Shown one piece after another: positions 1 to 64,000 of a stretch of DNA of 64,000 bases (the stretch's first letter is position 1; each line of letters begins with the position of its first letter). Origin of the DNA: Phoenix dactylifera (lineage: Eukaryota; Streptophyta; Magnoliopsida; Arecales; Arecaceae); contig NC_052396.1 in assembly GCF_009389715.1 (NCBI RefSeq), positions 17,452,631 to 17,516,630 of the forward strand, in the 5' to 3' direction. A program made the position numbers and the translations under genes. Under the pieces are notes generated by a model. It did not search any database. It was not told the DNA's origin and worked only from the letters and a program-made list of their open reading frames with translations.

Positions 1-96
1 ACAGGGGCCAAGAAAAAGCAGCTCCATGTTGATAGGCCAGACGATGACTTGGCTGCAGGTGGTTACGATGATTTGGATGATTATGACTTCATGTGA
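1..96 (+). CDS. C-terminal end of an unidentified acidic-tailed protein (partial)
   Basis: The window opens inside an exon. Frame 1 reads 31 residues and ends in TGA at 94-96. The tail is lysine-rich (AKKKQ) and then strongly acidic with an aromatic end (YDDLDDYDFM). I do not recognise the family; acidic tails of this sort are common in nuclear and ribosome-assembly proteins, but that is only a hint. The bases over the stop (ATGTGAGTAC) also make a good splice donor, so a longer transcript using GT at 93 is possible. No convincing downstream exon in the right phase was found, so I take TGA as the stop and the following bases as 3' UTR. Confidence 0.45.
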   Translation, partial: TGAKKKQLHVDRPDDDLAAGGYDDLDDYDFM

Positions 97-2799
97 GTAC
101 TAGAGAGAATTTCTTCTCCCGACTTCTTTATCCTGAGAGACTGTAAGAGTCTGAGGTGTAAAATGAGGGTCTTGACAGTAGTGCTTCTTGGGAGTCTCGA
201 TTTCATGTCTATGGAATAAGAAGAGGATGTTGGGACTTGATGACTCCTGGGGCTCATTGTGTGTGAGATTTTGCATTTAATTGTTTCTCTCGTTGCTTCT
301 GCTCCATAGGCTGGTTTGATGTGTTGTAATCAACGATTGGTATTTCCTATTCAAGTTATACAAGAGGCAGCTGGATCTTATGTGAGTACAGTTTCAAATT
401 ACATGCTTGTTTTAAACCCTTGGTTAACAAATTTAGTGTGCTGAAGGTTCGCCGAGCTAGTCACCTTTGGCTTTGGATACGGGTCTGAGTGCTTTTCCAG
501 AATGTCGATCGTTTTTCCTATTAATAAATTTCAGGGAAAATAAGCTTAGGTTTGAATTATGGATGCACTGAAGTTGAACGTCCGTGGGTTCAAATCAAGG
601 TTTACCAAAGATGTTATCCTCTTATAATGGTATTGATAGGGATGGTTATTAGTCTTGTTCTCCCACAAGATATAATTTTTAGCGTTTGCTCGGTTTAGCA
701 GCATCTATCAAGGTTATGTTGCCTGGAATCTATTTTCTTGTGGGAAGTAAAATGGTGGGAAGTATAATAAACTTGGCTGGCTCTCTAATGGAAGATAATC
801 CACAGTAATAAAAGCAAATCAATATGCGTGCATGTGCACAAATCAGTGGTATTATTTGACAGGTCAGGTCACAGATTATATTAGGAAAAATATCTTTAAA
901 TCGATTCAAATATTTCTACAGGACAATGTTACCACAAATACAATATTTGTCACTGTAGGTTTTTGCTCTGCTCATAATCTCTTATTATATTAAATAAGAG
1001 CTTTGGCTATGATCATCGCTGGTCCATTTGTTTTTTTATTCAACTAGCATGAAAGAAGAAATAGGGTCTAAGAGTAAGTTTATACTCTTGTTTACACCCA
1101 TATCAAGGTTTTACTACCACCTGCATGGATGAGCGGACTGCCCAACCCAACCTGACCAGTATGGAGCAATATTTGCAAATTATTAGGCCCCTTTTGGATT
1201 GGAATTGTCTCCATCGTAGGTAATCAACCATTGATCTGCTTTTGGAAGGATATTTTGCTTGGCCACCACCCTCTTTGTATTATTTTTCACAACTTTTTGA
1301 CTACTCTAATGGCAAGGAGAAAAAGTTTTATTTCTCATAGAAAGCCACTGCTTGAACCCAGATTTGCTCTCTCTTAGCTCCTAAACTCCCTATTAAAACC
1401 ATTATAGAACTCAGAGATCTTGCTTGGCAGCTTTGACAGATTTGTCCCAATGTCCTTAAAGATTATTAACCTACTTGGTCCTCCAACAAAGTCTTCTGCG
1501 TCAAATCTTTCACAAGTTCTTAAACCGCGATGGGGTAATTTGTCGTCTTGCATTAGCCTTATGGTGCAGTATTGGGCTGGAGTAAACCTAGATATTTATG
1601 TGGCTGGCTTGAGAAACAAACTTCACAAAGGAGATGTCTCAAGCGGAAAAAAAAAGGCTAGACTGTTTCCTTCAATTCATGCACACGCTTATATATGAGC
1701 AAGATATTATACATACAATATCCATCAAAGTCAGAAAAATGGGAAAAAAATTAATAAACAAAGATTTAATGTAAAATGACAATCCATCTAGGGGCTAGGC
1801 AAATAACCTCAAATAATGAGTCCTGATCCCAACTTTATAATTGATTGGGGTTGCCAGCAACTTGAGCTTGGCACGAGCCATGCTTAAATTAAGCTTGATT
1901 CTAATATATTTGAGTAAAGCTTGACCCTAATTTCAAGCTAGGCTCTAAAACAATTTGGTTTGAGTAGATACGGTTCAATGTGACATAATATTGATAAGAT
2001 ATATTATAATATGGGTTAGGATATGGTATAACTCATGTAGAGTTGCACCTTTTTCTTAATTGGATGATGAGAGTCCTAAATTGATGATCAAAGCTGTTGG
2101 ATTTAATTTACTATTTCTAAATTGTTTATCCGCCAAAATCATGTGATTTGGAGACTTCTGGCCTATATATATATATCAAGGGATCAAAAAGTATATATTG
2201 TTTAGTGTTGTTTAAACTATCTCATTTTTATCATTCAATGCATAGGCCAGAGTTCTCCAAATCATATTATTTTGAATATGCAACTATGCAAGTAGTTTAG
2301 AGGGATCTTTAAATCTCATCCAACGGCTTAGATCATTGATGTAGGATCTTCGTTATCCAATTAAAAAAAGATATAACTCTATAAAAGTTATACTAAATGT
2401 AACTTAATCTAGTTTAGTAATTGATTTTATTCAATTAGCATATAATCAATTATTGAAGTAAGCTTAAACAAGGATAAATTCAAGCTCAAGACAAGCTTAA
2501 ATTAATTTCAACTAGATTAAATGTCATCAAACCACTTGGCTTGGATTAAAATTAGGCTCTATCAACTAATAAACAAGCTATTGCTTGATCTCAATTTTCA
2601 AATCAAAATTGATTTCAAGCCAAGCTCTATGAGCTAGGTCACCTCCATTACACTTAGGTTAAATCACTGAAAAAATATTCAAGTCACGTGCATAGCACGT
2701 TCTAAAGCTAGGGCTAAAATAAGCTTTCGTCGCCGTGGATCACTCGATCGAATCGCAGGCGAAAGAGGGAAGAGGGAGCGCAGCACCCAAAGGGAAAGG
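97..2799. other. Intergenic: 3' UTR of the left gene, then upstream region of the cyclophilin
   Basis: No convincing coding exon was found on either strand. The first few hundred bases are probably the 3' UTR of the left gene. The rest is AT-rich, with scattered repeat-like text, for example a transposon-end-like GGCCCCTTTTGGATTGG near 1187. GC content rises from about 2700, just before the cyclophilin start, as expected of a 5' UTR. Confidence 0.4.
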
Positions 2800-5700
2800 A
2801 TGGCGGCTAGGAAACAGATGGTCTCGACGACTTCGCTGCTGCTATGGCTGGTGCTCTTCGTGAGCGCCCTCGCACTGATCCAGGTTCTTATCTATGTACA
2901 TACAACAACAGACACATCCATCGCTTCTCAGTTTATTTGTTTTGATTTAGTTGTCCTGATGGACTGATGATCGAGTCAGATAGATTCATGAATTCTCTTC
3001 AAGATTTTTCTTTTATTAATTTCGGTTGCATTGCTTTTTTCCTTTTTCATGAATTCTCTTTTTCTCTTTCATTGGCATGTGCATACATCAATCTCTGCCT
3101 TTTTCCTCAGATCCAATAATTTCAGTTAAGTTTTCCATCCTATCACGTTTTAATCGCTGTCAGTCACTGACTTCCTCTTGAGATCGATCGATTGATCGAT
3201 CGATCAGCCTTGCATATTCCATGCTGCATGTTGGATCCATGATCCAATAATCATTGCCTGTGAAATGGTTTGTCAACGATGAATATCTCGTCTTGCTCTC
3301 AGTTATTCCAGTATCCATCGGTATTGTCAAGCCAGACAACTAAGTGAATGGAAAAAAATAAGCTACCTTTTTTCAGTTGCATATCATCGTTCTTTTTAAT
3401 TTCTATTATATTTGTAGATGGTTAAAATCCTCATGCACGTATGTATGGTAGAGGTAAATTGAGTGTTTTTTACAATAGGGAAAAATGTAGTTAGCATCAT
3501 TATAAAGGCTTAAAGGTGCTGCATATTTGTCTTAGGCTAAAGCATCCAAGGAGAATCTGAAGGAAGTAACGCACAAGGTTTACTTTGACATTGAGATTGG
3601 AGGGAAACCTGCAGGTATGCTTGTTATCATTCATTCCTTCAGAAATCTAGCGGTATTTTCATTATTAAAACAGAAGTTTTGTTTCCTTCTAACTTCCTTT
3701 CTTTCAGGACACATTTGAGTATATAGTTAAATCATAATATGTTGTGATTTTTTCCCAAATTGTTCTATAAGGAAATTTGTATTGGAATGCATATTAGATG
3801 GTTTGATTGTGTGATTGAATCATGAGGTTTATTTAGCTTTGTACTTGTATGTTTCTATGATGCACAAATGTGCATAATATAATTAGTGGTCTAATAGGAA
3901 AGCATACTTCCGGCTTCCACATCTGATGTTTTGTAAATGCATCTAGGATATTTATTTACAAGATCCTTTCAATAGCAATTGCAAAGAAGTGTATTTGCTT
4001 AACTTCTGCTTCATTGATATGTCAATTTAAAGATTTTGGCAGTCGAAAGTGGGAATTTGTTGCTGAGTGTACTAATTTTGAGTGAGTGTATGGTTGCAAA
4101 CAGGTCGAATTGTGATGGGCCTATTTGGGAAGACTGTGCCTAAGACAGCAGGTATACGCACATCAACTTATTCATAGTGTTTGCAATATTTGTTCCACTT
4201 GTCTCCCTTCGGTTGTGGTTTCTACAATTTCACCTTTGCCATAGCATCAATAATTCTGCTCTTGAAATTAAGTGGTTTCCATCTAAACTTTTTTTCTAAA
4301 TTTTATTTTTGTTGTTTCTACAGAGAATTTTCGAGCCCTTTGCACAGGTATGCTTATGTTGTTCATGTGACCAACTTGTTTCAGGTATGCTTACTGCTAG
4401 ATTGAATTCTATGTAGTTCCATATTCTGATGTTATGTTAGTTATAACGATTTTCCTTTTCATCCCCTGCCTTGCATCTGTTGCTAAAAGAATTGTAAGCT
4501 TATGTCATCCAAGGTTTTGGTGGAAATATGGAAAATTGTAGCCAGCATGTTTTGAAAACAAGTACTGGTGAAAGGATCAGAAAAAGTTCTTTCAATTCAT
4601 CAATTTAATATCATTTGCATGTAATGGGTAATGAAAAATTATTTCACTTATGATTTTATAGGATGAATGAATTTTGATAACTTGTTTCCAGAAAATAATT
4701 ACTTGGAATTGTTGCCTTAAGACCTTAATATGTTCTACATTTTCTACATGATGATGCATGAGTTTCATCAGATCAAGCAAATAATGTTGAGATCCATCTT
4801 AACAGTTGGTGAAGTGATATATCTGTTTCATACTAGTTTTAATTAGGATTTTGCTTGAGAATATTGTAAATTCAAGCGCTCCTCAATTGGTCAAAAAAAT
4901 GTTGGGACTCAAAAGGTGATGACATTTGCTTCATAGTGCTTTCTGATTCATCTATATGGTGGTAGTGACATAGGAGTAGGATGTGAGGGTTTGCAGGGCT
5001 TTTACCATTAACAAGTTTCAACTTGGGCCCCAATTTATGAGTAAAATTTATTGTCTTTTCAACATAGATTCATATAGAAAATCTTGCCATGATAAAACCC
5101 AAATTGAGATGACTATCAAGTTGCCACCATAGTAATAGTAGTGTGGAAAACTTTTTCTTAGTTCTAAAAATATGCTTGCCAGCAATAACCTTTTTTTATT
5201 AGGTTCAGTCCCAGAACTTAAGTAGGAACTAAGTAACTTTTCAGAGTACCCCAACTTATAATCAAGATAAAGTTTTTTTTGTCCTGTCAACCAAATATGA
5301 TGTAATAGAAATTCTACTGAGACTTCATCAACTAGTTATGGATAAAAAATGATATAGTTATTAAAGCTAGTTCGACTGGAAACTCGATGAATCAAATTCC
5401 CCCCCTCTATATGGTTTTCTTGAAAGACGAGGGATGTAGAAAACTCAAGTAAAAATTCCTGACTTGGCTAGGGTTTGGGCAAAATCAGTGAATCGACCAG
5501 TTCGTTATTCTTGACCAAAACCTAAAAAATACGCTCACTTTCGGATGTTCTGGTTTAAAAATAGAGGGTTTTGGGAAAAATCAATGAATCGACCAGTTCG
5601 TTATTCTTGATCAAAACCTAAAAAATACGCTCACTTTCAGATGTTCTGGTTTAAAAAATAGAGGGCATTTTATTCTCTTAACATAATAAAAAAAAATTAA

Positions 5701-8700
5701 GCCCCATAAAGGCTACCCTTCTCTCCTATAGTGGTCCAATCCCTATCTTCACTAAGCGGCATTTGACGACAATGCTAGTAGCAAGTGACAATGCTAGGCC
5801 AAGGTGATCTGATGACGACCTCTTTGAAGAATGGATGAGGTCATTTTCTTTAATCTTTCCTCCCCCTTCTCTTTCCTTTGTCTATCTTCCCCTCTAATGG
5901 TTTGGTAAGGTTGCAAGCTCCTCTCCTTTTCTCGTCCTCTCTCTTTCTCCCTCTCTCTCCTCTCTCCCTCTCACCCCTCTCCATGCCATCTTGCCTCCAT
6001 CCCCCCTCTCTCCCTCTTAACCTCTTTTGTGATTGCAGTTGGCCATAGTGCCTAGCAGGCACTTCCTTGTAAATTAAAAGGCTCTCTATCTCTCTCTCCT
6101 TACCATATTCCCTTGTGGCTATGGCTAGTCATAGTGTTCGGTGGCCCCCCCTTTAGAGAGGGGAACTCTCTCGCCCCTCCTGATCTCCCCTGTGGCTGCA
6201 ACCAACCACAATGCTTAGCAGCCACTCCACTTGTGGGGAAAAAGGGCGCTCTGTCACTTTTTCTTTGCTTTGGTTCTATTGACCTTCCTCTTATTCCCAT
6301 CTTCCCTCTCTCTCCTCATGGAAATGACTACCCTTTTGGTTACATTGTGATGTTAGGTCTTAGCAAAACATCGAGCCTCTAGGAAAAGAGCAATTAATTG
6401 ATTGAAACAATTGCCATAATGTGGTAACAACCTAGGACCTCACAAAAAAAACTAGCCGAAAGATAACATTTTGGTTCCTTGGCCTTGTATAAGTACCCAA
6501 GATCTACTCAGTGTATAACCAATGTGGGACTAAATACACGGCCGCACGGATCATCACGTACTTTCTCTGTTTAAGCCTTGACGTCTTCGCCAGGCTAAGA
6601 GTCCAAAATCATTCCAATCTAATTATAAATACCATATATCCAATCACAAACACTATGATCAGCTTGTGGTCAGTGCCAATGGGCTGCAGTATCCCCTAGT
6701 CTATACGGACCATGAGTTGGGTCCGTTATGATAAACCCAAGATCTCATCCAAAAAGGCTAGCTGGAAGATATTATTTGGGTTCATTGGTGTTGTATGAAT
6801 ACCTAAGATCTACTTAGTGTATAATCGAAAGCCCACATCGATCCTCATGTAGTGAGCGTTTTAAAAAAGGTTGATATTGCAGTTTTGGCACGAAACTATT
6901 ATGTTAAGCTTCATTTTGGCGCCATATAGCACATAGATATACGGCACATGATATGTTGAGGAAAACCTGCTATTGTGACTGCCATGCTACAAGCGAAGAC
7001 CCACCAGAGTGTCTACTTATGACCTTGTTGTATACTCTATGGAGTTTGGGTATAAAACTCAGACACCTCTACTTCTAATGCTTAAGGAGCAGACCTCTTG
7101 GAATTGGCAGATGTCAATTGATCAATGAGATTGTCCATCATCAGTTTGCATCTGACTTTTTTCTCTAGACTGAAGGTGTGCATTTGTTTGGTAGTATTTT
7201 TTTCTATGTTGATGCTATGTGAATATGGATATCTCTATTTTATGGTTGATGTTATATGATAGTATATCATTAGATCATGGACCTTCATATTATATGGATA
7301 TTGACATGTTGTTATAGCGGCAGATGGATGATGTTGGGTTGCTTTTCCCTTGATATTTTTTAATTATATTTTGCATGAAGTTGATGTAAAATATTGATTT
7401 TATGATCCTCATAAAAAAAAAAATATTGATATGTTTTCGCAGTCCGCTTGCATGCATGGCACCATCTATCTGCCTTGAAACCCCCCTGGCTTATGTTCCC
7501 GTCATCTGCTTTTTAATACATTAGTTAGAACAAGAAGCTGAGTAGATAAGTACTAAATACATCTTCATTTATTTAGAGGCTTCATAATCTTTTTATAAAG
7601 TTTAATTTTTTTGGAAAGGTAGAATATGGAATGTAATTAGAGAGTAACGTAGAATGTAATGAGTCATGAATAACTATTTTATATTTATGATGTAATTAAA
7701 GAGTAATGTAGCTTGCAGTAAATTATTCATTAATAGTTGTGCATATTTTTCTTACATTGTATCTATATTTTTATATTTTAAGTTTTTAATGTTTTTAATA
7801 TAAACCCAATTCTCCTGGTTAACTTGGTGGTCGGACTAGTGACCTTAGATCATCTAGATGCGTAGGTCTACCCAAAAAGATGTCCAAGTGATTTTTTGAA
7901 GCAAAGCAGGATCAAATACTATACGATCAGTAGTAGCAGCCTCAAGTTTTTCAAACAGAGCACCAGAACTTAAGCTTGGGATTTGAGAAACTGTAGACCC
8001 ACCTTTGACCACATGAGCCTAGGGAGCATTCTCTGCAGGTTTAACAGCATGACTAAAGGATTGGCTCCATCATTCCTCTCTGAAGGATTAACCTTGGTAG
8101 GTGATGAAATAACTTCCTTACCCTTAGGCTAACAGCCTAACTTCCAAAGTCGAACCATGGGATTTTTGCAAGGAAATACCCGAATCACCCTTCTCCATGT
8201 GTTGTGTACTCAGCTTGGATGACAATGCATGGTTGCTGGAAGCATCCTCATTGCCCTTGGAACTCTAGAGCCCTCGGACTTCGCAAAGCTCTGATTTCTC
8301 TATCCATTAGGAAGCAGAAAGGTATACGGTGCGCATATGGCACATGGAAGCATTTTATACCATTAAAGAGTCTTTAAAAAAAATTTGTGGGTCGCACGTA
8401 TAGTGTCCTATTTCATACGATGCCAAAAAAAATCAACAAAGACTAAGAACTTGTTTCTCTAGGGGCTTCTTGTCTTTCTTTCTTCAGTTTCTTTTTCTTT
8501 TAATGCATGCCTTCTTTTACACATTCAGAAATTTCGTCAGCATTGTCAATCAGAAGTGAGTACAAACTCACTTTACTTGCTTGAATTTGAATATCCTAAT
8601 TCCTTATTGTTTGATATTTTTTGACTAGGTTGGGATATAATAATTTAAGTTTTTCTATAGACTTGGGAATGATACAACATGAAAGTATATAAATTTAATA

Positions 8701-11700
8701 TGTATGTCTATCATTTTTCATATCTAAATTATGTTTAAATTTTTAGTTTTTTACTATTATTTTTAATTTTCCAAACTCTTTCCGAATTTTTCTGAATTTT
8801 CTGATTTTTTTCGAATTTCAAAAATTTCAACCTAACTGAATTATTGCTGAATGCAAAACTTGCGACTTCGCGATCGGTGGGGAGGAGGGTGACCATGGAT
8901 TTGAGGAGGCCATGCTAGTGGGAGTTGTCACCGAACTTTGAGAATAGCTGGACAATGCCAGAGGCAGGGAGGAGGTTTGACAGGGATTTTTCTTGGCATA
9001 GGCTAACACCTTGGCAGCTAGAGTTCTCGGATGACCGAGGGTGCTTAGGGGAATGGTAGAGAGAACATTCTAGAGATGGAACAAACCGAGGGCCTTCTGT
9101 AAGGCTTTTTCTTCTCTTTTTTTTTCCTTTTTAAGTTTTCGGGAGGAAAGTATGGCATGAAACACCTATTTAGGAATGGGCATCCCTTTGTTGAAAAGAT
9201 TAATAACTTTTCCAGAAAAAGATAAATAACACTTTCATAAAAGGACCAGCTATTTTTGTTATGTTATTTAACTAATAGATTTCAAGAATTTAAATAATAA
9301 TTAATTTTTAGGATGATTAATGGTCTTGAAAGTGGTCTATTATTCAGAAATATTGGAGCGCGATCTTGTTGTTCCCTTTTCTCTGAATATAAAAACCCTC
9401 TCTTTCTTAAAAGATCAGAAATAAAATAAAATAGCATTTCATTTAAATTTACAATTTTTTAATTGCATGTTTCCGAACGAAATGGTTGCAGTTGCAATAA
9501 CTGAAATAGCATCCATCCAAACAATGTAATTTTAGCCAGATGTAACTCTAATTGCAGCATGTCGAGTTACATGTTATTTTTTTACAATACATTTCTAGTT
9601 GTGAAGAGCCAAACGGCCCCTAAGATTCAACGATTTCCATCTAAAGTTGTCTTCTATCTCCTATTGAGTTCTTTGACCGTAATACATGAGGTTGGACTTT
9701 TGTGATAAATGCTGTGTATCCGGAGAACATATAGAACATGTAATAGGCATAGGAGCCTAACAACCTATTTAATCCAAATTCAACCTGACTTCTTGAGCAT
9801 TGATCCGGCAATAAGATTACAATAGATAAAGAGGGTGAAAGTCAGATCTAGAAAATATCCTTGCCTTGTGTACATCTTCTCCTTATGAAACTCGAGGTTT
9901 CTCTTTCATTGTGAACACTTCCCTGCATTGACCCACTCCACCTTAAATCATGGCCATGGATGAAGGTAAAACATGATAAATTGGGGTGGAAGACTTATTT
10001 TTTCAGAAATTCAACATTTGTGAAGTCCTGCCTGGTAACATCCTGGTTTCCTCATTAGAATTGGCGGTGAAGGAATTGAGATGATTGCCCTTATGTTGGT
10101 GAATATGTGCCTATGTAGCCTCATATGTGTTAGATTGGCAGGAATTAATTTTATCCAATTTCTTTTTCTGGCTTTGGATAGGTCTATATTTTTTCAAAAG
10201 AACCCACAACAATTTGGTAATCTATGAGTGTTACTTCTATATGCAGAATCAAGTGTCGGATATGACCAAAACTAAATATTTACAGTATTAGAGAAAAGAA
10301 AGGTGCTTATACAATTAACTTTAGGTTACCACAACTAATATGCTAAAAGATGGCTGCCTTGGTGACTTTAGGAACATTTTACAGATTAGTTGATTTAGGG
10401 CCCAATACGATTCCATAGGCAGGTTGTGGTGTTTTAGGCGTCATCTCAACTTCATTTCTCTCTTCAATATGCAGAATTTGTTTTGAGATGTGACTCAACC
10501 AAAATCTCTGCAGATTTTTCTGAAAAATGATTTATATAATTAACTCTAGGCTAGGACCAGCAATATGATAAAATGTGGCTTTCTTTTCTGTCCTGGTGGC
10601 TGTCTTAATGTTTGAGTATGGATGTTCATTCTAATTGACATAGTAATATTGGATGTTGCCAAGTTATTGCTTCCTGTTTACTTGCTACAACTTATTTGAT
10701 ATGTTAATTTTTTTGTTATAACCATTTTTCTAGATTTCATCTTGTATTTATTGGGTTTTAAATGTGTGATTGTTTGGACTGCGTTGACCTCTGGCTATCT
10801 AAGTAGCATTTGGGTGCTAGACAGCCCCAAGCTGCCTTCTACTGCCCAGAGTCTCCTAAACATTCACTATTATGAAACCATCTAAGACTTTTGGCCTGGA
10901 TTTTGGTGTATTAGATGGAAGCCTAGATTGCCTTAAGCACACAATTGTGTCAAACTTTGTAAAAAAAAAGGACCCAAGCAATTCCTTTATACAGAATCAA
11001 GAGAGCAAATATAGGGCATCCCAATGCACAATGCTCTAACCAATGTGGGGTCTGAGGAGAGTCAAATGTACGCAGCTTTACCTTCGCATGCAGAGAGGCC
11101 GTTTCCATATTACGGACCCATGACACCGAGGTCATATTAGAGCAAATTTACCATTGAGCTAAGGCCTGCTCTCAATCAAGGGAGCAAGTATTTGTTAAAA
11201 TTAATGCCTGATGACAGAAGATAGAAGGAAGGAAGAGAGACAAGTTGATAAGCAATAAGCCAATTTTTATAACCAGCCAAATACCATATTTTGTTTGTTC
11301 AGGGTATCCACCTCTAGTTCTTGAGTGACTAAAATGCTCCTGTTAGCCATGGCTGACAGGAGGGAGGTTATATGATTTAGTTTTCGGAAAGTGTGATGCA
11401 TCTGAGAGAAGCATGGATGGTTGTGATCGTATCTGGGTGTTTTTTCCATTGTCCAATTACATGTAGTTAAGATGCATTTACTCCTGACACATTCTATAGC
11501 AGTCCATATCGGCACGTCATTTATCGACTTGGCTAAACCTTGGATAAATCAGCAAATCTCTGATAATACAAATTGTTTGCCATATTCTTTTATTCAACTG
11601 TGCATTTTGGCACGAAGGCATCATCCAGAGATTTTATCAGGCGGCTAAATGCAGGGCCTCCAAATTAATCTAAACTGTTATTATCTGCACTAACTGAGAC

Positions 11701-12851
11701 ATTATAGCACATTTCAACTGGTTAATACTCCAAACTTTGAAGTAGAATATCCATTTTTTTTAGTTATTATAAAGTATCAATTTTGCGACCGCTTGATGAC
11801 AAAGCAATATGCCTCCAAATCAAGGATCGTCAAATCGGTACCGGAACCTGTAATGGTTGGTGACCGGCACTGTAGCATGCCGGTTGGGAACGGGCACACC
11901 AAAAAAAATTTTCGATGTTTTTTGAGGTTTGATTTATTGGAAATCAATTTTTTCCAACTTTTTCAATGATTTTAAGTATAATTTGATGTTTCTTGATATT
12001 GGATCCTCCTTGAATCATCGCATTTTTGGCTTTGGGGGGCTGGGTTGGCTGAAGAACACTTCAACCGAAGAGTTAGGAAGGTTCTCATACCTTCCTAACT
12101 CAACACATAAAAAAGAAGAGACTGAGTTGGCCCGAACCCGAACTAGTCCTAACTGGTGCGAACTAGCCGGTTCACACCGGTTCCGAACAGTTCCGGCCTG
12201 GTTTGGACCGGTTTGGTTCATAACGATACTCATCCTCTAAACTTTTGATGTGCTTTTGTTCGTAGGCGAGAAAGGTAGTGGTAAAAGTGGGAAACCTCTT
12301 CACTACAAGGGGAGCACATTCCACAGAATTATACCCAGCTTTATGATCCAGGGAGGCGACTTTACACTTGGTGATGGAAGGGGTGGGGAATCTATCTATG
12401 GTACAAAATTTGCTGATGAAAACTTCAAACTCAAGCACACAGGACCAGGTAAGCATATCTGATCAACCACTTCATTACTTTAATTAGTAACTGATTGTAT
12501 CCTTGGGCTCTGTCAAGGAATGGTTGAACATAAACCTTGATGCTTGCTTATTGGTGTAGGACTTATGTCAATGGCAAATGCTGGCCCTGATACTAATGGA
12601 TCACAATTTTTTATCACAACCGTAACAACAAGCTGGTAATTGTTGGTTGTACTCCATTTGTTTTATAATAATTTTTCTGGCTAATGGGTGTTAAAGTTTC
12701 CCTTCTGTGCAGGTTGGATGGCAAACATGTTGTTTTCGGTAAGGTGCTTTCAGGAATGGATGTGGTGTACAAAGTTGAAGCGGAAGGGCGGCAGAATGGA
12801 ACACCCAAAAGCAAAGTTGTAATTGCAGACAGTGGGGAACTGCCATTATGA
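2800..12851 (+). CDS. CYP20-1: Secretory-pathway cyclophilin (peptidyl-prolyl cis-trans isomerase, CYP20-1 type)
   Basis: Seven coding exons join in phase: 2800-2883, 3536-3614, 4104-4151, 4324-4347, 12266-12448, 12560-12635, 12713-12851 (633 bp, 210 residues). Residues 1-28 form a hydrophobic signal peptide ([15 protein letters not shown]), so the product should enter the ER or secretory route. The mature part is a single cyclophilin fold. The active-site segment [15 protein letters not shown] is at 97-111 (catalytic Arg99, with Phe104, Met105 and Gln107), the loop [10 protein letters not shown] at 148-157, and Trp165 precedes LDGKHVVFG. The C-terminus DSGELPL is what I remember of CYP20-1. 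Function from the family: proline isomerisation that helps secretory proteins fold. Exon 4 is only 24 bp, and intron 4 is 7.9 kb against usual introns of some hundreds of bases. Length fits the family (about 204-210). The exact paralogue (CYP20-1 or CYP19-4) is less certain than the family. Confidence 0.93.
5481..5672. repeat. 96-bp tandem duplication
   Basis: Two adjacent copies (5481-5576 and 5577-5672) share AAAATCA(G/A)TGAATCGACC and the rest of the unit with only a few substitutions, a one-base indel near the end and a diverged right edge. It lies in the large cyclophilin intron. Confidence 0.85.
6425..6850. repeat. Diverged direct repeat resembling LTR promoter text
   Basis: Two segments about 300 bp apart share, in the same order, an ACCCAAGATCT or ACCTAAGATCT block, an AGTGTATAA block and a CTAGC(C/T)GGAAGATA-like block. 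Such text recurs in plant LTR-retrotransposon LTRs. Neither copy has obvious ends or a target duplication, so these are relics. Confidence 0.45.
11819..12235. mobile_element. Candidate degenerate inverted-repeat element (MITE-like)
   Basis: The left part begins AAGGATCGTCAAATCGGTACC and carries many CCGG/ACCGG words. The right part ends with the same word types in opposite orientation (CCGGTTTGGTTCATAACGATACT). The outer ends pair only imperfectly and I see no clear target duplication, so the boundaries are approximate. It lies about 30 bp before exon 5 of the cyclophilin, close enough to include the likely branch-point region of the intron. Confidence 0.35.
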
Positions 12852-15800
12852 TTACATTTCACTCCTTAATATGCAAGTTTGGTGGGTGGTAGAGGGGTGA
12901 TGACATTTGTATTGCAATATCTTCTAGCTGCCTTGTTATCTTAAATCTTAAGATATAATATGGTAATACATTTTGGGTATTCCCAACTGGTTATATCGTA
13001 TTTGTGACATCATCTTTGCTGAAATGAATTTCAGATTTTGGAATTTTTCTTTCTTCTGCTTTATCTTGTTTAAATTACTTGTTTATTGTTGTTCAAACAA
13101 CTGGCTGGTGACCACACTGTTTCAACAGGTTAATCAGGATTTGTTTGATCTAATCATTAATAAGTCTCTCTTTTGACATTCCATTAATTTGACCAGTGAT
13201 GCAAGTTGACATATCGCATGTTACATATGAAGTAGAGAACTAGCCTTGGCATAATAGGGAGGTTACTCTATCATGACCTCGCATTCTAAAGCAAGGTTTT
13301 TTAAACGACATAATGGCGGGAGTCTCTTGCATTGGGATGCTTTGTTTTTTTTTTTTTTAAACATGTTGCATATGAAGTACTCTGGACAAATAGTGGTAAG
13401 CTTGGGGTTTGGATGTAATGAAGTAATTAGCTGTAATTTAGAGTAGTCCTCATGTCAACATTTCTTTTTTATTTTTTTGGATAGGAGTCAACATTTTCAA
13501 TTGAGCAGGTGTATTAGCTTCGATGCTAGAGTTTGCAGAACTTTGAGCTGTTGATGATTTCCTTGTCAATCAGGATCTTGGAGCATTTCCAGCTTTCCAC
13601 AAATGTTACATGCTCTTTTGGTCTTGCCTTTGAAACTTCTAAATGTACAGCTGCACTAGCCAAAGTGCTGCTTAAATGTCTCTCAGGCCTACTTCATTGC
13701 AGTATAATCTAATTCTTGCAGCATAGCGGCATGCATATGCTGTGCATAAACTAACAAAATTCAGTGAAATAGTTTCTTCTGAACCATTGATATGCATTGC
13801 ACTTAGAAAGTAACATTTTAGTGGTTTATGAGATGAAACGATTGATCCAATAGTTATCTCCTTAATGCTAATGTCTGCATTACACCTGTCCCGTAACACT
13901 CCATGTGGATGATGGGATTAAAATGTTCATTTATTTCTTCCTTCTAAGTCTTGTTTTGGCAGTGCACAGACAAATTAACATTTCATTGGTCAAGGAAGTT
14001 ATTGCCATATTGTACCAAAAATTTATCAAAGATGGGAATTATTGTCATCTACAGTCCAACCCCTTCTTGGAACAAAAAGAACAAAAAAGAAATTGGAAAA
14101 TTTTACGTTAACCCTCTGATGCAATCATCCATCTCTTATCATTTTTCTTGTTGATTTTTTTTTTTTAAGTCAGTCATTTTTTTTTGGCAATCAGCATCTA
14201 ATCCATTCATGTCAATGGGAGGGTTAAGAGTGCAACTCATCATCATTGTCATCAATGAAGGGGGTTTAAGGTTATGAATTCGACTCAAATCAAAATAGAC
14301 AAAGATAAACCCTTTGATTCAAGAATGATTTCCTAATCTCTTGCGTATTTACGCCCCTATCGAAAAATCATGCATGATCGGCTGACAATTCGGATAGGAC
14401 TTGTTCTCGCTTGTCAGGAGAAGTCATTATGCTGTGTGTGAGCGGCTTTAGCTGAGCCTGACATGCTACCACATAACATTAGGGAAGTCGGACTAGAAGG
14501 AGGCCTAGGACAGAGTTGGAGACCATTAGCTTTGGGGGCTTGCTTAGTGTATCCAACCATTAGGGACAGAGTTGGACAACATATGCATGCTTTTGTAGGT
14601 CAAGCAGAATCGTTGTTGCTTGATAGGAACTTCCCCCATATTGCTATCAATGTCTTCATGTCGCACCTTTAAGTTAGCCCAGGTTTAAATCGAGCTACGG
14701 AAAGATCTCGTTTCAGTCCATTCTGAATCTCTAGCTTTTGAGACAGTTCTAAAATCGGAGTTAAGCGTGTTCATCATCATCATCATCAAAAGAAGCCAAT
14801 CACCCAATGTGCATCTTGGCTGCCAGCTGAGGCCGAGGCCACGGTCTTCGGGTTGACCGATATCTTCTCCCCATACTTGCCGGCCATCATCTGTTTCTGA
14901 TCCCTTTGCTAAGAAAAAATCGCAGTCCCTGGAGACTGCTTTGAGAGGCAAGGAGCTAGCTTGCTTTACGAACACTGGAGATGGAAGAGTTGGATCTTGA
15001 TTAAGCGCACAACAGGACAAACTGGTAAGTATAACACTTTGGAATATCTTAGGGCTCATTTGGTTTGCGGGAAGCATTTTTCCTCCTAGAAATATAATTT
15101 TTGAGAAACAGATTTCTAGGAAGAAGATGCCTAGGAAATTACTTTTGGCATGTTTGGTTGATAATGGAAAAGTGACAAATTTCCAAAGTGCTTATGTTTG
15201 GTTGACCATCCACTTTCCTGAGAAAGTTATGTATAATTCATATTATGTCCTTAATAAAAATTAGGTCTTAATACCTCTTTAATGCTTTTTAATGCTGAAG
15301 GATCTTTTTGAAAAAAAAAATAAAAATAGAGTGATTTCCGTCTCATGGAAAAGTAACTTTTTCATGTTTCTCATGTGAAAAACTTTCTCATGAAATGTGA
15401 AAATCATATTTCCATAGAAATATCACTTTTCCGTCTCTCTCCTTTGAAAACTCCAACTAAATAAAAGGCATCTCATTACTTTTCTGTTGACCACACTTTC
15501 CCTTTTTTTTTTTTTTTTTTCTCGCGAACCAAACGAGCCCTGACCAAATTTTCCTCAACAAAGGCTGGTAGGGGAAGTAGCGCTGGGCTCCATCTACTCC
15601 CACTTCATGGAGCGGCCGATTCTCTGCATCACCAAAGCCCTGTGGAGTTCCACTCTTGGGGAATATATGCTGTCCCGCCCGTCAGCTAAATCTGCAGTCT
15701 GCTTCCCCGGTCTCTTCCTGCTTTTCTGTATACCCTTTTTTTTCTACCATACAAACTCTATTTTAATGAATGGGTGGCAACCCTCTCGCCGTTCATGAAA

Positions 15801-16388
15801 ACAAATATATTATAGCTGTAATATAAATATTGTAATTATACTTATTTAAAGCTATAGTGTAGCAATAGAATAACCAAAACCATATTACATCTACAGCACA
15901 TCTATAACACAACAACCTGTTATGGGGGTGCAGCGCTGCTTTCAGATGAATGTCATTTTGACTGTTTCAATTCAAATCTAAAGCTCTGACATTTTGACTG
16001 CTGTACAAAATGCTTAGGGATAATTTTTCAAATTGTTCAGCTTTACAAATGAAGCTGTATTGCTGAATTAAAAACTGCATTACCAGAGAACACAGAAACT
16101 TCAAAGAGTTTGGCATCGGGGTAATTGCTGTCTCATGCTAAAACGCACAGGACTGTTATGCTTACAACAACACTGATCGTGATCCAAACACTTCCTAAAA
16201 GCTGCTCTTTTGACAGGGTATTCCGAGGATTTCTGAAGATCCAGGTATCACAGCTAATGATGTGAAAAGGACTTCTACATCATTCATACATAGCATATTA
16301 AGGCCAAATTGATGACTTCTGTTTTGCACTTGACAAGGTTCCCATATAAACCACTTCGACAAAATACTATCAAGATAACGTTGAAAGA
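12852..16388. other. Convergent intergenic region between the cyclophilin and ASHH3-like genes
   Basis: The two genes converge here, so both 3' UTRs fall inside. The left few hundred bases are probably the cyclophilin 3' UTR. One short transposon with paired ends lies at 15052-15540. Segments 14360-14660 and 14690-15050 have higher GC and degenerate open stretches but no recognisable protein; they may be old retroelement pieces. Confidence 0.45.
15052..15540. mobile_element. MITE with terminal inverted repeats
   Basis: The left end GGGCTCATTTGGTTTGCGGG and the right end CGCGAACCAAACGAGCCC are inverted complements over about 18 bp with two or three mismatches. The 489-bp element is AT-rich and non-coding, with internal words such as TTTCCTAGGAA. 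Flanking triplets are TTA on the left and TGA on the right, compatible with a decayed TTA duplication of a PIF/Harbinger (Tourist-like) element; a hAT origin is not excluded. A T-run of about 18 precedes the right end. Confidence 0.7.
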
Positions 16389-19300
16389 TCATAAAAGATC
16401 CCAATCCTCCTTTGACATGTCAAGAACTTCAATCTGCTCATCCTCTGTAATGATCTGCCGAAGAGAAAAAGATAAGTCAGTCTATCCTAGTACTTCAAAA
16501 TATTTCAGATATGTCTTGATAGTTATATATGAATTTATGTTCCAATACAGAAAAGTGACTTTTACCGTGTGTTTTTTGGAGCAACAGTTGAATTCAAGTA
16601 TAACTCCCCCATAGTACCTGCAACATTTGATGCTTGAGCTTCATATATTGAGCAAAGATGATCACATCTTTAGCAGCGAGCAAGCATAAGCACATTAACG
16701 TACTGCTCAATAAGCGATAGAACATAACCATGTATAGATACTGAACAATGAGTACAAGATTTGTTAAAGCTCTATTGATACCATGACCAATACCATAGAT
16801 GTATAATGTTTAGGTGATATCCATGAAGGCCTGGTGTCGGAGGTATACCAACTATCAAATGATCATCACCCAGACTAAGTCTCTGTCAAAAGGGATCATT
16901 GGGCAAGCCTTTGACATTACTCATCAATTTTGACCACACCCAGACAATGCTGTGGCTCAAGCAAAAGCCATATACTCGACACTGATGCATTTGATACCTC
17001 CTTGATGAATCAGTCTAACAGTAGAAGCAATCCAAAGGGATGGTGATTGAAAATACCATAAATATTTGGGTGACAACAGAAGCAAGGCAACGGCCTTAGA
17101 TGTGCAAGTGGTGCTCACCATGATTCTGGATGACAAACATATATCCCACCACACCTGTCAGAAAAGGTGGATATTTGTAGCTAACTATCCCAATGTTTGG
17201 CAACGAACAGGAAATCCGAAAAGAAAATTTTTAATAGAAAATTTTTGTGAAATTAGGTTGCTTTCTGGACTGACTGTCATTTTACATTTAGTCCTTGTTA
17301 ACCAAAAACTTTATGGTCAGTCCTTGATGTCAACAGCTATTTAATGTTTGACCTCTGGTTCGTGTGCAAGTGTGTAAAAGCAGGCCTAAGTGGGAACAGG
17401 ACTAAAAGTAGAATGCTAACTGTGTAAAGGACTAAACATAAAGTTGCAGTCAAACAAAGTTAAATTTCCTAGTGTTCTCTACCTGCTGCAAAATTTTCCC
17501 TGACCAAAAGGAAGAGACTTCGGGAAAGAAAACCGAAAGCTTGTTTCTTTTGGATAAGATACCAAATAAACTAGCCCAAGCAAAACCACCCCCTGCCCAA
17601 CCAAACAATAAAATTATCTCTACAACATTTTCCTTAAAATCAAATAAAATCCACATGGGTCTTTCTTCTTTTTTTTTCTCCCAGTGATTATTTGCCCCCT
17701 TCACTTCCTCTGCAAGCAAACAAAGCCTTCAAAATAGTGCCAAAATTCACACGAAGTTTCTTTATGTGACTAGGATAAATGACAAAAGAAAGCATACGTA
17801 AAAGGATGAAAATTTAAGAAGGAATAAATACTAAAGGGAAACAAGAGAAAATGAAGGAAAAGAGTGAGGGAGAAATAACGAGTTTGAGAAGCAATTCTAG
17901 CAATACCAATGCAAAGGTGGACCTTCAGCTAGTCCCTTATTTCTTTAACTTTTTATGACCCCCCCCCCCAACCAAAAAAAAAAAAGAAAAAAAAGAAAAA
18001 AAAGAAGAAGAAGAAATTCCTGGATCTACCACTGCTTATTGCTATGGTCTTTTTTGGTAGTTGAAAAGAGTTAGAGAAAAAGAAAGAAACTTGTACATGA
18101 TATTTATCAGCATGCAAAGTGCATGACAAAACAAAGCATATTAAAAATGGTGGCCATAATGAACAGGTGCATTGTACGGCACGATTAGAATATCAAAGAA
18201 AGGTATAAGGAAGCAATATCAAGTCCGAGAGGCAATTGCAGAAAGGTTGCTGACAGTGGGTGGACACCAAATTTTGAAACCTAAGCTCATGTCTCTTTAA
18301 ATTTGTCATAATGAACTGGCTGTCAATCATATAGCAATATAATGCTGCATTTTTTTGTCAATAATATAATCTGGATTGACAAAACAAGATCAAATGCTAC
18401 ATTGGGATTAAAGAGGACAGATATTGTTGACATATCCAGAACTTTGTAGAACTGAATAGAGTACATAGACCAGCATTTTATTACCAAAAAATGAAAATAA
18501 AGAAAAAATGAACAATAATGGAAAAGAGGACCAAGAATTAGTATGCATCCGACCTATTACATCATAATGGAGAAATAAATGAAGACATCAAGGTTGGAAA
18601 AATGAGGATGAGAGTGAGTACTCATGACACGTTGGCCATTCTTGAAGAGATAATAGTTAGGCTAATAAATCTAATGGGTACAGTCCTGTATAAATTAAAT
18701 CAATGTTTCAAAGATGATAGAACAATGGAGGATAGACTTGAGAATGGCACATAATCGGAAGCATTAGGCGTAGCATCAATAAAAGAAAAAAAAGTAATGC
18801 AAAACCACATTAAATGGCATGTTTAACACTGTAGAAGAGGACTTGGCAAAAAAGGCCTTAGATTTCTGCTGAAAGTTCGAAAAAAAGGGGTGAAAGATCT
18901 AAAAAACACTAGATGAAAAGGAGGGGAACAACTACGAAACTGGATTGTCATAGGGTAAGATGCAGGAATAGTTCCATTGACAAAGTATGTAGGCCTCGAT
19001 GCAAACAAACAGTAAGAGACTCAAAAGCTAACCCAAGATTGTTAGAGAGGATGAAATGGAAAGCCACATTGTTAAAGAGGGAAGAAATGCAAAGCACTTC
19101 ATTACTGAATAATATTGTCATTTTTAAAAAAATAAAATGTAAGCATGTAAGCGTGATTTTCCTTTTTTTAGAAAAAAAACAGCATGCTTGACTTATGACA
19201 TGGGTGCAACTCAAGTAGATACTATACAATAACTGTAATAGTCAAGGCGTTAGAAAGTGCCCTAAGTTCATGTGTGAAATGTCAACCCACTAATTGACAA

Positions 19301-22300
19301 CTTGACATGATTGTGAACCAACTTATTCGAGTTACTTCAGCATGGCGAAAAATGTCAATGTCATGGCATGTTATACACATAGTTGAACATTAGAGTATTA
19401 ATTGTCAATTTTATGAAGGTGCTCAACATCCATTAGCTGGGAAAAGAGTTGATATCTAATGATAATTCCTGCGCAGACACCTGCATGCTCATGCGTACAA
19501 GTACCATTCATGCAGAAAAGGCATGTAGCTCCAATTCAGCTATGCATTGAAAACACAAGTAAACTAATTAATGACTCTTTTTTACCTACTAAGCATATAG
19601 CAAACAAGTTCCAGGAAGTGACCTTCAGCACCTAACATCCATAGATTGATTTTCATGTTTGCAACAAGAAAGAATATATAATACTGTGCTGAAAAATTTT
19701 GATGTCACGCTTCAAGTGAAAGGCAGTATCAATCAAAGTGTGTTAACTATCATCTGTGCACTTGATGCAATTTGAAGTTGCTTAAACAAACAAACGCTAA
19801 ACACAGACTTGTTCTATAATTTAAGTAAATTCATCCATAAATGATGCTCAGAATTATTTATGATGATATTTCTCTGAACAATAATATGTAATGAATATGA
19901 CTAGGTAAAATGTAGCTAAAATTTCCACCTTCTAAAACAGCAAGTAGTAATGTCTGAAATATATGAAGAGAGTAAAGAAAGAGATTCTCCACTACCTTTT
20001 ATACAGAGGGGACCATATTCGCACAAGTTCCCCGATACAATTTTGGAAGCTGCTCTTTTTTTTGTAAGGAACAGAAAGATATGAACTTCCTGCTTGACAA
20101 AAACAGTGATTTTCTATAAATAATAAATCATGGGAAAATCAACAATCATTGACACAACCTTTTCAATCTCAAAACCATGAGCCTTTAGATAAGAAACCAC
20201 ATTCATCTAAATAGCATGGTGGTTATAATCTTGAATGGTGCGTATCTTACCTATATCAGATCTTCCATTTGGTAAACCCTACCAAAAGAACAGTTCAAAA
20301 ATTAGTAAAGTTTTTCATCAGATTTAAGAGGAAACTACTAAAATCAAATTATCTTCAAGACTGAAAGTACACTTCGGGCGACAAACTACAGGACAGGAGT
20401 ATGCATACTCATATCATTGCATAGCCCCATAGCAGTCCATATTGGCCAGTGCTGGGGCATGCCAACCCAGATTGATACACTAGCATGAACCCATTTTAAT
20501 TTTCACAAGCCCTTGCATGTGGTTGGACATATGACTGACATAGCTTCGCAAGTGCTAAACAGCAACCAGCATGAGCATTGTATGCATGCTTTTGTTCATT
20601 GGTTAGAACGGAGATTTGCCCGGGGATAGAGAGAGGTTTGTTGTTTCCTAAGCTACAAAATTTCTACTATGCATTGATGGCTTGATGCCCTGCTGCAAAA
20701 GCTTGGATGCACAAGCAATAATATAGTAATCTTCCTAGCTTCTCTCTTGAGTACACACTGCATTGCAGATCAACCTTAGGTTTAAAGCAATTTGTCGATT
20801 TTTAAGCTTTGATGACTTCTATGTTGGATCCTCAATCCAACCAACATAGATCAGATAAGAGAGTACGGCCTAGACATTGTGATGGTCGACGATAGCCTAA
20901 ACTCTGGTAATTATGTGATTCAATTTTCAATTATTTACAGAAGGCATACTTAATTGTGTAATATCACATTAAAGGGTCTCATCCGAGTTCGTACAAAATT
21001 CACTTTAGTTAAGGCTAAAGGCAACCTAAAAGCAACGAAAACTGATACAATGATCCTCATGCATCTCTTAGTATGAGGAACATTATAGCAACATTTCTAC
21101 CATGCTCCAACTTCAAGTGATGTCCTGTTGCAAAAGCTTCAATTGCACAAGCAATAATATAGCCATCATTCCAGGTGATTGGCATTCCAGGTTTCATGGG
21201 TGGCTTCTCGCTTGAGTATACAGCATTAGGTTGAGAGCAAGTTGCCCATTCTTGAGCTTTGATGACCCATATGTTGACCCATCCAACCAATATAAATCAG
21301 GTAAGGCAATAAGGTCTAGTCATTGTGGTGGTCAAGGTTATGGTCTATGTTTTGATAATTATTTTAATTTGAGTTTAAATCATTCTCAGAAACCGTCCTT
21401 AGTTATGTAATATCATATCAAAGGGTCTCAAGTCAACTAAGTTCACACAAAATTCACTATTAGATAAGGCCAAATGCAACAAGCAAGGAAAAAGCGATAC
21501 ACTGATCCTCATGCATCTCTTAGAATGAACACATTATAACTTACATCTTTTCCATAAAGAAGAGCCTTCACAGTGGGAGATGAGGCTGCCATCTCACAAA
21601 GAACTAATTGTAAAGCAGTATCTGAAGAAGATAACTTAAGCTTGCTAGGCTTGCTGCCCAGTTTCTGCCTACAACCTATAGCACCACAATAGCAATCTTG
21701 ATCTGCTCCAAATTGCACAAATCTGCAGATCATGTTGGACAAATTAGATTATTGGGAAACATGAGAGGGATGAACAAGCATGTAGTAAACAAAAAAAATT
21801 CTTCAAGAAACCCTGGCAAGGTGCACATACTGATAATCATAAGTCAGTTCCTCTCCCTTACTTATGTCACGCGTGGCAAATATACCAATTCGAGTTTCAC
21901 CGTCAATTGTCCTGTAAAATAGATCATATAAGACATAATTATCACTAAGAATGAGTACATGTGCTAAAGAGGATAGGGGATAACCATTTCTGCATCTCGG
22001 TATTGGGCTGACAGCTATGATTTATAAATCTAGACTTGTTTCCTTTGTATGTGGCATCAATAACCATGTCTCGATTAATCTCGCATAGATAAAAATTGGT
22101 CTCGCCACAGTGTTTCATTTTCCACAGCCGTTCCTCACAGGTTTTGTCATCAATAACTGATTTTTTTAAGAAAAAAGAGAGTACAATATATAATTTAAAA
22201 TCATATGTAAGGTATTACATGATTTGCATGCTAAACAATTTCAGGAAAAATACTGGTTTAAAATAGTCACCTTCACCCACGTATTCAATCACAAAATCTC

Positions 22301-25220
22301 CTTGTCTTATATCTTCATCTGTAACTAGCCCCGCTCCACATTTCTCTGTCTATAAAAAATGGATTGTATTAACATAAACAAAAAGTACGCTTGCAATCTG
22401 TTAATGCTATACTAAGATTAAGAAAATGATTGCAAGCCATTTTTTATATCTTCCTATCAAACGATAAAAATATTATTTTCTCATATTAAGAAAGAGGAGA
22501 TTTCTTTCAGTTGGGTATTCTGTCAAAAACAAGCAACCAAGAAAGCGCATAGCAGCATTTACGACTGCAACAACAAGCATGTGGCCTTACAATAGGAATA
22601 AGAGTTTATCACTGGCACTAAATTCTCAAAAAAATTAAATTATATGAACTGCTTACCATCCAGCTTGCCATCAAGAATAATTTTCCAAACATACTACATT
22701 TCTTCTACTACCACATGCTTTCCATTGCAGAAGACTTGGCATAGAGAGTGAAACTTGAGAAGCATGTGGAATTCATGCAATACTTGTAAGAGAACTAACC
22801 AAAACATTTACAGTTTTATAGGACTCACGCTCTCACGCCCTCTAAGTAGAGCTTTCCAAACTATGTGGAGCATATACAGAAACAGTGCACCAGTTCAATA
22901 ATACCAAAATTACGTACAGGCTAAAATAAAATGAAAATTAAAACAAAAAATAGGGCAGCACATTGGACATTCGTGTAACCTACTTCACGTTCTTACACTC
23001 TCTAACCAGTAACCACCATCATTCTTTTTTAAAACAAGTTTGATCATATCAAGGTTCAAAAGTATCATGTACTAATGCTGAAAAATAATCACCTTCACCT
23101 ACTGATTCAATCACAAAACTTCTCCTCTTATATGTCCATCTGCTACTATGCTTCATCCACATTCCTATCTACAAGATATAGCTTGCATTGAGAGAAAAAT
23201 AACGGGTACAGATATAAAACTTGGCCTTAGAAGGAAGAAAAGAAATATACATATCAATATGGGAATAGAACAGGCAAGCTTTTTTGAGATAGATGGGAAA
23301 TCCCATCCGGTTCTTCTCAGAAAAGTCATTTTTTGAGATAGATGGGAAACCCCATCTGATTCTTCTTCAAAGACAACTGAACAGGCAAGTCGCATGCACC
23401 GGAACTCAACAAAGAAATGCCAGTTTTTGCACAAATCTATCAAAAAATAAAGGCCAAATTATCATTAGGTTTACCTAACAAGGTCTGGTACAACAACTAA
23501 AAATAAAAATAAGATTCATATTTTTTAACTACATGCTTGTTATATATCACCATGTGATTTATTGCAACATTCTGATAATGTGCTGACAGTACTCATGCTA
23601 GCAATGATTTATTAAGTCATGATAACAACAATAACAATCATGAAGTTTTATATATCAGGAAAAAGGATGATTACTCGTTTGAGTAACAAGACGACACTTT
23701 TAAGAGCAAATTTTCACTGATAATAAACGAGGAAAGGATACAAAAAAGTTCACCCGGCTTCCACCACGAGCATAAGCAGGATTTGAAAAGGAAAAAAAAT
23801 GAAGATAAAAGGTTGAGAGGAATGTTATTTGCTCAAGTTCATACCTTAATTAATTTCATTTTCTTTACAGGTCGATATTGAAATGGTTTGTTAACACACA
23901 AGTCTCCACAGTTACAGCTTTGGGAGCAGCAAGACAAAAGCATTCTGCAAAAAGAAAGCCTCAATTTCAAAAAGTCAAGAAAAAGCAATGAATGTAGGTT
24001 GGATATTGAGGCTCCAAGACATAGACACAGTCCCTTGAGCACCCAAAAATACAAGATTCTTCATCATATGATGCTCCAGAAATACCAATAATCACCAATC
24101 CTTAAAAGAAATCTCGGCATGACCAAGAAAGGCAGCACCCATGATCAAGCAATGGAAAACAAGCGTTCAACCATGCAACTTCAAATAAGGCACTTGCATT
24201 GCATCTATGTTAATTTACGATCTACCAAGAAGCCACGTACCCACATAGGCAATCTTTGTCGCAGACAGCCGATGCTCCGGAAGAAGGACTGCAGGAGCAG
24301 AAGATGCCATCATCCTCAGCCCTCCTTTTTATCTTTTTGGTGAGATACACATCTTTGCAGAGTCAAGAGAAGCAACAAATACATATTCCAGTTCACCAAG
24401 AAATAATGACTACTGTAAGTGTGCAACACCACAAAGGCGCCCACATCAAGAAAGTAGATAATTGATGCTAGGCTGACAAACAAGTCGTAAAAGTACTTTT
24501 CAAACTACAAAATGGGTCAAAATTCAAGTTTGGCGAACTGGAACCATGAAGCCAGCCCCAAATAGCTGGGGCAATGCTCGATTGTTATTGTCATGGTTTT
24601 GCAGATGCAAGTTTGTGCGTGTGGTGCATGTCAGTGTGTGGCGCAGAAGCTGGATGAATCAGCTAAGCACACATGCCCTGCAGGCACATGGAAGTACAGA
24701 AAATAATGGGATTCGGAATCTGAAACCAACAAAACGAACAACAGCAGTTTTTTTAGGGTAAGAAGGAACAAAGAACCAGGGCAAGGCAAAAAAAAAAAGA
24801 AGCAAATATTTATATGTAGGGAAGGATGCTGCGCCTTATGAAGGTGTAGGGCATGGATTTCTGCTTCTTTAACCAGTTCGGGAGCTGGAATTCGAGAGGG
24901 TTGGGGTCATCGCCCAGCTGCTGCAGAAGCTCATGGAATGCGTGTCCGGCGATGCCGCTCTGCGCCGCCCGAAAAAAACAAAGTGGAGATTCAGTGAGAG
25001 AGAGAGAGAGAGAGAGGGAGATTCGTATGAGGGGAGATCACCAATTGATCGGAGCCCCCAAATCTTTGTTTGAAAGTACTACAGCCAAATTAACAGGAAA
25101 CTAGTTTCACGGCGGTTAAGATTATTTATAGAGGTAGTACTTCTAGAACAAGAGAAGATCTTGAAATTAAAAAAATAAAAACTGAAAAAGAACAAGCAAC
25201 AATCTTACTCTCTTTTTCAT
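16389..25220 (-). CDS. ASHH3: Histone-lysine N-methyltransferase, ASHH3-type (SET domain)
   Basis: Read on the minus strand, the exons are 25220-25209, 24959-24830, 24352-24241, 23944-23845, 22349-22271, 22156-21985, 21911-21831, 21722-21545, 20278-20251, 20206-20176, 20049-19996, 16617-16566 and 16454-16389 (1095 bp, 364 residues). Domains in order: cysteine-rich AWS region about 66-118 (CSCSPSS..VCDKDCLCG, CNCGDLCVNKPF), SET about 119-230 (KCGAGLV, EYVGE, CEINRDMVID, FINHSCQPN about 186-196, ELTYDY), post-SET CYCGAIGC about 238-245, and a tail with NCIGELVRIW and LDMSKEDWDLL. All cysteines and the NHSC cofactor motif are present, so it should be active. Relatives methylate histone H3, lysine 36 being the expected target, in the nucleus. 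Arabidopsis ASHH3 is about the same length. The weak points are the 12-bp first coding exon and the 31-bp exon 20206-20176. Intron 2 looks like a U12 intron with a GC donor. Confidence 0.88.
16618..19995 (-). other. Intron 12 of the ASHH3-like gene (3.4 kb)
   Basis: The intron is bounded by AAAAG|GTAGTG and TTGCAG|GTACTA on the minus strand. It is AT-rich with a C/A homopolymer block near 17959-18012. Open stretches occur on both strands, but none shows a known domain. Nothing else is supported. Confidence 0.6.
20176..20206 (-). other. Candidate 31-bp exon 10 of the ASHH3-like gene
   Basis: Exon 9 ends in phase 1 and exon 11 (20049-19996) needs phase 2, so an exon of length 1 mod 3 must lie in the 200 bp between them. 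This 31-bp segment, with AG before it and GT after it, restores the frame and reads DECGFLSKGSC before FQNCIG, resembling the Arabidopsis tail before NCIG. Its upstream intron would be only 44 nt. An internal AG gives an alternative 7-bp exon (20182-20176) in the same frame with a 68-nt intron. Confidence 0.5.
20640..21545. repeat. Tandem duplication of about 450 bp in intron 8 reaching the exon 8 donor
   Basis: Unit A (about 20640-21095) and unit B (about 21085-21545) share blocks in the same order: TGCTGCAAAAGCTT / TGTTGCAAAAGCTT, GCACAAGCAATAATATAG, TTTGATGAC, CAAAATTCACT and TGATCCTCATGCATCTCTTAG. The offset grows from 435 to 452 bp, so the copies have diverged by indels. Unit B ends across the exon 8 donor (ACTTAC on plus at 21540-21545). 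In unit A the corresponding bases no longer make a donor. Confidence 0.75.
23093..23168 (-). pseudogene. Dead duplicate of ASHH3 exon 5 (SET-domain exon relic)
   Basis: Within intron 4, this segment aligns with true exon 5 (22271-22349) along its length: CACCTTCACC at the donor end, ATTCAATCACAAAA, CTTATAT and a TCCACATT block, followed by similar flanking text. It is 76 rather than 79 bp and reads with stops and a frameshift, so it cannot code for the SET strand. Both an AG before it and a GT after it survive on the minus strand, so it could still be spliced in by mistake. Confidence 0.75.
23280..23377. repeat. 49-bp tandem duplication
   Basis: Two adjacent copies of TTTTTGAGATAGATGGGAAA..CCCATC.G.TTCTTCT lie at 23280-23328 and 23329-23377, in intron 4 of the ASHH3-like gene just upstream, in gene orientation, of the dead exon. 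Confidence 0.85.
24353..24829 (-). other. Probable U12-type intron with a GC donor (ASHH3 intron 2)
   Basis: The upstream exon must end in FIRR plus one base and the downstream exon starts with AT coding Asn then VYLTKK, as in Arabidopsis ASHH3 (RRN-IYLTKK). The only junction that does this places the donor at GCATCCTTCC, which is the U12 consensus GTATCCTT with C for T at position 2. The acceptor side reads TTCTCTTGACTCTGCAAAG, where CTTGAC matches the U12 branch site about 10 nt from the AG. No GT donor fits before the in-frame stop. Confidence 0.7.
24996..25016. repeat. (GA)n microsatellite
   Basis: An uninterrupted GA run of about ten units on plus, inside the first intron of the ASHH3-like gene and some 40 bp upstream of its exon 2. 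Confidence 0.9.
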
Positions 25221-26377
25221 GGCTGGGATGAAGAAAGGCCCGAATTGGAGACCAAGAATAGTGCGGTCGCTGAGCAAGAAATGGATTTGAAGCGGATGGG
25301 ATAAGCAGGGAGGGAGGGAGAGGGGGAGGCCCTCCGCTTCCTCCTCGTCAACAAGATGACCGCAACCTGGTTCTTTACCTTAAAAAAAGGGCGTCTCGGG
25401 TCCGGTCCTTGGAAGTCCCCAGATGCAAGCTTTCGCTTGTACGAGAACGCATTTGCTTGCGTTTGGGGGTTTATAATTTCAATTATCGTAATTGGATTTA
25501 CAAGCTGCTAAAATAGTTAAACAGTTATTTGGTTGCCCACGACTCAATTACAATTTGTAATTTTAATTACAAAAATAAATGAAAAAAATGGGTATTGCAG
25601 AAGAAAAAAAAATTGATACGGTACCAATTGCAGCTCAAGTTACAAATCAAACGTCCAAATTGAGTTGGGCTCGATGTTTTATAACTTTGGATTAGCTTTA
25701 GACTCAGAAAGCTTGACCATGCCTTAAGTTGGGTTGGGTCGAGGTTACCTTTAACCTAAACTAAATTGACCTAGCCACGCACAAACCTAACCCGGCTCAA
25801 CCTAATTTGATCCTAAAATAAAATATTTTAGTTTATGTTTTTAAATTCATATTCACACTTTATATAAATTATTTGTTAAATTATATGAAGGGCTACAAAT
25901 GAGTCGAGTCCACCAGTGACCCAATCTAATTAGTCCTCCAAGGCTCGTGGATTTGTCGGGTTAAAGCTTGGGACCTAAATCTAAATTCCGAGTTAAGTTT
26001 GGTTTTTGCTTTTTTTTTGTCAATCAACCTAGGCAAAAACCTGACCGCATATTATCTGGGATAAATTTGGTCAACAAAAAAAGGGCTTCACCCAGCCCAA
26101 ACCCGATTCGGCTCAACCCAAAATTCTGAATCATTCAAACCTCCTTTCTCTTTCACTCAAAATATTTTTTCCAACGCATTGAATAATCTCTCAATTAAAC
26201 TAAACTCCCTTTTTATCTCAACAACTACATTTCTTCTTATCTATTTTCATTTACATTATGTTTAAACATTCATTTTTTTGGTACATCAACGACTCACGCA
26301 CAACGGGTGTGGGTGTAGCCCATAAAGTTAGAAGGAAGAAAAAAATACATAAGAGACAGGACCGAGATGTGATTATC

Positions 26378-26806
26378 TCAAACAAAATAGTGATGAGCCG
26401 CAAAGGATGCCACCCAGTCCGTCGCACTGTTTGCCTTTCGGAAAATATGGATAGCACGATTGGAGGCGCACTCCTCCAAAAGACTACGAATGTCGTGTAT
26501 CAACCGCATCCCGCCAGCCGCATGACTTGAATCTTGGATCCACTCGATCATCGTAGCTGAGTTCTTCTCTAGGACAATACGATCTGCACCCAACACTTGC
26601 CTCACATAGGAGATGCCCTCCCATAGAGCTCTGACCTTGGCACCGACCATAGTCTGATCGAAGATCCATCGGTCCCCAGCCACCATAAATTTGGCCTCAT
26701 GATCTCTGGTAACAAATCCAACACCACTCCATTTTTCCTCACTGACGCTGTCGTCGAAGTTCACCTTGAAAAAACTAGAAGGTGGAGGCTCCCAGAAGAT
26801 GAGCAT
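26378..26806 (-). pseudogene. RNase H-like fragment of a plant LINE (non-LTR retrotransposon)
   Basis: An open stretch of 142 residues shows the plant reverse-transcriptase-associated RNase H (RVT_3) signature: W.PP...FKVNFDDSV, GVGFVTRDH, a region like AKVRALWEGISYVR, SATMIEWIQ, and HIFRKANSATDWVAS. Such domains close the second ORF of plant LINEs. Several catalytic acidic positions look altered (ASV-type changes, LEKNSAT where D is usual). No reverse transcriptase lies next to it, so it is a detached remnant rather than a gene. Confidence 0.7.
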
Positions 26807-27339
26807 AGTTCTGGACGCTACAAGAGCGGAATGAGAGCCCCAGTCTTAGCTAGCCCAAGGGACTAGGAGTCTTATTAGAAAAAAGTAAGAGAGAAAAAAG
26901 AGGAGGGGGGGGGGGGGGATTGATTTTATATGGGCTAAATTGATTTATAAAAAATATAATTTTAATGGCTACGAGTCTTATTAGATACAAAGGGGCACGT
27001 CGATGTTGTAGAGATCAATTTATGCCATAGAAAAATGGATGAACCCTGGATTTTGTTGATAGCTGGGTAACAAATGCAGCATTAGTTTTTTAAAAGATCT
27101 ATGGCCAAGCAATAAAAAAATAAAGAAAAAGATAAGATATGCTGAGAAAAAAATACGAATCTACGAATATTAAGTTTCTACGGTGATGACCAAATAATTT
27201 CTAATTTGATTACTTTTGATGGTAATTGGAATACAAATTTAGTGGGTTTTTGATCAACCTTTGCCTCCACATTAATGTCCGAATCGGCTTGTTTGGCACA
27301 AGGCTAGGGATATTAAGTTGAGAACTAAAGATATATACT

Positions 27340-28180
27340 AAAATATATTCAGCCGCATTGGGTTGTGGAGGAGCGAATTGATCTCAGTAGGGTGTGGAAG
27401 TTAATAGTAGCCCCTAGAGTAAAATAATTTTGGTGGAAAGAAGGGTGGGTCGCTTGCCTTCTTCACTCAAGTTGATTGCTAGAGAATCAGGATGTTCTTG
27501 CCAAACTACTCCGGAAGATATCAACCAAACTACCAAAATTTACTTCGATACAATCAATCATGAATCTTTGTTGAGATCAGTTGGTCAGTGCCTTTGCCAA
27601 GTCTCTTCTCTGTTACACAGCTTGGGCAATTTGGAGTGCATGGAATGAGTATGTGTTTTTGAGTAAACAAGTCATATCTATCAGGACATATCACCTCATC
27701 GAATTCAATGGAAACAACCATCAACCCGCAGTCTTGGTTTCTTAGGTATCCCCTCCTCTAAATGGATTGGTGAAAATGAGACGCCTCTTGGAATGATGAT
27801 TCTGCTAGTTTGGGCTTTGTAATTTGGGATCATGAAGGTAATGTTATACATGCTGATGGATTCAGATTAGTTTGGTTAGAGGTGACTCAACGGTTGTTAT
27901 CAAGTGGATTTTGGTACTTCATATAAACACATCAGTGCACTCCGACTCTACGCATTTTAATCCTTCGCTTGCTGATATTAAGCAATCTTTGTCATTACTA
28001 AATTTCTTCATGGCTACTCATGCTTTCAGACAGGCAAATCAGCCCGCTGATGGGTTAGCATGTCTCGGTATTCCTTTTGAATTCACCTCGGTTGCTGCAT
28101 TGCCTCAAAGAATAAGAGCTATGTTTTGGGCTGTAAGGCTGGAGTTCAATATTTTCTTCACTAGTTTTTATGTTGTTATT
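27340..28180 (+). pseudogene. Decayed 3' end of a LINE (zf-RVT and RNase H-like)
   Basis: Around 27360-27520 the plus strand gives broken zf-RVT text (GVEVNSSP*SK, ERRVGRLPSSLKL, GCSCQTTPEDINQ). From 27872 there is RNase H-like text: VRGDSTVVIKWI, SLLNFFMATHAFRQANQPADGLACLGI. Stops and frameshifts separate the pieces. The order (zinc finger, then RNase H, then AT/T-rich tail at 28208-28260) matches a LINE 3' end on plus, opposite to the fragment at 26378-26806. Confidence 0.65.
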
Positions 28181-28209
28181 TGCATTACCTTGGTTGCATC
28201 ATTTTTTCC

Positions 28210-28237
<28 letters not shown>
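28210..28237. repeat. (TA)n microsatellite followed by a T-run
   Basis: About 14 TA units, then T10, at the presumed tail of the LINE remnant. Confidence 0.9.
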
Positions 28238-28245
<8 letters not shown>

Positions 28246-28902
28246 TATCAAAAGCCATTTTGCTTTTTCTTTTTTTACTTTTTTTTTCTTCTCCATCTTT
28301 TTCATTAAAACTCTGCTCTATTTTTTCTCGTCTATACTTCATCTGCGGGGGGCATGAGAGGCATGTATCAAGCATGCTACATTATAGCATCTCTACCTAA
28401 ATGAATGCAAGATGCCAATGTGACTCATAACATTTTCAGATTGTGTGTCGCCAAATTGCCTCAAGTGACCTGACTTTTAGAGTCCTGAATCTCCTGATAC
28501 CACATGTTTCCACATTCTTGAATTCTTTGTTCGCGATACCAAAATTGTGTGTTCTTCAAATGGGTGGTTCATGGTCAGTCAATACAGAACATGAATCTTT
28601 TTCAAAATCTACTACTAGCCTTCAGATCCTTTCTATGCAGATAGATGAGATGATACCTATCCTTATGATTCGGCAAGCTCAATGGGTTGCTATTCTGAAA
28701 ATAAGTAGTTCTATGCAACAAACTGTTACCTATGCACCCATTATACTACACACATTGGAGCACGCCAACCTGGGAAGTCTGGAATTTTCATGACGTTTTA
28801 CAGCCATTAGCCATCAACATTTCCTTACAATAAGAACAGTGTTTGCACAACTTACAGCCACGACAATCTGGTGAGCTCTCATTTTATATATGAACAAGCA
28901 CA

Positions 28903-29726
28903 CTAACAAAAGATTGGCTCTCTTACCTGAAACGTGTTTCTTTTAATCCTGTCCTCCACAAGGACCGTGGGCAGACTCACAAAAAAGTAGATCTCACTTC
29001 CACTAGACCTATCTTTTTCTGTTGGGGAGGGACGAAAGCGGACACTGACCTCAGCTCTCAAAATCTTCAAAATCTCCGAAATCCAGCTTTGCTCTGCTGC
29101 GAATGTGAAGACTTGGTTCAGGCTTGGTAGCCACTTTCTATGGGCTTCACGGTTAATCTGTAAAATACTAACTTTGATGTACGGCATCCACTGACAATCG
29201 GAGGCACACCAGCTAACTCCGCCCTCCCCCTTTTCCAGGAATAACAAAAGAAAGCAATGAAGCAGAAGAAGAAAGAAAAGGAGCAAAAGAAAAACATATT
29301 GAAAGACCACAGCAGGCATTCACAATCAAATCAATATTTTGCAGGGAAGTTGCAAGGCTATCATTTTCCAACGCTCTTGGTACTCCTTTGAAAGCCTTAA
29401 AAACCTCAAACTAACCAAAGAATCCCTAGTAAAAAACAGAGAATAGATGCTTGCTACCAATCTGAACTATTACGCATTCTATCCAGTAACTGTGCTGTTA
29501 AAGAGTAATTGGCGGCTCATGAGTTATTGATCCAGGAGATGTCAAGGACCTTCGCTTCAATATCCTGCAGTTCAAACTGGAACTCTTGTATCAGCACTTC
29601 CTCCGTGGGAGGGAGTACAAAACTGTTTATGTTGCTCTCGTTCCCCAAATCCCATGCATGCACACTTTTAAGCAGGCATCTCGAACAGATGGTTTTTCCC
29701 CTGGCATAGCAGACTCCACAAGACAT
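28903..29726 (-). other. Coding-like minus-strand stretches downstream of RUS1, function unknown
   Basis: Two open stretches read protein-like text on the minus strand: 29726-29517 (69 residues, ending EEVLIQEFQFELQDIEAKVL) and 29319-28903 (138 residues, containing FTFAAEQSWISEILKILRAE). Together they begin only 8 bp after the RUS1 stop, in the same direction, so they are either long RUS1 3' UTR or exons of a separate small gene. A donor-like GTGAGT overlaps the RUS1 stop, but joining to the AG at 29715 would need an intron of about 35 nt, which is too short. I do not recognise a family. Confidence 0.25.
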
Positions 29727-29734
29727 AAAGCTGT

Positions 29735-32700
29735 CTACTCACATACAGCATAGCCTAGATGTATCCTGTGAGGTAATGGCCGTGCTATCAGCCCATCAGT
29801 CACCCAGCCACTTTGTAGCCCATCATGTTTGACATGGCTAAATTCCCTCTGCACATAGTCTAAAGATATTTGCAGCCTCCCCCCAGGTTTGCACTCATCA
29901 GCAACGCTACCCAGTTCAATGCCTACATTTCTCTCCAGCCAGTATAGATAGCTGACATGGAACAGAGACTTGAGCATATCTCCCAGAGAAGATCCTTCTT
30001 TAAGCACCACCTGCAAAGACAAAAGGCCAGCTTAATTAATCTCAGCTGATTGGATTGGAAAACAGCAAACATGCAAATAAATAACCCCTTCGCACATTGC
30101 ACTTACAGAGAATCTTCCACCATTCACCGTAAGCAGGTAACCTTCATTTTTGAACAGATCAAAAAGTGCAAATGCATCCTCTTTGCGGTTGATGACTTCA
30201 CTGAGTTTAGACCCCAGCTGCAGCCGGCGACAAATCTCAGCTGCTGCAACTTTGGCATCCGCAGACAGTACCTGAGACTGTTCCTGCATGAAACCAAGCA
30301 AACAGGAACTAGATGTTAAAATTAAGAGGTCTGTGCAGATTAGATGTATAGAGCACATACACATGTACACGCCCAGAAACAGAGACATCTGCATGTATGT
30401 ACATACTAACATATGTGTGTGTACATATGTATCAGTATATATAGAATAATTAGAGGCTTGAAAGATGCTGTTGATTTACAAAGATTTGACCTTGGATAAG
30501 AGCTATTGATCAAGTCAGAGCCATAATGCTGATACAAAATAGATGGGAGAATGCCAGTAGATTTTTATGCTAATTTTGCAAGCAACAAATCTTCAAGGTT
30601 AACTAAAGAAAAAAACATGGCTCTTCATAAGATCCTCCATTCTCTCTTGGTTATAAGTCCTTTGCAGGATATCAATTGGATTGTGTTAGTGGATTACCTA
30701 CAGACCTGATTACCAAATTAGGTGGTACTGCTTGCACCACATTTCAGAAAGGAACTACAATATTAAATCCAAGCCAGATTAACACATAATAGGCTAAGCA
30801 TAACACCCCAACTTTGTAGCATCTTATATATAACTAATAGTGTAAGTAAGCTACACATTATAGTTTGTAGCATTGTGTGTGCATATGATTCATTTTGAAG
30901 TGAAGTTAATTCTGTTGGGTTATTCTAGAAACATATAGGAGACATTAGGATCAAATTTCAATTACTACTAGAGTCCTAAGTATGATTTAAGAAAAGCTCA
31001 AGGACTAGGCTGCAAATATTCAACAGGGTGCTGCCACTTCATGTTTTCTCTAACGTCGTGCTTTCCCTAGTAAGCTGCTGCCACATGCTTGCTATACCGA
31101 CCTCATGCTTGGCAACACACATATTTTCTCTAACCAGCTGCCACCTCATGCTTACTCACCATCTCATACTTGCTGCCTCTGATACTTGGTACACCTCATG
31201 TTCAGCCATCACATGCATATTGCCACCTCATGCTTGGTATATACCCATGACTATTAAAATAGCCACTTCATGCTTACCAATCAGCTATCCAGCTGATCCC
31301 TAGCTGGAAGGCCAACTACTATCTTATGGTCGTTGGACACCTCACTCTACAAGGTCACTATATATAGATGGTTGCTGCACCCCTACCATTCTTGCATCTA
31401 GTGAAGGGAAAAAAGAAGTGGACAATAATATCTAGCTAGAACAAAGAGAGAACAGTGTAATGTGAGGCTTTGGAACATAAATCTGTAGAGTAAGTGTCCT
31501 TCCATAGTTAGCATATTATTATGTAAGTGATTGTTTTCATGGTTTATTGATTTTGAAATAGTTTGTTCACATCTTTCCCTATGACATTATAAAAGATTGT
31601 CTTATTAGAATCAGGATTTCATTGTATTAATTACAGTAAATGCATGATTACATGGAACCTAAATACTATCCATCTTTAGGTGAAAGCAAAGTGATCATAG
31701 AGTTTCAAGATTTTGTCAACTCTTCTTATTAATACATCTACAAGAAGTTGAGATTGAAAACTTTATGTTAGTGTTTGTAGTAATTTTGTGAAATGTGAGC
31801 CTACTAGTATCATGTAAGCTATCTTAGAAGAAATTGTAGTTCATTGTATGAAATTGCTTTTGATTGTACTACATAGCATATCACCCACAATATTTGCAAC
31901 CATTATGTTGTTCAAAAGTGGAGGTCTCATGAATTGAAATGAGCCCTCTGGTTAGGAAATCAGTAAACACTCAATTACCAGGTATGATAGTTGGTCTCTA
32001 GTTAACCCTAGCCAATAAGTGTAATAGTTAGCACATCAGTGAACCCTTGACCAGCAATTACAATAGTTAGTCAAAGTGAACTCTTAGCTATTGATCAATG
32101 AAACCTTGACTCACAGGTGCAATAGTTAGTTAGTGACCGTCGATATTGAATTGATTATACTGTGGTTTCAAGCATATTCCAACATACCCAAGTGTCCCCA
32201 GGTGTATTTCAGTGTTTTGAAATAGATATATTGAAAAGTATATCTATTTTGATAAATGTTATTGGTAGATATTTGATTTTCCATAAAAATGAATCCATAT
32301 TACTCTTATGGTTTTACTATGCTTAATCATAATTTGTTCAGTCTGTTTGAATACTTGCTAAGTAGTGTAGCTCATCCCTTCAATTGTTAAATTTCAGAAT
32401 GAGAAACCAACTGGCATTAGGATAGTAGCAAGCCCAAAACACTGTGTGTATATACTGAAGCTGCTATTGCACGAAAAAGACTTATTCATTTTTTGTTTCT
32501 TTAGTTGAGGTTTGTAACTACGGAAGTGGTTGTATTAGTAAAGAGAGAGATTTCTACAGTGCACCCATACTAAAAGATATAATGTTTGTCTCTACAATTA
32601 ACTATTTTTGTATTATAAGATGATGGAATGATATGAACCTTATTTTGACTTCAAGACTATGAGCTCCAAAATTTAAATTTGGATGAGACTTAGCATTGCT

Positions 32701-35700
32701 TTGATGATCAGATGACCATTTATTTTATGATTACATGATGCTTAAATTGAGAAACATGTCCTTCCACATCAATTAAACTAAATGCAGGCCATTGATTCAC
32801 TATAATTGTTGTCACACTCAGGACTTGATAGAACCAAGTTCTAGGTTGAGACAATGGATCATACCCAAGTAGCTAGAGTATTGTTCAACACCCACTACAG
32901 AATCTCGCATCTGGACCTGCTTCTTGATGCTTTTGCACACTTTACTATCAAGCACCTAGTAAATATTATCATACTTTTTGACAGATCTGCTTGATAAAGT
33001 TTGTCTTGGATATCCACTTTATCATTTTTGAACCTAGGTTCCATTTTATTGTTCAAAGTATAACCAACAAATAAATAGATTCATTCATTCTTTCTTTCTT
33101 TCCCTTTTTTCACATGAGACAATCCTATGTGCTTTAATTTCCTACACTTTTTTCTTGGTGATAGTCACTTCCCCGTATCTGCTTCTATGCCAACTTTCAC
33201 TTCAGGCTATAAAGGATTTGACCAAAGTCTAACATGCCAAACACCATGTTTCAAAATCTAAAATGAATCTGACTTGAATCAAATCCTTACTAGTTAGCAT
33301 CTAGACCTGGACAAGTTTCCAAGTGTCCGTTTATGCCAGACTAGTTTTTGGCACGGCATTTAGAACTGGATGTGGTTTCAAGTGCTACCTTCTGCTGCTG
33401 CATGACAAATCAGCACTAGGTAAAAAACATTCCATACCATGTTGACTTCTGCTAGTTGGCACCAGTGGAGATGACTCTGTACTGCTAGTATGAAGCCAAA
33501 AAGGCTTTTTTTTTTCTTTTTTTTTCAGGGTCTCAGACCTAATTCCCTAGCTAATGCAGTTAGAAATCATGCTAATCCCCCATTCTAAACCAACCGATTT
33601 GCATTCTTGGTCCTTTAGGTAGAACTTTCTTTAAGTTGATGGGTAATCATGCACTGAATATTACTTAGCCAAATAGATGTTGCATGATTATGCATCATCC
33701 TAGAATAAACAGATTAAAAAATAGGCAAATATGTATGCAAATTGCTAAATTAATAGCAGCCAATGTGCTAACAGCTATTGCTCATCTTTCCGGATAGAAA
33801 AAAGAATTGGTTACAAATATAGGATCTTTTAGATATCCAAGTCTCCTGCAACAGGGTTGGGAAATAGAAAAGACCATTATGCAATGATAATTCATCATAC
33901 TCTTGCTTTGCAGTATATCTTCCCAAAGCAATTTAGGCTATCCTTGAACAAATAATAATAAAGTCCACTTACACTATGTGTTCTTCTGTTGACAATTGAT
34001 AAGCCTAGGAAGAGTGGTTCCTCATCATTAACCTCTTTTACACCAGGAACTTGTCCACTCAACAGATATTCACTAAAAACCAAACCTGTTCAAGGTTAAA
34101 AAGGAGAACAACAATAAAACACTTGCAATAAATCTAAATGGTAATCAAAAAATGAAATCATCAATAAATTGATTGTAGAATGCATTTCGACAGGCTGATA
34201 AGTTTCTTTTTGTCAATGTTCCAAAAATAGGAATCCAAGATTACACATGCACATACAAAGACATATTTTTGAGAAATGAGGATAATAGAGACATAGGAGT
34301 TGCACCAATTAAGGCTAAAGAAATAGAGAATAAAAAATTAAGATGGTATAGACAGATAAACAAACATCTAATGGGGCTCCATCAAGATAGGTACTTTTAT
34401 CTTTGTTGAAGATGTAGGAGGGAAAGACGTAAGATAATATTAATGGAAATTGTGAAAAAGAATATCAAAGAAGGAAACACTAGTGAAGTAGGTGCAATGA
34501 ATTTTTGAAGAGATTTCGAAACATAATTATATTGTTTAGCTTTATAGCGTCCATAATTGTAATGTAACTATAGTATCAGTGAACTATTTTTTAATTGACT
34601 GATAATTGTAGCATAACTTCTGCATATATGTAAGTATACACACGTATGCCTACACATGTGTTTGATATACATACATCAATACATACTAACAACATAAGAT
34701 TTAGCTATACCAGAGTTATATTATGGTAATAACGAAGCTACACAACCACATAATAATTATACTTTATTGTAGTATAGTTGTATTGTAGTTATATGGACCA
34801 AGAAAGAAATTTGACATTTAGAATAGTACATATAGTAGTTCCCTTTATGCTAGAAGGACAAAGAAATAAGTCTACATAGTGCATAAGAGGAAAAAAACAG
34901 CTACTAGTAAATAGATATAGAACGTCGCACAATAGTTTTAGCAATTGCAATGGTAAAAAATACATGTATTAGGGTTGACAAAAGGAAAAGTATAATTACT
35001 TGCACGATATGGATTAAGAGTCCTTAGTTGAATTGATTGGTATGACTTCAAATTGCAATACATGTGAAATCCTGTTACTGCACCGAAAGAAGCAAGAGCT
35101 AATGGTGTGGAAGAGCCGATGTAGTTGGCCAATGCTATACCAAGCATGATGCCTAGAAACTTGCTCACCATTCCTTGAGCTTCACCTTTTGCAATGACCT
35201 ACACAATCAAACTAGATTACTAATCTACTTATTGAAACATTTTAGAGAGAGAAAGAGAGAGAGAGCTAAGATACATGCCCACATCAAACTAGATTACTAA
35301 TCTACTTATTGATACATATTAGAGAGAGAGAGAGAGGGAGCAAAGATACAAGCCCACATCAAATCAGTGGAAAGTACATGAGATGAGACCAATTACGAAG
35401 AATGTCACATTATTAAACACCATTTACAACATTTTAAAATTTGAATAAATAAATAACACTAAATATAACAAAATTTATGCACTTCAAAGGTTTGTTACTA
35501 CTTGTCCATCACCAAAAAATTGTTTCTTATGTCAAGATGCTGGTATAATTTGATATATGATTAAAGAGAAACCAAATACCCCAATTTTTTGGTAGATATG
35601 TGTTTCAAGATATGTGAGATCTATAGTAGATTGTAATAACTGGTCTAAAATTGAAGAATATTCCCTCTTGATTCCTGTCAAGGTTTTGGTTGAAAATGGC

Positions 35701-38700
35701 CAATACTTAATTATGAAATACCTTCTATAAAATGCCCTTTCTCTCAAACCTGAGAATAAATCTTTCTCGAGCCTAAAAAAGGAATCACAACCATTCTTTT
35801 TCCAACTCAAACATAAAGGACCCATAATCTTTTACCATGACTCCATTAACTAGCATCTACCAGTTTTCAGTTCAGATTCAATGCTACACTTACAGTCAGT
35901 TGTGACATCAGAAAAGGCCTTTTTATCATACTCCTGCAATGATAGATTTTGAAGCTAGAGTAATTGTATGGGGTACTCCATGCTGTATGAAACAAAGTTA
36001 CCAGTGCAATTCATGGGGTCAGTGCGGTACATGGTGGAATTGTCTAATGAAGCACCAGTTGAGACATAAAGCTTTATCTCTTTTTTTTCTAAGTACCAGG
36101 GTTAGGCCTTGAGACATTTTTCTACTTGTAATTCTTACATATGTGCTAAAAGACTGATCAAGCAGGCATCTCACATGAATCAACAATCCAATCTAGGTTC
36201 ACACAAGAAGGTGTGTATCCACTTTCTATCAAGCTGTATGATCACGTGGCATTTTAAATTATAGCACTGGCTGATTTCATTTAGATCAAAATCAAACCAT
36301 AATAACAATAGCAGAACAGTTTAAGAAACAAAGCCTGGAATTACTAATGAAACATTAGATAATATCATATAACTACTGGCTCTTGGCATATGCTACAGCA
36401 AAGAGAACTTTCTCTCCACAAAGTTATAATTATTATTTTTTTAACAAAAATAATCCTGCACAAAGCAGATGTGGGCAGATGATGGTGGTTATAACTATTA
36501 TAGTGAGAATATAAAGTTACAAAAACCTCATTACAAACTGATTATTTATTATTTTTCAGGTTTTCTATAATATTTTATTTGTAATTCACCTCAAAGTGTG
36601 TTACATTACTACTAGGTTTCATCATATAGTACAACAAATAACAGTAAATATTATTTTTTTTTGAGAAATAACCATCATTATTTTAATATTAAAAAAACCC
36701 TGGTCCAGCAGATTTGGGCAGACAGTGATTGTTAAGGTTTCTTATTGAGACATTGTTACAAATTTATTAATTTTTATTTTTTTAATTTTCTTATGTTATA
36801 TTAATTTCTTTTTTATACTTTTATTATATTGCTTTAATCTTTTTTCAAACATGCATTTCAAGTGCCTGTTTTCCAGTAATTGTCACTAACAAAGATTAGT
36901 CCATCATGCACTTTAATACTTTAACTTCACTGTTGTTATCCATCTGTATCCACAAGATCAAGACTTGGAGTTGTGAAATAAAACTTTTTGGTCTTTTGAC
37001 ATTTTAAATGTTCTAAATTAGAAATCAAGATGAACTATGTGGATTTATAATTTTGATGGCTGGTCTTGTTGTTCATGGTGACATAATTGGATTCAAATCC
37101 TACAATTTTGATTCTAGATTAACTATTCTACACATATATGCATATGTATGTATGTCCATATGCACCTGCATACATGCATGCATACGTATATACACAGGAA
37201 CATACATATACATACATGTGTTTTTGAGCAAGAGTCTACTGGAAGGTTTTGAGCTCTAACCTTGACAAAGCAAACTATGTAACAGGATATAAAAAGAAAA
37301 TCCATGCTACCAATCATGATCAACAATATTAAAAATGCTTCAAACCAAAAATCAAATGTTTTGAGGCATTTCTTTCTTATAGATTGAGCAGCCATAAAAA
37401 TAATAGAATCAACCAACCTACGCTAATCAAACACAGACAAGCCATATAAATTGAATCTACATTGTTAACCATTATGACACATCTTGAAATATAAAACACA
37501 TGGTCAAATTTCAGAAGACTTGGACATTTTGCATCAACCCATTGCATCTTCCGATAAAAAATGTTACTGTTTTATACTAAAAATTGTTAATATTTTCCTA
37601 CAGCTTTAGTTAGAAACATGCAACATTGTACCTTAGCAATGTCGTTTTTAATGTTGTAAATCATAATCAACAGTTTCCAACCATGTTACAGCATAATATT
37701 GGGACGCTTCAAAGATGGATGCAGTTCCCCACATCAGACCTTGTCATTTTTCCTATCAACTAGATTTCTCCAAATTTGAGGGATATTCAAGGGATTGATC
37801 TCCAGTGGCAAAAACTTAAATTTTGACTAACAAGCTAGGTCTACCTACCAATTAGCCTTTTATGTTTCATGGCAAGCGCTCTTTTGCCTGAAGTTTCTTG
37901 GTAGCTTTTAAATATCAATTCTAGTGGGTCGACATCAAGTTGACAGTTGACTGTACAAATCATATAAATTCATTTGTAGAGAATTCCTTGGTGTGTAGAC
38001 AGCCACACTCTGATAGGAAATATTTTGCATGATGCAAACAATGATGAGGTCATGACTGATTGAGTGGATCCTTAATATGAACAGCCCATTATTAACTTTC
38101 ACTAGGAGGATACGTGCTCAAGTCTTCCTAATAGGCCTCTTCACCCCCCCCCCCCCCCCCCACACCACCACCACACACCCACACATACACACCAGCCCCT
38201 TGCCCAACAGCCCATCCAAGTCAACAAATCAAGCTGGCATAAAATGTAATCCAATACTACCATATGGTACATTAATATTGTTAGTATAGGGCATTTATCA
38301 TAGGAAGATAAACTAAGGAGCGCATGAGTACCTCTGCAAAATTTCTTTGCACAGCAAAACCTGCATAGAAACAGCTTCTGGTAGCAGCCTGTGACAATAT
38401 AGACAAGTTGCAAATTTTAGCGAGCAGGTTGAACGCCAAAACATACCTATGCATAAATTAGATGACAACTAATAAATTCTAGAAATTGCAAACTTCTTAT
38501 ATGATTTGGAAAGGCCGATTGAGTAGTAAATCTTATGAGTTAGCCTTCTATTTAATCTGTGAGATGAATCAAGTTGATTTAGGAAAGACATGTCCTACCA
38601 CCTCCTAAGTTCAATGAATCATGGATAGCATACTTTGGTATTAAAGGAGTAACATATTTAGTTGATTTATTGGATTATTTAATATTTCAACTAAAACTGC

Positions 38701-41700
38701 CAAAATTAGAGTTGAGTAAGGAGACCATTGAATCACGAAGATTGGCAAAATTAAAACTTATTCCATCTGGATTGGTATGAACCCAAAACCAATTTGTATA
38801 ACAAAAAGTTGAGTATTCATTTGTATTTGTATATACACAAATATGCACACATGTATGACTATATATAGATAAATGTGAATTTGCAATCGACCAACCAAAT
38901 CCACAACAGTGCCAGCTCCACTCCCATAAGAAAAGCAAGGCATCAGCTTAAAGCAAATGCTTGCAGTCCTACAGATTCATGAGAACTAAAGGATAAAAAA
39001 ATATATATATAGTGTTAAGAGTTAAGTGCATTGAAGTTTCTTCAAGATCCTATCCTCACAATAGCATCCTGAAAAGAAGTGCATGACTTTGAATGCTAAT
39101 CTCCATAAAGAATAAAATCAATATCAAGATGATGTCTTAAAAGTCTGTTAACTAGCCAATCACAACTTTGTAGTCATATATATGTCAGTTTCCTACTGTG
39201 ATTATGGCATTTTACATGTTTTTACGAGGTATCATAGATGGGTATTAGCTCATTAAGATACGAATTATGAAGCCTTGTCACTTTATAGAAGAAACATTTA
39301 AAAATAAATGAGCATGCAAACCAGTTCTCACAGATACTCTGTGCCAAACTTGGCTAAAGGGAATAGGACAACACCTACCTCATAGCCTGTGGCAGAACTA
39401 ATTAGTCTAAAAGAGATCTGTAGACATATAATGTTCAGAAGCTAGATAGCTATGCAAAACATCAAGATTATCTAGACAGATTTTTCTAGATTTGGATAGT
39501 ACCTGTATCAAAGCTGATGCTGAACGACCAGCCCCAGCTGCTGCACCAATCAAAACAAAGAATTGAGGAAAAGCAGGAGTCAGAATCTCCATTCCATAGG
39601 CAGCATTTTCCAAAAGATCTGCAAATAGTCTCCATGCCTTAGGGTTAACGTCAAAATGACGACCAAATTTTGACAATAATATTTTGCTGAGATATCCAAT
39701 TCCATCCTTAAGCACCCAATTGACAGCAGCTGCTGTTGGAATTGCACCTTTCCCCAATCCAACTGCATAAAGTAAAGCCTGGCAAAGAACAATGAAAATA
39801 GTATGCAAGGTTAAACGACTTGAATTGAACCAGAAAAATAACATGAAAAGGAACAGCACCATCCAGAATTTTATCGGTCAAACTAAAAGAGTGCAGAACA
39901 GAAAGAAGATGTGCTTATAGCAGAGAGATCTATCAGCACTTATTATTCTCAGGTGCAAATTTGGTTTGGCAAAATGAAAGAGAAAAAGAAACTAGAATTG
40001 CTAAGCATGCAGTTTGTGATGATTCTTAATGGAAGGCAGATTTTTGAAAGAAGACATTCAGGACATCTTGAAATTAGCGAAGATGAGGGAGAAGAGAACT
40101 TGAGAAATACATCTAACATAATAACTGCATTAGGAGTAAGATGGAAGACTAAAGCTAGAAACCAGTCAATAAAGATCCCACAGACAAGTGATTTTTGAAA
40201 AATCACAATTAGGGAGGACAAATGAGAACAACTGCCAAGGCCAGAGAACTATGGTACATGCAACTTTTGAAAAGTATGCAAAAATATAAAATTTCAGGGC
40301 CATAGCATAATACAGTTTGAGAAATGGTTGTGAAATTATTACTGATTTAACAAACTACTTTATCCAATCCGAAATGATTGGAGAAGTATCATGGCATTTA
40401 GAAACTCAATAAGGAAGGCAATTATGTGACCTCGAGACTTATGCTACATGGTTCCATCTTCAGGGTACAAAGTAAGTGTCAATAAAAAGCTGATAGAACC
40501 TTGGGTAGGTATCAGCTTAAAGATTGGAAGGTTTTGACATATATAAAATTCAGTGATATCCTCACAACCTAATGCAGTACTTTTTTTTCCTACTGGACAA
40601 GTAAGAGGTAGAATTTCCATGTTTCTCAAGATCAACAACTTGACGAACATGTTTCTGACTATAGTAAACTGCACATGCACATGATATAAACTCTAATAAC
40701 AAATTTGTTTAAACACTTGAGAAACTTTCAAATTCCCATAATCAAGATGATATTTCTTGATATCTTGGCAATGGGCTTAAATAATATTAGTTACAAGGAT
40801 GCAAGACCTAATAATAGACTTTTGCTATCTTGACAATATGAAAAATACATAGAGCGGCCACACAAATGAAAAGATTTTGCAAAATATGTGTATACCGATT
40901 GTAAGTTCTGTGCATCCAAGTGAAATAACTTATCTGCCTATGATTTTAGATCCAGCAACCTAAATGAGAACTCATTAGCTGAACTTAATAGCATTAGTAA
41001 AGTATGGGAGTGGAAATATAAGGTGGAGAAAGAAGTTATGCTGAAACAAACTTACCAGCATTACTGGTAGGTGTTAATTGAAGGGTGACTACAGGGCATT
41101 TTTTTGCACTACTTACTCTATTTGCTTGACCCTTATGACCAAGGTGTTTGTAGGTCAAAGATCTCTGTTCAACTCTTTTCTTGGAGAAAAATGTCTAACT
41201 CATATAAGCTTTCTTAATACCAAAAATTATGTTGTCATTAATAAATAATCCTAAAATTTAAAATGTAGTCTAGTGAGACATAAGTTTACGTTCAGAAGCC
41301 ATAAGAAGAAATATGAAGAGCGGGCAACATTTTGGATATCTATAACAATGTATCCCCATACATAAAATATGAAGACGATTTTTTTTTTTTTTGAGAATAC
41401 AAAGATGAAAATATCTTAACACACCCTCATACAATAATCCCTCCTTTTGTTGTGTGATTGGAAGTTGACATGGCACATGGATTTGTAAGAAAATAAGCAA
41501 TCCATGCAGTCAATATTTTACATGAAAAAAAAAACAATTTTCAAGTAAAGTTAAATGACCTTAAGACAGTGATGCAAATGTTAACTTGTGCGATGTGGTG
41601 CATGTGAGAGGAACAGCAACATCAAGAGTCTAATGATGGAGCGAATGATGGACAAGGAGCAACATCAAGAGTCTAATGATGGAGCGAATGATGGACAAGG

Positions 41701-44184
41701 AAAAATAAAAGTTGTGACAGTCTTTTAATATTAGGGTGTATTTGAGAACAAAAATGTAAGGGCTGAATTCTGACAGTATTTGATAATGGGATGACAAAAA
41801 TTAAGGATTTGATGCAAAAAAGTCGCAAGAATGATATATGAGACAATTGTTAAGAAGTATCAAAGATTGATAGTTGTTGGTTATATCTAAAATCAAGGCT
41901 TTCTACTAAGATTATCCGAAGAGATGCATTTATAAATTGAAATATAAAAACTTGATTTCTCAAAAGGAATTAGCAAAGAACACAGTGACTACAGGCTGCT
42001 CAGCTTACCAGTAGAAGTCTATGAAATCATGCAGGGTGCACTGGCAGCTGGCGCAAAGGCAACAATGAGTATCCTATATGGATTGGAACTAACTATTATT
42101 AGATCTAGATGGAGATGCCTAATTACCAGCTTGATAGAAAATGGGGAAAACCCATACCCATACCACAATCAACCCATTTGTTTTCCAACGGATTGTAACC
42201 GCCGCAAGCCAATTGGGGCTTTTCACTTGTTAATTGTGTGCTTTATAAAATGAAAATGAGACAGGGCTAGCAAGGAGGGATCTAAGGTTAGGCATCAAAA
42301 TGAATTGCATCATTGTGTGTGTGTGTGAAAGAGAGATAGAGAGAGAGAGAGAGAGAGGAAATGAGAGTAAAGAAGAAAACTTGGCAAATTCTGAACGTCC
42401 ATTCCATTCCTTATTTTAAACATTAATTTGCAGCAGCCTTTCCAATACACCAAATTTAGGACTTACCAGCCCATGTTCCACAATACTATTTGTTTTAAGG
42501 TTTGATCAACTGATGATGATCCATCAAGTCTGGATGCTAAATGCAAACCCACTCCATCTATAATCAGGTTGGTTCTCTAGCAAACCAAACTTGACCCATT
42601 ATAATAAATCCTCACCCACACCTTTTTGTTTCTAGAAATTTCGCAAGTCAAGGTCAGAAATCGTCACCCCTATGTAAAAGCTATTAGTTGGAAAAGGCTA
42701 AGGAAATTGGATCAATTAGGTTAAATTGGCTCTAGATTTGCCATAAGCATAATAACTTGCTTGAATCTACAAAGAGAAGCCAAACTCAAGGACTTCAAGG
42801 ACCACACATGTCCTCAAAAAGTATAACACAATGAATCTACATACGCTGGCAAACTATTCAGCCATTTAGTCATTGAGTCTTCATGGTGAGTAGGACATAG
42901 GAATGAGCCAGGTCCAGACTCTCAAAATAAACTTGCATGGGTTAAGCAAAAGGAGATGGAAAGTGGATGGGCTCGACAAAGATGATGATAATCTAAAGGT
43001 TGTCTGTAATGGCAACCTGAGAGGGAACCATAATCTTCTGCAATTTAAGAGCTTTAGGAGGTTCCCCCCTTTCCCCTTGTTAGACAAGAAAGTTAATCTT
43101 GCCACTGTCGCATGCCAAATTGCACACCAGATTATGGTTTGAAAAGTTAAGTCACTTCAAAAATGCATACGTGCTTTTACCTATCATGCAAATTGCAGGA
43201 AGGATAAACATTTCAGTGCGGTATTTCATTGCGTGTTTAGATTAAATTTTTCGTCTGCTATCATGAAACAAACCAAAAACGAGGGCTCCTCGTTTCTCTT
43301 TTGTTTTGGGAGGGGATCGGAAGGATGAGTACCTGAGTCGAGAGTACGCCGCTGATTTGACTGGCGATGCCCTGGACCCCTCTCCAGAGGGAATACTCGA
43401 GGTAATCGCTGCTGACGCTGTCAGGGTATCCCTCCGGGAGCATCAACCTCAGGACGAGATCCCTAAAGTGCCGCCAGCAAGATTCCAGTCCAGGATGGAG
43501 GAAGTGGGAGCGGCCATTGCCATCGTCACTGCCTTTGCAATATCTGCTGCTGCCCTTGTCGACCATGAAGGTGTCCCCAGAAGGATCGGGCACGAGCCGC
43601 CTCCTCATGCCCCCCCTCACCTCCCAGATGGAGGCACCGATACCATCGCTTCTGGCCAGGGCAGGATAAGGGAGAAGGGAAAGGAGGAAGAGGAGCACCG
43701 CAGTAGCAGCCGCCACCCCGTCCCTCTCCTGGTCCCCAAGGAAGAGGAGCGGGGAAGGAGGAGGAGGAGGAGGAGGAGGGGAGCTCCACGAGCCATCGGG
43801 GTCAAAGGGGTTCCACCGCCACCACCAACCCCACCCATTTTTGTCGTTGTTGTTGGTGTTCTTGTTATTACTCCCGTCGCCGCTGCTGCCACCGCCATCT
43901 TCTTGGAGCGGCGGGGCGGGAGGAGGTGCGAGTGGGCCTGGGGGGAGGACGGAGCATCGGGACACTGGCGACGATGGAGGCAGGGGGAGGCTGCTCGGAT
44001 TGGGAGGAGGGAGGGAAGGGTGTCGATGGCGAGGGCTAGGAGGAGGAAGTCGGAGGAGGCGGAGATAGGAGAAATCGTTAGCTCGGGAAGGAGGAGGAAG
44101 GCGGAGGGGATTGTGAGAGGAAGAGTAGGAGGAGGACGGCAGCAGAAGCGGCCTCTGCCCCCACATGCACACGCAGGAGGACAT
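29735..44184 (-). CDS. RUS1: Protein root UVB sensitive 1, plastid (RUS/DUF647 family)
   Basis: Seven exons on the minus strand close in phase: 44184-43333, 39778-39503, 38388-38332, 35198-35000, 34085-33973, 30283-30107, 30010-29735 (1950 bp, 649 residues). Residues 1 to about 240 are a plastid-type leader plus low-complexity Pro/Ser/Gly text, then [16 protein letters not shown]. The RUS core starts at LPEGYPDSV (249) and runs through [67 protein letters not shown] and [13 protein letters not shown] to [11 protein letters not shown] and [13 protein letters not shown], the conserved C-terminal end. RUS1 in Arabidopsis acts with RUS2 in early seedling responses to low UV-B and in vitamin B6-linked root growth; that is family knowledge. 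The length is slightly above Arabidopsis (about 608) because of the long N-terminus. The start is the first ATG of the open frame. The stop lies in text that could also serve as a donor. Confidence 0.93.
30284..33972 (-). other. RUS1 intron 5 (3.7 kb) with LTR-like repeat text
   Basis: Bounded by AGT|GTAAGT and TGCAG|GAACAG on the minus strand. Between about 31030 and 31290 the plus strand repeats a motif like GCCACCTCATGCTT many times at irregular spacing. From 31335 the text looks like an LTR promoter (CTATATATAGATGG near 31360, then AGTGTAATGTGAGGC). No paired LTR, target duplication or reverse-transcriptase text was found, so it may be a solo LTR or LTR piece. Confidence 0.45.
35199..38331 (-). 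other. RUS1 intron 3 (3.1 kb)
   Basis: Bounded by GCAGAG|GTACTC and TGTGTAG|GTCATT on the minus strand. It holds a 77-bp tandem duplication (about 35206-35360, each unit carrying ATCAAACTAGATTACTAATC and a GA run) immediately beside exon 4, TA/ATAC microsatellite-like text near 37130-37220 and a C18 run. No other gene was seen. Confidence 0.6.
38144..38161. repeat. C18 homopolymer followed by CA-rich DNA
   Basis: Eighteen consecutive C on plus, then ACACCACCACCACAC. The run length is a likely sequencing-error or polymorphic site. It lies in RUS1 intron 3. Confidence 0.9.
39779..43332 (-). other. RUS1 intron 1 (3.6 kb)
   Basis: Bounded by CTCAG|GTACTC and TGCCAG|GCTTTA on the minus strand. 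It contains the 43-bp exact duplication at 41615-41700 and a GT/GA microsatellite at 42316-42357. No nested gene is supported. Confidence 0.65.
41615..41700. repeat. Exact 43-bp tandem duplication
   Basis: AGCAACATCAAGAGTCTAAT and the rest of the unit are repeated without any difference at 41615-41657 and 41658-41700, so the duplication is young. It is in RUS1 intron 1. Confidence 0.95.
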
Positions 44185-45235
44185 CGCAACCGCACCACTG
44201 CCGCCGCCGCCACAACCGCGCTTCCTCTCTCTCTCTCTCTCTCCTTCCCTCTTCTTATGTAGGTCGTGTTTTTTAGGTTTTTTTTTTTTTTATCAGTCTC
44301 GGGACAGGATTGATCCGGTTGTTTGTCTCATTCGCGCGAGGGTGGCATCTATGTGCATCCGCGTGGTTACCACCAGAGTGCGTTTTCGGCTCCAAGGAGG
44401 AGAGCAATGGACTGGAGCCAGAGAGAGTCTTCCACATGGTGTTGCTCCCTGATGCGCACCTTGCTTTTCCAATCCACCCAACACTAGTCTGTCAATGAAG
44501 TTTAAGACGCGAAGAGAACCATACAACTTCAACAAGAAGATAACACCACTTAATTAGGTTCACTGAGTTTGGTGAGTGTGGTGAACTCACACAGGTAAAC
44601 CATGAAACAAATCCCAATCAAACAGAGCGGGTTGGACCCATAGCACCCCGGTAATGCACAGGACAGATCAGCTGAAGGGCAAAATGCGGCCAATTTAGCA
44701 TGGCATCAGCAAAGCCAATGCGAATAGGTCTGGGAACTTGTGAAGAAATTTAGCACTGCTAAAGCCTTTAGCAACATCTGATCCAGCCATCTTTACAGAT
44801 TAAATGGTTCTTCCAAGTTTCATTAATCATCTGACGGCCATGATGCCAAATTCATGTATGATACAACTTTTGGCAATGGAGCATCCATCGATGACCAGTA
44901 GGCTGGTTGGTAAGGCAGATTGCCAAATCAAGCCCTCCGAGACCACCCTGGAGAAGAGAGGGTCCAGATCGATGGAGGTCCGGTAGCTAAATAATGAACC
45001 ACAAGGGCACAAATAAACGATTCATGGATTGAAGACAATATGTTAATGCTTGAGAAAACAAAGGGACAGCTTGTGATGATCAAGAATGCCACTGTACCAG
45101 TTCTTCTAACATCCACACCAAGTCAGTGATGTGCCGCAATAAGGAATATGCAGCACGCACACATACAGTTAATAAGCTACAACGGCATCTGCAAAGCTGA
45201 AAGGAAGTATGAAAAAACTAGAACTGTTCAGACAA
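44185..45235. other. Region between the RUS1 start and the SirB1-like gene's stop
   Basis: Both neighbours are on minus, so this holds the RUS1 promoter/5' UTR and the 3' UTR of the next gene. A CT run (44228-44243) lies about 45 bp upstream of the RUS1 ATG, as is common in plant 5' leaders. Nothing else is supported. Confidence 0.6.
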
Positions 45236-48200
45236 CTAAGGAATTGCTACTGATCCAGCCTGCTCCCAAGATTCCCAGGATGATAAAAGACGGAGAAGAT
45301 GCAGCTTCTCAACAAATGGTTCCAGGACCTCTGCCTCCTCCACCGGTGCAAAGGCCATGCAAATGCTAAGTTCTTGAACTGCTTCTCCATACCTCCTGTA
45401 GTTAGGACATTCTCAGCATTAAGTCTTAATTATTCCACCAATAAAGAGCACAAGATTCGAAAAGGCTAATTTAAGTACCTGTTAAAGTATAAAAGCATGC
45501 CATGGTCTCTCCTTAATCTCCAGTTGTGAGGCTGAAGAATCAACAATCTTTCCGAAGCCATAATTGCCAATCTTGAGACAGCAAATCACAGGAAGATCAG
45601 TTGCAGGGCTTTTCCTCTTTATCTTTTATCATAATCAAGTTCCAGCAGTTTAAATTGTTTAGAAGTATTTGTCAATTCTAAGCTAAATTAAACACAATAG
45701 CAAAGCATGCACAGCATGGTTAAGAGGATACATTCAAGGTAAAAGTATTTAGATACTAGATCCTCCCACATTTCCATATTACATCAATTCTAATTAGACT
45801 ATGGAACTTCAGCATGATAGTGATAAAAGTTACAAGTTGTTCGCCCACTGCCACCCATATAGGTGGGTCCCACAAACCAACAGTGACTGATTGAACTGGG
45901 ATGAACATGTCCCACAGAACTATCACATCATCCCATCAACAGTTCTGTCACCCACTGTTGATTAGAAAGCCCCTACTATATGCACGAGTTGGTGATGAAC
46001 TTGCCATTTATTCAAGAACTGGAGAGGATCTGAAAATCATCCACTGTAAGTGGATCGATGATTTTTTTTATCACTTTTCCCAAGGAACATGAGGCGTGGC
46101 TTTCAACAGCTTCCTAAAAATACCCAATTAAAGCCTGAGAAGCCCATTAGTTGATAACTTAAGTAGTAGTTGCTAGTTATTGTTATTAATATTGCCATTA
46201 TCCATTCAAAATATATCGCATAGCATTATTCTTGTTATTATTATATTTAATATCTTATATTTATTTTTAAAGTTTAAAATAATATGTGGTTGGCATATTG
46301 CATATACACTATGCGGTCCTTTTGACTGCCCGCATATCTCAGCAGCCTTTAGAAACTGGTTGAACTCGATAGGGATGAAATGCAGTAGGTAAAAGTATAT
46401 TGCTAGTGAACATGTCAAATTATGCAACACCAGTATCTTCCCATAATAACACGTCCACCTAAAGAGAAAATTTTAATAGAACCTTCATAAAAAAAATTGA
46501 GCAAATAAGTATAACCACTTGTTACCCCAATGTCAAACACACAAGAAGGCAACATTTCCTGGACATACTCTAAAATTATTTGTGCCAAGGACTTGGACCG
46601 TCATGAAACTTCTCGACACTTGATGGCATCATGATTATTACATGTCAACTTTTGGTGGTGCTGCAATTTATATGAAGCTACCAAGTTATTATAACATCTA
46701 AGAAAGGTTTATCAGTCGCATAAAGCAGTTCCTACAACAGATCATTCATTACATGCTCTGCATGCACAATTATAGTTACATGGTGTTGCATTTCTTGAAG
46801 GTTCCCCTTCAAATTCTTTTGGATTCCTGGACACTTGACATTTGTGTCATGCATCCAACCAACACTCTATGAAAGAAGTGGAAAGTGGAAAAAATCAGGG
46901 CAAATCACATGAAGGCACACGCTAACCTGCCTTGTAAGGTGTTTATCCTACTCTTATGCACCACTCATACTGCATCTCTTAGTACCTTTTTTTAACTTAA
47001 CCATTGTGTTGTTTATGTATATTACTCTATGCAATGGATGATATGTATTCTAGATCAACCTTGACTGCTACACTCCTAGTATCGTTTCATCACTCCACAA
47101 GATTTTCCCAGCAGAACATCTGCATTACATTAAACCCCAGTACTTGAATTCTAGTACAATAATATCATTTCTATCAAAGGTTAAAGTGCTCTTTAGAGGA
47201 AGGATATTGCTTCCCATTGATAAGTTTTGATTGGTGAGGATTCTCTATCTCTCTAGAGTCTAAAGAGTTCAAGGAAGGATCAGGCCAGGCTGCCATCCCC
47301 TAACTCCTAATTTTCCTGAAAAGGAAACCCATTTTCAACATGATTTCTTTTTTTCCAAAAAAAAAAAAGAACATAGTTGCAGGTTTGCTGGCAGGCCCAA
47401 TCATGTCCCTCCCTTTTGCCTCTCTAGAGGAAAACTTCCAATAGTCACAAGTTGTCTGCAGAAAGTGCCTTCTACCAACCAAACAGGGCCTGAGTCTATT
47501 GTTAAAGAAAACCTCTTCAAATCTTCCAACACTTCAGAAGTAGGATTATACAGAATTTAAGATGTCAATATGCTCTAAGATAATTTTGATTTTAGAAATG
47601 TTTAGGATGACAAGAAAAAGAAGATCGTTTTAACAATATATAAGGTAAACATGCTATATTTTCAAAACTTGCACCTCAGAGGAACAACACAGAGGCATTT
47701 CATCATAAATGGCTCCATTTAGCAGTTGCTTTGAAAACAAAGAGTCGTGATAGGAAGCAAACATACCTTAGCTCTTGAGGCCGGAATAGTGGATTCCTCG
47801 TGCTCTCTGCCATGTTAGTCTTGTCATTCCCAGGATGAACTGGTCTAAGTGGAGAAGTTAACATCAACCCCCAGTTCGCCCTTGGTGCACGTTTCCAATG
47901 AAGTCTCTGTGAATAATGGAAATAAGGAGGAGGTTGAGACAGATAGAAGGGTAATAGAGTATTTGAGCATGAAAGATGTTTTGAAGTCAGTAGCATAGGT
48001 GGAGGGTGTCATATCTCTTATAACTTACGATCAGATTAGCCAGCGCAATCCCAATGATATCTCTGTTAGTTGCAATATCAAGTTCTAAAAGTGATTTACT
48101 GTTCAAGTCAGAAGCCTTTGATCTAGGATCCTGAACACAATTGCCATTAATCATGGCAAACAAGCTACATCCTGAAGAAGCCCTGAACAGTTCCTTTAGA

Positions 48201-51156
48201 AAAATTAAAAACACAAATTAGTGCATGAGGGTTGACATCATTTCAATTTGGAAATTGGACAATGCAGTGGCATCAAATTTACTCTCCATGACTCTGCACT
48301 ATCATAGAAAGATACGACATATCTAGAAATGGGTAATGTTTATAAACACTAGAAAAGACCCATTATAGTAATCAGACAAAAATTGATCCAAAAAAAGGGA
48401 TTTTCAACCCAGTAAATAAGGATAAAAATGGGGTTCAGAGAGCTAAAAACAGAATGGAAGCAGATATAATGGGTATAAGAGATCCAATGATGAAAAAAAT
48501 TGTTATCTAAAGATTCTAAACTATAGTTATCGATTTGACTTCTAAACTATAAGAGGAAACGAAGTGGTAGCACGATGACAATGTTAATCATGTTCGCAAG
48601 AGTGCAAATCTAAAAAATCAGCTATAATCAGTAAATAAGATACCTCTGGATTCCCTGTCTGGGGCCAAATCAAAAAATCTTCCCCAACACAAGAACCAAC
48701 AATGGTAATACCAAGTCTTCGACAGATTTCAATATAAATGATGCTAAGCACGATAGCTGCCAGCAAAACAGAAATTCAATATAAATGTATCAGTTGAAAA
48801 CCGTATACATAAGTACGACCAAACAAGGAAATACATCTGATAGTGAACCATAAACAGCCAGAAAGAATCAAGCTTTACCACTGCCACATCCACAGCTAAG
48901 TACTATATGGAAGTACGAAAACTTTGAATCTAGAAACACAGGCAGTCTTTTGAAGCCTCTTGATTCAAAAAGAACAGCATTAACAGCCTCCAACACTTCC
49001 TCCAAATGGCACCCTATGTCTCTTGAGACCAACTCTGTTTCCACTTCCTTTGCTATCGTATCTAATTCATTTAACCACCCAGACACGCTCTTGCCAGCTA
49101 AAGAAATATCTTCTACATTACTAACTTCCGGTTCAGCCTTGAAAGGAACTGCAGCATCCTTTCTTTCATTTACAAATGAGCACATATCCATATCTCGATG
49201 AAAAGCCATAAAAGCTTCATCTTCAGCAGCAATATACAGCAAGGCCTACAATTTTTTTGCAAGATTAGTTTCAGCAACCATCATATCAACACACTCCGAA
49301 TTCAGCATGTAATATAACAGAAAGGTAGTAAACCACTGAAATTTGTTTTGTTTATGTTTTTCAGGAAGAAAAACATTGTTAGTAGCCAACATCACATGTT
49401 ATGCCATTTACTGACTCCATGCATGAACGTTCAGAATTTATGATAATGGGGATGGGATGGATTACCACTATGAAACAACAGTTAAAAAATAAAAACTCTA
49501 TTCGTGAGTTTGGCAGGAAGCTGAGTCCCATTACAAAGAAAACTACTGATCTACAAATGCACGGCTATCAAATAAGCAATGGATAACCTCTGCAAGGTCC
49601 AATTCAACCACAAAATGCTAGCAGCATACTATAGTAGTTGATAACAGAGAATGCGGATAGCCATGGACGACACATGAATGCAGAAAAAATGCACAACCAG
49701 ATAAAAAGTAATAAAGTGCACAGATGAAGCATGGGATTTCCTACTACTCTCATGCTCAGTTATCTCTTAATCTCCTCCATAGTTTGTCACCTACGTCATG
49801 CTGCAGAGAAGGAATCAAAATTCATGAGTTCACCAGTCAAACTTATGAAACAAAAATGAAGGGTTATCTGTAGTTGCCCATCATGATGGGAATTCATTTA
49901 TTTTAGAGTTTCCTTCCACCTTAAATTTTAGCAAATGCCAGTGTGATCAAGTTTCACAGCTTTACATATGAAGCGAAACTAATGGCAATAGGACCAAAGC
50001 AAACTGAAAAGGCAGCTAGTTGTGGCTATTGATGCTTCTAAAGAACACGACAGCGCTAAAGATGACGCATCTTACTCGCCTAAATTTTTTCTCAAGAGCA
50101 AAATGAGCACAAGTCAAATAACGACAACCATCACAACAAAATTGCCAACGAATTCCACAGATCGGTGATTAAAGATACAAGATATGCCTACAAACAGATG
50201 CGAGCATAGAAGATACCCTGGCAAGCGAAACATCTTTATCCTCGGACTTGAAGGAGATCTCCTGGGTGAATTTTTCCCTGGCAATCTTGAGAATCTGCAT
50301 CCATTGTTTTACATCCATGCCCAAAAAAAAAGGAGAAAAAAAAGAGAGAGAGAACGTGTTGATCAATAAAGACGAAGGCGCGAGTATCGAAGAGAAAAGA
50401 AAGAAAAAGAGGAGAGAAGAAACGAGATAACGGAAACGGTGGGATCCAAGATCCATCTCGTCGAGGGCAACGATCGATCCGCGAACGGCTCGGGTGCGTA
50501 CAATCGTAGAGGCGGAGATGGAGAAGTGGAGGAACGGACCTTGAGATCGGAACCGGAGCGTGGATCGCTCGCTTGACTGCAGAGCGTGGGGGAAACAACG
50601 GCCGGGGGGAGGGGGCTCCCCACGCGCCTCGTCTTCTTCCCGTTCCAGTCCCATCCACGACGATGACGATCATACCTGATCGTAACAAGAAACGGTGTGG
50701 TAGCAGCACAGCCCTCTCACTAAGCCCTCTCTGACTCTCTCACCCTCTTTTTCTTCCCCCTCTCCCTCTCCCCATCTCTTCCTATCTCATCTATCTATCT
50801 ATCCATCTCGGTATCTGACTTCTCTACCTAGCTCTCTTTCGAACCAAGAACCACATCAACCCCCCAGCAAGAACCCTCCCATCCCGGATGCAACAATAGG
50901 GCTAAATCACAGGGTAAGAGGGGAAGAGAGCAAGGGTATCTACCTGAGAGACCGACTCCAGCCGCCGCTCCACGTCGAGGACAGGATCGACGCCATGGTG
51001 GCCGAAAGCATCGGACCCGGGCCCCCAATTCTTCAAGGGCCAACAAGAGAAGGAGGAGGAGGAGCAGCAGGCGGAGGAGGAGGGCGATGAAGAGGGGACG
51101 GCAGGGCGGAGATCATGCGTCGACGTCTCCACCGGAGAGAGAAGACCGACGGGCAC
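45236..51156 (-). CDS. SirB1/transglutaminase-like protein with TPR-like C-terminus
   Basis: Exons on minus: about 51156-50944, 50294-50217, 49245-48879, 48756-48644, 48193-48029, 47906-47767, 45571-45479, 45395-45236 (1329 bp, about 442 codons as drawn). Exons 2-8 join in phase. They read KSEDKDVSLAR, ALLYIAAEDEAFMAF, IIYIEICRRLGITIVG, EDFLIWPQTGNPE, SKASDLNSKSLLELDIATNR, RLHWKRAPRANWGLMLTSPL, LAIMASERLLILQPHNWRLR and YGEAVQELSICMAFAP. This is the plant protein with the transglutaminase-like core 2 (SirB1/YchA) domain followed by a TPR-like tail. Bacterial SirB1 proteins are poorly characterised; I assign no reaction. The invariant Cys-His-Asp set of true transglutaminases is not evident. 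The start is unresolved: the frame of exon 1 is open back to 51156 (a GTG right after a stop) without an ATG. The nearest ATG (51117-51115) is in another frame. An upstream exon, an indel or a non-AUG start would solve this. Confidence 0.8.
45572..47766 (-). other. Intron 6 of the SirB1-like gene (2.2 kb)
   Basis: Bounded by CTAAG|GTATGT and CTCAAG|ATTGGC on minus. The plus-strand text CCAACCAAACAGGGCCTGAG at 47477-47496 resembles the terminus of a short DNA transposon whose partner end near 47280 is weak. No gene was seen. Confidence 0.5.
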
Positions 51157-52229
51157 TTATTCTTGGGCAACGGAAGGAGGGGCAGCACGCGGCACCTGAC
51201 GCAGTCTCGCTGGCGAAGGGCGAACAAGAGGAGGAACAGCAACGATGGATGGTGTGATCTCCCGAGCCGCCGTCCATGTTCCTCCGGCGAATACGAGGAT
51301 GCACCGCTGATGATGATATCCACGCACTGCTCTCACTACTCACCACCACCATTAACCCCCCCTGCCTTCCCTTTTTATTTTCCCCCGATTTGCCTCTCTC
51401 TTACTTCGTTTATCTTACTCCCAGAAACGGAACATGAGACGGAGAGACGAGGCGAAAGGAGAGGGTATCAAGAGAGTGGAATGGCACTATTTGTCCGTTT
51501 CTGTTTCGGCTGTCATGCGATCGACTCCACCGGAAGGAAGATAAGAGGAGCAGCGGGGCCAGTGGCAGCGAAGAGGGGGAAGGAGTGAGGAAAGAGTAGG
51601 CAAGTTGGATTGCAAAATTGTGGGGGGGAATAGTACGGAGGCCGTAGGGTTGGATGCGTGAACCGGTGCGGTCCTTTCCGGTGCGCTAATGTCTATCCGA
51701 TTAATTAAAAACGACCTGCTTGCTTGCGTACATATATAGCTATGATTCTAATCGTGTCGATTAGCTTTCTCGATTGCTGGCGCGATGATGGGTAATGGAA
51801 GGGGCGGATGCTGGCGGACCGACGGCGATGGGTCGTTTTCTCCTTTCTTATTCTGCTTGAAGTCAGTCATTCTTCCGTGATGGACTCGGTTGCTCGTTGT
51901 TTGGAGCTGGGGGTGAGCTTCCGAGTTGCTTCTTGGGGTGGGGGTAAGCTGACGTTAATGTGACTCGCACGCCTAGGGTGCGATGCAATGCCCTGCTTGT
52001 GCCGCAACCTCGACGGGTTCCCTCCGGTCATCGACGCACCTCGGCCTCCCTGGCCTCTTTCATCGAGACGGATTTCTCAAGAATTTGATTGCAGGATATG
52101 TTGAATTTACTTTGATACTATTTGTAACAACTTATAACCTCATATAAAAAAATTAGATGAAAACAATTATTTAGTTTTATATAAATTTTTTATATATTAC
52201 CATATAAAACACACGTCTTGGATACTTAT
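51157..52229. other. Upstream region of the SirB1-like gene
   Basis: GC-rich for about 450 bp and then AT-rich. It probably includes the 5' UTR and promoter of the minus-strand gene. Open stretches on both strands near 51115-51590 reflect GC content. The last five bases (CTTAT) are the left target duplication of the LTR element. Confidence 0.5.
52225..52229. repeat. Left target-site duplication CTTAT
   Basis: CTTAT directly precedes the element and is repeated exactly at 55301-55305 directly after it. Five bp is the usual size for LTR retrotransposon integration. Confidence 0.9.
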
Positions 52230-52395
52230 TGTTGCTGGAAATTGGACCCGGGGGTGGCTGTCGGCTGAGGAGGAGGAGCTCCGGCACGAGAATGGCGGAT
52301 GGCGGTCTGTCGGCGGGCGGCGTCCTCCGGGAGACCTGCAAAATGCCGGTGGCCGGGGTTTCCGGCACCGGTCCTCCGATGCTTAAGTCAGAGAG
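52230..52395 (-). repeat. Inverted copy of the LTR's U5 end
   Basis: TGTTGCTGGAAATTGGACCC up to GATGCTTAAGTC is the reverse complement of the last 160 or so bases of the 3' LTR (ending CCAATTTCCAGCAACA). I count about nine differences, nearly all transitions. It gives the whole insertion a long terminal inverted repeat. Confidence 0.9.
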
Positions 52396-52596
52396 GGGCT
52401 TCTTCCTCCCAAGGGAGGGCTTAGAACTTCTACATACAGTCCATCTCCTTCTCTAAAATTAAGCCCCCCTCTGACTTATGCATTTTGCAGGTTTCCCGAA
52501 GGACGTCGCCCGCCGACGGACCGCCACCCGCCTTTCTCGCGCCAGAGCTCCTCCTCCTCAGCCGACGGCTGCCCCCGGGTCCAATTTCCAGCAACA
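52394..52596 (+). repeat. Truncated 5' LTR containing R-U5 only
   Basis: From AGGGGCTTCTTCC onward it matches the 3' LTR from about 55061 to its end, but lacks an internal stretch of about 36 bp (between CTTATGCA and TTTTGCAGG) present in the 3' LTR and in the inverted arm. No U3 sequence (54173 to about 55060) is present at the 5' side. Confidence 0.85.
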
Positions 52597-52619
52597 GTTG
52601 ACGCTAGAGGAAGGGTCCG
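52597..52619 (+). other. Primer-binding-site-like region
   Basis: GTTGACGCTAGAGGAAGGG directly follows the LTR end CAACA, where the primer site of an LTR element belongs. The TAGAGGAAGGG tail resembles that of Gypsy-type elements. I cannot assign the tRNA. Confidence 0.45.
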
Positions 52620-52629
52620 AGTTGCGGCT

Positions 52630-52803
52630 ATGAAACTAAGGAGCAGAAGAGCCTTTAATGCCTCTCGGCATCATGCTCCAAGTTCCGAATGCTCAGTTCA
52701 GAATTCACCACCAAGATCTCCGGTAGATCAAGTTCCACAAGTCCAACCCGAGCACTTCGACGCGCTAGTGCAGCAAGTCCAAGCGCTAGCCATTGCAGTC
52801 TAA
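52630..52803 (+). pseudogene. Broken gag start of the LTR element
   Basis: ATG at 52630 opens MKLRSRRAFNASRHHAP and the frame runs into a TAA at 52801-52803. Beyond it the same frame continues with proline-rich gag-like text to another stop near 52940. The reading is typical of the low-complexity N-terminus of plant Gypsy gag. The rest of gag and all of pol are absent. Confidence 0.6.
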
Positions 52804-53204
52804 AGTCTGCAACAAGTGGAGGCCCCTCCTGTGCCGCCTCCACGGGTTCATGTTAAGCAGAGGAAGAAACTTTCTCCCGAGCTATCTCGAATCAGGCATG
52901 GCTCCCGTTGCAACGACGTATGTGGGGGCAACCAGTGAGAAGTAGTAGCCCAAGTCTTACGTCAACGAGTTGGAGGGAAAGAGAAATAAAAGCTGAGGTC
53001 TGGAGAAGGAGAGTTATGGAGCTTTAAAATGAGATTGTAAGCCTCTGTGGCAAAGGGTACAGCCCCATTAAATCCTATTATCCTTCCAAGTCTTCTGTCT
53101 TCCGGCAGCAAGTAAGAAACTAGCATGTACTCCCTCCTCACGGGCGTAAGTCCTCAAGACGGCGCCCGCGACGTTGCTCTCCTTCAGAGCGTCGCCATCA
53201 CCGA

Positions 53205-53400
53205 AGCCCCCGCCGAGCTCATGCAGGCCGAGCCGAGCTCAGAAGACCGAGCTCATGCAGAAGGCCGAGCTTATGCAGACTGCTAAGCTCAGAAGGCTGT
53301 CGAGCTCATCCAGGCCGAGCTCATGTAGGCTGCCAGGCTCAGAAGGCTGCCGAGCTCAGAAGCCTGAGCTCAGAAGCCCGAACGCAGAACACCTCCCCCA
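53205..53400. repeat. GCCGAGCTCA-type tandem array (internal copy)
   Basis: Degenerate repeats of GCCGAGCTCA plus TGCAGG or GAAGGC. The same family fills 54215-54735 inside the 3' LTR, so one array has been copied or extended into the internal region. Confidence 0.8.
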
Positions 53401-53680
53401 GAAAATCGAGCCAAAGAAAGCTGGTGCTAAGTCAAGTCCTGAGGGACTTCGAAGTTCGGAAGCCATCAAAATATCTCCAAAAGGTACAGGATGCCACTTT
53501 GGCTTCAAATAATTTCAATGTTTTATCTATTTTCAGGTCGGAGAATCCAAAAAACGACCTACGGGTATCTCTATCTCCAACATCGCCGCGCTCCAAATAA
53601 GGGCGCACGATCGCCAACGGACGAAGTCCGTCTCCTGTATGTGTCTCCAATGATGCCCCGACTAAGCTCGGGATGCCAAT

Positions 53681-53943
53681 TTGACGACATTCGACGCCCT
53701 TCGACGACATTCGACGCCACTCGACGCCATTCGACGACATTCGATGCCACTCGACGCCATTCGACGACATTCGGCGCCACTCGACGCCATTCGACGACAT
53801 TCGACGCCATTCGACGACATTCGATGCCACTCGACGCCATTCGACAACATTCGACGCCACTCGACGACATTCGATGCCATGTCAACGCCGTTCGATGCCA
53901 TATCAACGCCGTTCGACGCCCTGTCAACGCCGTTCGACGCCTC
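53681..53943. repeat. 10-bp periodic array (TCGACGCCAT) with 30-bp and 21-bp higher units
   Basis: Twenty decamers run without a break from 53681 to 53880. They cycle mostly through TCGACGACAT, TCGACGCCAC, TCGACGCCAT, making a 30-bp unit. Then three units of 21 bp (GTCAACGCCGTTCGA(C/T)GCC) follow to 53943. The many open stretches on both strands here come from the repeat and are not genes. Confidence 0.95.
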
Positions 53944-54156
53944 ATACGACAACACGCCCCAATCTGAGTGGGGGCACCCTGCTGAGTCGACCACAAGCCA
54001 AAGAAGGCTGCTGAGTCGACCTAAAGCACTTAACTCCAACTGCATGAGAGGTACACCCTACTTGGCACGCATATCTCCATATATATTTGGCTATATTACA
54101 GGATGATCGATGACTGGACTACTTCCTTCGCCCGAGCCAAAAAGCAGCTCGAACTT

Positions 54157-54170
54157 GGAAGTCGGGGGGT
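54157..54170 (+). other. Polypurine tract
   Basis: GGAAGTCGGGGGGT, followed by AG and then the 3' LTR start TGTTGGGAG, is placed and composed as the plus-strand primer of an LTR retrotransposon. Confidence 0.75.
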
Positions 54171-54214
54171 AGTGTTGGGAGAAAAATGGACCACCTACAA
54201 ATTAAAGCACCCAA

Positions 54215-54735
54215 ATCAGAAGGCTGCCGAGATCATCCAGGCCGATCTCAGAAGGCCAAGACCAGAAGGCCGAGCTCAGAAGGCTGCCGAGCTCATCCAG
54301 GCCGAGCTCCGAAGGCCGAGACCAGAAGGCTGCCGAGCTCATTCAGGCCGAGCTCATGCAGGCTGCCGAGCTCAGAAGGCCGAGCACAGAAGGCCGAGTT
54401 TAAAAGGCCGAGACTAGAAGGCCGAGCACAGAAGGTTGCCTAACTCAAAAGGCCGAGCATAGAAGGCTGCCGAGCTTATTCAGGCCGAGCTTAGAAAGCT
54501 GTCGAGCTCATGCAGGCTGCCGAGCTCAGAAGGCCGAGCACAGAAGGCCGAGACCAAAAGGCCGAGACCAGAAGGCTGAGCACAGAAGACTGCCTAGCTC
54601 AGAAGGCCGAGCACAGAAGGCTGCCGAGCTCATTCAGGCCGAGCTCATGCAGGCTACCGAGCTCAGAAAGCTGCCGAGCTCAGAAGGTCGAGCACAGAAG
54701 GCCGAGACCAAAAGGTCGAGACCAGAAGGCCGACC
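54215..54735. repeat. GCCGAGCTCA-type tandem array in U3
   Basis: About 520 bp of degenerate units built from GCCGAG, CTCAGAAGGC, CACAGAAGGC and CTCATTCAGG. Upstream tandem arrays in U3 can act as enhancers in retroelements; here that is only a guess. Confidence 0.85.
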
Positions 54736-55032
54736 TCGTCGTCCACATGCTGCGGCCATGCCCTGCAGCAGCCTCACCGTACCATACTTTATTTGCCGAC
54801 CACGCCACGACATATCAACCAGGGACCATACCCTGCTACGACTATCAACGTCTCACCATTCCCAAGAATGTACTGCACTGCGCACCACAAGCAAGCTCTG
54901 GCTACACGCCATCTCCTCCCATGATGGAAACGGGCCATCCATGGCAACTCATTATTTCCACGCCCACGTCGAATCGTGACGGTAACCCATTAATTCGCTC
55001 AGTCACATCACAGGTAATCCTGGCACTCCCCC

Positions 55033-55039
55033 TATAAAA
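55033..55039 (+). promoter_or_regulatory. TATA box of the LTR
   Basis: TATAAAA lies about 28 bp before the point (about 55061) where homology to the 5' R-U5 segment begins. The two facts support each other: that point should be the transcription start, hence the start of R. Confidence 0.75.
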
Positions 55040-55300
55040 GGGGAGCTTCTCCCTCTAAAAAGGGGGCTTCGTCCTTCCAAGGGAGGGCTTGAGACTTCTA
55101 CATACAGTCCATCTCCTTCTCCAAAATTAAGCCCTCCTTTGACTTAAGCATCGGAGGGCCGGTGCCGGAAACCCCGGCCACCGGTATTTTGCAGGTCTCC
55201 TGGAGGACGCCGCCCGCCGACGGACCGCCACCCGCCATTCTCGCGCCGGAGCTCCTCCTCCTCAGCCGACGGCCGCCCTCGGGTCCAATTTCCAGCAACA

Positions 55301-56038
55301 CTTATATATGCTAAAAAATACAAATAATATATTCTGGATTAATCCATTTGACTAGAGAATACCACAATATGAGCTTAATTATTTGGGCTGACCATATATA
55401 AATTATGATGTTTATAATTAAATTATAGTACTTATGGTAGATTTGAACGTGAACATCATGATTTGAACAGGCAAGATATGTGGGAATTGATGCATGGCGG
55501 CGAAGATTGATGCACAGCCAAGTGACGTGGTGAAATTGAGCAAATAGAGTTGCCGTGAACCCAAATAGGGGGGGAAATTGAGCAAAGTGAGGGTGTGGAT
55601 CGCACACGTCGAATCCCTTCTGCCAATGGGCTTGTGCATTTCGGACGCGTCCCCCGGGGCATTTGCGGCTAGGATTCGTGCGTCACCTGGGGCCAGGGGA
55701 CGGAGCCGGGAAAGACAAGGGTGGGGGGCCCGGGCTCCCCGGCCGGTGCATCGTGTCTACCTGCCAAAACTGTAGATTTGGGGCCGCCACTCTTTTGCCA
55801 TCGGAGCGGAAGTACGTAGGCCCCTCTCTCACCACAACTATCACGAGCACGATTCAACGGCGGAGGGAGAGAGGAAGGAAAAATTGTAACCATGAAAAAA
55901 GAAGACCAAGAGAAAAGGAAATAAGGCGATCGGAAGTCCCGCTCTCGGGGAACGGTTGCAGAAGGAGGGAGAGATAAATGAGGGGCAGGAAGGGGTAGAG
56001 AAACCGACGGGGAGAAAGAGAGAGAGGAGGACTGGGAG
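55301..56038. other. Upstream region of the helicase gene
   Basis: The first five bases are the right target duplication CTTAT. It is AT-rich to about 55480 and then GC-rich with purine-rich text (GGAGAAAGAGAGAGAGGAGG) just before the ATG, as in plant 5' leaders. No further gene is supported. Confidence 0.55.
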
Positions 56039-59000
56039 ATGGAAGCCGCTGCTTCCTGCTGCTGCTGCTGCGGATTATCTGCGGCGGCGGCAGCAGCAGC
56101 AAAGGCGGGTTCTGGTGGCGGCATCAGCAGCATCGGCTTCCTTCCACCGGTCCGGCCCCCAAAGCGGCGGATCATCGCTTCTTTCAATGACTCCTCCACC
56201 ATGCTCCCCATCCGCAGCAGCAGTTCGGAGCCACCAAAGGCATCTCCTTCTCCTCCTCGTCCGCGGCCGTCGCATTCATCATCACTATTGCGACGGTCAT
56301 CATCGAAGACCCGCTTGTTGATCGGTAGCAAGAACAAGAAGAGGACGGACGTGGTAGTTGTGGTGGGGAAGAAGGAGCGAGAGAGGGAGGGGGGAGAATG
56401 CTTGCCCTCCGCGGAGGAGGCGTCCATCAGCGTCGGGACGCTCTACCAGAACGGGGACCCGCTGGGGCGACGGGAGCTGGGCAGGTGCGTGGTCCGCTGG
56501 ATCAGCCAGGGCATGCGCTCCATGGCCTCCGACTTCGCCTCCGCCGAGATTCAGGGCGAGTTCTCCGAGCTCCGGCAGCGCCTCGGCGCCGCCGCCCCCA
56601 ACGGCACCGGGGGCCTCGCTTTCGTCATCCAGGCGCAGCCCTACCTCTACGCCGTCCCCATGCCCAAGGGCCTCGAGTCCCTCTGCTTCAAGGCCTGTAC
56701 TCACTACCCCACTCTCTTTGACCACTTCCAGCGCGAGCTCCGAGACATCCTCCACGGCCTCCAGCGCCAGGCCGTCTTCGCCGACTGGCGCTCCACCGAG
56801 TCCTGGAAGCTCCTCAAAGAATTTGCTAATTCAGGTCACAGTCTCCCCCTCCCAATCCTCCAGCTGCTCTGCTTTTCCTTGGATGGTATTTCGCAACTGA
56901 TTATTGTATCCAGAGGTTCATGTTTGTAGTTCCTCGTCTTATTAAAAAAAATAAATTGGTGCCTATCAAGGATTATATGTAGAACAAAAACAAAATTTTG
57001 GGATCAGTAGTAGAATAGTTGCAGAAGCTGAAGCAATCCATTAGTAATGAACTCAGGCAAGATCATAGTAATTAATCCGGTCAAATAAATTTGATTACTT
57101 TAAAGACCTTAAGCGTTCATGAGCAGATGCAAGCAAAACAGAAAACTGCAACCATAAACTATGCAAACTGATACTACTATTGAATCCAAGATAATCTTCC
57201 ATCAATATCTACTTGCCCTTCTCTTTGGTCTCTTTTATTAACGAAGTTATTCATATATATTGCAGCACAGCATCGAGCAGCAGTGCGGAAACCACCCCAG
57301 GCTAAGCCTGTGCACAGTGGTCTTGGAATGGAGCTGGAGAAAGCTAAAACTATACAGGCCAATATCGCATACTTTGTGAAGAACATGTCAGACCTCCTTC
57401 GTATAGAGCGGGATGCAGAGCTTGAATTCACCCAAGAGGAGTTGAATGCTGTTCCCACACCGGATGAAAAATCCAACTCACTGAAACCAATTGAGTACCT
57501 TGTAAGCCACGGACAGAAGCAACAAGAGCAGTGTGACACAATCTGCAATTTGAATGCGATTAGCTCTTCTACTGGTGAGCACAAACTTTTTCTTGTATGT
57601 TTTAATGTTACGAATCTCATGCGTGTCAGAAATCCAGTAGAAACAAACTGAGATTTTGGTCATTGCCGTGCCGGTTGATAAGTGTCTTCAGTTAGCTCCA
57701 CTAATTTACTCATGTAGAGTTAAGATTCTTGCTTAACTTGTCTGCCAGTAGGCTGTCGGGCCATATCAAATTTGCCATTTTGTTCAAATGTATTTAACTA
57801 AAGATTCCTCCATAAATCTGCTATGCTGTGATTATCTATACATTTGTTTTTTCCATTTTGGTGTTTTAATAATCCTTCAGATTTGAGGGTGCTAATTAGT
57901 GTAGTTGATTAGGTCGTTGTTGGTTGGTACCAACATAGGTTCAAGTCTTGGCTTCACCTGATTTTTGGCCTGGGTTTCTTTAGCCCTAGCTCTCAAAAAT
58001 AATCCTGTAGATTTGTCTCAGTAAAAAGGTTCTTGGTGGCCATTGTTTTTGTGTTAGCAGTTCATTTTCATTGTGTTTGCTTAGTGGGGTACTGGAGTGT
58101 TTAGCAGGCACTTGCTCCTCTTGACATACACCAGAGGTTAAACAATGTTGCTGCAGGAAGCACCAATGAGTGGAGGTGTGTCAGATAAAACATCAGTGGT
58201 GGTTCTTGTCTGGGTAGGGGAACAAATGCAGTTTATAATGCTCAAAATCATTGATTCTATTTTTCTAGTTAGATTGCAGTGAATCAGCTATTCTTTAATG
58301 ACAGATTCTTTGTTCTTTTGCAGCTCTCTAAGCATTAACTCGTAAATATTTATGTCCACAGGATTGGGAGGAATGCATTTGGTCTTATTTAGAGTTGAAG
58401 GAAACCATCGACTGCCCCCTACAACTCTGTCTCCAGGGGACATGGTTTGTGTGAGGACATGCGATAGCAGGGGTGCAGGAGCAACTTCATGCATGCAAGG
58501 CTTTGTTAACAATTTAGGTGAGGATGGCTGTAGCATTACTGTGGCTCTGGAGTCCCGCCATGGAGATCCCACCTTTTCTAAGCTATTTGGGAAGAGTGTG
58601 CGCATTGACCGTATACAAGGATTGGCTGATGCACTTACTTATGAGGTATTAGAACACATGGCGGACTTAATATGCTGTGTCCAAAGAGGCAAATTTTTGC
58701 ACCACCTGTTACTCCCATGGAGTGTGCTGAATATACCTTTCGCTCTAGATGTGATAGTTGTTGTGGACTTTTCTTTTTGTTATAATCAATTTCTAGTACA
58801 TAATTGGATATTTGGATCTAATGCAAAGGACTACTGCATACAATTGAAAGATACATATCCCCTAGCGCGAAGAAGCAACTATAGCAGACTGCTGAAGTTA
58901 CTAGCACATCACTTTTTACCTCTCTAGAGGCATATTCTTTGGTTGACCTCACTAGAATAAATGCTGGTCCATGAATTTAGATTATTCCATAGCCAATTAT

Positions 59001-62000
59001 AATATCATTTTTTCCAATTTATCATGAATTATTATTTCGCTATATTTGATCATTTTTCTCTCTGCCCTTTGTTACAATATGATTGTGGATGATCTAAGTC
59101 AATGTTGTGTAAAGGATGAAGGAAGATGAAACATACTTTTCATGTGTTCTGAATTCCTGTTTCAAAGTTGCTGCTTTGTGCTATTATGACTGTAAGGTGA
59201 CTCGATTACTTTGGTAGAGCTTTAAGGATTATGTTAGTTTGTTTATAGTAATTGAAGATAATTAATATACATATGAGATGCTGGTATTCACTTTCTTTGT
59301 TTTTTCAAAATGGCAGCGCAATTGTGAAGCACTAATGCTGCTACAGAAGAATGGTTTACAGAAGAAAAATCCCTCGATTGCTGTGGTTGCTACATTATTT
59401 GGAGACAAGGAAGATATCATGTGGCTGAAGCAGAATCATCTGGTCGAATGGAGTCAGGTAAGACTTGATCGGTTAATAGAGAAGGGGAAATTTGATGACT
59501 CCCAATTAAAAGCTATTGCCTTGGGATTGAACAAGAGGCGGCCTCTTTTAGTAGTCCAAGGACCTCCTGGTACTGGCAAGACAAGGTTGCTTAAGGAGCT
59601 GATAGCCCTTGCTGTTCAACAAGGTGAACGTGTGCTTGTGACAGCTCCAACAAATGCAGCTGTGGATAACATGGTTGAAAGACTCTCAGATATTGGACTA
59701 GACATTGTACGAGTTGGAAATCCAGCTCGAATATCTGCAAATGTGGCTTCAAAATCATTAGGAGAGATTGTCAATGATAGGCTTGCAAATTTCAAGAAAG
59801 AATTTGAGAGAAAGAAGTCAGATCTAAGGAAGGACCTTAGGCTTTGTTTAAAGGATGATTCGTTGGCAGCAGGTATACGTCAGCTCTTAAAACAGCTCGG
59901 AAAGACCTTAAAGAAGAAAGAGAGGGATACCATAAAGGAAGTGCTTTCAAGCACCCAGGTAGTACTCTCCACTAATACTGGGGCAGCTGATCCTGTCATT
60001 CGAAGATTGGACAGCTTTGATCTGGTTGTTATAGATGAAGCAGGGCAAGCAATTGAACCATCCTGCTGGATTCCTATTTTGCAAGGAAAACGCTGTATAT
60101 TGGCAGGTGATCAATGTCAGCTTGCTCCAATAATTTTATCTAGAAAGGCCTTGGAAGGTGGACTAGGCATATCTCTTCTGGAAAGAGCATCAGCTTTGCA
60201 CGAAGGCATGCTAGCCACAAAATTAACCACTCAATATCGAATGCACAATGCAATAGCCAGTTGGGCATCAAAAGAGATGTATGATGGACTGCTGCAATCT
60301 TCACCGACTGTCTCCTCACATCTTCTTGTTGATTCTCCATTTGTGAAGGTGTGTATTATTAAGTTCTTGTAATACCTTTGTTTTATGTCTTCACTAATGC
60401 TGGTGGCATATACATGGCATGCTGATAAAATGTTAGACTCTTCATCTGTCTTTTGCCCTTTTATTGGTTAATTTCCATAACTGTTGATTAAATATCCTAG
60501 AATGACTGGATCAAATTCCTGGTTTTAATTTAGAAAAAGTGTCAGTAATATTAAAAGCAATGTTTCTCAATACTCATTTAAGAATTCTGAAAATGGATAT
60601 TTCTTACCCAATAGTCGATAAACGGATAAAGACTTTATGTTGGGATGTGTTATTCATAATTTAATCCCCTTCTTTTGTGCAAAGGCTTCTTTGAATCGTC
60701 TATTGATGTGCCTGTATTGACCACAGAAGGCGATGAAAGCTTGGAGAGTTCTTAAATACAATAGAATCTATGTGACATTCTATTACCGACTTGCAGTCAA
60801 TTTCCATTGCGTAATAACTAACAATACATATAACAACCTTTTCTGTTAGTTCTTTATTTGAGCTCCAGTATGTGATTATGTCATTAATATTTAATATGAC
60901 TTTGCACTCAGTTTTTACTTCTGTCTATGTCTGAAATTCTTAGATCTCTGTTTTTCCGGTAGGAAGTTACTAATATTAAAAATCCTGATAGATGTAACTC
61001 AAGTCCTAGCATCTTTTATGGTAAGTTCTTTAAAAGATTTTAGAAAAGATTTTGTGTTACAAACTACACCTTTGATCAAGGCCTGTGTTTCAAACAGGCT
61101 GCATGGATAACTCAGTGCCCAATGCTCTTACTTGATACACGAATGCCATATGGGAGCTTATATGTTGGTTGTGAGGAACATTTGGATCCGGCTGGCACGG
61201 GTTCCTTCTATAATGAAGGTGAAGCAGACATTGTCATTCAACACATCTTCCATCTAATATATTCTGGTATATATTCTTCCCTCAACACATCTTCCATCTA
61301 ATATATTCTGGTATATATTCTTCCCTCTCATGATAAGAACCTGCTGACTTACCACTATGCTATTTATTCTTTAATCTTTGTGTGTGTGTGTGTGTGTGTG
61401 TGTATACCCTTTTTTGTTTCTGCTCTCTTGTCTGTTATTCTTTGTACAATTAAAATTCTTCGTGGTAATTTTCGGAAGAGCTGCTATTATGTAGAGTTTT
61501 GCTATGGTGCTTCTAAATTTTCCTCCAGGTACATAATCTTGACTATAGATTCAAAAATAAAAGGTCTAAATGGATGACTGTATAACTGGTAGTACAAGTC
61601 ACCAGATTCAGTTTTTTTTAAAAAAAATTAAACCAAAATCTGTCTCTTGTGAAACTGATGCTTGATTGGATCCTCATCAAAGAGGAGCTTTAGGAGCACC
61701 ATGATGAGGGGGTACATGTTAGACTGCTGCAAGATGTTCCTGCCGGCGAGCAGCTCTAATGGCATGTAACCACTTGTCCCCTTGATCTTTATCCGGCAGC
61801 TGTCCGATCTTTTTAGTTTGTGAGTTGGAGGGGACGAGGGAGAGATCTTTGCATCCGCTGCCGCCTCCTTGTCCACGTCGGCATTGGCTGTGGCGTGGCA
61901 CCGGAGTGGCAAATCTTAGCACAGAAGTGCGGCTCGATGATGGGGATGTTGGAGGCCTTGATATGGTTGTGGATAGTGGTAGAATGGTGGTGGATGTAGT

Positions 62001-63869
62001 CGAGGCCCTAGGCGAGGTTGGTGGCTGAATGCGGATGAGAACGGGGTAAAGTTGGGGTTGTCGGGGTAGTTTGAGAGAGGGTATTGGGGGAGTGCTCGTA
62101 GGCGAGGTAGATGTTGTTGCCAATGAGGGAGGCGTTGAGGAGGCAGACAAAAGCGGCTCTTGCACATGGCGAAGGGGCAGGAAGGGTGTTGGGTTCGCTG
62201 CGGAAGGGGCGTTGGAAGATGATAGTGTCCTTGCCATGGAGGGAGCAGTGTCGGGAGGAGGAGGCAGAGGTGATGAACTTGTTGGTGGAGGTGCAAATCT
62301 CAAAGAAGGGGTAGAGGATTGGGGTCTCCTGGAGGGTGTGTTGGTCAGGAAGGCTGATGAGGAGGAGGCTGATGAGGCGGCAAAGGCAGCCATGGAGGAG
62401 GAGGAGGTGGAGGTCTTGGTCCGGCAGTAGATACATACAGGAGTCAATGATGAAGAAGCTGGAGGAGAAGCAGGAGGTGGGGTGGGGCTTGAGTGGGATG
62501 CCATGGGGAATGAGGCCTCGAAACTGGAATCAAGTTAGGGTTAGGGTTTGGAGGATGGAAGGGGAAAAGAGTAAAGTGCGGGGGGAAGGCGAGGAGAACA
62601 AAGATCTGGTGGAAGAGGAGGTTATGCCGCCACCACCGAATTCCTCTTCCACCACCGGTTGCCATTTGTTTTCTAGCATACCCTTTAACAATTGATGGCT
62701 AGGATCACTACTTAATTTGTATTAAAAATAATATGGAAGTACTGTAGCAAAACCCTTTTTGTATTATTTGAACTCAATTGATATAATTACTAAAAATCGA
62801 CAATTCAAAGACAAGGAATTCCTTGTATTATTTCAGTTGCCTGTAAAAATATATAAACTTACCTTTGTGAATATTGTTGTACTCTTCTTGTTTAATTGGT
62901 ATATTTGCTTTATGGAAGGCTGGATATGTTGACAATCATACATACGAAAGGCTATGTGCATTACTTTCAGGAACTCTAACAGATTCAGCAGAAATCAGTC
63001 CGAATTCATGATTTTCCTTGTATCAATAATTAAATTGGCATAAATACTCCTCACCTCCCTGAACAAGCTTAGGGCTTGAATTAGTAGTGTCTGATGAGTA
63101 ACCAAAGTATTGATACTGGTATACATGCTGGCACTTCAATTGTAAGAATTAATTAAGCCATTCAATCATGTAATGATGTTTTCACTTCGAACTCTAGCAA
63201 TGAATATGAACATTTTTTTTACAAGTACACCATATTTATTCTCCGGATTATTGCTGATGTACTCTGCCAATTTAGATCAACTAAGAGAATCATTTTAAAT
63301 CATCCAGTTGATTGTTGATAAGTGCAATATTTGTGATTTATTTGTTGTAGCACAAATCCTAACTACATAACCAGCCATATAAAGTTGACTTGGAGTAGGG
63401 CAGGTTGCCAACACATAATTATTATTGCATCCTACGACCTTGTTATTCGTACAAATTTCACAGTTTACAATTACATTGCAAATTCAGTGTAGATTCTCTG
63501 AAAATTATATTTTGCATCTACAATATTTTGACTTTTTCTTTTCTTACACTTTAATTATTTTTATATCCTATTCCAGTTCTTATGTTATCTACCTGGATTT
63601 TGACATGCCTTCTTTCTCTGGCTCGATATAGGGGTTCTTATTCGCTCTTTCCTGTATAACTGATTTTTTATCTGCTTAACTTGCTCTCTTAACTTGCATG
63701 CTTTTATGCAGGAGTCTCTCCAACTGCCATTGCTGTTCAATCACCTTATATTGCTCAGGTACAGCTTTTGAGGGATAGGCTTGATGAATTTCCAGAAGCT
63801 TCTGGTGTTGAGGCTGCAACTATAGACAGCTTTCAGGGGAGGGAGGCTGATGCTGTAATTATATCAATG
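56039..63869 (+). CDS. SMUBP-2-like superfamily 1 helicase, probably plastid (3' end outside the window)
   Basis: Six exons lie in the window: 56039-56834, 57266-57574, 58362-58645, 59317-60348, 61098-61266, 63712-63869 (2748 bp, 916 codons, all phases closed). The final exon(s), which should carry motif VI, are beyond the edge. Residues 1 to about 130 are low complexity and leader-like. Conserved text starts with LYQNGDPLGRRELGR. Helicase motifs: Q region FDDSQLKAIALGLN, Walker A GPPGTGKT at about 545-552, Ia TAPTNAAVDNMVE, II VVIDEAGQA (DEAG box), III LAGDQCQLAP, IV LTTQYRM, V IDSFQGREADA. It matches the Arabidopsis At5g35970 type of DNA-binding protein SMUBP-2 homologue. Family role: 5'-to-3' ATP-dependent unwinding of DNA or RNA. 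Every motif in the window is intact. Exon 5 ends within a 44-bp duplication that provides a second copy of its donor. Confidence 0.92.
61240..61327 (+). repeat. Exact 44-bp tandem duplication spanning the exon 5 donor
   Basis: AACACATCTTCCATCTAATA up to TTCTTCCCTC occurs at 61240-61283 and again at 61284-61327. Each copy contains ATTCTG|GTATAT, so two identical donors lie 44 bp apart. Only the first keeps the reading phase into exon 6. Confidence 0.93.
61379..61404. repeat. (TG)n microsatellite
   Basis: About 13 uninterrupted TG units in intron 5 of the helicase gene. Confidence 0.9.
61628..62700 (-). pseudogene. Decayed receptor-like kinase copy, antisense in helicase intron 5
   Basis: On minus, frame-shifted pieces give a receptor-kinase order: a leader-like start (MATGGG..WWRHNLLFHQ) near 62665, low-complexity Pro/Ser text, ICTSTNKFI, NNIYLAYEH (the hinge before the kinase C-lobe), then CRIKIKGTSGYMPLELLAGR and KLLFDEDPIKHQF near 61640-61780 (compare GT.GYM.PE and LL.LLSGEDPI of kinases). 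At least three frames are needed, and PE of the activation segment reads PLE. No introns were apparent, so a retrocopy is possible. A LysM-type receptor kinase is my best guess for the source. It is not functional. Confidence 0.5.
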
Positions 63870-64000
63870 GTACGCTATTGCTTTCCAGTAGTGTCACTTT
63901 TAGAAAAAGATTTTCATAGATATATCTATCATATAGGTTTATTCTTACATAATACAGAAGCTATGTTGCATATATTTGTCTATACTTGAGCAGATCTGCA

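What the first reader, a model, noticed from the sequence alone, without database searches (positions are those of the whole stretch)
52230..55300. LTR retrotransposon inserted with U5 at both ends: footprint of self-primed strong-stop cDNA
The insertion has a perfect 5-bp target duplication (CTTAT), so its outer ends are integration ends. The right end is a normal U5 end. The left end is not U3 (TGTTGGGAG) but an inverted U5 of about 160 bp, followed by direct R-U5 that starts about 28 bp after where TATA would sit, i.e. at the RNA 5' end. The junction has the microhomology GGGGCTT, which occurs both at the start of R and, in inverse, within R (AAGCCCCC at about 52460). This is what results if the 3' end of minus-strand strong-stop DNA folds back on itself, primes at GGGGCTT and copies to its own 5' end instead of jumping to the 3' R. 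Integration would then have accepted two U5 ends. I know of no routine element class with this layout.
Basis: partly seen in the sequence, partly recalled or inferred. Interest (0 to 1): 0.87.

Follow-up and report, generated by a model that had tools for sequence, protein, structure and literature searches.

The report
Plant retrotransposon inserted with two tails
An old plant retrotransposon copy carries the same (tail) end sequence at both of its ends, which looks like the fossil of a mistake made while its RNA was being copied into DNA; it is unusual and informative, but it looks like a one-off accident rather than a new kind of element.

Summary
The 3071-bp insertion 52230-55300 is flanked by a perfect 5-bp duplication (CTTAT). 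Its right end is a normal 1128-bp LTR. Its left end is an inverted U5 plus part of R (172 nt, 93% identical to the right-end U5), followed by direct R-U5 that starts 29-36 nt after the TATA box, at a 7-nt inverted microhomology. The three U5 copies differ by similar amounts (6, 7 and 5 private changes in 136 columns), so the inverted copy is about as old as the insertion. Best explanation: an error of reverse transcription before integration. The minus strand ran off the RNA 5' end, switched at GGGGCTT onto the 5' end of a minus-strand cDNA and copied it to its U5 terminus; integrase then used two U5 ends. The main rival, a microhomology-mediated rearrangement soon after insertion, is not excluded. 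Other copies and the empty site could not be checked: 14 of 14 own-genome requests did not complete. Inverted partial LTRs have been reported in HERV-K.

The parts
52225..52229 (+). left copy of target-site duplication CTTAT
52230..52401 (-). inverted U5 + 3' part of R (left outer end; its outer terminus is a U5 terminus TGTTGCTGG)
   Evidence: 172 nt, 93% to the reverse complement of 55129-55300
52395..52401 (+). junction microhomology GGGGCTT shared by R start and inverted R
52395..52596 (+). direct R-U5 (5' LTR without U3), with a 36-nt stem-loop deleted at GCAT 52480-52483
52461..52467 (+). AAGCCCC, complement of GGGGCTT: the inner pairing/priming site
   Evidence: (pair I4)
52597..52616 (+). 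primer-binding-site-like start of the internal region (gTTGACGCTAGAGG...); tRNA not identified
   Evidence: sequence; position inferred
52597..54172 (+). internal region; no Pfam match at curated cut-off in the 10 reading frames of it that were scanned; tandem arrays
54157..54172 (+). polypurine-tract-like GGAAGTCGGGGGGTAG
   Evidence: sequence
54173..55300 (+). complete 3' LTR (U3-R-U5), 1128 bp, TGTTGGGAG...CAGCAACA
55033..55039 (+). TATA box TATAAAA of the 3' LTR
55062..55069 (+). GGGGGCTT, predicted RNA 5' end (R start), TATA +29 to +36
   Evidence: start site inferred
55301..55305 (+). right copy of target-site duplication CTTAT

Best explanation
This is one insertion of a short LTR retrotransposon without recognised coding capacity, whose cDNA was mis-made before integration. 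Inferred steps: (1) normal tRNA priming and first strand transfer made a minus strand; (2) this strand was copied past the PBS through U5 and R to the capped 5' end of an RNA, so that it ended ...AAGCCCC-3'; (3) instead of continuing through U3, this 3' end paired with GGGGCTT inside the R of a minus-strand cDNA 5' end (a strong-stop cDNA in the particle, or the strand's own other end) and copied it to its U5 terminus; (4) the annealed cDNA supplied a double-stranded second U5 end; (5) integrase inserted two U5 ends with a normal 5-bp duplication, and repair filled the gaps. Shown: the structure, the target duplication, the junction at TATA+29..36 with microhomology, and the similar divergence of the three copies. 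Inferred: every enzymatic step. A reverse-transcription origin of some kind I put at about 0.77; the inter-end jump as its specific form at about 0.5.
For: Perfect TSD hard against an exact U5 terminus on both sides. The direct copy begins where the RNA should begin (TATA 55033, junction 55062-55069), which run-off at the cap explains; in the 3' LTR 66 maximal inverted matches of 6 nt or more have their second arm in R-U5, and 2 of the 66, one of them the observed one, start in the 21-nt window 55055-55075. GGGGCTT is the only perfect 7-nt complement of the 3' end in the 202-nt cDNA read from the direct copy, and pairs there with probability 0.35; of 300 dinucleotide shuffles that keep that end, 20 have a perfect 7-nt site and 12 pair at 0.3 or more. 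Private substitutions are 6 (inverted), 7 (direct) and 5 (3' LTR) in 136 columns, 18 sites in all, none three-state; if the inverted copy was made later from the 5' copy its age is at least 0.67 of the insertion's, if from the 3' copy at least 0.49 (one-sided 95%). The copies differ at 7.0-9.6% of aligned bases (12 of 172, 18 of 202, 13 of 136), which argues strongly against a fold-back sequencing artefact.
Against: No experiment; one locus only. The transcription start is predicted, not measured. In the cDNA read from today's 3' LTR the pairing site is mutated and the fold does not use it. In that LTR there are 12 inverted matches of 7 nt or more, 4 with the second arm in R-U5, and none of them starts at the RNA start, so the junction is not at the best microhomology available today. 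The direct copy has a second 7-nt inverted pair, 52417/52460. The equal-divergence test has weak power (18 sites): a rearrangement in the first third to half of the insertion's life is allowed. U3 and U5 termini share an imperfect terminal inverted repeat of about 20 nt, which would help a later template switch land exactly at the LTR end.
Confidence: 0.5

Rival explanations
1. One reading: minus-strand strong-stop DNA folded back on itself, primed at GGGGCTT and copied to its own 5' end. To become part of the element, its 5' end must then be joined to the full minus strand arriving at the PBS (for example by ligation of the nick left when the tRNA is removed), and the hairpin must be opened or copied.
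For: Same junction sequence; in the cDNA from the 5' copy the 3' end pairs at exactly this site in the minimum-energy fold (forcing the pairing does not change the energy, -31.4 kcal/mol). HIV-1 strong-stop DNA is reported to self-prime, and the nucleocapsid protein to reduce this (passages of PMC4668388).
Against: Needs an extra joining step and hairpin resolution. The left arm keeps the 36-nt stem-loop that the direct copy lacks, so if it was copied from that same strand the deletion must be later. The 3' LTR version of the cDNA does not fold so; 12 of 300 shuffles pair as well.
Confidence: 0.25
2. Post-insertion rearrangement: a normal element later lost its 5' U3 by a double template switch or gene conversion (at GGGGCTT and at the shared TGTTG terminus) that copied U5 in inverse.
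For: Both junctions have microhomology; U3 and U5 termini share TGTTG plus an imperfect repeat over about 20 nt (0 of 5000 random pairs score as well; the inner 17 nt alone 121 of 5000). Long inverted repeats rearrange readily (general knowledge).
Against: Needs two switches, one exactly at the LTR terminus (there are 186 five-nt matches between U3 and inverted R'-U5, 31 of six, 3 of seven and 1 of eight) and one at the predicted RNA start by coincidence. The similar divergence of the three copies requires it to be early.
Confidence: 0.2
3. Assembly or library artefact (fold-back chimeric read).
For: Inverted duplications are a common long-read artefact (general knowledge).
Against: The two arms differ at 12 of 172 positions, 12 of 12 being transitions, and the target duplication is perfect; an artefact would give an identical arm.
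Confidence: 0.02

Closest known systems
HERV-K124 and the HERV-related element of Hughes and Coffin 2002 (cited in PMC3625200; passages seen; the 2002 paper not held, known here by its title only)
   Same: Retroviral insertion with inverted partial LTR sequence; LTR inversion plus template switching proposed by the authors for HERV-K124
   Different: HERV-K124 has inverted, truncated LTRs inside and at its 3' end (78 nt each in the table row as I read it); here the inverted piece is U5-R' at the left end, next to a direct R-U5 that starts at the predicted RNA start, with a 5-bp duplication
Template-switching complex LTR retrotransposons of Triticeae, rice and maize (Sabot and Schulman 2007, PMC1950507, whole text)
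   Same: Plant LTR elements whose odd structure is ascribed to a strand-transfer error before integration, argued from flanking 5-bp duplications
   Different: Those have three LTRs in direct orientation and two internal regions; here one internal region and an inverted U5 end
Self-priming of HIV-1 minus-strand strong-stop DNA (passages of PMC4668388)
   Same: Strong-stop cDNA 3' end primes on itself through R
   Different: In the passages seen a source of aberrant cDNAs that competes with strand transfer; here the product would have been integrated
HIV-1 proviruses with asymmetric LTRs (12 of 23 passages of PMC9278108 shown)
   Same: Integrated proviruses whose two LTRs differ, ascribed to template switching
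   Different: 24 of 26 have an intact 5' LTR and a deleted 3' LTR; a few proviruses with internal inversions are mentioned, but no U5 end at the left in the passages seen

Membership tests
LTR retrotransposon insertion | target-site duplication flanking the element | tested here: met
   CTTAT both sides
LTR retrotransposon insertion | two direct LTRs with U3 at the left | tested here: not met
   left end has inverted U5 then R-U5; no U3
LTR retrotransposon insertion | PBS and PPT next to the LTRs | tested here: inconclusive
   PPT-like 54157-54172 clear; PBS-like TTGACGC at 52598 not matched to a named tRNA
Ty3/Gypsy or Ty1/Copia superfamily | order of pol domains | not testable with these tools
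   no pol found: 0 Pfam families in 52387-52800; in 9 further frames of the internal region only 4 sub-threshold matches, none to a retroelement domain; no protein relatives of 52618-52800
Template-switching complex element (Sabot and Schulman) | three LTRs, two internal regions, flanking TSD | tested here: not met
   TSD present, but one internal region and partial copies
Self-primed strong-stop product | inverted copy begins at the RNA 5' end through microhomology with R | tested here: met
   junction 55062-55069, TATA +29..36; unique 7-nt site in the direct copy's cDNA; the RNA start itself is predicted
Self-primed strong-stop product | left arm copied from the same molecule as the direct R-U5 | tested here: inconclusive
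   left arm keeps 36 nt that the direct copy lacks; order of events unknown

The most novel reading that the evidence does not exclude
A minus-strand strong-stop cDNA in the particle was itself built into a provirus-like insertion as its left end, and the integrase of a plant retrotransposon used two U5 ends in a living plant: a rescue route for cDNAs that miss the second strand transfer, which genome-wide surveys of U5-U5 insertions could measure.
Probability: 0.45. Interest if true: 0.55.

Novelty: new variant of a known kind. Interest (0 to 1): 0.42.

Why it matters
If right, it is a fossil of a failed strand transfer that still integrated. It marks the RNA 5' end of the family, suggests that a plant retrotransposon integrase can pair two U5 ends, and gives a sequence signature (inverted U5, then R starting at about TATA+30, within one target duplication) that can be counted in any plant genome to measure how often reverse transcription goes wrong this way. 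LTR finders that expect direct LTRs would probably report such a copy as truncated (inference).

Tried and rejected
Family structure: the left arm lies upstream of the predicted RNA start, so it should not be in the RNA and should not be inherited by daughter copies (inference). No other copy of the element in the 64-kb window (BLAST of the whole element, E up to 1e-3), and no repeat of 100 nt or more with a 20-nt seed in 1-50000 (50001-64000 was not scanned that way). Autointegration of a cDNA into itself would join a U5 terminus to an internal site, whereas here the U5 terminus is free and an internal R position is joined to R start; rejected by reasoning. Nested or adjacent second insertion: one target duplication spans the whole; rejected.

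Led nowhere: exact 21-nt U5 terminus in viral contigs, 0 matches; 19-nt U5 terminus in genome contigs, 0 (a prokaryote collection, so little was to be expected); degenerate PBS pattern in viral contigs, 2 loci, unrelated to the element (one 15-nt match in L002, E 0.14). Pfam: 0 families for 3 reading frames (one in the element, two in the neighbouring gene region); 9 further frames of the element, 4 matches at E 0.08 to 0.8, all below cut-off. Protein search with 52618-52800: 2 candidates, none scored. The fold of the strong-stop cDNA from the 3' LTR did not show the observed pairing.

Paper searches that ran: (10 of 10). None of the listed papers was seen to describe a plant element with U5 at both ends; but lists were capped (15 of 21, 10 of 25, 12 of 117, 12 of 98), most listings were seen only as title and start of abstract, and the library lacks most subscription papers. 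Also seen without use: abstract and outline of PMC5651808, passages of PMC12789967, PMC4476161 (about snRNA U5), PMC3228705 and PMC13185573.

Full report
What is there. The window is plant nuclear DNA: the open frame next to the element (55982-56926) has relatives in Ensete ventricosum, Iris, Nelumbo, grasses and other plants among 117 listed proteins (only the 7994 candidates sharing most words were scored), the closest being two unnamed fragments at 87-88% identity over 57-61% of the query. A Zingiberales host is my guess and is not shown. The insertion 52230-55300 is flanked by CTTAT on both sides. From left to right it has an inverted U5 with part of R (52230-52401), a direct R-U5 (52395-52596), a PBS-like start, an internal region without a Pfam match at cut-off in the 10 frames scanned, a PPT-like tract (54157-54172) and a complete 1128-bp 3' LTR (54173-55300).

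More than chance. The inverted arm is 172 nt and 93% identical to the 3' U5 (E 6.5e-70). The outer base of the arm is exactly the U5 terminus and abuts the target duplication. A 5-bp match at two random borders has a chance of about 0.001 (four to the power of minus five).

The inner junction. The direct copy starts with GGGGCTT. In the 3' LTR this is 55063-55069, 30 nt after the first T of TATAAAA at 55033, where transcription would be expected to start in plants (general knowledge). GGGGCTT is also, in inverse, at 52461-52467 of R. In the 202-nt cDNA read from the direct copy it is the only perfect 7-nt complement of the 3' end; DNA folding pairs the end there with probability 0.35, and forcing that pairing leaves the minimum energy unchanged. 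As a control, 20 of 300 dinucleotide shuffles that keep the end have a perfect 7-nt site and 12 of 300 pair at 0.3 or more, so the fold is suggestive only. In today's 3' LTR the partner has changed and only 6 nt match, and the fold does not use it. In that LTR 66 inverted matches of 6 nt or more have their second arm in R-U5, and 2 of these, one being the observed pair, start in the 21-nt window at the RNA start; of the 4 such matches of 7 nt or more none does.

Age. In 136 columns shared by the three copies there are 6 changes private to the inverted arm, 7 to the direct copy and 5 to the 3' LTR; K80 distances are 0.105 (inverted-direct), 0.075 (inverted-3' LTR, over 172 bases) and 0.097 (direct-3' LTR, over 202 bases). 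One of the 7 lies at the edge of the 36-nt gap, where the aligner's placement is arbitrary; read either way it is one difference. If the inverted arm had been copied later from the 5' copy, its age would be at least 0.67 of the insertion's; if from the 3' copy, at least 0.49 (one-sided 95%). So it arose at insertion or in the earlier part of its history. Of the 18 changes 16 are C/T or G/A, as expected of methylated plant repeats (general knowledge). With a plant rate of 1.3e-8 per site per year (recalled) the insertion is some 3-4 million years old.

Mechanism. The reverse-transcription models considered here agree that the left end is a copy of the 5' terminus of minus-strand cDNA attached at R start. 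The strand polarity then puts the strong-stop's own 5' end, where the tRNA was, next to the PBS and internal region, so the hairpin must be joined to the main minus strand and then opened. In the model I prefer, the minus strand itself runs through PBS, U5 and R of an intact RNA to the cap and jumps to a minus-strand cDNA 5' end, in trans or at its own other end. The template's end explains the exact U5 terminus, and the template strand itself makes the second end double-stranded for integrase. The 36-nt stem-loop missing only from the direct copy (between GCAT repeats) would fit two molecules if the deletion predates insertion, but it may be later. These are inferences; no call tests the enzymatic steps.

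Main rival. A double template switch after insertion, at TGTTG and at GGGGCTT, is possible, because U3 and U5 termini share an imperfect repeat of about 20 nt (0 of 5000 random pairs score as high over 22 nt; 121 of 5000 for the inner 17). Against it: there are 186 five-nt matches to choose from, some of them longer, the inner switch would have hit the predicted RNA start by coincidence, and the event must be early. I leave it 0.2.

Not done. Pattern scans of two other collections found nothing related. So 'one-off' rests on reasoning and on the absence of a second copy in this window, not on a census.

Known precedents. Sabot and Schulman 2007 (PMC1950507, whole text) describe four plant insertions (two in Triticeae, one in rice, one in maize) ascribed to template switching, with TSDs, but with three direct LTRs. 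PMC3625200 (passages) describes HERV-K124 with inverted partial LTRs and cites Hughes and Coffin 2002 for a mechanism of LTR inversion; that paper is not held. HIV-1 strong-stop self-priming is described in PMC4668388 (passages), asymmetric LTRs in PMC9278108 (passages). Hence: a new variant of a known kind of reverse-transcription accident, not a new element class.

Noticed in passing
52480-52483 (equivalent to 55152-55187): The direct R-U5 lacks a 36-nt GC-rich stem-loop between GCAT repeats that the inverted arm and 3' LTR keep: it looks like a slippage deletion over a hairpin.
   Followed up: partly
53212-53389 and 54217-54737: The internal region shares the 14-nt GCCGAGCTCAGAAG-type repeat array with U3, as if U3 repeats had been copied inside the element or the reverse.
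   Followed up: no
53679-53941: Array of 26 copies of a 10-nt unit ATTCGACGCC inside the internal region.
   Followed up: no
55030-55070: 21-bp tandem duplication of the LTR promoter; the first unit holds TATAAAA, the second TCTAAAAA and the predicted RNA start.
   Followed up: no
54173-54194 and 55279-55300: U3 and U5 termini form an imperfect terminal inverted repeat of about 20 nt; it may help the integrase accept two U5 ends.
   Followed up: partly
55982-56926: Open frame 682 bp from the insertion with relatives in Ensete and Iris, the Iris one named DNA polymerase alpha-associated DNA helicase A; the frame itself has no Pfam match. Probably a first exon; the likeness to IGHMBP2 is recalled.
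   Followed up: partly
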